A DNA stretch of 64,000 nucleotides. It comes from an uncultured Arachnia sp. (GTDB lineage Bacteria > Actinomycetota > Actinomycetes > Propionibacteriales > Propionibacteriaceae). Numbering within the stretch: position 1 is the stretch's first letter; each line of letters begins with the position of its first letter. Both the position numbers and the translations under genes were made by a program. The notes beneath the pieces were generated by a model that was given only the letters and a program-made list of their open reading frames with translations, was not told the origin of the DNA and did no database searches. This document shows, in pieces, positions 1 through 64,000 of the stretch. Location: contig CANLTJ010000004.1 in assembly GCA_947493995.1 (NCBI GenBank), positions 208,193-272,192 of the forward strand, given 5' to 3'.

Positions 1-239
1 GTCCCTAGGAGGAGTCCCCCGATGCCTGCGAATACGGTGCGTCGAGACAGACCTTGGGGGGAGGCCGGAGTGGCCCCATTGCCGGGATGACGCGGGAAGT
101 CCAGTGTGGAGGCGATGCTCTCCCAAGTGCCCTCAAACGGCTCGGACCACTCTGGTGGGTTCTCTGAGGCGCGACGGAATCGCTGCACGGTGTCTTCAAA
201 GAAGCGCCCTTCCGTCGAGCGGTCATCAATGTCAGGCAT
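1..239 (-). CDS. Putative anti-sigma factor, N-terminal part (runs off window start)
   Basis: This reading frame is not in the ORF track because it is open at the window edge. It begins MPDIDDRSTEGRFFEDTVQR, and its ATG overlaps the end of the ECF sigma gene by 8 bases, so the two are translationally coupled. After about 60 polar residues it enters a hydrophobic stretch (TVFAGIGGLLLG) preceded by SRR, which looks like a membrane anchor with the N-terminus in the cytoplasm. Membrane anti-sigma factors usually sit in this position and have this shape. No zinc-binding HxxxCxxC motif is visible in the part present. The role is inferred from position and topology. Confidence 0.55.
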   Translation of the reverse strand, partial: MPDIDDRSTEGRFFEDTVQRFRRASENPPEWSEPFEGTWESIASTLDFPRHPGNGATPASPQGLSRRTVFAGIGGLLLG

Positions 240-795
240 GTAGCGAATCCACCTCCTCGAATATGTTGCGAAGTCTTTCCAAACCGCGTCTGACGTGGCT
301 CTTGACCGTGCCCAAGGGTATCTCCAGTTCTCTGGAGACCACCTCGTGGGTCTTGTCCTCCAGGAACACCATGCGCAGGATGCGTGCCTTCGGGTCTCCC
401 AGAGTCTCAAGCGCGTCCTTGACGACGACCTGATCGAGAACATCATCGATGGGGGAAGTGTGGCTGTTCGTTTCGTTCGCCGCGGCGGAGTCCTCCAAGC
501 GCGAGCTTCTGCCGCGGGAGCGGAGCGCATCGGCGATCTTGTACCTGCAGATTCCGAGTAGCCAGGCCGGGAGGGCCTCGTCGCTCGGCTGGAGCGTGTG
601 ACGGGACTTCCATGCCGCTATGAAGACTTGCTGCGTGACGTCGTCGGCGTCGGCGTTGGAGCCGAGAGCCGATCGCGCGATGGTGTGGACCAGCCGGGAC
701 CAGCGGGTGAACATCTCGTGCAGTGCCGTTTCGTCACCATCGACCAGCCGGGCAGCAAGAGAAGCCACCGGGCTGGAGAAGGAGTCAAACGTCAC
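232..795 (-). CDS. ECF-type RNA polymerase sigma factor
   Basis: This 187-residue protein has the usual ECF size. Sigma region 2 spans about residues 25-95, with the characteristic DADDVTQQVF segment. Region 4 spans about 125-180 and ends in the helix-turn-helix GTVKSHVRRGLERLR. Such factors direct RNA polymerase to a small regulon when a membrane anti-sigma factor releases them. The start is a GTG with a weak Shine-Dalgarno, and no better in-frame start precedes region 2. It follows a DUF4397 surface-protein gene and overlaps a putative anti-sigma gene, so the unit probably senses an envelope signal. The inducing signal is not visible. Confidence 0.93.
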   Translation of the reverse strand: MTFDSFSSPVASLAARLVDGDETALHEMFTRWSRLVHTIARSALGSNADADDVTQQVFIAAWKSRHTLQPSDEALPAWLLGICRYKIADALRSRGRSSRLEDSAAANETNSHTSPIDDVLDQVVVKDALETLGDPKARILRMVFLEDKTHEVVSRELEIPLGTVKSHVRRGLERLRNIFEEVDSLHA

Positions 796-832
796 GGTTG
801 CAGTCTGCCATGTAGTCGAGACGGATATGGGA

Positions 833-860
833 ACTCCCGGCCCGCAGGCGGGCCGGGAGT
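833..860. terminator. Strong hairpin between DUF4397 gene and sigma gene
   Basis: Perfect 13-base arms (ACTCCCGGCCCGC and its complement) are separated by AG, so the practical stem is about 11 bp with a small loop. It lies just after the DUF4397 stop codon and before the sigma gene. No T-tract follows on either strand. It may attenuate read-through into the sigma gene rather than stop transcription fully. Confidence 0.6.
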
Positions 861-870
861 CCAGATGCGA

Positions 871-1686
871 TCAGGCCTTGACGCTGGCCTGACGGCGGGT
901 GACGATCACAGCGGTGCCGGCGATGGCGAGGGCGCCAATCAGGGCTGCTGCGGTTCCTGCGGACGAGCCTGGACCTTCGGCGCCTGTGGAGGGCATTCCC
1001 GGCTCATCGCCTGCTTCCATGAGGTCGACGGACTGGGTGGCCAGAGCGAGGCTGCCGCCCTCAAGGCTTCCCCAGGCGTAGACGATGAGGTTCTTGCCGT
1101 CTTCCACCGCGACGTCGGCGGGGCCGAGGACAACGGTGTCGGTGCCGGCGGCAACCACATCGACATTCAGAGTGCCTGCCGCGATGTTCAGCATGGCCTC
1201 GTTCGGGTTCTCCAGCGCGCTGATGACTGCTGTTCCGCCAGCGCGTACATCCACGGCCGGGGCGGCTGCGACATGGCGGACGGTGATGCGGCCGCCTTCC
1301 GCGGAGGCGGAGGTGTCATTCACGAACGGCGTCAGCATCGGGGTGCCGTCTGCGCCGAGGTGTGCCGCCACCGTGATGTTGGCGCCACCGGGGACGGTCA
1401 CACCATTGGCTTCGATGATGGCGTCGGCATCGCCGTCCGCGGCGTCGCCAGCAACGACCTTCAGGTCGTAGTCGCCAGCAGGCAGCATCAGGGGATCGGT
1501 CAGTGTGCCGGGAGTGAAGTCATCCAGGAGCCTGTCGCCATTGGCGTAGACGTCGACGGTGGCATCGGGGACGGCGTGGAGAATGGAGACGGTGGCCTCG
1601 TGGTTGTCCGCTACTGCTGCGGGAACGACGAGGAGTGAGGAGGCCAGGCCAAGTGAGCCGGCCGCAAGAAGTCGCTGCAACTTCAT
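871..1686 (-). CDS. Sortase-anchored DUF4397-domain surface protein
   Basis: A 271-residue secreted protein. I start it at MKLQRLL, 14 residues inside the track ORF, because a GAAAGGA Shine-Dalgarno sits just upstream and a clean signal peptide follows (cut near AVADN). Residues about 28-215 hold two DUF4397-type beta-sandwich repeats, recognisable from TVSILHAVPDATVDVYANG and a second ITVRHVAAAPAVDVRAGG. The C-terminus has a sortase-like MPSTG, a hydrophobic helix and a basic tail (RRQASVKA), so covalent attachment to the cell wall is likely. No enzymatic residues are evident. It lies upstream of an ECF sigma/anti-sigma pair in the same direction and may be a target or part of that signalling unit. 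Confidence 0.88.
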   Translation of the reverse strand: MKLQRLLAAGSLGLASSLLVVPAAVADNHEATVSILHAVPDATVDVYANGDRLLDDFTPGTLTDPLMLPAGDYDLKVVAGDAADGDADAIIEANGVTVPGGANITVAAHLGADGTPMLTPFVNDTSASAEGGRITVRHVAAAPAVDVRAGGTAVISALENPNEAMLNIAAGTLNVDVVAAGTDTVVLGPADVAVEDGKNLIVYAWGSLEGGSLALATQSVDLMEAGDEPGMPSTGAEGPGSSAGTAAALIGALAIAGTAVIVTRRQASVKA

Positions 1687-1712
1687 GGGATCGATCCTTT
1701 CGGTACGAGTAG

Positions 1713-1730
1713 GGGTGGCGATTGCCACCC
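1713..1730. terminator. Hairpin between SGNH esterase gene and DUF4397 gene
   Basis: Perfect 7-base arms GGGTGGC and GCCACCC flank the loop GATT. It is about 85 bases past the stop of the SGNH gene and about 27 bases before the DUF4397 start, so it could end the upstream transcript or form a structure in the DUF4397 leader. There is no T-tract. Confidence 0.4.
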
Positions 1731-1815
1731 TCTGACCAGTACTTCGCGCCGGGCGTGCCCTTCGGATGCACCTGGATCGACAAATTCTTCGATATGGAGG
1801 GGTGTTGGCTCGACG

Positions 1816-4800
1816 TCAGGGCTTGAACCGCACCATGTTGTTGAACACCCACCCCTGCGACGGGGAGTAGAGCCATCCGCCGTTCGGCTGTTTCTCCGCC
1901 GCAACAAAGCTGGTCCAGATGTAGGAGCGGCACCCGTTGCGACCCGTCGCAGCAGTGTCGCACTCCGTCTTCCACCGGCGTCCACCGGCTGCTGTCCACT
2001 GCCCCGTACTGGCCAAGGGATTCGTCTTCCACGCCGCCCGGGTCATCCTCGGCAGGTAGGTCATGTTGTTGAACACCCAACCGTTGGAGGTGCGATACGT
2101 GCCGTCAACGAGATCGACGGTCGTCCCCCAGATGTCCGTGCGGCATCTGAGCGTCTGCGAGTACGGCTCACACGTGGTGTGCCAGTGACGGCCATTGACG
2201 AAGTGCAGACCCGGAGTTGAGTAGACGTCAACCGGGGTGGGGGACGGCGACGAAGGGGGGCGCGTCGGCGGATCCTTGGTGGCCACGACGGTGGGAGTGA
2301 TAGTGACCGTCGACGTCATGGTGGTCGTCGTCGTCACAGTGGGTGTGACGATGAGGGTCGGAGTGATCGTCACCGTCGGGGTCGTGGTGATCGTCGGCGT
2401 GACGGTGACTGTGGGTGTCACCGTGAGCGTCGGAGTGACGGTGAGAGTGGAAGTGACCGTGACGGTGGGTGCAGGCGTGGACGTGGCCGTGGTGTCGACG
2501 GTGATGTCCACCACCTGTGGCGCCACCCGCGCTCGCTGGTTGGCGGCCGATGCATTGACGACAACCCTGAACACATCTCCGTCGACTGCATCCGCCGGGA
2601 CCTGAAGAGCAACTCTCGCAGTGGCCGTGGTTGCGACGGCAATCCCGGGAACGGCGACGCTGGCTTCCGGGCCATTGATGGTCGCGGTATTGCCCTCGGC
2701 CGTGAGGCTCACCAGTTCTGCCGTGTGACCCAGGACGTGGGCGCTGAAGGCGCGGGAGTCCCCGGGTGCTCCGCTCGTGGTGAGGATGGCGTCGAAAGCC
2801 ACCACTTCACCCGCGGCGGCACTCATCGCGGCGGGGACCTCCAGGCTGAGCGTGGCCGCGGGCCGGACGGAGGAATTGGCACTGTTGGAACGGCCGTCCC
2901 AGATTCCCAGGTCCGTCAACACCTTGTACGCCATCTTCTGGTGCGCCTGTGCGGTGAGTTGGCCGTCCTCGAACCAAGTGGATGGCACGGTTGTGCTGTT
3001 GGTCAGACGCATTTCCGCGGCGAGGTCGATGACGAAGGCCCGGTGCGCGGCAGCTGCCGCGCGCATGGCCTCGTTGCCCTCCGGCGACGTGCGCTCAAGC
3101 AGCGGTGATGTCATCAGAACAGGGGTGCTTCCCAGCGCCCGGACTGCCGCGATGGCGTCGCCCAGCTGCTGCGCATAGGCGTCTGTGCCACCCGCTGCCG
3201 TGATGTCGGATTCCACCAGCGGGAGCAGCACCAGACGAGATTCGGGCAGGGCGGGCTGCGTTTCCAGCCAGGCGATCCTCGCGGGCAGCGACGCCGCCCC
3301 CGGCGTCGCCGTGACGACGTAGTCGCGCCGGTGTCCGCGTTCCCAGCGGTTGCGTTCCGAGAGAATCTGGGGCCAGGATCGCCATCCGTCGTCCGGCGCG
3401 TTGAGCTGCGCCTCCTCTCCCAGAATGACCAGCGGCACCGAAGTGCTGGTGGGGCTGCCGAACCCGAGGAAGGCGTTCACGAAGTCCGCGGCGGGGGTGA
3501 CTGCGCCCCTCTCCACCAGGAAGTTGAAAGGTTCGGCGGGCTGGGCCCATGACCAGAATCGTTCCACGGAGCCGACGAAACCGTCGATGACGCCATCGTC
3601 GCTGTCGGGCATGCCCCCAATGTGCAGGGAGTCGATGGTGACAACATCGGCCCCGAAGATCTGCCGGGGTGCCACCGACACAGTGAGGCCATCCACGAAC
3701 AGCCGGGTGCCACCGTCCCCGGCAGCCAGCGCCACAGTGTGCTTCTCCCCGTCGTCGAGTCCCATGTCGGGTGAGGAGAGGGTGAGCAGCGATGTGCCGG
3801 CGTTGGACACCTCCACTTGGACGCCACCGTCGACGCTCACCACCTTCAGGTAGGAATCGGTGCGGGACGAGTCGTGCAGGGCGAACAGCACGCCGGGGGC
3901 CCGGGTGGTGGTGGAGAACCGTGCAAGGTAAGTGCCCTCCACCTGCCGATGGATGGGGAGGTCTGCAAGGTCGCTGCTGCGATCTTCGATCCGCTCGCCG
4001 GTGAAGGCGCCGGGGAACTGGTATCCATAGGTCTGCTGAACCGGGGTGTTGAGGGTGGGGGAGCTGCCCGGCTTCAGCCCGCCGGCAGGGAGGTCGTTCT
4101 CGGCGCCAATGCCGCTCGAGGTGTCCCATCGGCCAAAGGTTTCGAAGAAGTTGCGCGTGAACTGCCAGTGTCCGTGGGCGCTCGGGTGGATGTTGTCGCC
4201 GTACCAGAGGTCGGGGGCTTCGCCGGCGTTGGCATGCTGCCAGTCGCCGTAGTTGTCGACGAGGACCACGCGATGCTGCGCGGCCACCTCGCGCATCGCC
4301 TGGACGTAGAGGGGATAGTCGGCCCTGGCTCCGCTGGCGCCGCCCCGGATGGGATTGGATGTGGCGAAGACGGGGATGGCGTCCTCGGCACGCGTCTTGT
4401 CGATGATGGCCGCCAGGTTTGCCCTGAACATCGCCAGGCTCTGCCCCGTGCTCGTGGCAGCATCGTTCATGCCGATCATCGTGACCACCACGTCGGGGTC
4501 GTAGCGGCCTGCGCGCTCCTCGAAGGTGTCGTTGATCCCGATGGTGTTGTTCCCCGCACCTGCCGTGTCTCCTGAGATGGCGGTGTTGACCACCAGATCA
4601 CGACCATTGCCCAACTCGGCCAGACGGGCTGCCACCTGTTCCGACCAGGAGCGGTAGCCGTAGGTGTGCAATGCGCCGTGCGTAATGGAGTCACCGGTGA
4701 ACACCCACGTTGCCGGTTCGCTCCGATCTTCCTGCACGAGGGCGAGCAGCTCAGCGAAATCCGGAAGCGCGACGGGGTATCTGTTGATCGCCGAGTCCGT

Positions 4801-5472
4801 GCCAATTCCCTGCATCTCTGAGGGGGTCATACGCCCGTCCATGATGGCGATCCGGTTGATGCTGCCCGTGAAGAAATTCGTCCATGTGTCGTCAGCGCCG
4901 GCCATCGCGCCGACGTGCACGCTGTCCAGCCCTTCGATTGACGCCAGGAACGCGTCGCTGGTTCCGAAGTACACCGGACTGGCGTCGAGGTGGATCCAGA
5001 GGAAGCCGCGATCAACGACGACGTGCACCTGGTGTGCCTCGCCCGCAACCACCTTGGCATCGATCGTCTCGTCGATCAGCGTCATGCCGCCCGTGGTCAC
5101 CCGCCACCTCAGGGAATCACCCTCCAGGCTCAGCACGGCCGCATCGGCCGGGTCCGCGCTGGAGAACAGGTGCGCGATCGTCTGGCTACCGGTGGTTGTC
5201 GCCGGGGTGAAGTTCACCTGGATCGTGCCCTCAGGCAAGGACGCCGCGGACGCCATGCCGTCCGCTCCGGGACCGTAACCGCGATGCTCGGACCCATCGA
5301 AGGTGCTGTCGGCATGGCCGGGAGCCCAGCCGAAACCGAACACCAGACTGGATTGGGCGTCCACCGGCTCCTCGGCCCGGGCGGCGGATTGGCCGAGGCT
5401 CAGCGTTGTCAGGAACACGGCCAGTACCACGAGGCAGGCAGTCACCTGGCGTCTTTCGTCATTGAAGCGCAT
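1816..5472 (-). CDS. Giant secreted multidomain SGNH-hydrolase/LamG protein with C-terminal VFNN domain
   Basis: The true start is MRFNDERRQ, far inside the 1531-residue track ORF, because a typical signal peptide (VTACLVVLAVFLTTLSLG, cut near ARA) begins there and the upstream part overlaps the divergent nei gene. The 1218-residue product has a LamG/concanavalin-like domain (about 40-215) and an SGNH hydrolase (about 255-480) with GDSITH near 260 and DNIHP near 427. These are followed by a second LamG-like domain (about 485-635) and a degenerate second SGNH-like domain (about 645-860). An Ig-like segment and a Thr/Val/Pro linker (about 997-1080) lead to a 138-residue domain with two WVFNN motifs. 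It probably removes acyl groups from polysaccharide outside the cell. The substrate is unknown. Confidence 0.85.
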   Translation of the reverse strand: MRFNDERRQVTACLVVLAVFLTTLSLGQSAARAEEPVDAQSSLVFGFGWAPGHADSTFDGSEHRGYGPGADGMASAASLPEGTIQVNFTPATTTGSQTIAHLFSSADPADAAVLSLEGDSLRWRVTTGGMTLIDETIDAKVVAGEAHQVHVVVDRGFLWIHLDASPVYFGTSDAFLASIEGLDSVHVGAMAGADDTWTNFFTGSINRIAIMDGRMTPSEMQGIGTDSAINRYPVALPDFAELLALVQEDRSEPATWVFTGDSITHGALHTYGYRSWSEQVAARLAELGNGRDLVVNTAISGDTAGAGNNTIGINDTFEERAGRYDPDVVVTMIGMNDAATSTGQSLAMFRANLAAIIDKTRAEDAIPVFATSNPIRGGASGARADYPLYVQAMREVAAQHRVVLVDNYGDWQHANAGEAPDLWYGDNIHPSAHGHWQFTRNFFETFGRWDTSSGIGAENDLPAGGLKPGSSPTLNTPVQQTYGYQFPGAFTGERIEDRSSDLADLPIHRQVEGTYLARFSTTTRAPGVLFALHDSSRTDSYLKVVSVDGGVQVEVSNAGTSLLTLSSPDMGLDDGEKHTVALAAGDGGTRLFVDGLTVSVAPRQIFGADVVTIDSLHIGGMPDSDDGVIDGFVGSVERFWSWAQPAEPFNFLVERGAVTPAADFVNAFLGFGSPTSTSVPLVILGEEAQLNAPDDGWRSWPQILSERNRWERGHRRDYVVTATPGAASLPARIAWLETQPALPESRLVLLPLVESDITAAGGTDAYAQQLGDAIAAVRALGSTPVLMTSPLLERTSPEGNEAMRAAAAAHRAFVIDLAAEMRLTNSTTVPSTWFEDGQLTAQAHQKMAYKVLTDLGIWDGRSNSANSSVRPAATLSLEVPAAMSAAAGEVVAFDAILTTSGAPGDSRAFSAHVLGHTAELVSLTAEGNTATINGPEASVAVPGIAVATTATARVALQVPADAVDGDVFRVVVNASAANQRARVAPQVVDITVDTTATSTPAPTVTVTSTLTVTPTLTVTPTVTVTPTITTTPTVTITPTLIVTPTVTTTTTMTSTVTITPTVVATKDPPTRPPSSPSPTPVDVYSTPGLHFVNGRHWHTTCEPYSQTLRCRTDIWGTTVDLVDGTYRTSNGWVFNNMTYLPRMTRAAWKTNPLASTGQWTAAGGRRWKTECDTAATGRNGCRSYIWTSFVAAEKQPNGGWLYSPSQGWVFNNMVRFKP
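1819..2232 (-). other. VFNN domain copy 1 (C-terminus of SGNH protein)
   Basis: This covers residues 1081-1218 of the SGNH protein. Two halves share the same order of motifs: GR-x-W, a Cys pair about 9-10 residues apart, an I-W pair, then GWVFNN. The same domain is found in three other proteins in this window, starting near 11325, 12759 and 29230. No name for it is known to me. Confidence 0.75.
2285..2480 (-). repeat. Degenerate Thr-Val-Thr-Pro coding repeat (linker)
   Basis: On the coding strand the DNA alternates near-copies of a short unit giving TVTVTPT-like peptides (TLTVTPTLTVTPTVTVTP). It is a mucin-like stalk between the enzymatic part and the C-terminal domain of the SGNH protein. 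The unit length varies, so recombination or slippage could change stalk length. Confidence 0.7.
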
Positions 5473-5610
5473 GAGTGGAGTGTAGTAGCGTCGAGGCTGG
5501 TCGTGTCCACAAATTTGCTGTAGGTGCGCAATATTCGCGCAGTTGGCCGCCCGGGATGTCCGGCCATTTCTTCGCGGGTGACCACGTCCCTCGGCGGCTA
5601 CTCTGTGGTT

Positions 5611-6504
5611 ATGCCTGAAGGACACGTCATCCACCGTCTGGCCGCCCGGCTCAGTGCGGTCTTCGGTGGGGACGCAGTGTCCGTCGACTCCCCGCAGGGA
5701 TTGTTCTCCGTGGAGGCGTCGCGTCTTGACGGCGCGACCCTCATGGGTGCGGAGGCGGTGGGCAAACACCTGTTCATCGAGTTCGACGTGCCGGATCCCC
5801 GCTGGATCCACATTCATCTCGGGCTCATCGGGAGACTGAGGATTGAGCACCAGTCCCCGGTGCGCGGTCAGATCAGACTGAGAATCTCCGACGGCGAAAC
5901 CGAAGCGCTGCTCAGTGGACCGCAATGGTGCAGAAGCGTCACGACTGCCCAGCGGGACGACGTCATCAGCTCCTCCGGACCGGATCCGTTGCGCGAGGAC
6001 GCGGATCCCGATCGGGGCTTCGACAGGGTCACGCGCTCGGGCAAAACGATCGCGGCACTGCTCATGGACCAGCGCATTGCCGCAGGCGTGGGCAACATCT
6101 TCCGCGCCGAGGTGCTCTTCCGTCACCGGCTGCGGCCATCGACGCCGGGGCGCGAGATTGATCGCCGCACCTGGCAGATCATCTGGGACGACCTGGTGCA
6201 GATCATGCGTAGCGGATTCCTCACGGGACGCATCGACACCGTCCGCGACGAGCATCTTCCGGAAGCGCAGGGGCGGGCAGCCCGACGGGACCGCCACGGC
6301 GGGGAGGTCTACGTCTATCGTCGCGCCGGGCAGGAGTGCCTCGTGTGCGGCAGCACCGTGCGCTCCGCAGTGCTGGAAGGTCGCAACATGTACTGGTGCC
6401 CTCGATGCCAACGCCGCAAACGCGCTGTCGGCCCCTCAACCGGCGCAGCGACAGTCACCGCCACACAACCTGCGCGATTCACACCATCAGGCGTGCATTC
6501 CTGA
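5611..6504 (+). CDS. nei: Formamidopyrimidine/endonuclease VIII-type DNA glycosylase-AP lyase
   Basis: Starting at MPEGHVIHRL the protein has 297 residues and places the catalytic Pro2 and Glu3 at the N-terminus, as the family requires after Met removal. The track ORF is extended by 29 residues with no support. A lysine-containing GKHLF beta-hairpin, the H2TH region (AAGVGNIFRAEVLF) and a C-terminal zinc finger (CLVCGS and CPRCQ) complete the fold. The enzyme removes oxidised bases and nicks the abasic site. It is divergent from the SGNH gene and unrelated to its neighbours. Actinobacterial Nei1 and Nei2 types cannot be separated by eye. Confidence 0.93.
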   Translation: MPEGHVIHRLAARLSAVFGGDAVSVDSPQGLFSVEASRLDGATLMGAEAVGKHLFIEFDVPDPRWIHIHLGLIGRLRIEHQSPVRGQIRLRISDGETEALLSGPQWCRSVTTAQRDDVISSSGPDPLREDADPDRGFDRVTRSGKTIAALLMDQRIAAGVGNIFRAEVLFRHRLRPSTPGREIDRRTWQIIWDDLVQIMRSGFLTGRIDTVRDEHLPEAQGRAARRDRHGGEVYVYRRAGQECLVCGSTVRSAVLEGRNMYWCPRCQRRKRAVGPSTGAATVTATQPARFTPSGVHS

Positions 6505-6530
6505 CTGCTCCTGGCGATCATTGTTAGGCT
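6501..6530 (+). promoter_or_regulatory. Probable promoter of the phosphorylase operon, leaderless
   Basis: A -35-like CTGACT and a -10-like TAGGCT are separated by 18 bases. The -10 box ends only 7 bases before the ATG of the phosphoglucomutase gene, and no Shine-Dalgarno is present. This is the pattern of leaderless actinobacterial transcripts. Confidence 0.4.
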
Positions 6531-6537
6531 GACACCC

Positions 6538-7254
6538 ATGCAGCTGACCGCTTACCGGGCCTGGCTTTTTGACCTCGACGGAGTCATCACACCCACCGCT
6601 GAAGTGCACATGCGGGCGTGGGCGGACATGTTCAACACATTCCTCTCCTCGCGCGGCATCGATGAGCGCTACCGCGACGACGACTACTTCCGCCACGTCG
6701 ACGGCAAACCCCGCTACGACGGGGTGCGCGACTTTCTCAGGTCGCGCGACATCGAGTTGCCGGAGGGGACCCCCGACGACGATCCGCACCAGGAGACGGT
6801 GTGCGGTCTCGGGAACCGCAAGAACGCTGTGTTCAACGACATCCTGCAACGAGACGGTGTCACGGCCTACCCCGGCTCCGTGGCACTGCTGGACCAGCTG
6901 CGGGATCTGGGCCTGGAGGTCGCGGTGGTGTCCTCCTCGCGCAACGCCGTCGAGGTGCTGCGGGCAGCGGGACTGTCGGACCGGTTCGAGGTGGTGGTCG
7001 ACGGCAACGTGGCCAGGGACCACGGGCTTCGCGGCAAACCCGCACCCGACACCTACGAGTTCGCGTCCGACGAGCTGGGCGTCCCCCACGAGCACTCCAT
7101 CGTCATCGAGGACGCGCTTTCGGGAGTTGCCGCCGGAGCGGCGGGTGCGTTCGGTCTCGTGGTGGGCGTCGACCGCGGTGTCGGTGAGCGAGAGCTGATC
7201 AGGGCCGGCGCGGACGTCGTCGTCTCCGATCTCGCGGAGTTGATGAACGCATGA
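6538..7254 (+). CDS. pgmB: Beta-phosphoglucomutase (HAD family)
   Basis: A 238-residue HAD-superfamily phosphotransferase with the nucleophile motif FDLDGVI at residues 10-16, a helical cap, the serine motif VVSSS near 125, the lysine motif GKPAPD near 163 and the acidic motif IEDALSG near 185. Beta-phosphoglucomutase converts beta-glucose 1-phosphate, released by inverting GH65 phosphorylases, to glucose 6-phosphate. The next gene is exactly such a phosphorylase and overlaps it by ATGA, which makes the assignment strong. It acts in the cytoplasm. Confidence 0.93.
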   Translation: MQLTAYRAWLFDLDGVITPTAEVHMRAWADMFNTFLSSRGIDERYRDDDYFRHVDGKPRYDGVRDFLRSRDIELPEGTPDDDPHQETVCGLGNRKNAVFNDILQRDGVTAYPGSVALLDQLRDLGLEVAVVSSSRNAVEVLRAAGLSDRFEVVVDGNVARDHGLRGKPAPDTYEFASDELGVPHEHSIVIEDALSGVAAGAAGAFGLVVGVDRGVGERELIRAGADVVVSDLAELMNA

Positions 7255-9761
7255 GACGCGCAGTGGCGGCAGATCCGCTGAACCGGTCGAGGTATCCCCT
7301 CGATGAGTGGCGGCTCGTGGAGGTGGAGCCTCCGTCGATCGATCAGCTGGGCACCACCGAATCCTTGTTCTCGGTGAGCAACGGATACTTGGGGATGCGC
7401 GGCAACCCGGAGGAGGGCCGCAAGTCCTTCGCACACGGCACCTACATCAACGGCTTCCACGAGACGTGGCGCATCCGCCACGCCGAGGAGGCATTCGGTT
7501 TCGCCGACACCGGACAGACGATCGTCAACGTCCCGGACACCAAGACGATGAAGCTGTACGTGGACGATGAGCCGCTCATGCTTCCTCAAGCAGACCTGGA
7601 GAGCTACGAACGCGCCCTCGATTTCCGCTCGGGCGCACTCACCCGTTCCCTGATCTGGCGGACACCCTCTGGTAAGCGGGTGGAAGTGAAGTCCAGCCGC
7701 ATGGTGTCGTTCACGGACAGGCACGTGGTGTTCTACGAGATGGAGATCGCCATGCTGGACGGCGATGCCCCCGTCGTCGTCAGTTCTCAGATCCTGAACC
7801 GTCAGGACGGCTTCGACGACTACCGCCGCCCGGAAGCCGGCATGCAGAAGAAGTTCGACCCGCGTCGTTCGAGCCAGATGAACGGGCGCGTCCTGCAACC
7901 GCAGAGCCACTGGTCCGTGGGCAACCGCATGGCCATCGGCTACGAGACGACGGCCTCCGGCATGACGCTGGCCGTGGCCACGGATCACTACATCGACACC
8001 GAGAACGTCTACGAATCGATCACGGCCGCCGAGGACGACATGGGCCGCCAGATCTACCGGATAGAGGCCGAGCACGGGCGTCCCATCTCCATTCGGAAGG
8101 CCGCCGTCTACCACTCCTCACGCGGAGTGCCCGTCCCCGAGCTGTTCGACCGCTGCCGGCGCACACTCGATCGGGTCCGTGACAAGGGCTTCGAGCACTA
8201 CTGGAAGACGCAGCGCCAGTGGCTCAACGGCTTCTGGCTCAACGCCGACGTGGTGATCGAGGGCCAACCGGCCCTGCAGCAGGCCACGCGGTGGTGCCTG
8301 TTCCAGCTGGCCCAGGCCACTGCTCGAAGCGACCAGTTGGGCATCCCCGCGAAGGGGCTCACGGGCTCCGGCTACGAGGGACACTATTTCTGGGACACCG
8401 AGATCTACCTCGTGCCGTTCCTGATCCACACGAATCCGCGGGTGGCCCGCAATGTGCTGCGCTTTCGTGTGGGGCTGCTTCCCAAGGCCCGTGACCGCGC
8501 TCGCGTGCTGTCACAGCAGGGGGCCCTGTTCCCGTGGCGCACCATCAACGGTGAGGAGGCGTCGGCCTACTATGCGGCCGGCACAGCGCAGTACCACATC
8601 GACGCCGACGTGGCATTCGCCTTCGCGAAGTACCGGGACCTGACCGGGGACACCGAGTTCATGTATCGGGACGGCGCAGCCGTGCTGGTGGAAACGGCTC
8701 GGCTGTGGGCGGACATGGGCTTCTGGCGGACCGAGGGCGACGGCAAGCGCAGTTTCCACATTCACGGCGTGACGGGCCCGGATGAGTACACCACCGTCGT
8801 GAACAACAACATGTTCACCAATGTCATGGCGCGAGCCAACCTTCGCTCAGCCGCCAGTCTGATGCGTGAGATGGAGGACCGCGACATGGCGGCTTTCACT
8901 CGCGTCAAGGATGCACTGGAGTTGAGGAAGGCGGAGATCGAGGAGTGGGACCGCTGCGCCGACGGCATGGTGGTGCTCTTCGACGAGACCCTCGGAATCC
9001 ATCCCCAGGACGACACCTTCCTGGAGGGGGAGTTGTGGGACCTGGACAACACTGACCCGGACAAGTACCCGCTGCTGCTCCACTACCACCCGTTGGTCAT
9101 TTACCGCTTCCAGGTGATCAAACAGACCGACGTGGTGCTCGCGCTGTTCCTGCAGGGAGACCAGTTCTCGCCTGAACAAAAGCGGGCTGACTTCCAGTAC
9201 TACGACCCCATCACCACTGGCGATTCCACCCTGTCCGCGGTGGTCCAATCCATCGTCGCGGCCGAGGCCGGGTACCAGGAGATGGCCATGGACTATTTCC
9301 GCAGCGGCCTGTACGTCGACCTGGCGGACCTGCACAACAACACGCGCGACGGCGTGCACATCGCGTCGACCGGGGGCGTCTGGAATGCGCTGGTCTATGG
9401 CTTCGCTGGCATGCGTGACTACCACGGCAAAGTGACCTTCGACCCCAGATTGCCGAAGGACTGGCCCAGCCTCGATTTCCCGCTGCACCAACAGGGTTCC
9501 CGAATCCGGGTGCACCTGGAGAGAACCCACATCACGTTTGCGCTGGAGGAAGGGCATCCGGTGGACGTCTCCGTCCGTGGTGAAACCGTCTCGGTCAACA
9601 GCGGTGACCCCATTCGCGTCGAGCTGGATGGTCAGGGCCCCTCCCTGCCGTCGTTGGAGGCCGTGCACCCGGTGTCAGGCAACAGGCGATCCGACGGGTC
9701 CGTCATCACGGCGGTGGTCCCCGAGCCGCATCTGCAGGATGTGTCGGGGCCCACTGACTGA
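7251..9761 (+). CDS. Glycoside hydrolase family 65 disaccharide phosphorylase
   Basis: An 836-residue protein of the usual GH65 phosphorylase length. It has the N-terminal beta-sandwich (about 1-280), a linker, an (alpha/alpha)6 barrel with YFWDTEIYLVPF near 382, and a C-terminal beta domain. The segment GVTGPDEYTTVVNNN carries the expected general acid, Glu512. No signal peptide is present. Coupling to a phosphoglucomutase says it phosphorolyses an alpha-linked glucose disaccharide. Maltose, trehalose, kojibiose and nigerose types are all possible and cannot be told apart by eye. It overlaps the upstream gene by 4 bases, and the next gene begins 1 base after its stop. Confidence 0.93.
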   Translation: MRRAVAADPLNRSRYPLDEWRLVEVEPPSIDQLGTTESLFSVSNGYLGMRGNPEEGRKSFAHGTYINGFHETWRIRHAEEAFGFADTGQTIVNVPDTKTMKLYVDDEPLMLPQADLESYERALDFRSGALTRSLIWRTPSGKRVEVKSSRMVSFTDRHVVFYEMEIAMLDGDAPVVVSSQILNRQDGFDDYRRPEAGMQKKFDPRRSSQMNGRVLQPQSHWSVGNRMAIGYETTASGMTLAVATDHYIDTENVYESITAAEDDMGRQIYRIEAEHGRPISIRKAAVYHSSRGVPVPELFDRCRRTLDRVRDKGFEHYWKTQRQWLNGFWLNADVVIEGQPALQQATRWCLFQLAQATARSDQLGIPAKGLTGSGYEGHYFWDTEIYLVPFLIHTNPRVARNVLRFRVGLLPKARDRARVLSQQGALFPWRTINGEEASAYYAAGTAQYHIDADVAFAFAKYRDLTGDTEFMYRDGAAVLVETARLWADMGFWRTEGDGKRSFHIHGVTGPDEYTTVVNNNMFTNVMARANLRSAASLMREMEDRDMAAFTRVKDALELRKAEIEEWDRCADGMVVLFDETLGIHPQDDTFLEGELWDLDNTDPDKYPLLLHYHPLVIYRFQVIKQTDVVLALFLQGDQFSPEQKRADFQYYDPITTGDSTLSAVVQSIVAAEAGYQEMAMDYFRSGLYVDLADLHNNTRDGVHIASTGGVWNALVYGFAGMRDYHGKVTFDPRLPKDWPSLDFPLHQQGSRIRVHLERTHITFALEEGHPVDVSVRGETVSVNSGDPIRVELDGQGPSLPSLEAVHPVSGNRRSDGSVITAVVPEPHLQDVSGPTD

Positions 9762-9762
9762 G

Positions 9763-11061
9763 ATGCAGCCCGACGACCGCGAGTTCGGGCCCATCGTCGT
9801 CACGGACCACGCTCGTGGCGTGGGTTTCGCGTTTCCCGAAGGGACATGGGACATCCGCTTTCCTTCACCATGGCGCGCAGTCGCCAGCGAGGAAGAGGAC
9901 CTCTGGCGATGGACTGCGGCGGGGTGCGTCGGTCGGATCCGTCTGCGTCGCCAGCCGCGCATCCAGCTGGAGGTGGACGTGACGAACTCCGGTTCCGACG
10001 TCGCGCAGGTGGAGCCACCACTGGTTGCGCTCTCACCCACGGGCACACAGGTGCCGTGGTTCGGCGGTGCAGCGGGCGAGGTCCTGCAGACGCTGCCGGA
10101 TGCGACGGTGCTCTGGAGGCAGCACCGTGGCTCCTGCGTCGCCCGGTCCGCAGGCTTCCAGCTGTTCGCGGACCCGCTCCTTCTCCGGCCGGGCCAGAGC
10201 GTTTCCGCGCTCTGGCGACGCAATCTGGCGCCTCCCGCCTCTCTGGTGCCGGAGCCCGAGTGGGTTCCGCGACGGCGCTATCTGCCGATCGGTGAGGCCA
10301 TGGAGGTGGAGCACGCTGACAGCGCGGTGTCGGGAGCGAGCGTTCATATTGAATCGACGACCGCAGGCAGTGAGGTGGCAGGTGACGCAGGCCTGCACCT
10401 GCTCTCCTTCCTGGATGCCCGGGGAACGGCAACGGTGGAGGTGGGATGGTTCGCCCCGCTGGAGGAACTGGCGACGAGTCCGGCTGTGCTGACTGAGGCG
10501 GACCCCAACCTCGTGGCATGGTTGCTCACCGCTGCCGTCGACGCCGCCGGGAGCCTGGACGATCTGGACACCGCGCTCGGTGAGGCGCTGGAGACACCCA
10601 GTGCGTGGGGGGTACTGGCCGGGATGCGCGCAGCGACGAGCACGGACCTTCCGGTCGCGGCAGAGGTGCGACGGGCTGCTCGGGTGGTGTGGGAGGCCGA
10701 GCCTGACCCCGGCCTCCGCATGGTCCTGATCACCCATGGTCTGCTGTGCGGCTGGGAGCCGGAGGTGGTGCAGGGATGGCTTGCGGCCGGATCCAGCCAC
10801 ATCGACCAGGTCATGTCCGCCACCCCCCAGGAAATGCTTGCACTGATCGGCTTCGGGCGCATCACATCGTCGACCACGGTGCCGGCGGGCCGGAGCGTCG
10901 CACTGGCCGGAGCGTGGTTGGCTGCGTGCGCAGAATCCGTCATGGCCGCGGAATGGGAGCACGCCGTCGACGTGTCGAGACGCCGGCTGATGTGTGCACT
11001 CTCCAGCGCACCGCGCGCCATCGACATCGCATGGCTGTTGACGCATTCGCCCTTGTCATAA
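9763..11061 (+). CDS. Unrecognised protein of the GH65 operon
   Basis: I start it at MQPDDREFGP, one base after the GH65 stop, which removes the unsupported upstream extension of the track ORF. The 432-residue product lacks a signal peptide and membrane helices. Residues about 1-220 look beta-rich (FAFPEGTWDIRFPSPW, then IQLEVDVTNSGSDVAQVEPP), resembling an immunoglobulin-like or carbohydrate-binding fold. Residues about 245-430 are Ala/Leu-rich and helical, with many acidic residues. I do not recognise the family. Its position as third gene of a phosphorylase operon suggests a role linked to the same disaccharide. Confidence 0.8.
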   Translation: MQPDDREFGPIVVTDHARGVGFAFPEGTWDIRFPSPWRAVASEEEDLWRWTAAGCVGRIRLRRQPRIQLEVDVTNSGSDVAQVEPPLVALSPTGTQVPWFGGAAGEVLQTLPDATVLWRQHRGSCVARSAGFQLFADPLLLRPGQSVSALWRRNLAPPASLVPEPEWVPRRRYLPIGEAMEVEHADSAVSGASVHIESTTAGSEVAGDAGLHLLSFLDARGTATVEVGWFAPLEELATSPAVLTEADPNLVAWLLTAAVDAAGSLDDLDTALGEALETPSAWGVLAGMRAATSTDLPVAAEVRRAARVVWEAEPDPGLRMVLITHGLLCGWEPEVVQGWLAAGSSHIDQVMSATPQEMLALIGFGRITSSTTVPAGRSVALAGAWLAACAESVMAAEWEHAVDVSRRRLMCALSSAPRAIDIAWLLTHSPLS

Positions 11062-11237
11062 GACCGGAGACGGTAAGACAGAAGTCAACGATACGCCCGC
11101 GAAGCAGTGTGCCCCCGCACACAATAGAGGAGGCAGAGAGTGCCGGTCCACGAAATGGACCCCGAGTGCGCTGAATGGATATGGGCATGGCATCATGACC
11201 GCGTCCACACTCCTACCCCCCTATTGGAGAAGCACGC

Positions 11238-12311
11238 ATGCTGAAGCACGCCCTCACCGTTCTTGCAGCGGGCGCCATCACCGTCGCCTCTGCCCTCGTT
11301 GCCCCCGCACCCGCCACGGCGGATGTGAATGTCTACACCACGCCAGGACGACACGTCGTGGCCGGGCGGCAGTGGAACACCACGTGTTCCGCGTACGACG
11401 CAAACATCACCCGCTGCCGCGCGGAGATCCTCAGCGGCGGCAAATGGGTGTTCAACAACCTGACATACCTTGCGACGGATCGAGCCAACTGGTTCGACAA
11501 TCCTCTCGCCCGCCCCGGCAAATTCACCTCGGCTGGCAGGGAATGGATCACGTCCTGCAACGATGACTGGACCGGTCAGAACGCCTGCCGCACCTTCATC
11601 AAGATCGGTGGCAAGTGGGTGTTCAACAACTTGGTGTATTTCACGCCGGGAGACGTCCGCTATCCCAAGTTCACGTTCGACCAGGACACTGGAAGGCTCA
11701 CCGTCACTGACACAGAGTTGACCCGTTTCTGGTTGCTGGAGGACACGCCGCTCTACTCCGCAGCCGAAGGGGCCGCCACCATCGGCCGGCTGGGCAAGGG
11801 CACGGGTGTCACCGTCACTCAGCGCGAGATCGGTGACCGCAGCGAGATCTACCGCAATGGTGTCTTCAGCTTCGTCCCGACGTACGCCCTCAGCCGCGAG
11901 GCCGTCGAGCCTCCGCCAGCGCCGGAGGATGAAGGAACTCTGAACCGGGGCAACTCCTCGGGTCTCGACAGGGTCAATGACAACACCAAGAAGGTTGTGC
12001 GCCACGTCTGGGCCAGTTATCCGCAGATCACGACCATGCATGGCTGGAGCAGGAGAACAACACCGGACCACCCGGCTGGTCGCGCCGTGGACATCATGAT
12101 CCCCAACTGGAGGAACAACAAGGCGTTGGGATGGGAGATCGCCAACTACTATCGCGAGAACGCACATCACTTCGGAATCAACTACATCATCTTCGATCAG
12201 CACATCTGGTCAGTGGCACGCGACAGTCAGGGCTGGCGCGCGATGGGTGACCGCGGCAGCAACACTGCCAACCACAAGGACCACGTGCACGTGAATACCT
12301 ACGACGTCTGA
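11238..12311 (+). CDS. Secreted M15-like metallopeptidase with N-terminal VFNN domain
   Basis: A 357-residue exported protein with a GGAGAAG ribosome site and a signal peptide (cut near ATAD). Residues 30-137 are a compact copy of the two-half VFNN domain. After a short SH3-like linker (about 140-220), the C-terminal 115 residues carry HPAGRAVDIMIP and HKDHVHV, the zinc-ligand pattern of D-Ala-D-Ala peptidase-like domains. It is probably a peptidoglycan hydrolase targeted to the wall. It is monocistronic and followed by a good hairpin terminator. The exact peptide bond cut is not known. Confidence 0.85.
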   Translation: MLKHALTVLAAGAITVASALVAPAPATADVNVYTTPGRHVVAGRQWNTTCSAYDANITRCRAEILSGGKWVFNNLTYLATDRANWFDNPLARPGKFTSAGREWITSCNDDWTGQNACRTFIKIGGKWVFNNLVYFTPGDVRYPKFTFDQDTGRLTVTDTELTRFWLLEDTPLYSAAEGAATIGRLGKGTGVTVTQREIGDRSEIYRNGVFSFVPTYALSREAVEPPPAPEDEGTLNRGNSSGLDRVNDNTKKVVRHVWASYPQITTMHGWSRRTTPDHPAGRAVDIMIPNWRNNKALGWEIANYYRENAHHFGINYIIFDQHIWSVARDSQGWRAMGDRGSNTANHKDHVHVNTYDV

Positions 12312-12332
12312 GCCCACATCCACAACCTTCGA

Positions 12333-12360
12333 TCCCCGGGCCCGCAGCAGGGCCCGGGGA
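12333..12360 (+). terminator. Rho-independent-type terminator after the M15-like gene
   Basis: Perfect 11-base arms (TCCCCGGGCCC and complement) with the loop GCAGCA lie 21 bases past the stop codon. They are followed by CCGCTTGTTTCT, which is T-rich for this genome. Confidence 0.75.
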
Positions 12361-12414
12361 CCGCTTGTTTCTACGACACGGCGTCAGAACTGCCAGGGCC
12401 GCTTTCTGACGACC

Positions 12415-12639
12415 GTGCAGGGCGAGCGACTGGCTCGTCGTCGTCCGTTGTCCAACAACAGAGGAATCGACGAAGCTATCGACAGTTTCACGGATGAGGA
12501 GCGCCCACACATGCAACTGAAGCGTTGCGGACTGCCGGATGAGGTAGCCAGCGTCATCGTGTTCCTGTGCTCGGATCGCGCGAGCTTCGTCAACGGCTCC
12601 GACTATCGGGTGGACTCCGGATCAGTCGCCACCATCTGA
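12415..12639 (+). pseudogene. C-terminal remnant of a short-chain dehydrogenase/reductase gene
   Basis: The last 38 codons read RCGLPDEVASVIVFLCSDRA and end in VNGSDYRVDSG, the typical C-terminal signature of FabG-like SDR enzymes (G-x-P-E-E-V-A, F-L-x-S, G-x-D). The Rossmann nucleotide site and the YxxxK active site are absent, and the preceding codons in frame are not SDR-like. It is therefore a decayed tail lying between two terminators, with no likely function. Confidence 0.75.
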
Positions 12640-12690
12640 TGGGGGTGGCGCCCCTCAGGCGCATCAGGAGCATCGCCGTGCGGGCATGCG

Positions 12691-12722
12691 CGGACCCTCC
12701 CCGACCGGTCGGGGAGGGTCCG
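12691..12722. terminator. Bidirectional hairpin terminator
   Basis: A perfect 32-base inverted repeat (CGGACCCTCCCCGACC and its complement) gives a stem of at least 14 bp with a small loop. It lies between the SDR remnant and the convergent lysozyme-like gene. On the plus strand TTCATT follows. It most likely ends the minus-strand gene. Confidence 0.75.
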
Positions 12723-12755
12723 TTCATTCGGTGGCCCGGCGGGCGGGGGCTGAGG

Positions 12756-13946
12756 TCAGCTGGAGAACCGGACGACGTTGTTGAAGACCCATTTCCTCGC
12801 CTCGCGGAACTGTCTGTTGCCACTCCCGTCGAGGTAGGCCTCGATGACGTGCGTCAGGATGAACGAGCGGCATCCATCCGGCCCGGTCCAGTCGTCGTTG
12901 CAGGAGGTCCTCCAGCTGCGTCCTCCAGAGGTGAACTCCCCGTCGACTGCAAGAGGGTTGTTCCGCCACTGGCTGCGGCTGGATGGCAGATAGGTGAGGT
13001 TGTTGAACTGCCAACCGTTTTCCTGGACGAACGTGCCGTTGACCTTGGAGACGGTGGTGGCCCAGATTTCGGCCCTGCAGCGATCAACGCGTGCGCTGTA
13101 GCTCTCACACGTGGTGCGCCACTTGCGACCGTTGACAGTGTGTTCACCGGCGGTGGTGTAGACGTCGACCGCTCCCGACGAGTGGCCCTGCAGAGCCTTC
13201 ACCATCGATTGCACAACGGGGCGCCAGTACTCGTAGTGGTAGCGGTACTGGGCGGCCGGGCGCTGCACGTTGGCCGCCACCCTCCACATCTCGTCGGTGC
13301 GCCAGTTCTTGGATCCCGTCATCTGGAACACCCCGGGAATGATGTAACCGGCGGGGCCGGCTCCGCCGTAGACGTAGCGGGGCACGCGGTGACCCTCGAT
13401 GAAGGTGCGTGTGGCGTAGGGGATGTTGTTGAGGATCCTGACGTTCTCCGCCTGGGTGGCCCCGTCTGCGTACCAACCCACTTTGGAACGCTGCTGGAAG
13501 GGGCCGACGTCCTGGTTGCGGTCCGGGATGTGGGCCTCCGGGTGGGTGTAGAAGGTCGATTCCTGTGCCATGGTCATCAGCGCGATGACGATGAGCCTGT
13601 CCTTGTCGGCAGAGCTGACTCCGGGCCAGGTGGCGGACTTGATGGTGTTGATCACGACGAGGGCATTGGCGAGCATCTGCGGGGTGATGGTGACCCAGGT
13701 GCCGTTGGATTTCTGCAGTCTCATGGTCTGCAGTCCACCGACGGCAGCTGCAGCGGCGGTCGTGTCGGCGTTGGAGCGGGTCGTGACCGCGGTGTCGGCG
13801 TCCGTTGTCGCTTCGATGGTGACGTCGCTGTCAGAGTCGCCCGGGTCGGCGTGCGCAACGGAGTGGGGGGTCAGGGCGCCGCCGATCACGGAGGCTGCCA
13901 CAAGCGGAACAAGGAAGAGCTTTTTGAGGGGGGATATGGTCTTCAC
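12756..13946 (-). CDS. Secreted lysozyme-like (transglycosylase-type) protein with C-terminal VFNN domain
   Basis: A 396-residue exported protein with a GTG start and a signal peptide ending near SVAHA. Residues about 70-230 contain MTMAQESTFYTHP and NQDVGPFQQR, which resemble the glutamate motif and the DSVGLFQQR-type motif of actinobacterial lysozyme-fold/transglycosylase domains. Glu in AQES is the candidate catalytic acid. Residues 260-396 are the two-half VFNN domain, complete with four cysteines. A role in peptidoglycan turnover is inferred. No Shine-Dalgarno is obvious before the GTG. Confidence 0.75.
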   Translation of the reverse strand: MKTISPLKKLFLVPLVAASVIGGALTPHSVAHADPGDSDSDVTIEATTDADTAVTTRSNADTTAAAAAVGGLQTMRLQKSNGTWVTITPQMLANALVVINTIKSATWPGVSSADKDRLIVIALMTMAQESTFYTHPEAHIPDRNQDVGPFQQRSKVGWYADGATQAENVRILNNIPYATRTFIEGHRVPRYVYGGAGPAGYIIPGVFQMTGSKNWRTDEMWRVAANVQRPAAQYRYHYEYWRPVVQSMVKALQGHSSGAVDVYTTAGEHTVNGRKWRTTCESYSARVDRCRAEIWATTVSKVNGTFVQENGWQFNNLTYLPSSRSQWRNNPLAVDGEFTSGGRSWRTSCNDDWTGPDGCRSFILTHVIEAYLDGSGNRQFREARKWVFNNVVRFSS

Positions 13947-14115
13947 CGGCCGAGTGTGTCACTGTTTTGACGCGTTGGCCAAGGATGAGAAATTACACTG
14001 CGGGCACTTGGATTCAGCTTCTCGCTGAGTGGCTCAGTTGTATCGGAAGCTGAATAAACTGAGACAAAACGCGGCCATCCGGAGATGCCGACGCTTCACG
14101 CCGGGCAACCGGTGG

Positions 14116-15492
14116 TCAGGCCTGCCAGACGGACTTGAGATTACAGAACTCACGGATGCCCTCGGCCGACAGTTCGCGGCCGATACCTGAGTCCTTGACC
14201 CCGCCGAATGGTAGTTCCGGGTAGGAGACGGACATCCCGTTCACGAACACCGCCCCCACGTCGAGTCCGCTCGTGAAGAACTCGACATCTTGTTCGTCCT
14301 GGGTCCAAACCGCTGAGCTCAGGCCGAAGGTGGTGTCGTTCGCGATCCGCAGTGCGTCTTTCGCATCATCCGCCTTGAAAACGGTTGCGACCGGGCCGAA
14401 GGCCTCCTCGGCATACAGGCGCATCTCCGGGGTCACACCCGAGACAACTGTCGCCGGGTAGTACCAGCCTCCGCCCTCGGGTACCTCGCCGCCCACGTGA
14501 ATCTGGGCACCCTGCGTGCGGGCGTCGGAGACCAACTCATGGATGTCCTCGCGCCCGGACGCCGTCGCCAGCGGGCCGAGATCTGTCGTTGCCTGCGTCG
14601 GGTCACCCATCCGCAGTGCCGACATGGACCGGCCGAAACGCTTCAGGAACTCGTCATGGATGTCCGCGTGGACGATGAAGCGCTTGGCGTTGATGCATGC
14701 CTGACCATTGTTGATCGTGCGGGACTCGACAGCGGTTGCGACGGCGGCGTCGAGATCTGCGCTGGGCATGACGATGAACGGGTCCGAGCCGCCCAACTCC
14801 AGCACTGAGTGTTTCACCTCGAAACCGGCGATGGAGGCGATTGATCGCCCAGCTGGCTCGGAGCCCGTGAGAGTCACGGCAGCCACACGCTCGTCCCGCA
14901 CCACGGCTTCGACGCGGGAAGCGGGGATGAGCAACGAACGGAAAGCCCCTTCCGGAAACCCGCCGCGATGGAACAGAGTGTCAAGGTACAGCGCAGCCTG
15001 AGGAACATTGGAGGCGTGCTTCAACAACACTGTGTTGCCAGCCATCAAGGCGGGTGCGGCGAAGCGCACCACCTGCCAGATGGGGTAGTTCCACGGCATG
15101 ACGGCCAGCACAACGCCGAGCGGTTGGTACCGGGTGTACGCCTTCTTCGCCCCGACGGCGTCCGGTTCCTCCAGTGCCGAACCGGTGAGGTATTCCTCGG
15201 CGCGGTCGGCATAGAAGCGCATGGTTGTGGCTGACTTGGCAATCTCGGCGCGAGCCTGCTCGAGCGTCTTGCCCATCTCCAGTGTCAGCAGGGCGGCGAC
15301 GTCCTCGATCTCGTCTTCCATCAGTGCGGCGGCCTGGTTCATCCAATCACGGCGGATTGCGAAGTCAGTGGACTTCAACTTGAGGAATGCGTCGTGGGTC
15401 ATCTGGATCCGGCGCTCCACTTCATCGGCGTCGTGGGGATCAAAGGTCTTGACGACGTCGCCGGTGGCCGGGTTGGTGGTCTGAATTGCCAT
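14116..15492 (-). CDS. gabD: NAD(P)-dependent aldehyde dehydrogenase, succinate-semialdehyde dehydrogenase-like
   Basis: Started at MAIQTTNPATG because AAGGAG lies 8 bases upstream, this gives 458 residues, the normal size for the short GabD1-type enzymes. The catalytic glutamate is in LELGGSDPF and the cysteine in NNGQACINAKR. The C-terminus has PFGGVKDSGIGRE and ends in LKSVW, as in succinate-semialdehyde dehydrogenases. The enzyme oxidises an aldehyde to its acid in the cytoplasm. It lies 67 bases after glpC in the same direction, so it may belong to the glycerol-3-phosphate operon and may oxidise a related aldehyde. The exact substrate is uncertain. Confidence 0.85.
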   Translation of the reverse strand: MAIQTTNPATGDVVKTFDPHDADEVERRIQMTHDAFLKLKSTDFAIRRDWMNQAAALMEDEIEDVAALLTLEMGKTLEQARAEIAKSATTMRFYADRAEEYLTGSALEEPDAVGAKKAYTRYQPLGVVLAVMPWNYPIWQVVRFAAPALMAGNTVLLKHASNVPQAALYLDTLFHRGGFPEGAFRSLLIPASRVEAVVRDERVAAVTLTGSEPAGRSIASIAGFEVKHSVLELGGSDPFIVMPSADLDAAVATAVESRTINNGQACINAKRFIVHADIHDEFLKRFGRSMSALRMGDPTQATTDLGPLATASGREDIHELVSDARTQGAQIHVGGEVPEGGGWYYPATVVSGVTPEMRLYAEEAFGPVATVFKADDAKDALRIANDTTFGLSSAVWTQDEQDVEFFTSGLDVGAVFVNGMSVSYPELPFGGVKDSGIGRELSAEGIREFCNLKSVWQA

Positions 15493-15559
15493 GACAAGTA
15501 CTCCTTCTTGGAGGTGGTCAGCTTTGACGGCGCCCCCGTGGTACATGAACCGCGGGTGT

Positions 15560-16789
15560 TCAGCTCAGGCCGTAGGCCTTGTGAATCAGCCAGATGGGGT
15601 GCACGGTCTTGACACCTGAGCCCTGTTCGATCTGCCAGCGGCAGGTCTCCGTGTCGCAAACCGCGATGCCCTCTTCTGTGTCCTTGATCATGTCGAACAG
15701 TGGCTGTCCGACGGCTTGGGCGATGTCGTACTTCTCCTTCTTCAGGCCGTAGGTGCCTGCGATTCCGCAGCAGGCGCGGCCGGACTCGATGACCTCCACG
15801 CCGGGGATCAGCTCCATCAGGGTGATGGCGGGCATGCCCATCCCCTGACTTTTCAGCTGGCAGGGGGCGTGGTAGGGCACGGTGATGTCGTTGCGGGCGA
15901 AGTTCGTCGGCAGCTCGTCGGCGTCGTGGAGTTCCAAGAGGAACTCGGAGATGTCCCGTATCCGGGTGCCGACGTCGTGGAGTTTCTCCTCGTCGACACC
16001 CATGATCTCATGTGCTTCGTGCTTCAGCATTCCCGTACATGAACCGGAGGCGGACACGATGGTCAGGTCGTGTCCGCCCTTGCGCAGCTGGTCGCAGAGC
16101 TTCAGGACGCTTTTGGTGGCTGCTTTGAACAGGCCGTTGCTCTGTTGCGCCAGGCCACAACAACCCTGTTTGGGGACGATGACCTCGTAGCCCAGATGTT
16201 CCAGCACCTCGACGGTCTTGATGCTCGTCTCCACCTCGAAGTAGCCCCCCGCGCATCCATGGAAGAACACCACTGGCCCACGGGTCCGGGGGGTGGATGG
16301 CGCTTGGTGCTTCTTCATCCAGCCTTCGAAGGTCTGGGAGCGTGCCGTGGGCATCGGCGCATTGCGATGGATGCCGACGGTTTTCTCCACGGCGATACGC
16401 AGCGGCTTGACCTTGAGCGCGGCGTTGGCGACGGGCGCCACTGGCGTCATCGCCTTCCCCATCAGGGTGGTCCGGCTGACGAGCTGGTCGCGCAGAGGCA
16501 TGTTGTCCTCCTTCATCACCGCGCGCGCCTGGCTGTTCAGCTCGGCAATCTGCACGCCCTGCGGACACGCCAACGTGCAGGCGCCACAGGAACTGCAGTA
16601 GTCCACAGAGTGATCGACGGACTCGCCGTCACGGAACCTCTCCGCCTGCGGACCGACGAACTTCGGACCGGGGAATAGTGGCGTCACGGCTGAGACTGGG
16701 CAGGCGGTCTCGCAGATCGTGCACTTGATGCAGGCGTCCAGCGTTGCCCGCGTGAGTACTGCCTTGGGGAATTCGAGTGGTTCAGGCAT
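15560..16789 (-). CDS. glpC: Anaerobic glycerol-3-phosphate dehydrogenase, iron-sulfur/membrane-associated subunit C
   Basis: Starting at MPEPLEFPKA the protein has 409 residues. The track ORF begins 54 residues too early, inside glpB. Two 4Fe-4S cluster motifs, CIKCTICETACP and CSSCGACTLACP, lie near residues 20 and 66. Two cysteine-rich CCG domains follow (GCCGLAQQ and RACCGIAG), as in heterodisulfide-reductase-type subunits. GlpC links the GlpAB flavoprotein to membrane quinone. Its ATG overlaps the end of glpB by 8 bases, supporting translational coupling. Confidence 0.94.
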   Translation of the reverse strand: MPEPLEFPKAVLTRATLDACIKCTICETACPVSAVTPLFPGPKFVGPQAERFRDGESVDHSVDYCSSCGACTLACPQGVQIAELNSQARAVMKEDNMPLRDQLVSRTTLMGKAMTPVAPVANAALKVKPLRIAVEKTVGIHRNAPMPTARSQTFEGWMKKHQAPSTPRTRGPVVFFHGCAGGYFEVETSIKTVEVLEHLGYEVIVPKQGCCGLAQQSNGLFKAATKSVLKLCDQLRKGGHDLTIVSASGSCTGMLKHEAHEIMGVDEEKLHDVGTRIRDISEFLLELHDADELPTNFARNDITVPYHAPCQLKSQGMGMPAITLMELIPGVEVIESGRACCGIAGTYGLKKEKYDIAQAVGQPLFDMIKDTEEGIAVCDTETCRWQIEQGSGVKTVHPIWLIHKAYGLS

Positions 16790-18065
16790 GGCGTGCTCCC
16801 TCCAGATTCTGTGCGGATTCAGCGATGGCGTCTGCCGCTCGTACGGCGCTGGCCAACGCGATGCCGTCTCCTGACTTCTCCCGCCACCGGTTGGCGCCGG
16901 CCAGGATTCCGCCGGCCACGTGCAGGTTGTCGTGGACGACGTCGCCCTCACCGTCGAGCACCCGCATCTCGTGATCGAACCGGACGCCGACGGAGAAGAT
17001 CGGCTGCTCGGCGGTGTGGTCGGCCAGCACCAGGTCGCCGTCGGGGACCCACAGCGGCAGACCGAGCGTCGGCTCGCTCACTTTCATGTGGGAGTCCATC
17101 TCGATGCCGCCGGACTCGAAACCGCCCGGCGCGAACACGAAGTGCTCACCCGCGTAGCTGGTGGGGCGGCCGGTGGTGCCCACTGTCAGCGACGTGATGC
17201 GCGAGCCATCGGTGTTGGCGCACAGCACGGGGCTGCCGAGCACGATCTTGACGCGTTCCCTCTTGGCGATGCGGGTGAGTGCGTCGTTGATGCGCATGCC
17301 GGGGACCGACGGCGGAATGGTTGGGATCTCGAACACTGGTTGGCCCAGTTGGGCGGCGATGTCGGCGAAGGCACCTCCGTCGGCAAGCCCGAGCACGCCC
17401 GGCAGTCCGACGGTCTCGCCGGGCTCCACGACATGCTTGAGGGCATCGATGAACCGTTTCCGGTAGGTGGGGTCGTCCAGCGCCCGCGCGTAGTACAGGG
17501 GAGTGGAGTCCACCTCGCCGTCCCGAGCAGGCAGGTCCAGCCAGGCCGCCCGGGTGCTGACACGGCCGCCACCGGGCAGTTCGGTGCGCGCCACGTTGCC
17601 CGCGATCAACTCCGGCCAGAAGTCCTTGAGCTGGCGCAGCCCGACGAACACCATCCTATTCTCAGGCGTGCACTCGCCCTCGACCATGCTTGCCTGCGGC
17701 AGCGCGGTCGGTCGCAGCGCGCCGATGGCGGTGGGCAGCAGGTAGTTGCGCGTCAGGTCGCCGACGAACATCTCCGGCAGCAGTTCCTGCAGGAATTCGG
17801 CGCCAGCGCGGACGTCGTCGGCGCCGAGGGTGGCGTAGGGGTGGTGGGGATGAGCCTCGCCGTAGGCGGTCACCGCGGAAAGGGGGTCGTCGAGGACACG
17901 CTCAGGTGTGTAGCCCAGCACGTCGACGGTGCCCTGGCCGAGTTGGATGCCTCCGACGCCCTTGGTCACCAGCGTCACATCCATGCCCGCTTGTCGGAGC
18001 CGGATGGCGCTGACGAGGCCAGCCATGCCTGCGCCGACGACCACCGCGCGATCTCTGGAGTTCAT
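16782..18065 (-). CDS. glpB: Anaerobic glycerol-3-phosphate dehydrogenase subunit B
   Basis: The 427-residue protein starts at MNSRDRAVVVGAGMAG, whose ATG overlaps the glpA stop by one base. The N-terminal dinucleotide-binding fold (VVVGAGMAGLVSAIRLRQ) identifies a flavoprotein, and the C-terminus contains NLHVAGGILAG, a typical FAD-contacting motif. GlpB forms the soluble dimer with GlpA that oxidises glycerol 3-phosphate to dihydroxyacetone phosphate. The 37-residue upstream extension in the ORF track is within glpA and is not supported. Confidence 0.93.
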   Translation of the reverse strand: MNSRDRAVVVGAGMAGLVSAIRLRQAGMDVTLVTKGVGGIQLGQGTVDVLGYTPERVLDDPLSAVTAYGEAHPHHPYATLGADDVRAGAEFLQELLPEMFVGDLTRNYLLPTAIGALRPTALPQASMVEGECTPENRMVFVGLRQLKDFWPELIAGNVARTELPGGGRVSTRAAWLDLPARDGEVDSTPLYYARALDDPTYRKRFIDALKHVVEPGETVGLPGVLGLADGGAFADIAAQLGQPVFEIPTIPPSVPGMRINDALTRIAKRERVKIVLGSPVLCANTDGSRITSLTVGTTGRPTSYAGEHFVFAPGGFESGGIEMDSHMKVSEPTLGLPLWVPDGDLVLADHTAEQPIFSVGVRFDHEMRVLDGEGDVVHDNLHVAGGILAGANRWREKSGDGIALASAVRAADAIAESAQNLEGARHA

Positions 18066-19639
18066 CACAGCACCGCCTGTTCGGGTTCGGGAAGATGGTC
18101 GATGTCGAGAGTGCCGGAGAAGATCCACTGGTCCAGTGCGGTTTGTCGTACCTGGGCGCCGTAGAGGATGGGCCACAGGCCGATCCAGCGGTTCTTGATG
18201 AACAACTCCAGCAGGCCGCTGGCGCGTTCGACGTCGACGACCTCCTCATGCAGCGCCAGGCCAGCCGCGCGGGATGCGCAGAAGCCACCCTGGCAGGGCC
18301 CCATGCCCATGCGGGTCAGGCGGCGGATGTCGTCGAAGTTCGCGCGCGGGCGGGCGTGCAATTCCTCCACATAACTGCTGCGAGTCATCAGTTCGCATTC
18401 ACAGATGATCTGTTCATCCATGCGGTCCGCCTCGCGCTCCTCCAGGCGGTGGGTGACAAGGTAGGTCTTGCCCGGCTCCGACTTTGGTACGGCCTCCTCA
18501 GCGGTGTGGCAGGGGCGTTTGTCTCCCAGTTGTTCGCACATGTCGTCAACGACGTTCTCGGCCATCAGGCGGTAGGTGGTGAGTTTGCCGCCGGTGATGG
18601 TCAGCAGGCCCTTCAATCCGTCGCGCTCGTGGTGATCGATGATGCTCATGCCGCGGCTCATGTGGCGGGTGTCGGTGGCCGAGACTCGCGTGTCCTTCAC
18701 CAGCGGACGGGCACCCGCCCACGCGTGCACCGCCCGGGCGTTCCGGAAGCCGGGGACCAGCGCTTCGCCGGCATCCATCATCTCCTGCACCTCGTCGGCG
18801 GGGATGGTGAGCTTGTCAGCGTCGGATGCCTTGACGTCGGTGGTGCCGATGATGCTGACGGTGTGGACGGGGACGAGGATGTCGCCGTCGGTGGGGTAGA
18901 TGCAGCGGTTGACGACGGTGTTCACCAGCCGGTGGTTCATCGCGATCATGATCCCGCGCCCGGGCACCACCTCGACGTCGTGGCAGCCGGCCATCGCCGC
19001 GATCTCACCGGACCAGGGTCCGCCGCAGTTGATGACGAAGGTGCAGTCGATGTGGACGTCCTCGCCAGACTTGCGATCGTGGGCACGGACGCGGCGCACC
19101 TGGTCGTCGTCGCGGTCGATGCCCGTGACCTCGTGATAGGGGAGTATCTGGGCGCCGTAGGCCTTCGCCGAGTTCGCGGCGCCCCACGTCATCTGCCAGC
19201 CGTCGACCGCACCGTCCTCGACGGCGATCGCGCGCGAAATGCCCGGATTGAGCCGGGGCTCCTGGCGCAGCGCTTGGGCGACGGGGATCTCCTCGGCGGG
19301 GACCTTCGACGCCGTCGCGCCTGCGAGGAACTTGTCCGGGAACTCCGGGTCGTCGCCCGGGGTGGAGACGAAAAGGCCGCCGGTGGTCTCCACGGCGTCG
19401 GCGTGGATGCGCGTGACGATGGCGTTCTCCTCCGCGCACTCGGTGGCCGATCTGGGGTCACTGACCACGTAGCGACCTCCGGAGTGCAACAGTCCGTGGT
19501 AGCGGCCGGTGGTGCCCTGGGCCAGGTCGGCCCGATCCAACAGCACGGTGCGGTAGCCGCGCATGGCGACATCCCGCACCACTCCGGCGCCCGTGGCGCC
19601 ACCGCCGATTACCACGACATCGGTGTCGATCGTTCTCAC
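18065..19639 (-). CDS. glpA: Anaerobic glycerol-3-phosphate dehydrogenase subunit A
   Basis: A 524-residue FAD-dependent catalytic subunit. The N-terminus has VVVIGGGATGAGVVRD for FAD binding, followed by TGRYHGLLHSGGRYV, the substrate/FAD region of the GlpA/GlpD family. The C-terminal part has a BFD-like iron-sulfur domain (CECE, then GPCQGGFC), which distinguishes GlpA from aerobic GlpD. As first gene of glpABC it shows the host can respire glycerol 3-phosphate with an anaerobic-type complex, which suits a facultative anaerobe. Its promoter should be in the 390-base gap upstream. Confidence 0.95.
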   Translation of the reverse strand: MRTIDTDVVVIGGGATGAGVVRDVAMRGYRTVLLDRADLAQGTTGRYHGLLHSGGRYVVSDPRSATECAEENAIVTRIHADAVETTGGLFVSTPGDDPEFPDKFLAGATASKVPAEEIPVAQALRQEPRLNPGISRAIAVEDGAVDGWQMTWGAANSAKAYGAQILPYHEVTGIDRDDDQVRRVRAHDRKSGEDVHIDCTFVINCGGPWSGEIAAMAGCHDVEVVPGRGIMIAMNHRLVNTVVNRCIYPTDGDILVPVHTVSIIGTTDVKASDADKLTIPADEVQEMMDAGEALVPGFRNARAVHAWAGARPLVKDTRVSATDTRHMSRGMSIIDHHERDGLKGLLTITGGKLTTYRLMAENVVDDMCEQLGDKRPCHTAEEAVPKSEPGKTYLVTHRLEEREADRMDEQIICECELMTRSSYVEELHARPRANFDDIRRLTRMGMGPCQGGFCASRAAGLALHEEVVDVERASGLLELFIKNRWIGLWPILYGAQVRQTALDQWIFSGTLDIDHLPEPEQAVL

Positions 19640-20030
19640 TGAGTCCTCCTGCTCACGCGCTCTCCGTCACACCGTTGTTCAGGATGGGCACCAGACTACG
19701 AGCGAACGCGCTCAAGCGGGGCGAATAGCACCAACGTGCAGGGTGGTCGAAGCTTCGAGTCGCGACCGTTCACGCCTTCCCATTTCCAAGACGCTCTGGT
19801 TGTACTTGTCGGTCGCGAGGTTTCCCATTTCTCGTTCCGCGGTGGCACCGCCATCGTGCTGGGTGTGGTCCTCGCGGCGTTTGTGCGCTGCTGAAGTAGA
19901 CCATGTAGGGCGTCCGCTGAGGCTGATCGGCTGTGCTATATCAAGCTCCTTGAGGTGACCTGTTCGGCGTGATGTCCGGGGCGAAGTCTAGGATTGACCT
20001 CATCCAATTCCGACGTCCCAGGAACTCCCG
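19640..20030. other. Intergenic region upstream of glpA and the PH-domain gene
   Basis: This 391-base divergent gap has no ORF with family features. The track ORF at 19563-19958 has a composition typical of an antisense shadow and then runs into non-coding sequence. The promoters of glpA (minus) and of the PH-domain gene (plus) must be here. I see no clear operator palindrome or RNA structure. Confidence 0.5.
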
Positions 20031-20411
20031 ATGAGTGCAGAACTCTCACCAATCACCGCGTGGACCTTTCAGTCAGAGATTGCAATCCCCAAGGACATTG
20101 GCCCAATTCTCGTTGCCGGGGAACAGCCGATCGCTGCCTACAAGACGTTCCGTGACTCGGCAGTGTTCACGGATCGGCGCCTGGTGGTCCGGGATGCACA
20201 GGGAATGACGGGCAAGAAGGTCGAGATGTACTCAATTCCATATTCGTCCATCAACATGTGGTCGTCGGAAAACGCCGGCACGTTCGACTTCAACTCCGAG
20301 ATAGAACTTTGGACCCGTGCCGGCCACATCAAGATCAACCTCGGCAAGGGCGTGGATGTTCGCAAGCTGGATCACTTGATTGCGCACGTCGTCCTGGGCG
20401 GGGGCCGGTAA
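20031..20411 (+). CDS. Bacterial PH-domain protein
   Basis: A single 126-residue domain matching the bacterial pleckstrin-homology-like fold (PF08000 type). The telling stretch is AVFTDRRLVVRD followed by VEMYSIPYSSINMW, then a beta-strand pair and a final amphipathic helix with the KLDHLI segment. Such proteins are usually 120-130 residues, soluble and of unknown function. There is no signal peptide or membrane segment. It stands alone, and directly downstream comes a decayed tctA fragment. Confidence 0.85.
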   Translation: MSAELSPITAWTFQSEIAIPKDIGPILVAGEQPIAAYKTFRDSAVFTDRRLVVRDAQGMTGKKVEMYSIPYSSINMWSSENAGTFDFNSEIELWTRAGHIKINLGKGVDVRKLDHLIAHVVLGGGR

Positions 20412-20435
20412 TCTGTGGAGCAACTGCTCATGACG

Positions 20436-20590
20436 TTCCGCCAACGCACCAAGAATGAACCCGAGCACCACCGGTCCGGCAGGAATCCCCTCCTCACTCG
20501 TCGCAGAGTTTAGTTCGCACTCACCACCGACGAGACCCGTATGGCCAAGTGGATGATGGTGACAATGATGTCCGGATGTCCCTCGAAGGA
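20436..20590 (-). pseudogene. Relic of a second tctA gene (tripartite carboxylate transporter)
   Basis: Two blocks read as pieces of the intact tctA that lies 2 kb away. Bases 20436-20487 align with 22658-22709 with few mismatches and still encode VLGFILGALAE. Bases about 20520-20590 align with about 22881-22958 and encode PDIIVTI. The roughly 170 bases between the blocks in the intact gene are missing, and the second block has a further small deletion. The relic has the same orientation as tctA. It is too short and frameshifted to be functional. Confidence 0.8.
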
Positions 20591-20620
20591 CCCCCAGGAT
20601 TCAGTTTGATGTGTACGTCC

Positions 20621-20638
20621 TTGTACGGCAGTGTACAA
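20621..20638 (+). promoter_or_regulatory. Inverted repeat, probable autoregulatory operator of the toxin-antitoxin genes
   Basis: TTGTAC and GTACAA are separated by 6 bases and end 7 bases before the antitoxin ATG. A third TGTAC lies at 20612-20616. Antitoxins of this kind normally bind palindromes over their own promoter. Confidence 0.55.
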
Positions 20639-20645
20639 TTTCGAC

Positions 20646-20936
20646 ATGTCAACAATCAGTGTGAGCGCCGCAAGGCAGACTTTGCCAGAGCAGCTCGACC
20701 GAGTCGAGGCAGGGGACGAGGTGTCCATCACCAGGCACGGCCGAGTGGTCGCAGTGCTGGTCCGTCCCGATGTACTCAAGGCGCGACGCGCGTCCGGGGC
20801 GTGGGCCGAGGCGGACAGAATCGGGCAGCTGCTGGAGGCCGCCTCCCGGGATAACACCCGGCCGTCGGCTGTGATCGCTCCGGACCGTGCGGAAGAGTTG
20901 ATCGATGCTGTCCAGCGCAATCGGTCCATCCGGTGA
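20646..20936 (+). CDS. Phd/YefM-type antitoxin
   Basis: Started at MSTISVSAAR, the protein has 96 residues. The N-terminal half is the Phd/YefM DNA-binding fold: SVSAARQTLPEQLDRVEAGD, then VSITRHGRVVAVLV. The C-terminal half is charged and would wrap the toxin. The stop codon overlaps the toxin ATG by one base (TGATG), the usual coupling in such pairs. It should neutralise the PIN-domain toxin downstream and repress the operon through the inverted repeat ahead of it. Confidence 0.9.
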   Translation: MSTISVSAARQTLPEQLDRVEAGDEVSITRHGRVVAVLVRPDVLKARRASGAWAEADRIGQLLEAASRDNTRPSAVIAPDRAEELIDAVQRNRSIR

Positions 20937-21352
20937 TGCCGGTCACAGCCTTCGACGCGGACGTGCTCATCTACGCCGTCGCGGTCGACCACCCCATGGG
21001 GCTGCCGGTCGCGCGGCTGTTTTCCGAGGAAGAGGAGTTCGTGGGCATCGGCTCAGTCCTGCTGCTGCCGGAAGTGCTGACCAAGCCGATGCGCGACGAC
21101 CCGGCTTCCGCGGAGGTCAGTGGGTTGCTGGGCCTGCTTGGACGGCTCGACCTGCGGCCGTTCGACGTGGCGACGGCGCGGCTTGCAGTCGCGTTGGCCG
21201 TCGCCTATCGGTTGCCGGCGGCGGATGCTGCTCATCTCGCCACGGCAGTCGCCTCTGGGGCTGACCGGTTCCTCACCAACAACCGCAGGGACTTCTCCCG
21301 GGCAATAGACGAGATCGAGGTCATCTACCCGGAGGATCTGCTCACGTCATAG
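20936..21352 (+). CDS. PIN-domain ribonuclease toxin (VapC-like)
   Basis: A 138-residue PIN domain. Acidic metal ligands are visible as D7 or D9 in AFDADVLIYA, a central glutamate in LPEVLTK, aspartate in LPAADAAHLATA and the final aspartate in TNNRRDF. VapC-like toxins cut tRNA or rRNA. I start it at the ATG overlapping the antitoxin stop rather than the GTG one codon earlier. The partner is Phd/YefM-like rather than classic VapB, a mix often seen in actinobacteria. Confidence 0.9.
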   Translation: MPVTAFDADVLIYAVAVDHPMGLPVARLFSEEEEFVGIGSVLLLPEVLTKPMRDDPASAEVSGLLGLLGRLDLRPFDVATARLAVALAVAYRLPAADAAHLATAVASGADRFLTNNRRDFSRAIDEIEVIYPEDLLTS

Positions 21353-21465
21353 AAGAAGGCGAACCTCATGGTCGTCACGGCGCGTCGGTAGTTTCGGGAA
21401 GCACCGTGAGGCCGTGACCGCGGTGATTGCACACCTCCTCGCCGGCACCCTCCCGCCCGGGGCCA

Positions 21466-22491
21466 TCACCACTTGAATCGTGCCAACGCGATGCTTCGTC
21501 GTTGCCAGGAGTACGTGAGCCACAACCCGCGGTCGACCACGGCTAGACTCGGATAAGAGTATTCGCCATCTCCGGAGGTCACCACACCAGTGGCTGTAGC
21601 GTTGGACGGTTTCCCGTCGCTGACAGGATCACCTCCGCGCGCGGTGTCTGCGCCATCGACAACGACGTCGTTTTGATGCCAGGTGATCCCGTCGTCGTGT
21701 GACTCAGACAGCAGAAGAGTGGACCGGGCACCCCAGTCGGCGGTGTTTTCGTTGTGGCAGGCGATGATGCGCCCATCAGGAAGGCTCACAGCGGCCATGC
21801 CGCTGTTGTTGTTGGGTAGGCCTGTGGGTTCGAGCGGTGGCCACGAGTACGGGTCGGTTGTGGCGCTTCGAAAAACTGTGCCGGCCGTGCTTCTGGCCAG
21901 GGCGATAAAAGTCCCGTCGGGCAACCGCGTGAGGCACGGTTGGATACAACCGGCGCCGCGCACCGACGAGTGATCCAGTGGAACCTCGATGCGCTCCCAT
22001 GTCCGGCCAAGGTCTGCGCTGATGTCCATGAAGCAGTCCCACCGTGGTGTTCGCCACTCCTCGACCGATCCTGGCGCAACCCATAGGTCGCCAGTCCACA
22101 GCGGTGCCTGCCGCACCGGTCCACGACCACCGGAAGTGTCACCCGGGACCATCTCCCGGGGCGCTGTCCAGTTGAGGCCGGAGTCATCGGAGTGGCAAAC
22201 CCATGTAGTCCATTCGTCGATGCGCCAACCCCTCTTGAAGAACAACCACAGCCGTTCGTCCGGGCCGGAGGCAAGGACGGGGTTCCAGTGTGGCAATGGG
22301 TCCCGCGGAGCCACAGGTGTGATCGTTTGTGCGGCTACGGAGGAGTGGAGCAGATGAATGGTCGTCTCGGAGGCGCCTTCGTGGGACCCGGCGAACCAGG
22401 CGACGAGGAAAGTGGTGTGGTTCAACACCAACAATGAGCTCGCATGGACTTGGGTACCCGATTGAGCTGGAAAGAGGAGACACTGGCTCAT
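21466..22491 (-). CDS. Sialidase-fold (BNR repeat-like) protein
   Basis: A 341-residue six-bladed propeller of the PF13088 type, with Asp-box-like turns SDDSGLNWTAPREM, SADLGRTWERIE and SHDDGITWHQND. It has no signal peptide, so it acts inside the cell. The ATG lies 4 bases after the tctA stop, making it the last gene of the lyase-TctCBA operon. Known cytoplasmic relatives act on sialic-acid-like or glycosyl substrates, but many are uncharacterised. Its neighbours suggest a substrate carrying a carboxylate. True sialidase activity is not established by the sequence. Confidence 0.8.
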   Translation of the reverse strand: MSQCLLFPAQSGTQVHASSLLVLNHTTFLVAWFAGSHEGASETTIHLLHSSVAAQTITPVAPRDPLPHWNPVLASGPDERLWLFFKRGWRIDEWTTWVCHSDDSGLNWTAPREMVPGDTSGGRGPVRQAPLWTGDLWVAPGSVEEWRTPRWDCFMDISADLGRTWERIEVPLDHSSVRGAGCIQPCLTRLPDGTFIALARSTAGTVFRSATTDPYSWPPLEPTGLPNNNSGMAAVSLPDGRIIACHNENTADWGARSTLLLSESHDDGITWHQNDVVVDGADTARGGDPVSDGKPSNATATGVVTSGDGEYSYPSLAVVDRGLWLTYSWQRRSIALARFKW

Positions 22492-22495
22492 TGAT

Positions 22496-23992
22496 TCACT
22501 GCGCCTCGCTGACAGAAGACTCGGAGCGCTTCTTGAGCGAACTGCTGATCACCGGCCAGAGCAGGGAGCCAAGGGCCAGTACGAGCAGGACGGTGGCAAT
22601 GGGTCTGGTCAGGAACTCGAATGGCGAGCCGATGAGCATGGCGCGACGCAGGTTGGATTCCGCCAGTGGACCAAGAATGAACCCAAGCACCACCGGTCCG
22701 GCAGGAATACCCACCCGCCGCAGAACAAGTCCGAAAGCTCCGAACAGCAACATCTGGACGGCTGTCATGATGTTGTTGGTGGTGGCGTAGGTGCCCACGA
22801 TGCAAAAGACGATGATCGCCCCCCAAATCCACTGTGGCCTGAGATCAAGTAGCTTGGTCATGCCTTTGGTTCGCACCAAGCTCACCACCGTGGAGACCAG
22901 TGTGGCCAAGAGCATGATGGCGACGATGGTGACAATGATGTCCGGACGTCGCTCGAACAACGAGGGTCCGGGCTGGATGCCCCAGATGATCATGGATCCG
23001 AGCATGATGGCCATCACGGAGTCCCCCGGTATGCCCAGAGACAGGGTTGTGGTCAAGGCGCCACCGAGAGTGGAACTGGAAGCGGTGTCTGCCCCGACGA
23101 GGCCCTCCATAGACCCCTTCCCGAACTCTTCCGGATGCTTGGAGATGGCCTTGGCCCGGTTCCAACCGACGAGTCCAGCTATGTCTCCACCGGCTGCTGG
23201 AACAACGCCAAGAACAGCTCCGAGCGCTCCTGACTGAGCCATGGGCTTCATCACGCCCTTGAGCTCGGTCTTGTTTGGCCACCATCGTCCGATGGACGAG
23301 ATCGGCTTGTTCCTGTTCTTGCGGTGGGTGAGGATTTGGTCCAGAACTTCTGTGATCCCGAACAACCCGATGATCAGGGCTATGAAGTTGAAACCACCCG
23401 TGAGTTCGGCCTGACCGAACGCGAAACGTGCGTCGCCCGTGATGGGGTCGAGGCCCATGATGGCAAGGGCGATACCCAGCAATCCAGCGAGGATGCCCTT
23501 GGCCAGCGACTGCGAACTGATGGAGATGATCACTGTCAGGCCAAAACAGACGAGAGCGAACATCTCGAACGGGCCGAACCTGAGAGCGAACGCAGCAATG
23601 GGTTGGGCAAGGAATATCAGCACAAGCATCGACATGAGGATGCCGACGGTGGTTGCGATGGCGGAGATGGACAGTGCCAATCCGGCTTCACCCTTGCGGG
23701 CCATAGGGTAGCCGTCGAGACTCGTCGCCACGGCAGCTGGCGTACCGGGAGTATTGACCAGAATCGAGGGGATGCGGTCCCCGTACTGCGCAGAAACGTA
23801 GATGGCCAACAGCATGGCCAAGCCCTGGGCGGGCTCCAGAGTCAGCGTGAAGCTGGTGGCAAGGGCCACGGCCATGGAGATGGTGATGCCGGGAAAGACA
23901 CCAACGAGCAGCCCGAGACCAAGGCCGATGAAGAAGCACAGGATGGCAGTCGGCTCTGCAAGCGCCGAGAGGCCTTCAATGATCGGGTTCAC
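22496..23992 (-). CDS. tctA: Tripartite tricarboxylate transporter, large membrane subunit
   Basis: The GTG start at VNPIIEGLSALAEP overlaps the tctB stop by 4 bases, giving 498 residues, the standard TctA length. The track ORF runs 70 residues further into tctB. About 11 hydrophobic segments and the family motifs GVFPGITISMAVAL, PSILVNTPGTPAA and GIPGDSVMAIMLG are present. TctA is the transport channel of the TctABC solute-binding-protein-dependent symporter for carboxylates. A decayed second copy lies at 20436-20590. Confidence 0.93.
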   Translation of the reverse strand: MNPIIEGLSALAEPTAILCFFIGLGLGLLVGVFPGITISMAVALATSFTLTLEPAQGLAMLLAIYVSAQYGDRIPSILVNTPGTPAAVATSLDGYPMARKGEAGLALSISAIATTVGILMSMLVLIFLAQPIAAFALRFGPFEMFALVCFGLTVIISISSQSLAKGILAGLLGIALAIMGLDPITGDARFAFGQAELTGGFNFIALIIGLFGITEVLDQILTHRKNRNKPISSIGRWWPNKTELKGVMKPMAQSGALGAVLGVVPAAGGDIAGLVGWNRAKAISKHPEEFGKGSMEGLVGADTASSSTLGGALTTTLSLGIPGDSVMAIMLGSMIIWGIQPGPSLFERRPDIIVTIVAIMLLATLVSTVVSLVRTKGMTKLLDLRPQWIWGAIIVFCIVGTYATTNNIMTAVQMLLFGAFGLVLRRVGIPAGPVVLGFILGPLAESNLRRAMLIGSPFEFLTRPIATVLLVLALGSLLWPVISSSLKKRSESSVSEAQ

Positions 23993-24495
23993 AATGGCAC
24001 CTTCAGGAGCAGTTGGAACACGGAGTAGAGCAGGACGCCTATGATGGCCGGGAACAGCAGAAGCGAAGTCCACTTCCGGAGGCCGTAGATCCAGTTGAGG
24101 CAGAGCAGGAACAGTGGACCGAGGACCACAAAACTGATCCCCAGGTTCCATGCGAACAGCACCACGGCAATACCGGCCAACGTTGTGAACATCTGAATCC
24201 AACCCACACGCTGGGATGCCTCCACGTCACGATCAATCTTGACACCCAGCAGAGCGTTGATCAGCATCCAGAGGCCACACACAATCACTCCGGTGGCTAT
24301 CGCCGTCGGCCACCAACGCGGATCGATCCCACCCGTCTCGTTTCGCACCTGGATACCACGAGCCGCCATCAGCATCCACAACCCGAAAGCGAGAACCACC
24401 GCAGCAGCGATTCTCTCCATGCCTGGAGCAGTCGTCGCCGCGGTGGTTTCAACCGTGTCCTCATGTGGACCAGTCAGGTCATCGGCCTCGGACAT
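23989..24495 (-). CDS. tctB: Tripartite tricarboxylate transporter, small membrane subunit
   Basis: A 168-residue membrane protein with four predicted helices (beginning AAAVVLAFGLWMLMAARG) and the usual TctB size. Its ATG overlaps the tctC stop (TGATG). The track start one codon earlier is a TTG and less likely. TctB sequences are poorly conserved, so the call rests on topology and the flanking tctC and tctA genes. Confidence 0.9.
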   Translation of the reverse strand: MSEADDLTGPHEDTVETTAATTAPGMERIAAAVVLAFGLWMLMAARGIQVRNETGGIDPRWWPTAIATGVIVCGLWMLINALLGVKIDRDVEASQRVGWIQMFTTLAGIAVVLFAWNLGISFVVLGPLFLLCLNWIYGLRKWTSLLLFPAIIGVLLYSVFQLLLKVPL

Positions 24496-25457
24496 CAATT
24501 GTCCATGAGCTCCGCGAAGCGTTCGGCCTCGGCCTCGGCGAATTCGGTGAACTCTTCCGAGTCGCGATACACGACGAGGTTGCCACTGGAGGTGATGATG
24601 TCCTGGTATGACTCCTGCTCAACGGCTTCCGCTATCGCGTCCTCGAGGGTGTTGTGGACATCCTCGGGTAGTCCTTGGGGTGCGTAGATGCCGCCCCACC
24701 CACCGATCTCGATGTCCACGCCCTGTTCCGCAGCGGTCGGAACGTCAGGCAGCTCGGGGTGGCGTTCGGAGTGGAAGATGGCGAGGACCTTGAGATTGCC
24801 GTCGGCGAGGTTTTGTTTGACCTCGTTCACTCCCGACGCCGCGGCGTCGACTTGGCCACCGAGTACTGCTGCGACGGCGGGTGCCCCGCCGTCGAATGGG
24901 ACGGACTGAATCTGGGCACCGGTCTCCTCGGCCAGGGATTCGCCGGTGAGTTCCCAGATGGAACCTGCGCCAGAGTTAGACACGGTCATTTCCTCCGTCT
25001 GAGCGGCTTCCACGAACTCTTCCAGAGTGTTGTAGGGGCTGTCAGCCGGAACGGACAGGACCCCCGGGCCCAGCATGATCTGACCCAGCATGTCGTAGTC
25101 ACTGGGCTGGATGTCGTAGTTCATCGAGCCCAGCATCGCGATCTCGACGGGCCCGAAACCAATTGTGTAGCCGTCGGCGGGTTGATCCTTGACATACAAC
25201 ATCGCGGTGGATCCCGATGCGCCAGGGCGATTCTCAACGATGATGGATTGTCCCAGGATGGGCTCCATGGCGCTGGCGAGGGCTCGTGAAGAGAGGTCTG
25301 AACCGCCGCCGGCGGCCGCCTGCACGATGAGGGTGATGTCGTCGTTCGGATAATCGCTGCCGCCCTCCTCTCCGGGGTCGGTGCTGCCCGCGCTGCAGGC
25401 GCCAAGAGTGAGCGCTGTCGCCGCAGCGGCGGCGAGAATGGCTGATTTACGCTTCAT
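24495..25457 (-). CDS. tctC: Tripartite tricarboxylate transporter substrate-binding lipoprotein
   Basis: A 320-residue Bug/TctC-type binding protein. The signal peptide ends in the lipobox LGAC, so it is anchored to the outer face of the membrane. Family motifs include DITLIVQAAAGGGSD, IVENRPGASG and WGGIYAPQGLP. These proteins bind a carboxylate through two main-chain loops. AAGGAG lies upstream of its ATG, and the start overlaps the end of the DapA-like gene by 11 bases. The ligand is probably the acid handled by the adjacent lyase. Confidence 0.93.
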   Translation of the reverse strand: MKRKSAILAAAAATALTLGACSAGSTDPGEEGGSDYPNDDITLIVQAAAGGGSDLSSRALASAMEPILGQSIIVENRPGASGSTAMLYVKDQPADGYTIGFGPVEIAMLGSMNYDIQPSDYDMLGQIMLGPGVLSVPADSPYNTLEEFVEAAQTEEMTVSNSGAGSIWELTGESLAEETGAQIQSVPFDGGAPAVAAVLGGQVDAAASGVNEVKQNLADGNLKVLAIFHSERHPELPDVPTAAEQGVDIEIGGWGGIYAPQGLPEDVHNTLEDAIAEAVEQESYQDIITSSGNLVVYRDSEEFTEFAEAEAERFAELMDN

Positions 25458-26337
25458 GGGAGACTCCTTGTGGTGGGTACTTGTTGGCGAGATCGACGAC
25501 GGCGGCGATCTTCTTCTGGGTTGATTGGTCAGGGCCGTCGATGGTCATGCGGCACGTGCCGCCGTTGAGACCTTGCAGGTCCAGCGCATGCTTGAGGTTG
25601 GCGATACTGGGTCCCAGTACGGGAACGATGCCGGTGATGGTCTGTTGAGCCCTTGAAACTGCTTGCTCGTCGCCGTTCGCCATCGCATCGCGAAGAGCGT
25701 TCCATGGACGGGGGCATGCGCCACTCACCCCTGAGACACTGCCATAGCCGCCGACCGCCATGACACCGGGGATATCGGCATCGTTGCCTGACCACAGTTT
25801 GAAGCCCTGAGGTGCGTGATCGAGATACTCCTTGACTCGGGTGGAAGCCGTGGCTGAAACCTTGATACCGGAGATCCCGGACTTCAGGACCTCTGGGAGT
25901 TCCTCGGGTGGGAGGTCCGTCAAGGCGACGTCAGGAAAGACATAGCCGTAAAGTTCGCCGTCGCACGCCTCCTTGATTGCTGCCCAATGCCGCAGAATTC
26001 CTTGCGTGCTGGCGGCCAAGTAGTAGGGGGTGAGTGCTGCAAACCTCTCGGCCCCCAAGTTCTTGGCCGTCCTTGTCAGCCTGATTGATTGGGCCGTGCT
26101 GTGCGATCCGACGTGGACCACAGTCCTGTCTGGACCGAAGGTGTCGAGACACGACTCGACAAGCAAAGCATGCTCCTTCGCGGTCAATGCAAGAAACTCG
26201 CCAGTGGTGCCAGCAACGAACACCCCATCCACAAGGTCCACCAGTCGATGGAGATTGCGACGAAAGGCATCAACGGACACGTCTCCATTGGGCGCGAACG
26301 GTGTCGTGAGGGCTGAGAGGACTTCCGGTACTGACAT
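25447..26337 (-). CDS. DapA/NanA-family lyase (dihydrodipicolinate synthase-like)
   Basis: A 296-residue (beta/alpha)8 protein with GTTGEFLAL at about 43-51, the Schiff-base lysine K159 in GIKVSAT and the catalytic tyrosine likely Y132 in YGYVFPD. The family joins or cleaves pyruvate or 2-oxo acids, for example N-acetylneuraminate lyase or 2-keto-3-deoxy acid aldolases. It is the first gene of an operon with a carboxylate transporter and a sialidase-fold protein and is divergent from a GntR regulator, so a catabolic lyase is much more likely than lysine synthesis. The substrate is unknown. Confidence 0.88.
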   Translation of the reverse strand: MSVPEVLSALTTPFAPNGDVSVDAFRRNLHRLVDLVDGVFVAGTTGEFLALTAKEHALLVESCLDTFGPDRTVVHVGSHSTAQSIRLTRTAKNLGAERFAALTPYYLAASTQGILRHWAAIKEACDGELYGYVFPDVALTDLPPEELPEVLKSGISGIKVSATASTRVKEYLDHAPQGFKLWSGNDADIPGVMAVGGYGSVSGVSGACPRPWNALRDAMANGDEQAVSRAQQTITGIVPVLGPSIANLKHALDLQGLNGGTCRMTIDGPDQSTQKKIAAVVDLANKYPPQGVSHEA

Positions 26338-26364
26338 TGGACCCCTTCTGCGATGTAGGCGGTC

Positions 26365-26388
26365 AACCGTTAACGGTTAACGGTACAG
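26365..26388. promoter_or_regulatory. Overlapping palindromes, probable GntR operator
   Basis: The 14-base sequence AACCGTTAACGGTT is a perfect palindrome and is followed at once by a further TAACGG, so two half-overlapping sites share a GTTAACGGTTAAC core. A weaker half-site GAACCGTAGCGG lies about 10 bases on. The cluster sits between the divergent lyase operon and the GntR gene, exactly where an autoregulating repressor would bind. Confidence 0.65.
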
Positions 26389-26460
26389 TAGCTGAACCGT
26401 AGCGGCGTGGACAAGAGGATGAAGATAACGTTTGAGTAACGTCGAGGTTTGGGAAGCACA

Positions 26461-27117
26461 ATGACAGATGCGTTGCGCTCAGTCGCGCTCGGAGAGCAGT
26501 TGGCAGCACTGCTGCGTAGCCGAGTTGTTCGTGGGCTCATTCCGGCAGGTACTCATCTGGTGGAAGATGTGGTCGCCGCGGAACACGGCGTCAGCCGCGG
26601 ACCGGTGCGCGACGCCCTCCGAACCCTGTTGGCAGAAGGTTTGCTGGAGTCCCGGCGTCGTGGCTTCTATGCCAAACCCTTCGGACAGGCGGATATCGAC
26701 GAGCTCTATGAAATCCGCATTGCGGCCGAGCACTTGGCGTGCCAGTTGGCGATACAGCGCTCCAGCGCGCAGGATTGGGAACCGTCACGAGGTTATCTGG
26801 CCGAGATGGGCCGGCACGTGAATTCGGGGGACCAGCACGCGTATGCTCGCTCGGACCTTGAATTTCACACCCAGTTCTACGTTCTTTCGCGCAACAGCAG
26901 ACTGCTTTCACTGTGGCGGCAGTATCAACCCACTTTCGCCACTCTGCTGGATATCACCAATGCGCAGGATGCCGATCTGAGTCCCTCGTTTGAGGATCAC
27001 GAGCGCCTACTGATGTTGGCCACAGACGGGGACTGTAGTCACTTCAGTGCCGCACTGGACAGCCATCTCGCTGGCTCACGACGCCGTCTGAGCAGTGCAA
27101 TCACCAAATCGGATTGA
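26461..27117 (+). CDS. GntR-family (FadR/FCD) transcriptional regulator
   Basis: Started at MTDALRSVALG, the protein has 218 residues. An N-terminal winged helix (LIPAGTHLVEDVVAAEHGVS, then RDALRTLLAEGLLE) is followed by an all-helical FCD ligand domain whose metal-binding residues may include D and H in the DLEFHTQFY region and H in DSHLAG. FCD regulators sense small acids. The gene is divergent from the lyase/TctCBA operon with a palindrome between them, so it most likely represses that operon until the acid is present. Confidence 0.93.
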   Translation: MTDALRSVALGEQLAALLRSRVVRGLIPAGTHLVEDVVAAEHGVSRGPVRDALRTLLAEGLLESRRRGFYAKPFGQADIDELYEIRIAAEHLACQLAIQRSSAQDWEPSRGYLAEMGRHVNSGDQHAYARSDLEFHTQFYVLSRNSRLLSLWRQYQPTFATLLDITNAQDADLSPSFEDHERLLMLATDGDCSHFSAALDSHLAGSRRRLSSAITKSD

Positions 27118-27160
27118 CTTCGACTCCCGTGGTGGCAGTGCTCGTGGGGATGATCCTGTC

Positions 27161-27193
27161 ATGTCGACGATCAATGTGAGCACTGCTCGGTAA
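27161..27193 (+). pseudogene. Ten-codon relic of a Phd/YefM antitoxin start
   Basis: ATG followed by codons for STINVSTAR and a TAA stop closely matches the start of the intact antitoxin at 20646 (MSTISVSAAR), both in DNA and in protein. Nothing downstream resembles the rest of the antitoxin or a PIN toxin. It marks the right side of the tct cluster. The match is only about 30 bases. Confidence 0.5.
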
Positions 27194-27370
27194 AAGCGCG
27201 TCTATTCCGGCCTCGTTCGCGCCGGTCTTGGCTCCGTCGAATACGGTCCGGCAATTCGGCATGGTTGCTGGGTAGCTGTTCGTGGTTGTCCATCTCGGCA
27301 GCCTACGCAGCGGTGTCGACGCCCGGCAGGGATGAGGCGAGGGTCGCTCGGTTGTGAGCAGGTGGCCGCG

Positions 27371-28975
27371 TCACCAGCCGAGTGGATAGCCGTCGGCGCG
27401 AGGTTCGGAACCGGCCACCAGGACACTGTCATCGTTGTCCGGATGGAGTCGCCAGATCGCCTGGCCCCGGCCGAAGAGCGCCGCGTGCTGCGACACCACC
27501 GCGTCGTGTCCTCGCGTGCGCAGTTGTGCAATGGTCGCCGGGTCGGCCGACGCCTCCACCTGGACCCGGCTCGTCGAGGGATCCCAGAACCAGCGCGGGC
27601 GGCCGAGTGCAGTCTGCGGGTCGTCGCGGCCGTCCACCGTGTGCAGCACCAGCTGCACATGCCCTTGGGCCTGCATGTCTCCACCCATGACGCCGAAAGG
27701 CCCCACGGGTGCGCCGCCGCGCGTGAGGAAACCGGGAATGATCGTGTGGAATGGGCGCTTGCCGGGCGCGAGCTCGTTCGGATGCCCCGGTTCCAGAGAG
27801 AACCCGGCGCCCCGGTTCTGCAGTGAGATGCCCGTACCGGGGACGACGACCTGTGCCCCGAATCCCTGGAAGTTGCTCTGGATGAAGCTCACCATCATCC
27901 CGTTGCTGTCCGCGGCGCACAGGTAGACGGTGTCGGAGGGTCGCGGATCGACGGCGATCGGGGCAAGGGCGTGGGCACCGATGGCGGAGCGGCGCTGGTT
28001 TGCGTGGTTGGCCGACAGCAGAGCTTCCACGGGGACGTCGACGACGGCCGGATCCCCGACCAGCGCCCTAACGTCGGTGAGGGCCAGCTTCACCGCCTCA
28101 ATCTGGCGGTGCCAACTGGCGGCCTCCGCCGGAGAGAATCCGTCGAGCACATTGAGGGCGATCAGCGCGGCGATGCCCTGGCCGTTGGGCGGCACCTCCC
28201 AGACCTCGTGATCACGGAAGCGGGCACTGATGGGCTTCACCCATTCGCTCTCATGCCCTGCCAAGTCGGCCTCCACCAGTCGGCCGCCCGTGGCGCACGA
28301 GAACGCCACGATCCGTTCGCTGAGGTCACCGGTGTAGAAGTCCTCACCGCGGCTGGCCGCGATGGCGGTGAGTGTTGCGGCCATCTCGGGGCTTCGCCAC
28401 ACCTCGCCCACCGCGGGTGCGCGCCCCTCCGGTGCGAACAACGGCGCGAACCCGGACATGCTCGGATCGGAGTGTCGCGCTGCCGCCTCCACGCCTCTGT
28501 GCCAGCCCCACGCAACAACGCCGGAGAGTGCGAACCCTTCGCCGGCAAGCGCGATGGCTGGCTCCAGGACATCGGAGAAGGGCAGCCGCCCGAACCGGCC
28601 GTGCAGGTCCGCCCACGCGCGCACCGCGCCCGGGACAGTCACGGCCTCCCAACCAAGCTGAGGCATGGTGGTGCGCCCCTGGGCGCGGAGACGTGCCGCC
28701 GAGGCCGACGCTGGTGCCCGCCCGGATCCGTTGAGGCCGTGCAGTTGGTCCCCGTCCCAGAGGATGGCAAAGGCGTCGGATCCCAGGCCGTTGCTGCACG
28801 GCTCCACGACGGTCAGGCAGGCGGCCATTGCCACGGCGGCGTCCACCGCGTTGCCGCCAGCATGCAGGATCGACAGTCCCGCCTCGGCGGCCAATGGCTG
28901 AGAGGTGGCGACGGCGCCCCGACGGGCGAAGAGGGGTTGTCGCCGTCCCGGTTCGGCAAGGACTGACAAGCGCAT
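27371..28975 (-). CDS. ggt: Gamma-glutamyltransferase-family protein
   Basis: Starting at MRLSVLAEPGRRQP the protein has 534 residues, typical for bacterial Ggt-like Ntn hydrolases that self-cleave. The N-terminal AAEAGLSILHAGGNAVDAAVA segment is diagnostic. The autoprocessing threonine is in SDTVYLCAADSNG, where classic enzymes have TTH, and the motif GGDMQAQGHVQ is kept. No clear signal peptide is seen, so the product may be cytoplasmic. Such family members act on gamma-glutamyl compounds, or as cephalosporin acylase-like or other amide hydrolases, so the natural substrate is open. It is monocistronic. Confidence 0.88.
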   Translation of the reverse strand: MRLSVLAEPGRRQPLFARRGAVATSQPLAAEAGLSILHAGGNAVDAAVAMAACLTVVEPCSNGLGSDAFAILWDGDQLHGLNGSGRAPASASAARLRAQGRTTMPQLGWEAVTVPGAVRAWADLHGRFGRLPFSDVLEPAIALAGEGFALSGVVAWGWHRGVEAAARHSDPSMSGFAPLFAPEGRAPAVGEVWRSPEMAATLTAIAASRGEDFYTGDLSERIVAFSCATGGRLVEADLAGHESEWVKPISARFRDHEVWEVPPNGQGIAALIALNVLDGFSPAEAASWHRQIEAVKLALTDVRALVGDPAVVDVPVEALLSANHANQRRSAIGAHALAPIAVDPRPSDTVYLCAADSNGMMVSFIQSNFQGFGAQVVVPGTGISLQNRGAGFSLEPGHPNELAPGKRPFHTIIPGFLTRGGAPVGPFGVMGGDMQAQGHVQLVLHTVDGRDDPQTALGRPRWFWDPSTSRVQVEASADPATIAQLRTRGHDAVVSQHAALFGRGQAIWRLHPDNDDSVLVAGSEPRADGYPLGW

Positions 28976-29226
28976 GGTCAAGGGCCTTCCACGGTGGCGC
29001 TGGTGGAGCACCACCACGTGATTGACGCTATGCGCAGCCATGGTCGTGAGCGGCTGGCCGGTGCACTCCGATCTCGTTGCGTCAAGAGTACTGCCAGTCG
29101 AAGCCGAGCAAGCCGCAGGTCTTGGCGATGCTGCATGGGTCGCGTTCGCCGGGGTCGCCCGGATCGAACGCCTGTTGATCTAATTGAGGTAGGAGGTGTG
29201 AACCAGCGGCAGTGGTACGGAACAAC

Positions 29227-31995
29227 TCAGCTGAAACGCACGATGTTGTTGAACACCCATGCCCAAGCGGTGTCGAAGCGGTAACCGCCGCCAGGCTGCG
29301 CCACCGCCTGTTCCACCTTCGTCCAGATAAAACTGCGGCAGCCATTGCCTCCGGTCTGCGGTGTGTCGCACTCCGTACGCCACTTGCGGCCATCCGTGGA
29401 GGTCCAGCTGCCGTCATACCCGAGCGGGTTGCCAGCCCACTGGGCACGTTTCATGTAGGGCAGATAGGTCAGGTTGTTGAAGTACCAGCCGGTCTGATTG
29501 ACGAAGCTTCCGTCCACGTTGCGCACCTGGGTGGCCCAGATGTCGGTGCGGCACCGGATGGTTCGGGAGTACGGCTCGCACTGGGTGAACCAGTAGCGGC
29601 CGTTCACATGGTGGAGACCGGGAGTCGAATAGAGATCAGTCTGACCATTGTCAGGGCCGGCGTTGGTTGTCGTTGCCGACGGGCTCGGGGTCATGGTGGT
29701 GGGCGGCGCGGTTGTTGAAGGCGGGCTGGGACTCGGAGATGCGCTCGGGTCCGGAGACACGGTGGCCGTCATCGTGGGGGTCGGTTGCGCTCCTCCGCCA
29801 TCCAGCGTGGTCAGGAACACGTCGCCCTCTCCGCTGTTGGTGTCAGTGGTGGTTGATCCGTAAGTCAGGCCGGAGAGGACGGTGGCACCGTCTCCGTCCA
29901 GCGCCACATACAGATTTCCCTCATCCCAGACATCGGCGCCATCCCTTTCCGCTGAACCCACCTGGCGTGTTTCCATGAGTTGGCCGGAGGCGTCGACGGT
30001 GGCCGTGAAGACATCTACGCCGCCAGCACCAAGGTCAATCCGCCCATCGGTGTGGCCAGCGAGGGTGATGGCGCCATCTGCGTCGACGGCGAGGTCCGCG
30101 GTACGGTCATCGCCAAGGCTGCCCACCTGCAGGCTCCAAGCAGTGGCGCCGTCTGCGGTCATCTTGCGGAGGAAGGCATCATTCCCGCCGGCGGATGTTT
30201 CACCCATCACACCTGAGGTGTGTCCGCCCACCAGAGGCATGCCATCGGCAGAAACGGCCAGCGCGAGGACTTGGTCGTCGTCGGCTGTACCCACCGGCGT
30301 GAGCCATTGTCGTTCGCCGTCGTTCGTGTACTTCGCAACCCATCCGTCGAGGCCTCCGAGGTTGGCGGAATCCGGCATCTCGGCCGACGTCATTCCACCC
30401 ACGTAGATGGCACCGTCGCGAGCTTGGGCAACGGCCTGGCCCTTGTCCTCGCCCGAACCACCCAGTTGATCCAGCCAGGCAACTTCTCCCTCCGGTGTCA
30501 CACGTGCCACAAAAGCATCCTTGTCCCCGGCATTGGTCTCACCAGAGAGCGAGCCCTTCGTGTAGCCGGCCACCAGCAGCCCGCCATCGTTGGCCGGGGC
30601 CGTCGCGTAGATTCGGTCCGCCTCCGATGGGTCACCGAACTGAGTGATCCAACTCACTGCACGGTCGTTACCGAGCCGTACGGCAAACCCGTCATCCGAT
30701 GATGCTGCTTCGTGTTCCCCATCGAGGTTGCCGCGTGTGTAGCCAGCCACGTAGTGATCGCCATCCGGTCCGAGCTCGACCCCATAGATCCGGTCGTTCG
30801 CCGTCGTACCGAGGTGGGTGGACCACCGTGTGGCGCCGTCACCGTCGCGAGCGATGACCAGTCCGTCGAGGCCTCCCTTCGACGAGACATCCCCGAGATC
30901 GCCAGCGATGTTGACGGCAATGACCTCACCACCGTCCACAGTTGTGACGATCCCGCCTGCACGATCGTCGCCGTCGGTGCCGAAGAGGGTTCCCTCCAGC
31001 AATTCGGGATCCGACGTGCGTACGCGCGTCATCACATCCTTCAGTCCTTCCTCGAAGGCTGGCTGCCACACATCCCAGCTGTGACCCCCGTTCAGGACTC
31101 GCAGCTCTGCGGTAATCGCCTCCGACCTGCGAACGGTGTTGTACAGCCGGGCCGCCTCAAAATCGAGGTCGTGATCCGCCTCCGCCGGGTCGGGGTTCAT
31201 CCATTCGTCGTCCCCGACGGCGATGAAGAGATGGGTGGGTGTGTCCGGATCAAGGGAGGGGAGAAGCGCGGGATAGTTCTTGGCCTCGTAGATGCTCTCG
31301 TCAAATACATCACCGCCCGTTCCGAAGGCGCCGAACTCACGCGCCGATGAATCGTCGGGCGGGTTGGGGATGTACACGGCGGGGCTCAGAACCAGACCCG
31401 CGGCAAACGTGTCCTGGTGCGCAAGTGCGAATCTGAGTGCGCCGTAACCTCCCATGGAATAGCCGCCCACCGCCCGAGCATTCCGGTCCGGGACCGTTCG
31501 ATACATGGCGTCAACATGGGCCACAAGATCGGTGGTCATGGCCGTCTCCACGGCTTCCCCGGCAGGGAGATCGCCGGATCCCTCGAAGTCCGAATCGACG
31601 TAGTAGTTGCCCCGCTCGCTCCACGGAGCGTCCGGCATGATGACCACGACGGGAGGGATCTCACCGTCGTCAATCATCTGGTCCAGGCTGGCCTTGACCC
31701 GAGGCCACGCAGCCATGGTGTCTCCTCGGCCGTGCAGAAGGTAAACCGTGGCGAAGCGTTCCTGCCCGCTCTCATACCCGGCGGGAAGGTACGCCGTGTA
31801 GTCGACGTCGATGCCAGCGGTGTCCGCTGGCATGACTTCCGTCACGAGCGTCCCCTCTGCGGGCTCGTCCGCGTGCGATGTCGTAGCAGACAGCATCGCC
31901 CCTCCGAGAGCCATCACTGCTGCCAGCCCCGCCAGAGGCATGGACTTCCACCACCGAGTGGCAACTTTGCTCGCTCGACTCTGAGTTTCCGTCAT
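29227..31995 (-). CDS. Secreted esterase with SBBP-type beta-propeller and C-terminal VFNN domain
   Basis: The start MTETQSRASK has GGAGG 6 bases upstream, so the MEVT extension in the track is discarded. The 922-residue protein has a signal peptide (cut near SHADEP) and an esterase-D-type alpha/beta hydrolase domain (about 40-320) with the nucleophile in GGYSMGGYG. About seven SBBP-like beta-propeller repeats follow (about 325-740; for example GLDGWVAKYTNDG). A Ser/Thr/Pro linker and the two-half VFNN domain end the protein. It probably removes acyl or feruloyl groups from polysaccharide at the cell surface. A catabolite-type operator upstream supports carbohydrate control. Confidence 0.87.
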   Translation of the reverse strand: MTETQSRASKVATRWWKSMPLAGLAAVMALGGAMLSATTSHADEPAEGTLVTEVMPADTAGIDVDYTAYLPAGYESGQERFATVYLLHGRGDTMAAWPRVKASLDQMIDDGEIPPVVVIMPDAPWSERGNYYVDSDFEGSGDLPAGEAVETAMTTDLVAHVDAMYRTVPDRNARAVGGYSMGGYGALRFALAHQDTFAAGLVLSPAVYIPNPPDDSSAREFGAFGTGGDVFDESIYEAKNYPALLPSLDPDTPTHLFIAVGDDEWMNPDPAEADHDLDFEAARLYNTVRRSEAITAELRVLNGGHSWDVWQPAFEEGLKDVMTRVRTSDPELLEGTLFGTDGDDRAGGIVTTVDGGEVIAVNIAGDLGDVSSKGGLDGLVIARDGDGATRWSTHLGTTANDRIYGVELGPDGDHYVAGYTRGNLDGEHEAASSDDGFAVRLGNDRAVSWITQFGDPSEADRIYATAPANDGGLLVAGYTKGSLSGETNAGDKDAFVARVTPEGEVAWLDQLGGSGEDKGQAVAQARDGAIYVGGMTSAEMPDSANLGGLDGWVAKYTNDGERQWLTPVGTADDDQVLALAVSADGMPLVGGHTSGVMGETSAGGNDAFLRKMTADGATAWSLQVGSLGDDRTADLAVDADGAITLAGHTDGRIDLGAGGVDVFTATVDASGQLMETRQVGSAERDGADVWDEGNLYVALDGDGATVLSGLTYGSTTTDTNSGEGDVFLTTLDGGGAQPTPTMTATVSPDPSASPSPSPPSTTAPPTTMTPSPSATTTNAGPDNGQTDLYSTPGLHHVNGRYWFTQCEPYSRTIRCRTDIWATQVRNVDGSFVNQTGWYFNNLTYLPYMKRAQWAGNPLGYDGSWTSTDGRKWRTECDTPQTGGNGCRSFIWTKVEQAVAQPGGGYRFDTAWAWVFNNIVRFS
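29230..29640 (-). other. VFNN domain copy 4 (C-terminus of secreted esterase)
   Basis: The last 137 residues of the esterase match the C-terminal domain of the SGNH protein over their full length, with the same start (LYSTPGLHHVNGR), CRTDIW, NPL and CRSFIWT blocks. In the first half the motif is GWYFNN rather than GWVFNN. It is preceded by a proline-rich linker. Confidence 0.75.
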
Positions 31996-32013
31996 GGTGA
32001 CCTCCATTGGCCG

Positions 32014-32027
32014 TGAAAACGTTTACA
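32014..32027. promoter_or_regulatory. LacI/CcpA-type operator upstream of the esterase gene
   Basis: TGAAAACGTTTACA fits the catabolite-responsive/LacI-family operator consensus TGWNANCGNTNWCA at every fixed position. It lies 19 bases upstream of the esterase start, where a repressor would block transcription. Confidence 0.6.
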
Positions 32028-32143
32028 TGATGCACGAATCCTACGATTCGCTTGTTCCCCCCGTCAACGGTTTTCCCGATGTTCATGGTGTGAGCCAGTC
32101 ATTCAGGGCCGGGATCAGCGACGAACCGAGCAGCGACCGGTCC

Positions 32144-32968
32144 TTACCCCCGGCCCCCTCCGGCCACGTCCAGCACTGCTCGCGCCTGCTCCACCATCGC
32201 CCGGTCAAGGAAGCTGCCGTCCTCCAGAACGAACACGCCCACGCCAACGCTCTCTCCGGCAGCCACCCGCTCCATCACCGTGCGCGCTCGCTCCACTTCT
32301 TTGGGGGAGGGCAGGAAGGCGTCACGGATGGGCGCCAGCTGTGCGGGATGAATGGCTGCGCGTCCAAGGAAGCCCAGCCTCCGCCCTGTCAGGGAGGACG
32401 CGACCAGACCTGCCTCGTCGTGCAGGTTGGTGTACACGGACATCAAAGGTGACGGCAGTCCCGCGGCGCGAGCAGCGGTGACGATCCGGCTGCGTGCCCA
32501 CGTCAGGCCTGTATCGTCGAGCACCCGTAGGTCAGAACGCAGATCAGCCTCGCCAAGCCCGATGGACACGACCTCGGGAGCTGCGGTGGCCAGTTCGAAG
32601 GCGTGCTCGACGCCCAGAGCTGACTCCACCAGCAGATGCAGTGCCCGTCCTGGCATCGCGCTCGCCAGGTCCCGGACCTGATCGGCGCTCTCCACCTTCG
32701 GGCACCGCGCTTCCACCATGTTCGGCAGAGCGTCGACCATCGCAACATCCTCCGCGTACCACGGCGTGCTGGGGTGGTTGATGCGCACCTGCACCGGCCG
32801 GTCCACATCCTTGAGCAGCTCGGCGGTATGGTTGCGGGCCGCGCTCTTCCGGGGTGCGGCCACGGCGTCCTCCAGATCCACCGCAGCCACATCGGCCGGT
32901 GAGCCCAGGGCCTTGAGGACCCGATCGGGCCGATCGCCCGGTGCGTACAGCAATGTGAGTATGGGCAC
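32144..32968 (-). CDS. HpcH/HpaI aldolase-citrate lyase family protein (CitE-like)
   Basis: A 274-residue TIM-barrel protein starting at a GTG (VPILTLLYAPGDRPD) one base after the CoA-transferase stop. Motifs include VDLEDAV (metal-binding acid), VRINHPSTPW, HLLVESALGVEHAFE and SIGLGEADLRSDL, as in CitE and malyl- or citramalyl-CoA lyases. Enzymes of this family split 3-hydroxy-acyl-CoA thioesters. Being the last gene after a class III CoA-transferase, it could cleave the CoA ester that enzyme makes. The track start 13 codons earlier would overlap the upstream gene. Confidence 0.87.
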   Translation of the reverse strand: MPILTLLYAPGDRPDRVLKALGSPADVAAVDLEDAVAAPRKSAARNHTAELLKDVDRPVQVRINHPSTPWYAEDVAMVDALPNMVEARCPKVESADQVRDLASAMPGRALHLLVESALGVEHAFELATAAPEVVSIGLGEADLRSDLRVLDDTGLTWARSRIVTAARAAGLPSPLMSVYTNLHDEAGLVASSLTGRRLGFLGRAAIHPAQLAPIRDAFLPSPKEVERARTVMERVAAGESVGVGVFVLEDGSFLDRAMVEQARAVLDVAGGGRG

Positions 32969-32969
32969 G

Positions 32970-34178
32970 TCACACCGCCCCTTCCTCGCGCAGCCGAGCA
33001 ACGTCATCGGCCGTGAACCCCAGTTCAGCTAGAACGATGTCGGTGTCAGCGCCGTGCCCTCGGCCGGTGAAACCGATGACGGCGTCGGAGCCCGACATCC
33101 GGAACAGCGGACCCTGCATCCGCATGGGGCCCAGCTCAGCGTCCTCAATGTCATGCAGGGTGCCCAAGGCCTGGAACTGCGGGTCCGCGGAAATGTCTGC
33201 GGCGTCGTACACCGGTGCTGCGGCCGCCTGGGCGGCGTCGAACCCGGCCAGGGCCTCCTCCCGGGTGCGCTCTCCCACCCAGGCCGCGACGGCGGCATCG
33301 AGCTCCTCGGCGTGCTGGGCGCGCCCGGCGCCCGTGGCGAACCATGGCTCATTGATGACCTCGGGCTTGCCGACCATGCGCATCACCCGCTCGGCGATGG
33401 ACTGGGCGCTGGTGGAGATTGCGATCCACTGCCCGTCCTTGGTGCGGTAGGTGTTGCGCGGGGCATTGTTGCCGGATCGGTTTCCCAGCCGTTCGTGCAG
33501 AGTTCTCAGCTGGTCCCAGCGGGTGATCTGCGGGCCGAGCATCGCCAGGATCGGCTCAATGATCGCCACGTCAACAACTTGGCCGCGGCCGGTCTGCTGC
33601 CGGGCGTGCAGGGCCACCATGACCGCGAACGCGGTGGCCAGCGACGCGATCCCGTCGCCGAGCCCGAACGGCGGCAAGGTGGGTGGGCCGTCGGGTTCCC
33701 CGGTCATCGCCGCGAACCCACTCATCGCCTCGGCAAGCGTGCCGAATCCGGGCCGGTCCCGGTACGGGCCCAATTGGCCGAACCCGGACACCCGTGCCAG
33801 TACCAAGCCGGGATTGTTCTCGGTGAGGGCGTCATAGTCCAGCCCCCACCGCTCCAGAGTTCCGGGCCGAAAGTTTTCGATGATGACGTCAGCCTCCGCG
33901 GCGAGAGCGAGGAAGACCTCTCGACCACCGTCGCTGCTCAGGTTGGCGGTGACCGTTCGCTTGTTGCGACCCAGGGTCTTCCACCACAGGTTCACCCCGT
34001 CTTTCGCTGGACCGTGCCCGCGAGCGGGATCAGGCTTTCGAGGGTGTTCGACCTTGATGATGTTGGCCCCCATGTCCCCCAAGTGCATCGCGGTCATCGG
34101 GCCCGCGAACAAGGTGGAGGCATCCACCACCTTCAGGCCGGCCAATGCTCCGTCGCGTGGGTCGCGGGAAACGCTCAT
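32970..34178 (-). CDS. Class III (CaiB/BaiF) CoA-transferase
   Basis: A 402-residue CoA-transferase with the family N-terminus (LAGLKVVDASTLFAGPMTAM, then LGDMGANIIKVEHP), the ENFRPGTLERWGLDY segment and a C-terminal small domain. The catalytic aspartate should lie between about 160 and 180. It moves CoA between carboxylic acids. It lies 66 bases after the third ADP-ribosylglycohydrolase gene and directly before a CitE-like lyase, so this pair may process an acid released by the upstream hydrolases. Confidence 0.92.
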   Translation of the reverse strand: MSVSRDPRDGALAGLKVVDASTLFAGPMTAMHLGDMGANIIKVEHPRKPDPARGHGPAKDGVNLWWKTLGRNKRTVTANLSSDGGREVFLALAAEADVIIENFRPGTLERWGLDYDALTENNPGLVLARVSGFGQLGPYRDRPGFGTLAEAMSGFAAMTGEPDGPPTLPPFGLGDGIASLATAFAVMVALHARQQTGRGQVVDVAIIEPILAMLGPQITRWDQLRTLHERLGNRSGNNAPRNTYRTKDGQWIAISTSAQSIAERVMRMVGKPEVINEPWFATGAGRAQHAEELDAAVAAWVGERTREEALAGFDAAQAAAAPVYDAADISADPQFQALGTLHDIEDAELGPMRMQGPLFRMSGSDAVIGFTGRGHGADTDIVLAELGFTADDVARLREEGAV

Positions 34179-34244
34179 TTCTCCTCCAAACTCAGCTGCA
34201 CGGGAACACGATGGTGAAACTGCCGACCATTCCCGCCAGCCCGG

Positions 34245-35396
34245 TCATCGGCCATCCACCAGTTGCTGGAAAGCCATCTCAGTGGCGCGGCTCCGCTCAC
34301 CGTCGGACCGCCGGACCTCGACGGCGACCGCGGTGAGGTCGCGGGCCGGGGCGTCCAGATCCATCCGGCTTGCCTCGGCAACGGCTTCGCTCAGGTCGGG
34401 GGGAACGGCGCCGCGCCCACCCAGAGCGCCGGCCAGAGCACCGCCCATGGTGGCGATGGAATCGGCATCCCTGCCGTAGTTCACCGCGCCGAACACGGTG
34501 TCGTGCCAGTTGCCATCAGCCATGACGAGGAAGCCCAGCGCAACCGGCAACTCCTCAATGCTGTGCAGCCGACTGGGCCGGTGAGCGGCCAAGCCGCGGT
34601 CCCGGTAGCCTTCGGCGACGAGATCGTAGGGCCGGATCGCATCACGGATGGCCCCGGACGTGATCGCGTCGGTCCAGTGTGTCTGGCCGCGGGCGGTCTC
34701 ACACACCGCCTCGATGGCGGTACGGGTGCCATCCTTGGCCAGACGGAGGGCGGTCCCCACGACGTCATCCACGGTGGCGCCGGGCGCCATGGCGGCTGCG
34801 GTGACGGCGGCCATCACCCCAGCGGCCTCGCGGCCGAAGGAGGACTGATGGGCGCCGGTGATCTCGATGGCCTCCGCATAGGCGGCGTCCGGATTGGCGG
34901 CGTTCACGCAACCGACAGGGGCCATGTACATGGCAGCGCCACAGTTCACTGCGTTGCCCACCCCGGCTTCGCGAGGGTCGACGTGCGCCCAGTGCAGGCG
35001 CAAGGACAGATACTTTTCGGCCAGCGCGAGACGCTGGAGCAGCACTGTCTCAGTCTCCAGCTCCGGGATCCACACCCGCTCTCCGATGAGACGTGGCACC
35101 AAAAGCTCGGCCACATCGTGGGCGTCCAGATGAGCGCGCTTCTCCGCGTAAACAGACACCAGCGCCCGGACCATCAGCGTGTCGTCGGTCACGTGTCCGT
35201 CGCCCTTGTGGAACGGGGCCAGCGGTTTGCGGGTGGCCCAGTCGGGGTTGTACGGAGGAACTATGCCCTCCACCCAGCCTCCCCATCGGTCACGGATCTC
35301 GAGCGGCAGGTAGGTCTCGGTAGCACCGCCCAAGGCGTCGCCGACGGCGGCGCTGACCAAGCAGCCTGCGATCTTGTCAGCCAGTGCGGTGGTCAT
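34245..35396 (-). CDS. ADP-ribosylglycohydrolase-family protein, third paralogue in operon
   Basis: Starting at MTTALADKIAGC, the protein has 383 residues. The N-terminal GCLVSAAVGDALGGATE and VTDDTLM and the C-terminal NYGRDADSIATMGGALAGA carry the acidic residues that hold the two magnesium ions in the DraG/ARH fold, so it should be active. The family hydrolyses N- or O-glycosidic bonds to ribose, not only on proteins. The two neighbouring genes encode paralogues, and all three lie in a sugar-type ABC transporter operon. Here a small-molecule substrate is more likely than protein de-ADP-ribosylation. Its start overlaps the previous gene by 20 bases. Confidence 0.88.
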   Translation of the reverse strand: MTTALADKIAGCLVSAAVGDALGGATETYLPLEIRDRWGGWVEGIVPPYNPDWATRKPLAPFHKGDGHVTDDTLMVRALVSVYAEKRAHLDAHDVAELLVPRLIGERVWIPELETETVLLQRLALAEKYLSLRLHWAHVDPREAGVGNAVNCGAAMYMAPVGCVNAANPDAAYAEAIEITGAHQSSFGREAAGVMAAVTAAAMAPGATVDDVVGTALRLAKDGTRTAIEAVCETARGQTHWTDAITSGAIRDAIRPYDLVAEGYRDRGLAAHRPSRLHSIEELPVALGFLVMADGNWHDTVFGAVNYGRDADSIATMGGALAGALGGRGAVPPDLSEAVAEASRMDLDAPARDLTAVAVEVRRSDGERSRATEMAFQQLVDGR

Positions 35397-36468
35397 GGGT
35401 GGCCCCCTTGTCGCGTCGTGGTCGCTTGCTGGCGTGCGTAGTGATGTCAGCGAGCACATCTTCCAGGGCGACGTCCTTCAGGGCACGCACGCTGACCCCG
35501 CCGAGCACCGGCAGCGTGGTGTCGTTGGTCGGGCTGCCGAAGACTGCGCCCGCCACCGCCCCGGCGAGCGGGACCAGGGAGTCGGCGTGCCGTGGGTGGG
35601 CCAGGGCACCGAGCATGAGTTCCTCACCGCTGCGGGCGACCAGCAGGTGCGCCAGAAGGAGACCAAGGGTCTCCGGGGCCTGGTTGGCATAGGCATAGAC
35701 ATGGTCAATCACGTCGCGCTCCAGGTGTGCTGCCAGATCCAGCGTGCCGCCGCCGGTACCGACGGCGGCGAGGCACTGGGCGACGACGTTTCCGCACCAA
35801 CTGGCGGCGGGCATTTGGGCTGCAGCGACGGTGACGCCCTGCTCGAGGTCCGAACCGCCGATCAGGGCGGCAATGAGGGCCGCGCTGCCACGGGCGCCGT
35901 ACACGCCGTCGAGGGCGTGGGTGCTTACCGCCTCATCCTCGGCGAGATCGGCGGCGGCGTCCGGATCCGCGGGGCGCAACAGCCCAGCCGCGACGGCACG
36001 CACGCATGCGATGTCGTCGAAGTAGTGCGGATTCTCCCGGCCGCTGACCGGCGGTTGGTGGCCAGCGGTGATGTTGTCCAGCGCGATCGTGGTGCCCAGC
36101 CGGGCGCGCACCGAAGCAGGGTCCGATCGGCGGATATCGGCGAGCTCAGCCCAGACGTCCTGGCCATCCTCGACCGCGGAGCCGTCCAGCCGCTGTCCGA
36201 GGTGGTGCCGCACGGCGACGACGAACCACTCGGCGTCATCGGTGGGGCCGGCGGGATCAATGAGTGACGGCGAGGAGGCCTGCAGGTACGGCGTAGGAAG
36301 GGAGCTTGACGGAAGCGTTCGGTTGTGGTGCCACGCCTCGTTCAGGCGCACCTCACGGCGTGGCGGTAGCTGGGACAGTCGGTGCCACCATCCCGGCCAC
36401 GTGATCGCGTCCCCGGCGCAGAGACCCGCAATCACCGCGCGAGTTGGATCGGGGCCGGCGCTGCTCAT
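35377..36468 (-). CDS. ADP-ribosylglycohydrolase-family protein with altered metal site
   Basis: A 363-residue paralogue of its two neighbours (start VIAGLCAGDAITWPG). The N-terminal metal motif survives as PTDDAEWFV, but the C-terminal GRDADS motif of the other copies reads HPRHADSLVPLAGAVAGA, losing the Gly-Arg-Asp part. One or both magnesium ions may be bound weakly, so it could be a regulatory or structural partner of the active copies. It overlaps the upstream gene by ATGA and the downstream gene by 20 bases. Confidence 0.82.
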   Translation of the reverse strand: MSSAGPDPTRAVIAGLCAGDAITWPGWWHRLSQLPPRREVRLNEAWHHNRTLPSSSLPTPYLQASSPSLIDPAGPTDDAEWFVVAVRHHLGQRLDGSAVEDGQDVWAELADIRRSDPASVRARLGTTIALDNITAGHQPPVSGRENPHYFDDIACVRAVAAGLLRPADPDAAADLAEDEAVSTHALDGVYGARGSAALIAALIGGSDLEQGVTVAAAQMPAASWCGNVVAQCLAAVGTGGGTLDLAAHLERDVIDHVYAYANQAPETLGLLLAHLLVARSGEELMLGALAHPRHADSLVPLAGAVAGAVFGSPTNDTTLPVLGGVSVRALKDVALEDVLADITTHASKRPRRDKGATHDHRTG

Positions 36469-37454
36469 GCGCCCCCCTGCAGTTCATCGGCGAGTTCGAC
36501 CAGCTGGTCGGCCACGTCCATTGGGTGCATCCCTTTCGTTGTTTGCAGACATACTCCGGGGGCGACGGCCACGGCCGCCAGCCAGTCTTCCGGGATGGCG
36601 TCGATGCCAGCCATCGCCCCGGCGATTGCGCCGGCCATCGCCGCGATGGTGTCGGCGTCCCGGCCGAGGTTGACCGCATTGAGGATGGTCTCCTCGGCGT
36701 CGCCACGCCCGGCCAGGACCGCGGTGAACGTCAGGCCCACCGCTTCGGGGGCCAGATCCGCCCAGTAATAGCTGTGCACGGCGAGCTGGGCCACAGCCTG
36801 ATGGGCGGCGGACTCCCACTCCGGGGCGGTGGCCACGACGTCGTGCGCGGTGCGCAGGCAGCGGGCGGTCCAAGAATCTGCGGGAACGACATCAACGGCC
36901 GCGGCCCAGGCGCCCTCGGCGTCGGCCCCGCCCATGGCGGCGGCGACGCCAGCGGCCACGGCCTGGCCGGCATAGATGCCCTCTCCAGCGTGACTGACAA
37001 GACCGTCCTCCCAGGCGAGGCGGGCGGCCTCGGCGGGGTTACCGGCTGCCGCGATGCCAATGGGAGCCACTCGCATGGCGAGGCCGTCGCTCCAGGAGTG
37101 GGCATGCTGTCCGGAACGGGGTGGCCGATGACCACGCTCAAGGTTGCGGATGGCTGCCATCTCGCTGAAACCGCTGCCGACGAACGCGCCTTCTTGGCCA
37201 CACACCTCCTGCTGCCAGAGGTCGGCTGCAGTGTCGGCGCTGAAGTCGGCGCGATAGCGCAACAGCGCCTTCGCGGTCAGCAAAGCGTACTCGGTGTCGT
37301 CGCTGCCAAGAGGGGTGTCGGCGACGTAGCCCTCAATACGTCCCCATCGAACGGCGATCTCAGCAGGCTCCATGCCTTCCGCGGGCCGTCCCAGCGCGTC
37401 ACCGGCTGCCAGCCCGGCGAGACATCCACGCGCTCGGCTCCTCATGTCCGCCAT
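36465..37454 (-). CDS. ADP-ribosylglycohydrolase-family protein, first paralogue in operon
   Basis: A 329-residue protein with RGCLAGLAAGDALGRPAEG, LGSDDTEYALL and NLGRDADTIAAMAGAIAGA, which together give a complete two-magnesium site. It follows the binding-lipoprotein gene by 71 bases and overlaps the next paralogue by 4. The name reflects the fold. The genome context (importer, LacI regulator, CoA-transferase, lyase) suggests it hydrolyses an imported ribosyl-type compound in the cytoplasm. Confidence 0.88.
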   Translation of the reverse strand: MADMRSRARGCLAGLAAGDALGRPAEGMEPAEIAVRWGRIEGYVADTPLGSDDTEYALLTAKALLRYRADFSADTAADLWQQEVCGQEGAFVGSGFSEMAAIRNLERGHRPPRSGQHAHSWSDGLAMRVAPIGIAAAGNPAEAARLAWEDGLVSHAGEGIYAGQAVAAGVAAAMGGADAEGAWAAAVDVVPADSWTARCLRTAHDVVATAPEWESAAHQAVAQLAVHSYYWADLAPEAVGLTFTAVLAGRGDAEETILNAVNLGRDADTIAAMAGAIAGAMAGIDAIPEDWLAAVAVAPGVCLQTTKGMHPMDVADQLVELADELQGGA

Positions 37455-37525
37455 GTCGTCCTTCCTGTCCTGAGTAGGGTGGCGCGGGCCGTGGCTTGGG
37501 CCTCCGGCCCGCGCTGGATGTGAGT

Positions 37526-38830
37526 TCAGCGGCGTCCGATGTCTGCCCCGCCGCTCTCCAGTTCCTCGGCGAGTTCTTCCTCAGAAATTTCATTCGCGAA
37601 GTACCGCTGGAACGCGGGCGTGGCGGTGCGATCCATGAACTCCTGGAGGCCGGGGAGACTCTGCCACGGTGCGGCGGTAAGGGAGTCCAGGCTCGCGACG
37701 GCCACATCCCAGCCTTGCTCGCCGCCTGTCTCGGCCTCCACCTCACTGAGAGCACCTTCGCTGGTGGGCACCAACCAATCGCCCAGTGCGAGCTGCGCCA
37801 TGTTCTCATCGTTGAGGAAGTACTCGATGAACTGCGCAGCTTCCTCGGGGTATTCGGACTGCGCTGCCACGGATATCGTCTGCGGATTGGCCGATTGTGT
37901 GCTGCCCTCGTCGCCTTCCAAGGGGGGTAGCGTGACCCAGTCGAAACCTTCCGGCGCCTCCTGCCCCATCTGCTGACGAAGCCAGATGGCCCCGAAGATC
38001 ATGGCTGAGTTGCCAGCGTAGAAGCTGGGCAGCGCGTCTGTGGTGTTGACGGCGACCATGTCTGGATCGGCGCTCTCGTCCTCGTAGAGCATCTGGTGCA
38101 CGAGTCGGGGAACTTGCAGCTCTTCCTCGCCCACCACGACGGAGGCATCCTCGCCTTCGCCCTCAACGTAGGTGCCACCGAAGCTCATCGACAGGTTCAA
38201 CATGGCATTGGCGGGCGAAGCGAGAGGAAATGCGACGCCGTAGCGGTCCTCAGTGGTCAGTTGCGCAGCGGCGTCGCGGAACTCTTCCCAGGTCCAAGGA
38301 TCCTCGGGGGTGGGCACTTCCAGTCCTGCCTCCTCGAGGATCGTGCGGTTGGCCAGTGCCACCCTGGATTCCAGCAGGAAGGGTACGCCGGTGATGCCGT
38401 ACTCCTCGCTTTCCACGGTGGCCCAGATGTCATCGGGGATGCCTGAGCGGAAATCGTCGGACAGCAGGGGTTCCAAATCGGCGTAGTATCCGCCGTCAAC
38501 GAACACCTGTTCAGCGGCAGCCTCGTAATGAATCACATCGGGCGGGTCGCCGCCCTCGAAGGATGTGAGCAGCTGGTCATGCACCGATCCCCAGTCGCCC
38601 TGCACATACTCCACCTGAATGTCAGGGTTCTCGGCATTCCACGCCTCGACGATGTCCTGATTGGCCTGGATGGATTCCTCCTGCCAGGCCAGGGATTGGA
38701 AGCGCAGGGTGACGGGTTCGCCACCGCTACCGCCCTCGTCCGTGGGATTGTTGGAGTCGCTCCCGCAGGCTGCGAGTATGAGGGATGCGCTCAGAGTGAG
38801 CGCTAGAACACCGAAGTTGTGGCGTTTCAT
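37526..38830 (-). CDS. ABC transporter sugar-type substrate-binding lipoprotein
   Basis: A 434-residue family 1 extracellular binding protein. The signal peptide ends in the lipobox LAAC followed by GSDSNN, so it is lipid-anchored. Recognisable segments are WNAENPDIQVEYVQGDWGS, GGDPPDVIHYEAA and the Trp-rich PWTWEEFRDAA. Clusters of aromatic residues suit a sugar-containing ligand. It is the third transport gene, after two permease genes. No ATPase is encoded nearby, so a shared MsiK/UgpC-like ATPase elsewhere is expected. Confidence 0.92.
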   Translation of the reverse strand: MKRHNFGVLALTLSASLILAACGSDSNNPTDEGGSGGEPVTLRFQSLAWQEESIQANQDIVEAWNAENPDIQVEYVQGDWGSVHDQLLTSFEGGDPPDVIHYEAAAEQVFVDGGYYADLEPLLSDDFRSGIPDDIWATVESEEYGITGVPFLLESRVALANRTILEEAGLEVPTPEDPWTWEEFRDAAAQLTTEDRYGVAFPLASPANAMLNLSMSFGGTYVEGEGEDASVVVGEEELQVPRLVHQMLYEDESADPDMVAVNTTDALPSFYAGNSAMIFGAIWLRQQMGQEAPEGFDWVTLPPLEGDEGSTQSANPQTISVAAQSEYPEEAAQFIEYFLNDENMAQLALGDWLVPTSEGALSEVEAETGGEQGWDVAVASLDSLTAAPWQSLPGLQEFMDRTATPAFQRYFANEISEEELAEELESGGADIGRR

Positions 38831-38874
38831 GGGTCATGCTCCTTTCTGGCCGGCAGCAACAGCTGCCGGGTTGG

Positions 38875-39780
38875 TCAACCTTTGGTGGCGCCCGCCAGCA
38901 TGCCGCCGACCAGGCCCTTCTGGATGAAGCCGAAAAATGCGAGGCTGGGCAAGGTCGCGAGGAGTGCCCCGGCGGCTAGTGGGCCCACACGGGCCACGCC
39001 CTCCAAGCCAACGAAGCGTGCCAAAGCCAGCGGCAGCGTCTGCAGCTCCGGGTTCTTGATCAGCACGAGGGCGAAGAAGAATTCGTTCCAGGCTGTGATG
39101 AAACCGAACAGGGTGGTGGCGACAATGCCGGGCAGGAGCAGAGGCAGCACAATCATGCGCAGCACCTGCAACTGAGAGGCCCCGTCCACCATGGCCGCCT
39201 CCTCAATGTCCCTCGGTAGCTCGCGGACATATCCCTGCAACATCCAGAGCGCGAACGGAAGAATCCATACGACGTAGATCAGCACGAGGCCGGGACGACT
39301 GTCGGTCAGTCCGACGGAGCGCAGTATGAGAAAAATCGGGATGACCAGCAGGATGAAAGGGAAGAGCTGGCTGACGAGCACCCATCCCAGGATCGGCTTC
39401 GCTGCCCGGGTGCGGAGCCGGACCACGGCATAGGCAGCCGGTAGAGCCACGAGCACCGTCAGGATCGCACTTGCCACGGCCACCACGAAACTGTTCAAGG
39501 CCGACTGTCCAAGTGCTTGCTCGCCGAATGCCTGCACGAAATTATCCAGGGTGGGACTCTCCGGAATGATCCCTGGGTGCAGCCGCATGAGGTCCCTCGG
39601 CGAGGCAAAGGAGGTGGACACCAGCCACACCAGGGGGAAGGCCAGGAAGACGAGGTAAGCAGCCAGGGCCACGTACTGCAGGGCACGCATGATCGGCGGT
39701 ACCCGCTCCATGGGAGCGACGTCCCGCTGACGGCGGCGTCGCTGTACTGGAGGCGCGACGGGCAGTGTGGAGGTAGCCAT
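38875..39780 (-). CDS. ABC transporter permease, MalG type
   Basis: A 301-residue inner-membrane protein with six hydrophobic helices. The EAA loop EEAAMVDGASQLQVLRMIVL ends in PLLLPGI, which contacts the ATPase. Its ATG directly abuts the TAG stop of the other permease gene. MalF/MalG-type pairs form the channel of carbohydrate importers. Arg/Pro-rich cytoplasmic N-terminal residues precede the first helix. Confidence 0.93.
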   Translation of the reverse strand: MATSTLPVAPPVQRRRRQRDVAPMERVPPIMRALQYVALAAYLVFLAFPLVWLVSTSFASPRDLMRLHPGIIPESPTLDNFVQAFGEQALGQSALNSFVVAVASAILTVLVALPAAYAVVRLRTRAAKPILGWVLVSQLFPFILLVIPIFLILRSVGLTDSRPGLVLIYVVWILPFALWMLQGYVRELPRDIEEAAMVDGASQLQVLRMIVLPLLLPGIVATTLFGFITAWNEFFFALVLIKNPELQTLPLALARFVGLEGVARVGPLAAGALLATLPSLAFFGFIQKGLVGGMLAGATKG

Positions 39781-40701
39781 CTATGTCTCCCGGAGTTGAC
39801 GTCGAAGGTAGAACAGGACGAACACGAGGACCACCAGGACCATCACGTTGCCCAGCGCTGCGGAGTAGCCGTAGTTGCCGTACCGGAAGGCCTCTTGGTA
39901 CGAGAACAGCATGGGGAGCATGGTGCTCCCTCCTGGACCGCCCTTGGTGAGAACGTAGACCAAGTCGAAGGAGTTGAAGTTCCAGATGAAGTTCAGCGTC
40001 GTGATGGCCGCGATCACCCCACTGAGGTGCGGAATGGTGATATTGCGGAACCGCTTCCAGCGTCCCGCGCCGTCCATCGCTGCAGCCTCATGCAGCTCCT
40101 TCTGGACGCCCTGAAGACCGGCCAGCAAGATGACGGTCGTCACCGGAAGCCCCGCCCACACCCCGACGATGATGACGGCTGGCAGTGCGGTATTGAAATC
40201 ACCGAGCCAGTTCCTACTGAGGTCAGCCATTCCCAGGCGGTAGAAGACCTCATTGAGCAGTCCAGCATCGGGTCGGTAGATCAGAGACCACATGATGCCG
40301 ACGACAACCGGGGGCATCGCCCACGGCACGACGGCGAGGATGCGCGCCAGCCAGCGGCCACGGAGCTTCTCGTTGAGCAGGAGCGCCAACCCCATGGCCA
40401 AGAAGAACTGGATCACGGTCACCGAGATCGTCCAGACGAACCCGATCCGGAAGGACGACCAGAACATGCTGTCCGAAAACATCTCCTGATAGTTCGCCAG
40501 GCCTGTGAACTCGTACTCAACGTCCAGTCCCGCGCGGGCGTTTGTGAACCCGAGGTAGATGCCACGCAGCAATGGATACACGCTCAGCACGAGGATGGGC
40601 AGTACCGAGGGGAGGAGTAACCACAGGGCACCAAATCTGCGTTGCTGCGTCTTGGGGGTGACGTTTCGTCGATCACCGGTGACGTTGGTGGCGGTGCTCA
40701 T
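39781..40701 (-). CDS. ABC transporter permease, MalF type
   Basis: A 306-residue membrane protein with six helices and the EAA loop ELHEAAAMDGAGRWKRFRNI leading to TIPHLSG. It overlaps the LacI-type regulator gene by ATGA, so regulator and transporter are one transcript. A fragment similar to its ALLLNEKLRGRWLARIL region is found as a relic at 43536-43590. Confidence 0.93.
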   Translation of the reverse strand: MSTATNVTGDRRNVTPKTQQRRFGALWLLLPSVLPILVLSVYPLLRGIYLGFTNARAGLDVEYEFTGLANYQEMFSDSMFWSSFRIGFVWTISVTVIQFFLAMGLALLLNEKLRGRWLARILAVVPWAMPPVVVGIMWSLIYRPDAGLLNEVFYRLGMADLSRNWLGDFNTALPAVIIVGVWAGLPVTTVILLAGLQGVQKELHEAAAMDGAGRWKRFRNITIPHLSGVIAAITTLNFIWNFNSFDLVYVLTKGGPGGSTMLPMLFSYQEAFRYGNYGYSAALGNVMVLVVLVFVLFYLRRQLRET

Positions 40702-41732
40702 GCCAATATTCCCCGTCGGTCACTGGATCCGCGGACGATGAGATCTGTGTGCACGCTCTGCCTCCGAGGGGCGCCGTCATAGCGGACCTGAATACGGTCG
40801 AGGAGCATCTGACCCGCAAGACGACCGCGGTCTGCAAAGTGCAGGTCCACGCTGCTGAGCCGGGGACGCGACATCATGGCGTCGCGGCCATTGTCCATGC
40901 CAACCAGAGCGACGTCGTGAGGCACGTCCAAGCCCCGATCGATGCATGCGTTGAGAGTCCCGATGGCCAGAGGGTCGGCCGCGCACAAGATGCCGTCCGG
41001 CGATGCTCCAGAATCGAGCAGTTGAACGGCTGCCTCGTAGCCCGCATCGGGCGTGAACGCGTCAGCATGGATGACCGGCGGGGAAGCCTCCGGTTCGAAT
41101 CCATCGCGAAACCCTGCCAAGCGACTCTTGGCGGGTAGCGTCCCCAGTGGACCGTTGATCATGGCGATCCTTTCGCAACCCTGTTGGCGAAGATGTTCCG
41201 TGGCCTGACGAGCGCCGCCGCGGGCATCTGCGCCGACGGAGTCAACCTGAACTTCGCACGGAGCGGACCCGATGACAACAACGGGTACAGCGGGGGAGCG
41301 CAGCTCCTCGATGAGCGGCGCGGCAAACCGGGTGGAGGCAAGGACGACACCGTCGACATAACGTTCCCCGAGTGCATGCATCACCTTTAGTTCCTCCTCC
41401 AGTTGTCCGAAGGTGGACTCCACGAGCAGTCGCAGCCCGTGTTCACGTGCCAGATCCTGCAGGGAGCGCATGGCCTGGACGTAGGCCGGGTTGCCGATGT
41501 CATCCACAACGAGGCTGATCTGATGGGCAGAGCGTCCGCGTAGTGACCTTGCCGCGGCGTTTCGCACGTATCCGGTGTCCAATACGGCAGCGTTGACCCG
41601 GGCGCGCATCTCCGGGCTGACACGGCGGTCATCGTTGATGACCCGAGAAACAGACGCCACAGAGGTCCCCGCCCGCGCGGCAACGTCGGCGATTGTCGGT
41701 GCCGAGACGTTGCGTGAAGTGGGTGCGGTCAC
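40698..41732 (-). CDS. LacI-family transcriptional repressor
   Basis: A 344-residue regulator with an N-terminal helix-turn-helix (TIADVAARAGTSVASVSRVI) and the hinge-helix region followed by a periplasmic-binding-like sensor domain (PDGILCAADPLAIGTLNA, then DVALVGMDNG). It is the first gene of the nine-gene ABC transporter/ADP-ribosylglycohydrolase operon and overlaps the next gene by 4 bases. A palindrome 17 bases upstream of its start is its likely own operator. The inducer is unknown but is presumably the imported compound. Confidence 0.93.
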   Translation of the reverse strand: MTAPTSRNVSAPTIADVAARAGTSVASVSRVINDDRRVSPEMRARVNAAVLDTGYVRNAAARSLRGRSAHQISLVVDDIGNPAYVQAMRSLQDLAREHGLRLLVESTFGQLEEELKVMHALGERYVDGVVLASTRFAAPLIEELRSPAVPVVVIGSAPCEVQVDSVGADARGGARQATEHLRQQGCERIAMINGPLGTLPAKSRLAGFRDGFEPEASPPVIHADAFTPDAGYEAAVQLLDSGASPDGILCAADPLAIGTLNACIDRGLDVPHDVALVGMDNGRDAMMSRPRLSSVDLHFADRGRLAGQMLLDRIQVRYDGAPRRQSVHTDLIVRGSSDRRGILA

Positions 41733-41748
41733 CGCGTCTCCTTACGGC

Positions 41749-41766
41749 CATGTAATGGATTACATG
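41749..41766. promoter_or_regulatory. Operator of the LacI-controlled operon
   Basis: CATGTAAT and ATTACATG, perfect 8-base arms around GG, lie 17 bases upstream of the repressor ATG. LacI-family sites normally are palindromes of this size, though most have a central CG. It should give autoregulation of the whole nine-gene operon. Confidence 0.7.
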
Positions 41767-42052
41767 ACGAGCGTAAGTCGGATGTCTTCCGCGAGTCAAG
41801 GGTTTTGGGCACACTCATCCGCGCATTCGACTGAAGTCGCTGTCCTTGGGGAGTGCTCCGAGTGCCCTTCAGTGCGCCAGCATTACGAAACCGATGGAGT
41901 CGGCGACTCGATTGAGGGGCCCGTGGCGTCGCGGTAGGCTCGATGAGTACCAGTTTTCATCATCTGTTCCGGGCAGTGCGATCGCTGAATAATCCTTGAT
42001 GGCGCCCGGTGTTGGCACGACGTGATGCAACTGTCCCTGAAAGGCTTGTCCC
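41767..42052. other. Intergenic region before the PAC2 gene
   Basis: About 290 bases with no credible gene. The short minus-strand ORF at 41869-42054 has no family features. The promoter of the LacI operon must overlap the operator at its left end. AAAGG before the PAC2 ATG is the only other clear signal. Confidence 0.5.
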
Positions 42053-42970
42053 ATGCTGAACCCGACTGACCTCTACCGTCTCAATCCCAACTACGATCAT
42101 CTTGAAACACCTCCGGGCGTGCTGGTGGTGGCTCTTGGGGCTTTCATCGACGCTGGGGAGACTCAGCGCATGCTCAGTGAGCATCTTATTGAGACCGGGG
42201 ACCCAGAGGTCGTTGCAACCTTCGACATCGATCAGCTCTTCGACTACCGGGGCCGGCGCCCAGCGATGGTCTTCGACGTCAACCGGTACGCCGAGTACGC
42301 GACGCCGACGATGCTCCTTCAGCGTCTCACCGACCGCGACGGGCACACCTACTATCTGCTCACGGGCTCGGAGCCGGACCTCCAGTGGGAGCGTGTGGTC
42401 GAAGCCATCCGTGAACTCGTCGTCAAGCTCAGAGTGTCGCTGGTGGTGACCGCGCACGGTATCCCCATGGGCGTACCCCACACCCGACCTGTGGGAATGA
42501 CTGCGCACGCCACGGACAGCAGTCTCATCGGAGAAGTGCATTCACCGTTCGGCCGCGTGCAGGTGCCGGGCTCGTTCGCAGCGCTGCTCGAGCTGCGCAT
42601 GGGGGAGGCCGGACATCCGGCGGTTGGCTTCGCGGTTCACATCCCGCATTACCTGGCGGGTTCCGAGTTTGCCGAGGGCTCGCTGGCTGCACTGAACGCG
42701 ATCGTCGACGTCACGGGCCTCAATCTTCCCAATGATGCCCTCGTCGCCAAGGCAGGGGTCAACCAGCGCGCCATCGCCTCCGAGATGGAGGGCAACGACG
42801 AGGTGCAGGCGGTCGTGGCTGCGCTGGAGCAGCAGTACGACGCGTTCGTCCAGGGGCAGCAGAGTCCGAACCTGTGGGCCGGAGACACTTCCGAGATCCC
42901 GTCGGCGGATCAGCTGGGTGCGGAGTTCGAGAATTTCCTGCGCACTGTCTCCGACGACGACAAGGAGTGA
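42053..42970 (+). CDS. PAC2-family protein
   Basis: A 305-residue actinobacterial member of the PAC2 (proteasome assembly chaperone 2-like) family. It shows VLVVALGAFIDAGETQ at the start, the VFDVNRYAEYATP segment, SLVVTAHGIPMGVPHTRP and VGFAVHIPHYLAGSEF, all typical of this conserved family. It is soluble and its cell role is unknown. AAAGGCTTG precedes the ATG. It is a single gene followed by a hairpin, and is probably part of the core genome. It marks the last core-like gene before the accessory zone, apart from the glutaminase. Confidence 0.92.
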   Translation: MLNPTDLYRLNPNYDHLETPPGVLVVALGAFIDAGETQRMLSEHLIETGDPEVVATFDIDQLFDYRGRRPAMVFDVNRYAEYATPTMLLQRLTDRDGHTYYLLTGSEPDLQWERVVEAIRELVVKLRVSLVVTAHGIPMGVPHTRPVGMTAHATDSSLIGEVHSPFGRVQVPGSFAALLELRMGEAGHPAVGFAVHIPHYLAGSEFAEGSLAALNAIVDVTGLNLPNDALVAKAGVNQRAIASEMEGNDEVQAVVAALEQQYDAFVQGQQSPNLWAGDTSEIPSADQLGAEFENFLRTVSDDDKE

Positions 42971-42980
42971 GCGTCGTGGC

Positions 42981-43013
42981 GGGTCCTCGGGCAGGCAACG
43001 GTGCCTGGACCCC
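42981..43013 (+). terminator. Hairpin terminator after the PAC2 gene
   Basis: An inner stem CAGGCA/TGCCTG with loop ACGG is extended by GGGTC and GACCC after a one-sided bulge. It starts 10 bases past the stop codon. A C-rich run follows instead of T, so it is not a classic intrinsic terminator. Confidence 0.5.
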
Positions 43014-43300
43014 CTCATGGTGGAGAGCGTAAAGTCATATGTTTCGAGAGACGGTCTCCCACGTGTACTGATCCACAGGACGCCCATGCACTCCGTGCTC
43101 AGCAAGTAACGCCATTTCTCCCGTCAGACGGTTCGTGAAGCTCGAATCATTAAACCGAACGGTTGGATCTGCACCAAGCGATCTCTGCCAAGGCCAACAG
43201 TCGGGGGAAGAGGTGGTAATGCAGCGCCGCGCGATCGGGGATGAACTCACACCATACGCATGCTTGAACCCCGAGTAGCTAATCGTCATCCGGGAAATCG
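43014..43300. other. Gap of lower GC content, no gene recognised
   Basis: This stretch is clearly less GC-rich than its surroundings, for example around AGCTCGAATCATTAAACCGA. Short ORFs on both strands show no family features. It has the look of decayed accessory DNA next to the permease relic downstream. Confidence 0.45.
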
Positions 43301-43519
43301 ATGTCAAGGATGTCCCCGGCACTGATCTGTCCATACATGCCTGCCGGCTCCGAGGCGGCCGAGGTCACCGTCGAACTCCCCGACGGTCAACATGCGGAGT
43401 TGAGGTGCCTCGCCCGCGATGACGGCGGGATGGTGCCCTACGACGACGTCGTCCAAGCAGCCGCCAGTCAGTTGGCCACCGAACGCTACACCGAGGAACT
43501 TCAGCGTCGCATGCGCTGA
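43301..43519 (+). CDS. Small hypothetical protein (antitoxin-like, low confidence)
   Basis: A 72-residue ORF whose best part is VTVELPDGQHAELRCLARDD, then MVPYDDVVQAAASQLATERY and TEELQRRMR. A beta-hairpin followed by an amphipathic helix and a basic tail resembles small antitoxin or RHH-associated proteins, but I do not recognise a family. The real start could be the ATG for MPAGSEAAE at codon 13. No strong Shine-Dalgarno is present, and it lies in a decay zone. No toxin gene follows. Confidence 0.4.
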   Translation: MSRMSPALICPYMPAGSEAAEVTVELPDGQHAELRCLARDDGGMVPYDDVVQAAASQLATERYTEELQRRMR

Positions 43520-43535
43520 CGAGCGTCACTGCTTC

Positions 43536-43590
43536 CAGGATGCGGGCAAGCCAACGCCCCGCAGAGCTTCTCATCGAGCAGAAGCGCCAG
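43536..43590 (-). pseudogene. Relic of a MalF-type permease gene
   Basis: About 55 bases align with the intact permease at 40334-40388. On the minus strand they still encode GRWLARIL, preceded by a recognisable copy of the ALLLNEKLR segment with changes. Nothing else of the gene is visible on either side. The match is well above chance but covers under 20 codons, so function is excluded. Confidence 0.7.
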
Positions 43591-43824
43591 GGTTTGGCGA
43601 GACTCACTGAAACTCGAATGACATCGTCATTTCGGCCCGCGTGCATGCGGCATCCAGTGTGATGACTCGGCAATGCATCCTTTGGGTGACGGGCAGCAAG
43701 GCCTTTGTGCTCGGAAGGTGGGGACGGCGTTGGGGTGGTTGTGCGGAGCGGGGTAGTCTCTGGTCGGCCATCGCCAGCCTGGAACGATTCCCTCGCGGTG
43801 GCGACTTGGTGGGAGGAGGGATTC

Positions 43825-44844
43825 ATGGACCTGGACGATATGGCCAATGTTCGCCAAGAGGTGTTCACCGGCGCTCTGCCGGGATGGAAGGATGTCGAAC
43901 TCAGCGTCGATGAGGCCTACTACGAGTATCGGAGTCACGAGGAGGGAGTCGTCGCCGACTACATCCCCGTGCTCGCCGAGGCTGATCCTGACTGGTTCGG
44001 CGTGGCCGTGGCGCAGACCGGCGGGCGAGTGCATGGTGTCGGCGACTGTGACGTCGAGTTCACCGTCCAGTCCATCTCGAAGGCCTTCGTCTTCGCGCTG
44101 GTGTGTGATGCCATCGGCCACGATGTGATCAAGGAGAAAGTGGGGGTCAACAACACGGGACTGCCCTTTCATTCCGTGATGGCGATCGAACTCAACCGCG
44201 GGCACCCGATGAACCCGATGGTCAACGCCGGTGCCCTGGCCACCACGGCGTTGGTGCCCGGTGCCTCTGCCGAGGAGCAGTGGAAGCTCATCCGCTCGGG
44301 CATGTCGCAATTCGCCGGGAGGTCGCTGGAGCTCGACGGCGCCGTCTACCACTCCGAAATGGTCAGCAACCAGCGCAATCAGGCGATAGCGCGACTGTTG
44401 GAAAGTTACGGCCAGATTGATCGCGATCCACCGGAGGTCGTCGACGTATACACCCGGCAGTGCTCGCTGCGGGTCACGGCATCCGACCTTGCGGTCATGG
44501 GCGCCACGCTCGCCGGCGGGGGAATCAATCCCGTCACGGCGGAGAAGGTGGTCTCCCCGGAGGTCTGCCGCGACACCCTTGCCGTGATGGCGTCGACGGG
44601 GCTGTATGAGCGCTCAGGTGAATGGCTGTTCGAGATTGGCTTGCCGGCCAAGTCGGGAGTCTCGGGTGGCATCGTCGCCATCGCGCCCGGCAAGGGCGGC
44701 ATCGGCAGTTTTTCTCCACTGCTGGATTCAGCGGGCAACAGTGTCCGGGGTCAGCGGGCGACAGCCCACCTGTCACGAACCCTCGGGTTGAACCTTTTCG
44801 CATCCGACGTCGACCCGACGAGGGTTCACCGGCCGGGCGCCTGA
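43825..44844 (+). CDS. glsA: Glutaminase
   Basis: Started at MDLDDMANVRQ with the strong ribosome site GGGAGGAGGG just upstream, the protein has 339 residues, the usual bacterial glutaminase length. The serine-dependent beta-lactamase-like fold is shown by FTVQSISKAF (Ser-x-x-Lys), NPMVNAGALATT and KSGVSGGIVAIAPG. It converts glutamine to glutamate and ammonia in the cytoplasm, often for acid resistance. The track ORF adds 40 residues from non-coding DNA. It stands alone in an accessory zone. Confidence 0.93.
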   Translation: MDLDDMANVRQEVFTGALPGWKDVELSVDEAYYEYRSHEEGVVADYIPVLAEADPDWFGVAVAQTGGRVHGVGDCDVEFTVQSISKAFVFALVCDAIGHDVIKEKVGVNNTGLPFHSVMAIELNRGHPMNPMVNAGALATTALVPGASAEEQWKLIRSGMSQFAGRSLELDGAVYHSEMVSNQRNQAIARLLESYGQIDRDPPEVVDVYTRQCSLRVTASDLAVMGATLAGGGINPVTAEKVVSPEVCRDTLAVMASTGLYERSGEWLFEIGLPAKSGVSGGIVAIAPGKGGIGSFSPLLDSAGNSVRGQRATAHLSRTLGLNLFASDVDPTRVHRPGA

Positions 44845-45179
44845 ATTTGGAAATCGATGGCGGGCCTGTGATCTACCCGTGGCCAGGCCTCAACCAGCTC
44901 GTCGAAAAGACCACCATCGATGGCGGTGCAGACGGTGGTCGATGTCCACACTGGATAGTGTCACTGGCCCTTTGACTCCGATGGCGACGCATCAGCGGTG
45001 AACGATTGATGTTGGGGCGAGTCCGAACAAACTGCGTGAGTGCAGCACCATGATCGGCTGCTCCGCACGGTGGGGGCCTACCGTGCGGTCATTGGGCAGC
45101 CGAGGCGGGATGACTTGATTCGCTACGTCGGCGACGGTGCAGAATGGGTGGCCATTGATCTCACTCCGCCCGTTGTTGG
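44845..45179. other. Intergenic gap with a hairpin at 45063-45088
   Basis: No gene is recognised in these 335 bases. CCGCACGGT and ACCGTGCGG form perfect 9-base arms around GGGGGCCT at 45063-45088. This could terminate the minus-strand HepT/MNT operon that ends about 90 bases away. The remaining sequence has no repeated or coding pattern that I can see. Confidence 0.5.
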
Positions 45180-45407
45180 TTAGTTCTCCTCTGCCTCGAG
45201 TGTCATCTCCGCTTCGGTGATGAGAGCCTGTAGTGATGCGTTCCACGCTGGGAGGTCCTCGGCGAGGGTCAGCCATGTCATCTCTCGATTTATCTGATCG
45301 TACTGGTGGATGATGAAGTTCCGGTTCGCGATGGCCAGCGCCCACTCCACCCCATCGGGAGCCAGAACCCCGAGCTGTGACAGCCGTTTGGCCGCTTTGC
45401 GTTCCAT
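45180..45407 (-). CDS. HepT-like HEPN ribonuclease, N-terminally truncated
   Basis: The 75 residues match the C-terminal two thirds of DUF86/HepT toxins: KAAKRLSQLG, then the RNFIIHQYD segment containing the R-x4-H catalytic motif (R-N-F-I-I-H), then WLTLAEDLPAW. The first 45 or so residues, which form the first helix pair of the usual 110-residue protein, are missing. The ATG overlaps the MNT stop (TGATG), so the truncation lies exactly at the gene start. It may be inactive or a minimal form. Confidence 0.7.
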   Translation of the reverse strand: MERKAAKRLSQLGVLAPDGVEWALAIANRNFIIHQYDQINREMTWLTLAEDLPAWNASLQALITEAEMTLEAEEN

Positions 45408-45880
45408 CAGAGCAGTACCGCCTCACGCCGGATGTCATCATCCATTTTTGCCTTCAGTCCGCCGTAGTCCATCAAGTCGATGTCACGACCGAGTACGTGT
45501 TCGATGAGCTGCTTGAATCTGATGAAGTCAAACGATGAAGTGCCGGGCGGCGACTCGACCAACAGATCGATGTCGGAATCCTGGCGCGCCTGACGGCGGG
45601 CAGTCGATCCGAAGGCGGCCAATCGTGTGTAGCCGCGTTCTGCCGCAAGCGCTTTGAGCACCGGTGCAGCCGCATCCAGCAACACTTCGGGGTGCATGTT
45701 GCTCAGATCGCGGGACAGCCGCAATTGCTGGCTGATTGCGGGCTGGGAAATGCCCAATGCGTCAGCGATCTGGCGCTGACTCATGCCGCTCGCCACCATT
45801 GCCCGAAGGGTGAGCACGCGACGCACCCGCGACATGTCTTCATCGCGCCGCGCGGCGCAGAACTCGGCAACCAGGCTCAT
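45407..45880 (-). CDS. HTH-MNT nucleotidyltransferase antitoxin
   Basis: A 157-residue fusion. The N-terminal helix-turn-helix (MSQRQIADALGISQPAISQQ) is followed by a minimal nucleotidyltransferase domain with the motif GSTARRQARQDSDIDLLV, where Gly-Ser and Asp-x-Asp bind nucleotide and metal. MNT proteins neutralise HepT toxins by AMPylating them. The HTH suggests it also represses the operon. The partner gene downstream is coupled but truncated. Confidence 0.87.
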   Translation of the reverse strand: MSLVAEFCAARRDEDMSRVRRVLTLRAMVASGMSQRQIADALGISQPAISQQLRLSRDLSNMHPEVLLDAAAPVLKALAAERGYTRLAAFGSTARRQARQDSDIDLLVESPPGTSSFDFIRFKQLIEHVLGRDIDLMDYGGLKAKMDDDIRREAVLL

Positions 45881-46017
45881 AAGGAAACCTTATCACGCAC
45901 AGAAGGTCGCCCGGTGTGAATTACTCCACTCTGGAAGCAAAGTGTCCCTGCGACCCATTCGATCCACAACCGTGCGATCCCTATTTCATCCGCACGGACG
46001 GGCATGATGAATCTTGA

Positions 46018-46422
46018 ACCATTGTCGGGGTGCCGAAGTCGGAGGTCGGTATCCGTGATGTATCGATCCCGCCGCACCTGATTGAGCCTCCGGGGGAGTA
46101 TATGAATGAGTTCGTAGGACCGAAGCGTGATGCGCTGGTGTTCGCTGCCGTGGGAAGTCCTGAGCATCTCAACCACGGCACGTTGTACAAAGCGTTCAAG
46201 CAAGCTCGAACCGCTGCCGGACGCGACGACCTCCGACTTCATGATCTACGTCACACCGGAGCAGTGATGGCTGCCCAAGCTGGCGCGACGACGCGAGAGC
46301 TGATGGATCGGCTCGGGCACACGACGTCCGAAATGGCAATGCGGTCCCAGCACGTAGCCGACGGGCGACAAGCTGAGATCGTCCGTCGGCTCTCCGAGAT
46401 GGCGGAAGAGCAGGGGCCGTGA
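46018..46422 (+). pseudogene. Tyrosine-recombinase (phage integrase) C-terminal fragment lacking the catalytic Tyr
   Basis: The frame opens after a TGA at 46015 and begins VGVPKSEVGIRDVSIPPHL, which is the middle of a catalytic domain. It keeps HDLRHTGAVMAAQAG (His-x-x-Arg) and LMDRLGHTT. Where actinobacterial integrases read MRYQHA, this one has MRSQHVA, so the nucleophilic tyrosine is replaced by serine. The N-terminal arm and core-binding domains are missing. It is a dead remnant of an integrative element. Confidence 0.85.
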
Positions 46423-46540
46423 GCGTCGCGTTGCCGACCTGTATGTATGGGGCGCATGGCGATTGCGAGATTGCCTCTGTTCGGCTGGCGTACGGCAGCG
46501 TCGGCCGGAAACATCGTCAGCGGGATAGTGAGGCCTAGTG

Positions 46541-46569
46541 TGTCAATAGTGTCATGGTTCCGTTATACT
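46541..46569 (+). promoter_or_regulatory. Promoter of the AbiE operon, probably leaderless
   Basis: TGTCAA and TATACT are separated by exactly 17 bases, close to the sigma-A consensus. The -10 box ends 6 bases before the AbiEi ATG, leaving no room for a Shine-Dalgarno, so transcription probably starts at or next to the A of the start codon. Confidence 0.6.
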
Positions 46570-46575
46570 TCTGAC

Positions 46576-47142
46576 ATGACCGAACGAGTCTTGGCGCGAG
46601 ATGAGCTGTGGGACGTCGCGGCCGTACAACACGGCTTCGTGACTGCTCGGCAGGCCGCCGACCTGGGCATCACCAAACATGCCCTTCAGATGCTGGTCCA
46701 CCGGGGCACTCTGACGCGCGCGGCGTTCGGTGTCTATCGCTTTCCGCGATACCCGGTCGGTGAGTACGACGGTCACATGTTGGCGGTTCTGTGGACCCGG
46801 GCGTCGGAGGCCTGCCTGAGTCACGAGACTGCCCTCGACGCCTACGGCATCAGTGACGTGAATCCCAACCGCATCCACGTTACCGTGGGCAAGCAGCGGC
46901 GACTCCGTCGGTCGGGTGGTGAAGAGTACGTCGTGCACTACGAGGACCTCACCCCAGCTCAGGTCGGCTGGTGGCAGGAGATCCCGACGGTGACGCCCCG
47001 CACTGCGGTCGAACAATGCCTCGCGTACGGCACACCGACCTATCTGCTGCGTCAGGCAATTGAGCGCGGGCATGCGCAGGGATACCTGAAAGCTGCCGAG
47101 CGGGACGAGTTGGCCGAAGCGATCGAGGGTCGCCATGAGTGA
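46576..47142 (+). CDS. abiEi: AbiEi-type antitoxin (type IV toxin-antitoxin)
   Basis: A 188-residue protein with an N-terminal winged helix (VTARQAADLGITKHALQMLV, then GVYRFPRYP) and a C-terminal domain with the HETALDAYGISDVNP segment typical of the AbiEi/DUF2204-like antitoxins. AbiEi represses its operon and counteracts AbiEii without contacting it. The start is the ATG after the TATACT box. The gene overlaps the toxin gene by 8 bases. Confidence 0.88.
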   Translation: MTERVLARDELWDVAAVQHGFVTARQAADLGITKHALQMLVHRGTLTRAAFGVYRFPRYPVGEYDGHMLAVLWTRASEACLSHETALDAYGISDVNPNRIHVTVGKQRRLRRSGGEEYVVHYEDLTPAQVGWWQEIPTVTPRTAVEQCLAYGTPTYLLRQAIERGHAQGYLKAAERDELAEAIEGRHE

Positions 47143-48088
47143 TGAGCGCATGGGATCACGCCTGACGGCACTTCTCCGCATACTCGCACCGAAGGGCAAG
47201 CAGCCGGTGTCGGCGAAGGTACTCAACGCCTGGATTGCCCAGGCGGAGGGAAAGATCGGCGATGAAGCCAGGGGCGGACGGCTCGGCTGGTTCGTCGCGT
47301 CGTCGGTGGCGATCGCAGCGGTCCAGCGAGCGATCGACGCTGATGACAGGCGCATGTTTCTGTTGAAGGGAGGCACGCTGCTTCAACACCGGCTGAACGC
47401 AACGGCCCGCACGACCAAGGATGTCGATGGCCTCATCCGCGGCGACCTTGACGAGTTCATTCTCGCTCTTGATGTGGCGCTCGATGAGCCGTGGGGACCG
47501 CTCACCCTTCGTCGGGGTCAGGTCGAGGTGGTCAACGTGCCGACCAAGATCATCCAGCCTCGCCGCTTCGACATGATTTTGGAGCTGCGCGGTGTGACGT
47601 GGCGGCGCATCCAGTTCGAGATCTCTCCCGACGAGGCCGGTATCAGCGACGACTACGAGACTATCGAGCCTCCACCACTCAGTGGCTTCGGACTTCCCGA
47701 TCCGGGTGTCCTCGTCGGAATCGCGATGCGTTTCCAGATCGCGCAGAAACTCCACGCCGTCTCGGATCCGCATGACCCTCCAAACTTCATCAATGATCGC
47801 GCCCGTGATGTCGTTGACTTGCTCCTGCTCCGGGACCTCGCAGCCGCTACCGGAAGTCCGACGCCCGGCGAAGTCCACAAGGCAACAACCGCGGTGTTCG
47901 CCGCCCGTGCTGACGAGGCGATCCAACTCGGCCTGCCTGCACGGGCCTGGCCTCCGACCGTCGTCGGTCACCCGCACTGGGCCAACGATTTCACGCGAGC
48001 CGCTTCCTCTGCTGGAGTTGATTTATCCCTGCAGCAGGCCGTGGCTGAAGTGAACGCTTGGGTCGAGCAGATCGACAGGTCGGGATGA
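47135..48088 (+). CDS. abiEii: AbiEii-type nucleotidyltransferase toxin
   Basis: A 317-residue nucleotidyltransferase-fold protein. FLLKGGTLLQHRL is motif I, TTKDVDGLIRGD provides the acidic metal ligands, and DRARDVVDLLLLRDL is a conserved later motif. AbiEii toxins transfer nucleotides to tRNA acceptor stems and so cause growth arrest on phage infection. It overlaps the antitoxin gene and has no other operon partner. It sits 2 kb before the restriction-type gene cluster, which supports a defence island. Confidence 0.9.
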   Translation: MSDERMGSRLTALLRILAPKGKQPVSAKVLNAWIAQAEGKIGDEARGGRLGWFVASSVAIAAVQRAIDADDRRMFLLKGGTLLQHRLNATARTTKDVDGLIRGDLDEFILALDVALDEPWGPLTLRRGQVEVVNVPTKIIQPRRFDMILELRGVTWRRIQFEISPDEAGISDDYETIEPPPLSGFGLPDPGVLVGIAMRFQIAQKLHAVSDPHDPPNFINDRARDVVDLLLLRDLAAATGSPTPGEVHKATTAVFAARADEAIQLGLPARAWPPTVVGHPHWANDFTRAASSAGVDLSLQQAVAEVNAWVEQIDRSG

Positions 48089-48308
48089 TGGATTCGCATG
48101 CGAAGGCGGCCGAAGAAGCCAAGACCTCTTCACCCAAGGTCCGATTCGTAGCATTAAGACCACGGAGCATGTAGCTGACTTGCCCCAGAGTCCGTGACCG
48201 ACGTGTGGACGTGATATCTCAATTTGCGTGCGCATGAAGCCGTAGGTATCCCCGTCGCATTAGCTAGGAAGAGCCTTCGCGAGCAACACTCAAGGCTGAG
48301 GACCGGAT

Positions 48309-49646
48309 CTATTCTGATCCGTAGACTTCGATAATATTCGCCTTCACCATGGGGACTGTGAGATTCCCTCCCATGGTTGTTTCATAGCTGTACGGACCAA
48401 CGACCGATACGAAAAGCTTGACCAAGTCACCCTGCACGACTTTGCCCAGCACGTCCTCTTCGCCAATCACCATAGTGTTGATGTCATAGTTGTACGAACG
48501 GGATTGTTTCTGACCGTCTGTGTTGGCACGGAAAACCTCACGGCCAGTGTTGGAGTCGAACTGAGTCACCTTCCCGAAGACGATGTACTTCTCACCGACG
48601 TAAGCGGATGGATCACGCTCGACAAGTTTCCAGTCGCGCCCGGAGATCGCGGCATAGGCGGCGGGATCAAGCAGTGCTGCCGCGGCCGCGGCTTCATCGG
48701 CTGCCCTCTGCCACTCCGCGTGATCGTCATCCACTTTCTTCTTCGCGGACTCCAAGTTCTGCTTCGCCCGAGCCAAGTCCGTGCTCAAAGCCTGAAGCCC
48801 GGAGGTATCCATATGAGTCGGGTCTTTCCCGACATGCGTCCGCAGGGTCTCAATGGCAGCGGCCAGGTCATCGCGAAGACTTGCGTCATTCACCTTCCCA
48901 TCCGAGGCTGCCAGCGACTGCTCTGCCGCCGGCAACGCTTCGCGAGCACGGGCGATAGTGCCGATCATTCCTTCCCGCGCCGCGTCGAGGTTGGCTAACG
49001 CCGTTACGCTTTCCTCGACACTGATTGTGGCGTCGTCAAGTTCGGAGCGGGCCTCGTCCAAGCTGTTGGTTTTGCTTGACAGAGCATTCGCGTCGTCCAG
49101 CTCCACGCCCTCGGACGCTACTTCTGCAGCCTCCGCGATTTCTGTCTCCAGATCGTCTCGGGTGGACTCTTCGAGCACCGCGTCCTGCGATTCCGTCAAC
49201 ACACCCTCTGCGGTTTGCATGGAGGTGTTGAGCGCTGCCATAGATGAGTCGTATCCGTCCTTGGCTGCCGCGAGTTCTTCGGCAGCTCTTTGCTGCAACT
49301 GAACTAGAGCCACGCCCGCGACGATTACGACGACCAACGCCATGATCGCGGCTGTGACGGCTAGCCCCCGCTTCTTTGGTTTGGTGCCGGTGGTAGTGGC
49401 ATCAGCGATGGATGCGGTGGCGGCGTGGGTGCCTTGACCGTGCTCCGACGACGTTTGCCCATCGAAGCTTGGGGGCGTTTTTCGGGGCAGCCAGAAGATC
49501 CAACCCTCCGGGGCGGGCCCCCATGAAGGGTCTGGGCTCCAACCTTCATGGGGAATGAACCCCGGCTCGACCGGCCAATTCTGCGGAGGATTGAAAACCC
49601 ATTCGGGTTGATTCCTGCTGGAAGGACCCTCAGTCATCGTTTCCAT
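48309..49646 (-). CDS. Membrane-anchored coiled-coil protein with tryptophan-rich N-terminus
   Basis: A 445-residue protein of unknown family. Residues 1-60 contain WVFNPPQNWPVEPGF and WSPDPSWGPAPEGWIFW, a DUF2510-like Trp/Pro-rich cytoplasmic motif. A single helix (AVTAAIMALVVVIVAGVALV) lies near 95-115. Residues about 118-330 are a long Ala/Glu/Asp-rich coiled coil. The last 100 residues (YVGEKYIVFGKVTQFDSNTG) are beta-rich and OB-like and end in NIIEVYGSE. It should face outward from the membrane. It is the only minus-strand gene in this zone and may be unrelated to the defence genes. Confidence 0.75.
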   Translation of the reverse strand: METMTEGPSSRNQPEWVFNPPQNWPVEPGFIPHEGWSPDPSWGPAPEGWIFWLPRKTPPSFDGQTSSEHGQGTHAATASIADATTTGTKPKKRGLAVTAAIMALVVVIVAGVALVQLQQRAAEELAAAKDGYDSSMAALNTSMQTAEGVLTESQDAVLEESTRDDLETEIAEAAEVASEGVELDDANALSSKTNSLDEARSELDDATISVEESVTALANLDAAREGMIGTIARAREALPAAEQSLAASDGKVNDASLRDDLAAAIETLRTHVGKDPTHMDTSGLQALSTDLARAKQNLESAKKKVDDDHAEWQRAADEAAAAAALLDPAAYAAISGRDWKLVERDPSAYVGEKYIVFGKVTQFDSNTGREVFRANTDGQKQSRSYNYDINTMVIGEEDVLGKVVQGDLVKLFVSVVGPYSYETTMGGNLTVPMVKANIIEVYGSE

Positions 49647-50146
49647 CTTTCTCGGAAATATAGCGATAAAACAAGCAGCGCCCCCTTGCGACGCTGTGAG
49701 AGCTCGATGTTATCGAGGTGACTCGCCCTATGCATCACTTGGGCAGGAAAACGGGTCGCCAATGCCTCGGCCGCTTCGCCCGCGACGCGTTACCTCGCCG
49801 CGTCGGAGTTTGTCGACAACGACTCCAACCAAGCGGTCGAGCGAACCCGTAGACCCCAGAGCGCCGACTCGGTCCTGGTGAACGCCACCGACGACTCCGC
49901 CAGCTTGCAAATCCAACCACTTCTCCTCGTCGTTGAGCAGATCAACTTGCGAGCTGTGTGTCGATCGGCTGGGCAGTCAGTCGCTTGTGGGCAGCCCTTC
50001 CAGACACCACGTCGGACGTGCGACGAAAAAAAGAGGGAAGAAACTGCGAATCGGGGTGGTGGGTGACTCCTACTATCTACAACGTTGGGTTTCAGTGTCG
50101 CCCGGACATGTCGCATGCCAGCAATGCCGGTAGGCTCCAATCCACA
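49647..50146. other. Intergenic region upstream of the defence island
   Basis: These 500 bases hold only short ORFs on both strands that read as shadows of each other. An A-rich tract (GACGAAAAAAAGAGGGAAGAAA) near 50023-50044 stands out in this genome. The promoter of the SNF2 helicase gene is expected in the last 100 bases. No integrase attachment site or inverted repeat was seen. Confidence 0.5.
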
Positions 50147-52454
50147 ATGAGTAGTGCTGACACCTTCGCACCTGGCAATGTCGTCGTGGTGCGTGACGAG
50201 GACTGGCTCGTCACGTCCGTGGACGAGTCCTCGGACGGCCCAGTCCTCAACACCCAGGGTCTGTCAGACCTGGTCCGCGGCCAGGACGCGGTCTTCTACC
50301 CTTCACTGGACCGTGGCATCCGACTCAACGATCCTCGCGACGTCACCATCCGCGCCGACGACTCTCCCAAGTACCGACTCTCCCGGCTCTGGGTGGAATC
50401 GACGCTGCGCAAGACCGCCGTGCCGCTCAGCGACGACTCCCTCACCGTCTCGCCACGCATGCTAGCGCGCCAGCTCGGATACCAGCACAAGGCCGTCACC
50501 AAGGCCCTCGGCCCCACCACCCTGCGCCCCCGCATCCTCCTCGCCGACGCCGTCGGCCTGGGTAAAACGCTCGAGATCGGCATGATCCTGTCCGAACTCA
50601 TCCGGCGTGGCCGTGGCGAACGAATCCTCATCGTCACCCCGCGACACGTGCTGGAGCAGATGCAGCACGAGATGTGGAGCCGCTTCGCGATCCCATTCGT
50701 CCGCCTGGACTCCCAGGGCGTGGCCCGCGTCAAGCAGAAGCTCCCCGCCAACCGCAACCCGTTCTCCTACTTCCGCCGCGTCATTATCTCTATCGACACG
50801 CTGAAGCAGGAACGCTTCGTCCACGACCTGCGCCGCCACCACTGGGACGCCGTCGTCATCGACGAGTCCCACAACATCACCAACACCGACACGCTCAACA
50901 ATCGGCTGGCCAGCATCCTCGCTCCCCAGTCCGACGCGCTCATCCCCGCCTCCGCCACCCCGCACAACGGCGCACGCGAGTCGTTCGCCGAACTGGTCCG
51001 GCTCCTCGACCCCACCGCCGTCAAGGCCGACGGGGCACTCGACCTGCGCCGCGTCGAGCAACTCACCATCCGACGCCACCGCCACAGCGCCGAGGTGGCT
51101 GAGGAGGTCGGCGCCGACTGGGCGGAGCGCCTCGAGCCCGACAACCGCCTCATCGACGCCTCACCTGAGGAGGATGCCGTCGTCGACGAGTTGGTGAACA
51201 CATGGCTTCGCCCGCAGGGGAAGTCGCCCTACTCGGGCAGTAACGGCTCGTTGTTCCCGTGGACGCTGGCCAAGGCGTTCCTGTCCTCGCCCGCAGCACT
51301 GCTTGACACACTGGTGAATCGCCGGAACCGGCTGGACCACACGGTCGAGTCCCGCCGCGAGGCCGATGCGCTGGATCGACTTGGGGAACTCAACAAGACG
51401 ACCTTCGACTCGTCGTCGAAGTACCGGGCACTGGTGGCTTACCTGCGTGACGAGGTCGGCGTGGGGAAGTCGTCGCCCATGCGGGCGGTCGGCTTTTCCG
51501 AGCGCGTGGCCACCCTGCACTGGCTCCAGGCCAACCTCCAACGGGACCTCGGTCTCAAACCCGGACAGGTGGAGATCCTGCACGGCGGTCTGGCCGACGA
51601 CCAGCAGCAGGCCATCGTCGAGAGCTTCAAGCAGACCAGCTCCCCGATTCGAGTGCTGGTCACCGGCGACGTGGCCTCCGAGGGCGTCAACCTCCACAAG
51701 CAGTGCCACCACCTGATCCACTACGACATCCCGTGGTCGCTGATCCGCATCGAGCAGCGCAACGGCCGCATCGACCGCTACGGCCAGAAGCACCCCCCCG
51801 CAGATCACGACTTTGCTGCTCAATCCCTCCAACGAGGGGTTCTCGGGTGACATCCGTGTTCTTGCCGCACTGGTGGCCCGCGAACACGAGGCCCAGCGCG
51901 CACTCGGCGACGCCGCCAGCCTCATGGGCCGCTACAGCGTCACCGCCGAGGAAGACGCCATCCGACAGGTGCTCGCCGGCTCCAAGCAATTCGACGACGT
52001 CGTCGCCGAACCGGACAGCATCGCCTCCAGCGTCGACGACTGGCTGGCCCAGTACCTCGACGATCCCGCCGACGAGCAGCCGGAAGCCGCCATCGACGGC
52101 GACCATCTTCTCTACACCAAGCCCGTCGACTTCCTCCGCGACGCCCTCCACGAGTACTATCCCTCGCCCGAGGACAAACCACGGCCGCGCGACCTGGGTG
52201 GCGTGGGATGGCGCGAACACCCAGCCGAACACATCGTCGAGTTCGTCCCACCCGCCGATCTTCGGCAGCGCTTCGAGGTGCTACCGCAGAGCTACCTTGC
52301 CGACCGCAACGTCCTGGAAAACCTCAAGCTCATGAGGGAGGCCAGAGCCCCCACCTCCATCCTGGATGCCGCCCTCACCGACACCAGCGACTCGTCCTGG
52401 CCCGCCGCCCACTACCTCGGCCCCCTGTACCCGGTGCTGGACTGGTGTCGGTGA
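50147..52454 (+). pseudogene. SNF2/RapA-type helicase, frameshifted at a seven-C run
   Basis: The first frame starts at MSSADTFAPGN and has Walker A in ADAVGLGKT (near 133), DESHN (Walker B, near 241), SATPHNG and motif VI RNGRIDRYGQ. Just after it, at seven C residues (51793-51799), the frame is lost. Removing one C gives KHPPQITTLLLNPSN, which joins directly to the ORF at 51813-52454. The intact protein would have about 770 residues. It resembles the SNF2 helicases of DISARM and R-M loci (DrmD type). It may be a phase-variable gene, a recent mutation or an assembly error. Its GC content is higher than that of the genes that follow. Confidence 0.85.
51793..51799 (+). repeat. Seven-C homopolymer at the helicase frameshift
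   Basis: The run of seven C is exactly where the two helicase frames meet. Six C would restore one continuous reading frame. Runs like this are prone to slippage during replication. Confidence 0.75.
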
Positions 52455-52544
52455 CGTGTTGTCAGATGTCGGCTGTAACGTGGCACACGTAGTGCAGGCA
52501 GCACTCAAGAGCCGCCCCTCACTTCGGAGGAGACCGAACAGAAC

Positions 52545-54470
52545 ATGACCAAGTCCCTACTAGAGCAGCTGCCCGGCATAGTCGCCGCGGGCAAGCGTCA
52601 AGCGGCACAGATCTTGGAGCAACTGGAGGGGCGCAACCGCGTCAGCCTGCAGACTCGAGAGCTGGTCATTCCCTCGAAAGATCACGGCGGCTTCAACTTC
52701 TGGGGCAACGACGGTGACGGACCTACGGATGAGCCCAACCGGCTGATATACGGGGACAACCTTCTGGCTATGGCAGCACTCCTGGCAGGCAACGAGGACA
52801 ACCCAAGCCTTCGCGGCAAGGTCGACCTCGTCTACATTGACCCGCCGTTTGATTCGAAGGCGGATTACCGCACTAAGATCACGCTGCCAAGCACGACCCT
52901 CAGCCAGAAGCCAACCGTGCTCGAGCAGTTTGCATATTCGGATACATGGTCGGACGGCACTGCCTCATACCTTGCAATGATCACGCCGCGTCTCGTGCTT
53001 ATGAAGGAGCTTCTTTCCGACCAGGGTTCTATCTGGGTCCACTTGGACTGGCATGTGGGTCACTACGTGAAAATTGTCCTCGATGAGATTTTCGGCAAGG
53101 ACAACTTCCGGAATGAGATCTCTTGGCATTACAGCGGTTGGAACAAGCGCCTGCGCGCCTCATTTGAGCGGCGACATGACGTGATTTTCTACTACAGCAA
53201 GACGTCCAATCCCTATTTCGCTTCGTACTTTGAGAAGTGGGCCTCGAAAGAGGATTACGTCAAAAAGCGAAAGCAGAAGGTGCTGACTGACGAGAGCGGA
53301 CGTGAATATGTTCTCTCGGACGCCGGGGGTGGACAACGAATTAAGAGATATCTTGATGAAGTTATGGCTGAGGGGGTGGTAGTCGATGACGTCTGGGATC
53401 TTGACAAGCTGAATAATTCGGCTGGAGAAGCGGTCGGATACGGAACGCAGAAGCCGGTCGCTCTGCTCTCGAGGATAATCCAAGCAAGTTCGCCGCACGG
53501 AGGGTTAGTTGCCGATTTTTTCGCAGGATCTGGTACAACTGCGGCTGTTTGTGAGCAACTCGGACGTCGCTGGGTCGTCACGGATTTAGGTAAACCTGCC
53601 GCTATGATCACTCGCAAGCGCCTCATCGATCAAGATGCGGCGCCCTTCCTGTATCAAGCCATCGGGGACTACCAAATAGAGCAGGCGCGATCGACGTTAG
53701 GACGTTCGTTTCGTGTGGGAGATCTCGCCAGAGTCGTGCTCGATCTTTACGGAGCACTCCCGCTGCCTCCCGAAGAAAACGTCAACAACGGCCTAGGTCG
53801 AATGGCGGGCAGCCGCACGCTCGTGTACGCAGACAGCCCATCGCGTCTTACGACCATCTCGACGCTCAAACGAGCTCAGGGCTACCGAGGATTTAAAATG
53901 GGCGGTTTCGATAAGGTCATTGTGCTCGGCTGGAACTTCTCGGCCGGCATAGGGCAGGACATCAGCGACCTAAACGATCCGAACCTCGAAGTGCTCGTCA
54001 TTCCGCCAGATCTGCTTGACCGGCTCAAAAGGAAGGGCGCCGACAAACTGGCATCCAAGGTGCATTTCTCCACCCTGCAGTATCTCCAAGCTGAGGTGGC
54101 CGCGCGGACGAGGGATGGTGAGCGAGAATCGCTGGAGGTCAACCTGCAGAACTACGTGCTGCTCTCGCCCGAGGCGATCAACTTGGATCAAGCCAACCGA
54201 ACCAAACTCCAGAACGTCATGAATACAGAGCCACTGGTGCTCATCGAGTACTGGGCGGTCGATCCCGACTATGACGGTGAGGTTTTCCGCTCGGTTTGGC
54301 AGGATTACCGCGGCAATACGGACAGTAATGGCGATGAGATGCGCGTCGCCACGACAGCCATGCTCGACCTCCCTCGCATAGACGGACCGCGCACCGTCTG
54401 CGTGCGCGGGGTCGATGTCTTCGGATTCGAGTCAGAGGTTGTCATATCTGGTGTGGAGGTGCAGTCGTGA
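52545..54470 (+). CDS. Type III-like DNA adenine methyltransferase (Mod)
   Basis: A 641-residue beta-class N6-adenine or N4-cytosine methyltransferase. YIDPPF at 98-102 is the catalytic motif, and DFFAGSGTT near 325 binds S-adenosylmethionine, in the order of type III Mod proteins. RLIYGDNLLAM is the family N-terminal signature, and the stretch from about 170 to 300 is the likely target recognition domain. Residues after 360 form a long C-terminal extension. GGAGGAG lies upstream of the ATG. The gene overlaps res by 4 bases. It should protect host DNA. GC content falls in its centre, suggesting transfer. Confidence 0.92.
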   Translation: MTKSLLEQLPGIVAAGKRQAAQILEQLEGRNRVSLQTRELVIPSKDHGGFNFWGNDGDGPTDEPNRLIYGDNLLAMAALLAGNEDNPSLRGKVDLVYIDPPFDSKADYRTKITLPSTTLSQKPTVLEQFAYSDTWSDGTASYLAMITPRLVLMKELLSDQGSIWVHLDWHVGHYVKIVLDEIFGKDNFRNEISWHYSGWNKRLRASFERRHDVIFYYSKTSNPYFASYFEKWASKEDYVKKRKQKVLTDESGREYVLSDAGGGQRIKRYLDEVMAEGVVVDDVWDLDKLNNSAGEAVGYGTQKPVALLSRIIQASSPHGGLVADFFAGSGTTAAVCEQLGRRWVVTDLGKPAAMITRKRLIDQDAAPFLYQAIGDYQIEQARSTLGRSFRVGDLARVVLDLYGALPLPPEENVNNGLGRMAGSRTLVYADSPSRLTTISTLKRAQGYRGFKMGGFDKVIVLGWNFSAGIGQDISDLNDPNLEVLVIPPDLLDRLKRKGADKLASKVHFSTLQYLQAEVAARTRDGERESLEVNLQNYVLLSPEAINLDQANRTKLQNVMNTEPLVLIEYWAVDPDYDGEVFRSVWQDYRGNTDSNGDEMRVATTAMLDLPRIDGPRTVCVRGVDVFGFESEVVISGVEVQS

Positions 54471-57394
54471 ACGGCTTCGCTGACTTCCCGTTGGCCAAGG
54501 GTCTATCCGCTGTTGTCGATCCACGCACGCGAGGTATTGTCGACGGCTCCGGCTCGGAGATGCTCGACCAAGTCACTCCCGTGACGGCGGAGCTGCTACG
54601 TTTCTGGTTCCAACAGGACTACTGCGATTTGCGTGAGCTCAACTTCCATATCGGGCAGCGCGCAGCGATCCTGAACATCATCTACGCACACGAGGTACTC
54701 GGTACTACCCGTTTGAGCGATCTCTACGAAGCCGTGGCGCCTGAAGCGATGCTTGAGGGGAGCGTCCTTGGCGAGGTGACGCGCGAGCGTCATGACCACC
54801 CAAAGTACGCGGCAAAGATGGCGACAGGTACTGGTAAAACTTGGGTACTAAATGCTTTGCTCATTTGGCAATACCTAAACAAGCTTGCCGATCCCCAGGA
54901 CTCCCGCTTCTCGAGTAACTTTCTGCTGGTTGCTCCCGGTCTCATAGTCTATGAGCGCCTGCTCGACTCTTTCATGGGCAAGGAGCATGAGGGCGAGCGC
55001 GACTTCGCCGCCAGCGACATCTTTCTGCAGCAGGGTCTTTTCGTCCCTGACACCTACCGCTCGCAGGTCTTCTCGTTCCTTCAGACATCAGTTGTGACCA
55101 AAACTGAGATCGGACGCAAGGTGACCGGCTCGAGTTTGATCGCGATCACTAACTGGCATCTGCTGGCAGGCAAGGAAGATCCCGATTTCCTCGACGATGA
55201 GGCAGAGGTCGAAGTGCCAGGTGCGGCGATAGATCCGAAGGCAGCAGTCGAAAGCATCTTTCCGCTCACGCCAGGCACCAGCGCAGGGAACGCACTTGAC
55301 GCATTGGATCGTCGATTCCTTCGTGGTGGTGCGCTTGAGGCGCTAACGGACTTGCCTGATCTGGTTGTCTTTAATGACGAGGCGCACCACATTCACGAGG
55401 TGCGGAAGACTGATGAGGTCACTGACGTCGAATGGCAGAAGAGCCTCAGCGAGATCTCGGCGACTAAGGGCCGACGCTTCGTGCAGATCGACTTCTCTGC
55501 GACTCCATATAACGAGGTCGGGTCAGGCCGTTCCAAGGGCAAGGCATACTTCCCGCACATCGTTGTCGACTTCGACCTTCAATCCGCCATGCGTGCCGGC
55601 TTGGTAAAGTCGCTCGCACTGGATAAGCGCAAGGAGATTGCAGCGCTGCCGCTGGACTTCAAGGCAGAACGTGATGAGCAGAAGCGCGTGATCGGCCTGT
55701 CAAATGGACAACGGGTCATGCTGCAAGCTGGACTGAAGAAACTGCAGCTCCTAGAGCAGCAGTTCGCCGAGACTGATCCGGACAAGTACCCAAAGCTGTT
55801 GGTGGTCTGCGAGGACACCAATGTCACACCGCATGTCGTCGAGTATCTACAAAGCACGGGTCTGTCCGAAGGCGATATCCTGCGAGTTGACTCTGGACGC
55901 AAGGCGGAGCTCAGCCCGAGGGACTGGGAGCCGATCCGCGAGAAGCTGTTTGACGTTGACCGGCACAAGCAGCCCAGGGTCATCGTCTCGGTGCTGATGC
56001 TTCGCGAGGGCTTCGACGTCAGCAACATCGCGGTTATTGTGCCGTTGCGCTCGTCCCAAGCGTCGATCCTGCTTGAGCAGACGATCGGACGTGGCCTCCG
56101 CCTTATGTGGCGAGGCGATCCCTCCATTGAAGAACTCAAGGCGGAGACTCGCGAACGGGTCAGCAACGGGCTGGAGCCGACAAACTACTTCGATGTGTTG
56201 TTCATCGTTGAGCACCCTGCATTCAGCGACTTCTACGATGAGCTGCTCAACGGTGGGCTCATGGTCGAGACTGGCGATGGCTCGGACGCGACGGGCGCGA
56301 CCGGCGACCTTGAACACGTCGACTTGCGGCCCGGCCACCACGCGTATGACTTCGAGATCCCGATCATCCTGCGCGACGCAGACGAAGAACTACGGCGGCC
56401 GAGCATCAATCCTCTCGCGCTGACCGCATCGCGCTACCCACTCGATCTGCTCCTCAAGACCGTAGGCAAGGGCGACCGCTTTGTCTCGCATGATGCTCAG
56501 ACAGGCACGCAGTATGGCGATTATCGCGTTGACGGCGGCGTGCTGACAGCCACCGGCTACAACGACTACCTATCACGCATGACCACGCGTATCACCGAAG
56601 CGCTGGGTCGCAACATGACGAAGAGCCAAAGCAAGTTCAACGAGAACGCGAAGTTCCCGATCCTTCAGGCCTACCGCCCGCTGCTCACGGGTTGGCTAGA
56701 CACTTATATCCGCCATCGGCTGTTTGAGCAGGAGTTCAACCCCTTGGTTGATGAGAATTGGCGCGTGCTGCTGCTCGACGACGTGGCGCAAGGTATCGCT
56801 GGCACTTTTGCGACCAAACTGGTCGAGCTTCAGGATAGCCAAGTTGTTGCCTCAGCTGAGGTGCAGCACAGAATGCTTTCGGAAGTTTCCACGATCCCGG
56901 TGCGCAGCAGCACCGCCGTGGAGGTGGAAAAATGCATCTACCCCAAGCTGCCGATTCCGTCTCAGGGCGGTGGACTCGAGCGACGTTTCATCCGCTGGGC
57001 AGACAAGGACTCTGCTGTTGAAGCGTTCGCCAAAGTACATGAGTACCGTCACGACTTCCTTAGGCGGCCGTATCTGAAGGCCGACGGCATGCCTGCGCAG
57101 TACTCCCCAGACTTCCTCGTTCGAACACCAGAGAGTGTGTTCGTCGTCGAGACTAAAGCGCAGTCAGCGCTCAGCGATGAGAACGTGCAACGTAAACAGA
57201 AGGCTGCGCTGGCATGGTGCGAACAGATCAACGAACTACCCGAGGAAGATCGCGACAGCCGTCATTGGGACTATGTGCTTCTCGGAGAGTCAATCATGAT
57301 TGAATGGGAGAAGAAGAACGCCACCGCAACTGACCTTCTCGACTATGCCAAGCTGCGGCGGGTCTCGACAGCACGGCGGGAGCGACTGCTGTGA
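54467..57394 (+). CDS. Type III-like restriction helicase-nuclease (Res)
   Basis: A 975-residue DEAD/DEAH-type translocase with Walker A MATGTGKT near 118, VVFNDEAHHIHE (DEAH-like) near 303, SATPYNE, and motif VI EQTIGRGLRL. The C-terminus has YSPDFLVRTPESVFVVETK near 880-897, a PD-(D/E)xK nuclease motif. The GTG start overlaps mod by 4 bases. Type III Res-Mod complexes cut DNA when two unmethylated sites are found. The next gene again overlaps by 4 bases, so the operon does not end here. Confidence 0.92.
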   Translation: MNGFADFPLAKGLSAVVDPRTRGIVDGSGSEMLDQVTPVTAELLRFWFQQDYCDLRELNFHIGQRAAILNIIYAHEVLGTTRLSDLYEAVAPEAMLEGSVLGEVTRERHDHPKYAAKMATGTGKTWVLNALLIWQYLNKLADPQDSRFSSNFLLVAPGLIVYERLLDSFMGKEHEGERDFAASDIFLQQGLFVPDTYRSQVFSFLQTSVVTKTEIGRKVTGSSLIAITNWHLLAGKEDPDFLDDEAEVEVPGAAIDPKAAVESIFPLTPGTSAGNALDALDRRFLRGGALEALTDLPDLVVFNDEAHHIHEVRKTDEVTDVEWQKSLSEISATKGRRFVQIDFSATPYNEVGSGRSKGKAYFPHIVVDFDLQSAMRAGLVKSLALDKRKEIAALPLDFKAERDEQKRVIGLSNGQRVMLQAGLKKLQLLEQQFAETDPDKYPKLLVVCEDTNVTPHVVEYLQSTGLSEGDILRVDSGRKAELSPRDWEPIREKLFDVDRHKQPRVIVSVLMLREGFDVSNIAVIVPLRSSQASILLEQTIGRGLRLMWRGDPSIEELKAETRERVSNGLEPTNYFDVLFIVEHPAFSDFYDELLNGGLMVETGDGSDATGATGDLEHVDLRPGHHAYDFEIPIILRDADEELRRPSINPLALTASRYPLDLLLKTVGKGDRFVSHDAQTGTQYGDYRVDGGVLTATGYNDYLSRMTTRITEALGRNMTKSQSKFNENAKFPILQAYRPLLTGWLDTYIRHRLFEQEFNPLVDENWRVLLLDDVAQGIAGTFATKLVELQDSQVVASAEVQHRMLSEVSTIPVRSSTAVEVEKCIYPKLPIPSQGGGLERRFIRWADKDSAVEAFAKVHEYRHDFLRRPYLKADGMPAQYSPDFLVRTPESVFVVETKAQSALSDENVQRKQKAALAWCEQINELPEEDRDSRHWDYVLLGESIMIEWEKKNATATDLLDYAKLRRVSTARRERLL

Positions 57395-58155
57395 ATCAAG
57401 ATGAGCGCCAGACAACCATGATCAAGGTCGTGTACTTCGATGAAGACTCGGCTTCGGACTACCTCGACATCTCCGCTGGGGGAAAAACCGTCGCAACGAG
57501 CGAGAACGTCAAGGATCGTACGACCAAGCTGCACAGCGAGGTCGAGACTCGGCTAGCAGCGAAGTTCAGCTGGCTTCCGTTCCTTGGCGGTTCAGCAGAG
57601 GCGGCTGGCGGCGTCGATATCTCCCGATCTGGCCAAAGCATCCTTCGAAAGACTTTGGCGAACACGATCCTCACTGATTATCTGGCGAAAGCTGATGATG
57701 ACCCTCGGGTGAGCCAACTACGAGGCCTTCAGGTGACCGCACCCAAGGACTCGATGGCTTACGCGAAAATGTTCACACCCTACATGGTGTTGCTCAAGAT
57801 GGATGACTTACCCTTTGATCTAGCGCGGATGGATGAAGTACTCGCCCGTGCGAAGGGCTACTACGAACTGCTCGGCAGAGGTGCAGACGGTCCCAAGCGT
57901 GTGCTGCGCTTCAACATCAGCGCGTTTCGAAACAGCTACGGCCTCACCGATCTCGGTCGCATGCGCCTAGTGTTTCACGGCGTGCTCGTGGGGCAGACGT
58001 CGGAACACGCGCTCGGTATGGAAGCCGAGATGTCCGGCGGTACGGACAGAGCAACCGTGACAGCTGTCGAACTCGTCGATGGCTTGGACGCGCAAAACGA
58101 AGAGCTGCTGGACGTCTATGACGTGATCCTTGCTGGAGTTGAGTATGCCGGGTGA
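57391..58155 (+). CDS. Unrecognised 254-residue protein of the defence operon
   Basis: The GTG start overlaps the res stop. An internal ATG (MIKVVYFDEDSA) at 57418 could also be used. The N-terminal VVYFDEDSASDYLDISAGGK and the later NTILTDYLAKADDD, AKMFTPYMVLL and KRVLRFNISAFRNSYGL give the impression of a conserved family similar to those labelled DUF6414, but I am not certain. There is no signal peptide, membrane helix or nuclease motif. It is soluble and strongly coupled on both sides, so it likely works with the AAA+ ATPase. Confidence 0.75.
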   Translation: MNQDERQTTMIKVVYFDEDSASDYLDISAGGKTVATSENVKDRTTKLHSEVETRLAAKFSWLPFLGGSAEAAGGVDISRSGQSILRKTLANTILTDYLAKADDDPRVSQLRGLQVTAPKDSMAYAKMFTPYMVLLKMDDLPFDLARMDEVLARAKGYYELLGRGADGPKRVLRFNISAFRNSYGLTDLGRMRLVFHGVLVGQTSEHALGMEAEMSGGTDRATVTAVELVDGLDAQNEELLDVYDVILAGVEYAG

Positions 58156-59317
58156 CACGACGATCACCAGTTACTATGGCCCGCTGTCGTGGTTCGAAGA
58201 CCAGCTCCACAAGAAGAAGCGCACAGGGCTTCTCGACATCGTCTATGAGCGCGACGAAGCCAACCGTCGCCATACCCACGTCGTTGAAGGTCAAGAGGCG
58301 ACCCCTTCCGAAGGGCCTGCATCAAGGGTGAATCGTGTCGTGGCTGAGTCCAGCGACTACGCCAGCTTGAACGAGCACGTCATCACAAACTTTGCTGGCC
58401 TCGTCCGATCGATCAACCCCAAGCACCTCCATCTGCACAATCCGCCTGCCGGCGTTCACGCGCAGCTTGAGCGGACCTTCACGACCCATGTAAAGCGTTA
58501 CAAATATCCGGCGGTGACGCGAGACACCCTCCTTCGATTCCGAGACGGATTCGCCAACCATCTGGTTGGACAGGCAGCTGTCAAGGAGGCGCTACTCGCA
58601 GCGCTCTACCCGCTGACCACCGCGCGGCGCACCAAGCCCGTTGTCCTGATGTTTTATGGCCCGTCCGGCGTTGGCAAAACGGAGACTGCTCAGTTCGTGA
58701 ACGGCCTGCTCGGTGGCACGCTCCTGCGAAAGCAGTTTTCCATGTTCCACAACGACAAGTTCGCGTCGTATCTCTTCGGTGGGACGCACTCGGAGGCGTC
58801 CTTTGCACGCGATCTTCTCGATCGTGAATCTGGTGTCATCCTCATCGACGAGTTCGACAAGGCGAACTCGGTTTTTCATAGTGCCTTCTACCAACTTTTC
58901 GATGGCGGTGTCTTTGAGGACAAGAACTACAGTGTCCATCTCGGACCGTCCCTGATTATCTGTACTTCGAACTACGGCACCGAAGACGAAATCCGCAAGG
59001 CGCTGGGCGATGCCCTCTACTCGCGATTCGACTCCGTGGTCCACTTCGAACCGCTCTCCAAGAACGAGATTCTTCAGGTCATCGCCCGGCTCGTAAACGA
59101 CCGCTTCTCCGAGCTCGCCGCCGACGAACAAGCGCGGCTGCAACCGGACAAGGTCAAGACCATTTTGTATCCGCTGGCCGACGAATCCGGCAACGTGCGC
59201 AAGCTCGGTAAGCTGGTTGACGAAGTCATTTCTCTGCTGTTGGTGCGCGCGGTGATGGATGAAGCCGCCAAGCCCAGCGCGGCTGCTGCCCCCGATGGCA
59301 AGGAGTACGCGGCATGA
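58145..59317 (+). CDS. ClpB-like AAA+ ATPase of the defence operon
   Basis: Starting at MPGDTTITSYYG with GGAG upstream, the protein has 390 residues. A unique N-terminal part of about 140 residues is followed by an AAA_2-type ATPase domain: Walker A GPSGVGKTE near 172, Walker B GVILIDEFDKA near 231, sensor CTSNYG and arginine finger LYSRFD. A small helical lid follows. It resembles half of a ClpA/ClpB ring and has no protease or second ring. It overlaps the upstream gene by 11 bases and the OLD nuclease gene by 4. It may remodel a complex or act as a sensor in phage defence. Confidence 0.85.
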   Translation: MPGDTTITSYYGPLSWFEDQLHKKKRTGLLDIVYERDEANRRHTHVVEGQEATPSEGPASRVNRVVAESSDYASLNEHVITNFAGLVRSINPKHLHLHNPPAGVHAQLERTFTTHVKRYKYPAVTRDTLLRFRDGFANHLVGQAAVKEALLAALYPLTTARRTKPVVLMFYGPSGVGKTETAQFVNGLLGGTLLRKQFSMFHNDKFASYLFGGTHSEASFARDLLDRESGVILIDEFDKANSVFHSAFYQLFDGGVFEDKNYSVHLGPSLIICTSNYGTEDEIRKALGDALYSRFDSVVHFEPLSKNEILQVIARLVNDRFSELAADEQARLQPDKVKTILYPLADESGNVRKLGKLVDEVISLLLVRAVMDEAAKPSAAAAPDGKEYAA

Positions 59318-61176
59318 GGGTCAGACAGCTCGAGATCGAAAATTTCCGTGGCATCGTTCAGGGGCGGGTGGTTTTTCAGCAGCACACCCTACTGGTCGGT
59401 GGCAACAACATCGGTAAGTCTACGGTCTGCGAGGCACTCGAACTCGTGCTTGGGCCAGAACGCCTTTACCGCCGCCCCGTCATCGACGAGCACGACTTCT
59501 CTCATGGCGACTACCTGGGCGATGACGCAACTCTCCGCGAGATTCGCGTCCGAGCTGTGCTGACCGACCTCTCCGACGAACAGTTGCGCCGGTTCTTCCA
59601 GCACGTTCGACGTTGGGATGACATGGCTCTGTCATTTATTGATGAGGAGCCAGACAGCTTCCAACGTGCCGATGACGACGGGACCATCTGGGCGCTTCCC
59701 GTCAGCTTCATTGGTCGCTACGATCGAGAAGAAGACGACTTCCTTGGTGAAACGTTTTTCGACCATCCGACACCTGCGCTTGACGAACTCGATGAAGAGG
59801 AACGCGCATCGCTCGGAGGAGGCCGAGCGCAGTTTAGGCGTACTCACAAACGTCTGTGTGGGTTCGTCTTTCTCCGAGCGCTTCGTACGGGATCGCGGGC
59901 ACTCAGCCTGCAACGTGGCTCTCTGCTGGATACTATCCTCCGACTCGGCGGCAACAATGGCGCCGCTGAGATGTGGAGCGATGCGCTTGGCGCGCTGCGG
60001 GAGCTCGAGCCTGCAATAGGAGAAATCGAGCAGCTCAAAACGATCCGGGAGAACATCCGCACTCGACTCGGCAAGTTCGTCAACTTGGCCCCAAGCGAAG
60101 ACTCGGCAGCCTTTTTCGCGTCGGACCTCACGCGTGAGCACCTGCGAGAGGTCGTCAGGCTCTTCGTCGCGACTCAGCCGAGTAACCACTCGGTACCGTT
60201 TGCCAAACAGGGCACCGGCTCGATCAACCTCTTGGTCTTCGCTCTGCTCACAATCATCGCCGATCTCAAGGAGGATCAGTCAGTTATCTTTGTGATGGAG
60301 GAGCCAGAGATTGCGCTCCCGCCTCACACTCAACGTCGCGTCACCAAGTACGTCTTGCAGCAGATGGCACAGTCAATCGTCACCTCCCACTCTCCCTACG
60401 TCATCGAGCAGTTTGACCCGCAGAGCGTGGTGATCCTCTCGCGCGACGGCGATGCGATTTCCGGCGCACCCATCGACACTGTGAGCGTGAAAACGAAGAC
60501 GTACCGTACGCAGCGTCGACAGTTTGCTGAGGCGATTTTGAGCCGCGCTGTCTTCGTCCTTGAAGGACAGACGGAGATGGTTGCCGTGCACGCTGTTTCG
60601 TCCGCCCTTGAGCAGTTTCGTGAGGGCTATTCGCACATCGACCTCAGCGGTGTCTCGCTCTTCCACGCTGGCAACGACCGAGAAGTCCCGCGGTTCGCGC
60701 CCATCTTCAACGCTCTCGGTAAGCGGGTCTACGGTATGCGCGACAAGCTGAACGCGCCCGATGCGACGGACGCGGCTGAGAACATTAAGTTGTTCGACAG
60801 GTTTTGGGAATCCCCGGAACCAGCCATTGAGGAGATATTGGTCAAGCAGGTTCCGACACACGTACTGCGGAGCTTCCTTGATGAGGTGGTGCAACGCACC
60901 GACTACCCGGCGAGCTATCCTTATGTGTCTGAGCAGGTTGCCGATGATGGTTTGACTGTCCTGGCCGCAAAGGTGCTAAAGGCCCGCAAGGGCGATGCGT
61001 TCGGCTTCGGGTACACCGGCACTCTCATCGAACAGTGCCAGAACGAATCCGAACTTCCTGCCTTTATTCGTGATGCGCTTCTCGCCATTGACGAACAGCT
61101 CCGAGGCGAACCCGAGCTTGTGCTGGAGGATGTGAACGCTGAGACACATCCCGACGCCGAAGGGCCGGAGGAGTAG
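59314..61176 (+). CDS. OLD-family ATPase/TOPRIM nuclease (GajA-like)
   Basis: A 620-residue protein with an ABC-type ATPase head: Walker A GGNNIGKS at 29-36 and Walker B VIFVMEEPEIALPPHTQ, followed by VTSHSPYVIEQF. The C-terminal TOPRIM nuclease has the glutamate in VLEGQTEMVAVHAV (near 417) and later VYGMRDKLN, where the aspartate should bind metal. Class 2 OLD proteins are followed by a UvrD-like helicase. This arrangement is that of Gabija (GajA plus GajB), and the next gene fits. The start codon overlaps the AAA+ gene by ATGA. Confidence 0.9.
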   Translation: MRVRQLEIENFRGIVQGRVVFQQHTLLVGGNNIGKSTVCEALELVLGPERLYRRPVIDEHDFSHGDYLGDDATLREIRVRAVLTDLSDEQLRRFFQHVRRWDDMALSFIDEEPDSFQRADDDGTIWALPVSFIGRYDREEDDFLGETFFDHPTPALDELDEEERASLGGGRAQFRRTHKRLCGFVFLRALRTGSRALSLQRGSLLDTILRLGGNNGAAEMWSDALGALRELEPAIGEIEQLKTIRENIRTRLGKFVNLAPSEDSAAFFASDLTREHLREVVRLFVATQPSNHSVPFAKQGTGSINLLVFALLTIIADLKEDQSVIFVMEEPEIALPPHTQRRVTKYVLQQMAQSIVTSHSPYVIEQFDPQSVVILSRDGDAISGAPIDTVSVKTKTYRTQRRQFAEAILSRAVFVLEGQTEMVAVHAVSSALEQFREGYSHIDLSGVSLFHAGNDREVPRFAPIFNALGKRVYGMRDKLNAPDATDAAENIKLFDRFWESPEPAIEEILVKQVPTHVLRSFLDEVVQRTDYPASYPYVSEQVADDGLTVLAAKVLKARKGDAFGFGYTGTLIEQCQNESELPAFIRDALLAIDEQLRGEPELVLEDVNAETHPDAEGPEE

Positions 61177-61182
61177 ACGCTC

Positions 61183-62904
61183 ATGGAGGTGCAGCTCTCC
61201 GAGACCGCCCAAGGCGTTTTGGATCATCACTGCCCAGTCTTGGTACTTGGCGGCCCAGGATCAGGGAAAACGACACTGTCCCTCCTAAAAGCCAGGACAA
61301 TGCTCCCGACTTTGCAGCCGGGCCAAGAGATACTCTTCCTCAGTTTTTCTCGCGCCGCCGTTCGGCAGGTAGAGATCCGCTGCCGTGACATTTTACGTTC
61401 GAAAGCGCGACATCAAATCTCTGTGCGTACGTATCATGCGTTTGCTATGGATCTCTTGCGAGCGCATGGGCGCTTGCTCACAGGACGCGTTCCTCGCATC
61501 GTTTACCCCGGCGACGAGAGCATCGCCAAGGCGTCGTTCGAGGGAGACTGGGATATCGAAGTCAAACGGCTCGGCCGCGATGAAGGCCGCTTCGTGTTTG
61601 GTCAGTTCGCGGCAGCTGCCGCCCAGCTCGTTGCCAGCACTGACTCGATCGCGTCCCTCATCGCCGACAAATACCCGGTGATCATCCTGGACGAGTTCCA
61701 AGACACCGATGACTCACAATGGGCGCTTGTGAAGGCGCTTTCCAAGCGGTCGAAAACCGTATACATGGCGGACCTAGATCAGCGAATCTTTGACTACGAC
61801 GCACGGGTGGACCCGGAGCGCCTCAATCACTTGCGCGCGCACTTGGGTCCCGCTGAGTTCGACCTTAGCGGTGAGAACCATCGAAGTCCGGATGCGGGCA
61901 TCCTCCAGTACGCCAACGCAGTGCTGACCGGCCGGCCCTTGCCGGACACCAAGGACGTTGTTACTCGCTCGTACTGGCCGAACGCCTTCGACAGCACCAT
62001 CCATGCCAGCGTCGTCTGGATGCTCGGTTCGCTCCGGAGAGCAGGCATCCCCCACCCTTCCGTCGCCGTTCTCGCGCGAACGAACTCGCTGGTGGGCAGG
62101 CTGTCAACGGTCTTGGAACAGCAACACAACTACAACGGCCAAACGTTCAGGCCTGTCGAACACGACGTTCTCTGGGATGCAGACCTCACGGCGGCGGCGG
62201 CGTTGGTGGTGGCCTCGATCTTGGAGTGGCCCAGCCATGCTAAAGAAGCTGCACTCAGCCAGACCTTTGACCGCATTGCCGGCTATTTCGATGCGAAGAA
62301 TGCTGCCAGCGCCAGCAAGTCCGCGCGGCAGGCCAGCGAGCGCTACAGGGCGGCTGCCGATCGAGCGCGAAAGGGTGAAAACCAGCGTCTTGCTAGTGCA
62401 AAGACACTCGCCATTGCATACGAGAGCGGCTTGGTGTTGCAGGGCAACCCTGCTGTAGATTGGCTAGAAGCACGCGACCTGCTCGGAATCGGGAAGGACC
62501 TAGCGGATCTTCTTGCTAACGCCAAGTTCGTCCGGCTCTTCCGAGCCACCGATGAGATCGGCAGCCGACTCGCTTCCGCATGGGATCGCCGCGGTAGCTA
62601 CGGGCGAGCAATGGATCTCGTGCGCCGAGCGCTCGAATCCGGCAAGCTCCAGAGCGATCAACGTGATCCGCGCGGCTGTGTACTCATGACCATCCACAAA
62701 TCCAAAGGGAAGGAGTTCGACGGGGTTATTCTCGTCGAAGGACCGTATCAGGGCAGTTTTTTTCGTGACACCGACACCGAGCTACAGCGTGCGGCGGCAC
62801 GCCGTCTGTTGAGGGTTGGCATCACTCGCGCGCGGCACCAAGTGGTAATCGTACGACCACAGGGCGCCCTAGCGCTCGTATCTCCATCAGGTGCGCCTAC
62901 ATAG
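61183..62904 (+). CDS. UvrD/Rep-like superfamily 1 helicase (GajB-like)
   Basis: A 573-residue helicase that follows the OLD gene by 6 bases. Motifs are the Walker A GGPGSGKTTL at 24-33, FLSFSRAAVRQ, DEFQDTDDSQW near 170, TIHKSKGKEFDGVIL and the motif VI sequence LLRVGITRARHQVVIV. Its length is close to that of GajB. In Gabija the helicase and the TOPRIM nuclease form one complex that cuts phage DNA. This pair could work alone or with the four upstream genes of the same operon. Confidence 0.9.
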   Translation: MEVQLSETAQGVLDHHCPVLVLGGPGSGKTTLSLLKARTMLPTLQPGQEILFLSFSRAAVRQVEIRCRDILRSKARHQISVRTYHAFAMDLLRAHGRLLTGRVPRIVYPGDESIAKASFEGDWDIEVKRLGRDEGRFVFGQFAAAAAQLVASTDSIASLIADKYPVIILDEFQDTDDSQWALVKALSKRSKTVYMADLDQRIFDYDARVDPERLNHLRAHLGPAEFDLSGENHRSPDAGILQYANAVLTGRPLPDTKDVVTRSYWPNAFDSTIHASVVWMLGSLRRAGIPHPSVAVLARTNSLVGRLSTVLEQQHNYNGQTFRPVEHDVLWDADLTAAAALVVASILEWPSHAKEAALSQTFDRIAGYFDAKNAASASKSARQASERYRAAADRARKGENQRLASAKTLAIAYESGLVLQGNPAVDWLEARDLLGIGKDLADLLANAKFVRLFRATDEIGSRLASAWDRRGSYGRAMDLVRRALESGKLQSDQRDPRGCVLMTIHKSKGKEFDGVILVEGPYQGSFFRDTDTELQRAAARRLLRVGITRARHQVVIVRPQGALALVSPSGAPT

Positions 62905-62927
62905 GCGCCGAGTGCGCGACCTCGACT

Positions 62928-64000
62928 TTGCCTGCGACGGCCCCAAGCCCATGCCACCATTTCGGCCGAATCATCCACCCGGAGCAGGACAAGCTGCTCG
63001 ACTCGTCGATCAAGCAGAAGGCCTACTCGTTTCTGGAGAAGCTGGCTCAGGACGACGCGGCGCCCGGCCTCCACGTCGAGCCGATCACCAATGCAGCCGA
63101 CCCTCGCGCCCGGTCGGGCCGCGTGGATCAGCAGTACCGTGCGCTGCTGTTCGAGCTGACCACCGCAACGTCCACCGCCTATGTGGTGCACGGCATCTAC
63201 AACCACGACGACGCCTACCTGAAGGCGAAGACGGTGGTCCTGACGCTCAACCCGATCAACGGGCTGCCCGAGTACAACCAGATCGACGCCGTCGAGACCC
63301 CGCCCGCCGCGTACCAGGGGAGCGTCGTTGAGCCTGCTCCCGCGGGGCCGGAGCCGCTCACCGCCTTCAGCGCCGAGGACCTCACCATCTGCCTCGGCAT
63401 CCCGCCCACCACAGCCGAGACCGCCGTCGCACTGACGAACAAGGACTCCCTCGCGACGTTCGCCGCATCGCTGCCGGAATGGCAGGGCCTGGTGCTTCTG
63501 CTCCTCGGGGATGGCGAGTCCATCACCCAGATCCAGCAGGAACTGGAGCTGATGAGCCGGCCCATGAGCCACGATGAGGCCGCTGCCCGGTTCACCGAGC
63601 CCGAGCCAGCGACGAGGCCCTGCTGGACAGCTTCGACCACCCCAGCGCCCAGATGGGCTTCGCCAAGCTCGCGGGCGCCGACGAACTGCGCCGCTTCATC
63701 ACCGGCGGCGACTTCTCCGCCTGGCGCGTGTTCCTCCACCCCCAGCAGCGACGCTGGGTACAGGGCAACTGGAAAGGCCCCTACCGGATCTCCGGCGGGG
63801 CCGGGACCGGCAAGACCGTCGTGGTCGTGCACAGGGCACGTCGGCTGGCCGTCGAGGACCCGGACGCTCCGATCGTCGTCACCACCTTCACCACCAACCT
63901 CGCAGCCGAACTCGCCCGCAGCCTTGAACGGCTGGATCCCGAGCTCACATTCTAGAATGAACTCGGCGCACCGGGCCTCCACGTCAAAGGGATCGATGCC
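62928..64000 (+). pseudogene. Broken UvrD-type helicase with RelE-like N-terminus (runs off window end)
   Basis: In the frame of base 62970 the sequence reads IIHPEQDKLLDSSIKQKAYS, then LHVEPI and YVVHGIYNHDDAYLKAK, which is the RelE-like N-terminal domain seen on a group of actinobacterial UvrD-type helicases. No ATG starts this frame. A TTG at 62928 is the only candidate. Near 63605 the frame changes, and the gene continues as DEALLDSFDHPSAQMGFAK with Walker A SGGAGTGKT. At 63953-63955 a TAG interrupts ELTF-NELGAPGLHV, after which coding goes on. Two or three lesions show decay. Confidence 0.85.

Follow-up and report, generated by a model that had tools for sequence, protein, structure and literature searches.

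One may ask what brings the same small domain to four otherwise different secreted proteins of an uncultured Arachnia sp., all encoded within a single stretch of 64,000 nucleotides (contig CANLTJ010000004.1; hereafter the window). An earlier note had reported four copies of this domain, referred to here as VFNN, and all four were found where it had put them, in frame and within four signal-peptide proteins. The first copy (138 residues; 1819–2232, minus strand) forms the extreme C-terminus of an SGNH/GDSL protein (1816–5472, minus strand; start codon placed from the signal peptide MRFNDERRQVTACLVVLAVFLTTLSLGQSAARA), which contains two GDSL/SGNH stretches (PF13472), laminin-G-like modules (PF02210) and a Thr/Pro linker (TVTPT) that precedes the VFNN domain. 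The second, a short form of 109 residues (11325–11651, plus strand), lies directly behind the signal peptide of an M15-like protein (11238–12311, plus strand) and is followed by a middle region and a C-terminal M15/LAS-type domain (PDHPAGRAVD...KDHVHV), whose closest solved relative is PDB 9flh, a 'LysM domain-containing protein'. The third (137 residues; 12759–13169, minus strand) is the extreme C-terminus of a protein composed of a signal peptide and a lysozyme-like domain (12756–13946, minus strand); the latter has no Pfam or NCBIfam match, and its mostly helical, low-confidence model (pLDDT 50.6) was set aside as evidence. The fourth (137 residues; 29230–29640, minus strand) is again extreme C-terminal and ends a protein (29227–32007, minus strand) built of a signal peptide, a PF00756 esterase, an SBBP-type beta-propeller and a Ser/Pro/Thr linker. 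The genes of the VFNN-M15-like and lysozyme-like-VFNN proteins (11238–13946) are neighbours also in Tessaracoccus antarcticus (L134:2622–5721).

The four copies are internally duplicated, four-cysteine domains of 109–138 residues, the remaining three being 51–60% identical to the first, and their alignment shows over 40 columns without variation, among them the four Cys and two copies each of GR-x-W and W-x-FNN. The two halves proposed in the earlier note are homologous (hhalign of half 1 against half 2, P = 4e-16; reversed control, 0.023). In the third copy they comprise residues 1–74 (12948–13169, minus strand), with Cys21 and Cys31, and residues 75–137 (12759–12947, minus strand), with Cys90 and Cys100. 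The GR-x-W, Cys and FNN motifs listed initially are present, with small corrections: each half has a single Cys pair, and the last motif reads W-x-FNN in the first half and WVFNN, or a variant such as EIFNN or WVLNN, in the second. Positions R10, W12, T14, C16, C26 and N51 of the half-unit are invariant across both halves. Since the four cysteines are invariant, and are kept in distant homologues too, each half would be closed by one disulfide. The third copy was modelled with AlphaFold2 from 71 sequences as an all-beta domain of eight strands, in two halves of four strands each (pLDDT 95.5, pTM 0.83). When this model was compared by Foldseek with the PDB and viral libraries, nothing was obtained at E ≤ 0.001 and the listed TM-scores stayed below 0.3; the prediction thus suggests a new fold.

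Sequence searches gave a similar picture. No match up to E = 1 was obtained in Pfam-A or NCBIfam across the VFNN region of the four window proteins, the PHROGs contributed only fragments (E ≥ 0.06), the best hit of the VFNN profile among PDB sequences had E = 3.1 and represented no relative, and LysM, G5, SH3b, SLH and CWB2 did not match the domain in any carrier scanned. Among open-access papers no description of it was found. The profile search and structure prediction proposed earlier have therefore led to no known family, and the remark that the domain had no known name holds for Pfam, NCBIfam, PHROGs and PDB sequences. Altogether these results support the view that VFNN is a previously unnamed, internally duplicated module. 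That there is no known fold or family from which its ligand could be transferred weighs against the anchoring role argued for below.

How widely is the domain used? When the genome to which the window belongs (2.94 Mb in 58 contigs) was searched with a profile, at least 39 copies were recovered with E-values from 4.5e-95 to 1.7e-28, one per protein and nearly all either extreme C-terminal or directly behind the signal peptide; one copy is interrupted by a contig end. Every full-length carrier in this genome begins with a hydrophobic, signal-peptide-like segment. Of the copies in 135 full-length ORFs of the own and related genomes, 103 are C-terminal (at most 15 residues from the stop), 30 are N-terminal (directly behind the signal peptide) and two are internal, and none of these ORFs contains two copies. 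Carriers with the C-terminal tag are mostly joined to it through a Thr/Pro/Ser linker. A signal peptide was detected in 115 of the 135 carriers vs 58 of 260 neighbouring ORFs, with a crude detector that overlooks clear cases as well, so the tie to secretion on which the earlier note had staked its proposal holds in the own genome and in its relatives. Some copies look broken, i.e., they carry an in-frame TAG or lie in short frames without a signal peptide (G014:C1:1268202–1268606, L085), and thus some carrier genes appear to be decaying.

The proteins to which VFNN is attached differ largely in activity. C-terminal copies are found on GH20 (twice), GH35, GH101, GH123 with sialidase-like repeats, GH29, sialidase and pullulanase, and further on GH43 (twice), GH30, GH10, subtilase, 5′-nucleotidase, LTD nuclease, HAD and CAP proteins; N-terminal copies on NlpC/P60, Rpf transglycosylase, YkuD, DPBB, M15 types, Ltp, LRR and C5-epimerase proteins. 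Also noticed was a small protein in which an N-terminal VFNN domain precedes a 'sunset' domain (NCBIfam NF051437; L038:5584–6507, minus strand). The substrates of the partners, which include mucin-type glycans, pullulan, xylan, nucleotides and proteins, are unrelated, and Rpf, YkuD, NlpC/P60, DPBB and M15-like proteins would act on the cell's own wall. Such unrelated activities fit a shared location, whereas a substrate-binding module would serve them poorly, and we infer that location, not substrate, unites the carriers. It could be argued that VFNN is a carbohydrate-binding module that targets its enzymes to the mucin of a host or to plant glycans, since many carriers are glycan-degrading and possess also F5/8, NPCBM or ricin-type modules. 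Yet VFNN occurs once per protein on Rpf, YkuD, NlpC/P60, DPBB and M15-like proteins as well as on nucleotidases and nucleases, it is exchanged with a sorting-type tail (see below), and the carriers include species from very different habitats; we regard this explanation as quite unlikely. Binding of host glycans, which had been left as an option at the outset, is disfavoured likewise, as enzymes of the cell's own wall carry this tag too and a tail of the wall-sorting type takes its place in orthologues.

The exchange of tags was followed in orthologous enzymes. The 5′-nucleotidase was traced to its stop codon in 30 genomes of the genus, 13 carriers and 17 non-carriers. In carrier genomes it ends in VFNN in 11 of 13 and in LPSTGx in two (G018, G033), while in non-carriers VFNN was never found at this place (0/17); there the end is LPxTGx-stop (or PPxTGx-stop) in 15 and a basic repeat in two. 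This short LPxTGx-type tail contains neither a hydrophobic stretch nor a basic end. The LTD nuclease behaves similarly, ending in VFNN in seven carriers and in a PGLPxT[GS]-type sequence in 13 of 15 non-carriers (VFNN, 0/15), and GH20 hexosaminidase orthologues provide a third case. The tree of the catalytic part of the 5′-nucleotidase requires at least five tag changes over well supported branches, and sister pairs such as G009/G010 and G033/G042 differ in the tag. Such repeated replacement at one position of one enzyme implies that both tags most likely do the same job. Two other candidates were rejected: the subtilase bears VFNN in carriers, but its relatives in non-carriers are more distant paralogues with basic tails, and VFNN-Rpf is an extra paralogue beside the canonical DUF348-G5-Rpf. 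In two non-carriers (G029, G046; L281, L225) an Rpf protein and an LTD nuclease bear a different module (WTEVRLADGSWSKSQ.../SYVIPLTYG), repeated within the Rpf protein, which is perhaps a third surface tag.

The same orthologues bear on the idea that VFNN is no anchor, and aids instead the folding, stability or export of secreted proteins. It is compact, very regular and probably disulfide-bonded, and is present on exported proteins only, as such an aid would be; however, unlike export signals it may stand N- or C-terminally, and the orthologues with an LPxTG end lack it, so their folding is independent of VFNN. This role therefore seems very improbable. The picture of a common targeting tag, put forward in the earlier note, is supported by the export signals, the terminal position, the diverse partners and the repeated exchange with LPxTG ends.

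What, then, is the short LPxTG end? Many exported proteins of the genus terminate in PGLPxTGx-stop or PGLPxTSG-stop (L153, L154, L157, L162, L164–L174, L177–L204). As many as 19 matches to the corresponding DNA pattern were counted in a genus genome, whereas the control matched once each in two genomes; in the rest of the family the pattern is almost limited to a few genera. A signal-peptide-like start is present in 8 of the 12 proteins with a complete 5′ end. Judged by its occurrence, PGLPxTGx-stop is a genuine signal. The tail-less end of AbpA from oral streptococci (LPKTSAVK; KAGKALPKTSAVK) was demonstrated to be a wall-sorting signal of sortase B (SrtB; PMC4974636), and by analogy PGLPxTGx-stop is probably a sortase signal. 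Such a tag would escape the usual searches for sorting signals, in which LPXTG has to be followed by a hydrophobic stretch. Sortases are encoded in all 40 genomes of the genus, which indicates that VFNN is no substitute for an absent sortase system; their presence or absence was accordingly rejected as a cause of the VFNN distribution. Carriers have only slightly fewer LPxTG-stop ends than non-carriers (Mann-Whitney p = 0.056, genomes being treated regardless of kinship), which counts against the anchoring role, as does the ubiquity of sortases. Within the window, the gene at 871–1728 (minus strand) encodes a secreted protein whose sorting signal is canonical, with MPSTG, a hydrophobic stretch and an RR tail; classic sortase substrates and VFNN proteins hence coexist in this genome.

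The distribution of VFNN turned out to be broader than it seemed. The best matches in named genomes belong to Tessaracoccus species, uncultured Arachnia and Propionibacteriaceae MAGs; in the family, 16 of 199 genomes are carriers, all within the window's genus, where they make up 16 of 40 (for most of the 16 the copy counts are lower bounds). The full-domain profile, applied to 397 genomes of the phylum, gave only chance matches among the best few candidates scored per genome, one of which (G577/L142) is an out-of-frame TetR stretch and no homologue. Restriction to one genus was nonetheless dropped, since divergent homologues that the full-domain search had overlooked emerged with a half-unit profile: four genomes from a second actinobacterial family (f100) contain them, and a third family yielded a closer, C-terminal fragment. 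When scored again with the full-domain profile, the f100 homologues reach E-values down to 4.6e-22; in them the Cys pairs and most of G-x-x-W are conserved, the FNN is not. The attribution of the domain to this lineage thus stands for 16 of the 40 genus genomes and has to be widened by divergent versions in at least one other family. In f100 (L297–L300), three adjacent genes encode Amidase_2, SpoIID (both named by Pfam) and M15-like proteins, each with the divergent domain at or near the C-terminus, and the M15-like protein is related to the window enzyme of 11238–12311 (phmmer, 1.9e-7). Together with the window enzymes, this trio indicates that two separate lineages place VFNN on peptidoglycan-type enzymes. 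No VFNN copies were found in phage genomes, viral contigs and plasmids, nor any phage endolysin that uses the domain, which is a further point against the anchoring role.

These distant relatives matter for a further explanation, in which VFNN would be a docking module that, like a dockerin, binds a surface receptor protein (a scaffold or an S-layer-like protein) and not a wall polymer. The likeness is considerable, as both are two-repeat modules, terminal, with one copy per enzyme and dozens of carriers per genome. Unlike dockerins, however, VFNN contains no Ca-binding EF-hand repeats; dockerin PF00404 did not match it in Pfam, and its model is all-beta, whereas dockerins, with EF-hand-like repeats, are helical. 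Its carriers include also wall-remodelling enzymes, and these, together with the distant Amidase_2/SpoIID/M15-like trio, suit a wall ligand better. We consider docking of this kind unlikely.

The reading that we prefer is that VFNN is a new non-covalent domain which keeps exported proteins on the envelope of their own cell, most likely via a wall polymer; we hold this reading to be probable. Two features that define an envelope-anchoring class were found here, namely that the carriers are exported and that the domain is exchanged with another, putative, surface tag. Retention of the carriers at the cell surface is highly probable, and peptidoglycan or a wall-linked polysaccharide is a rather likely ligand. 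Sec-type export would bring the VFNN protein outside, where its single terminal copy would keep enzymes with unrelated activities on the cell surface, and VFNN and PGLPxTGx-stop would be alternative surface-retention devices at the same position of orthologues. In place and in kinds of partners (Rpf, NlpC/P60, YkuD, M15-type) VFNN resembles LysM, G5/DUF348 and other peptidoglycan-binding modules, but it differs from LysM and G5/DUF348 in lacking any sequence match, in its all-beta duplicated architecture with four invariant Cys and in its presence on dozens of non-wall enzymes. SLH, CWB2, GW, WxL and choline-binding modules likewise mark many secreted proteins for the wall and are each typical of certain lineages; VFNN in contrast has no Pfam match, is present as a single copy and not in arrays, and conserves different residues. 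With LPXTG signals, including LPKTSAVK of AbpA, it shares the C-terminal position in sister-species orthologues and the nature of a generic tag on unrelated exported proteins. Unlike them it is a folded 137-residue domain, used N-terminally too; it lacks the LPXTG motif, the C-terminal copies of the own genome stopping 0–2 residues before the stop codon, and as far as the sequence tells VFNN is not a covalent sorting signal.

A farther-reaching proposal, for and against which we see the evidence as about evenly balanced, is that this new fold founds an actinobacterial wall-anchoring superfamily, which in Arachnia/Tessaracoccus is interchangeable with an unrecognised, tail-less LPxTG sortase tag, the two having replaced each other many times. 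The tail-less tag is a second, separately testable claim, and natural pairs of the same enzyme with either VFNN or a tail-less LPxTG end would make the two anchoring mechanisms directly testable. If the preferred reading is true, a new non-covalent display tag, probably with a new fold, would have been added to those already described. One unnamed domain would then label the surface proteome in a group of Propionibacteriaceae, on 39 or more proteins of a single genome, and many large glycan-degrading enzymes, which annotation would call free secreted proteins, would be held at the cell surface.
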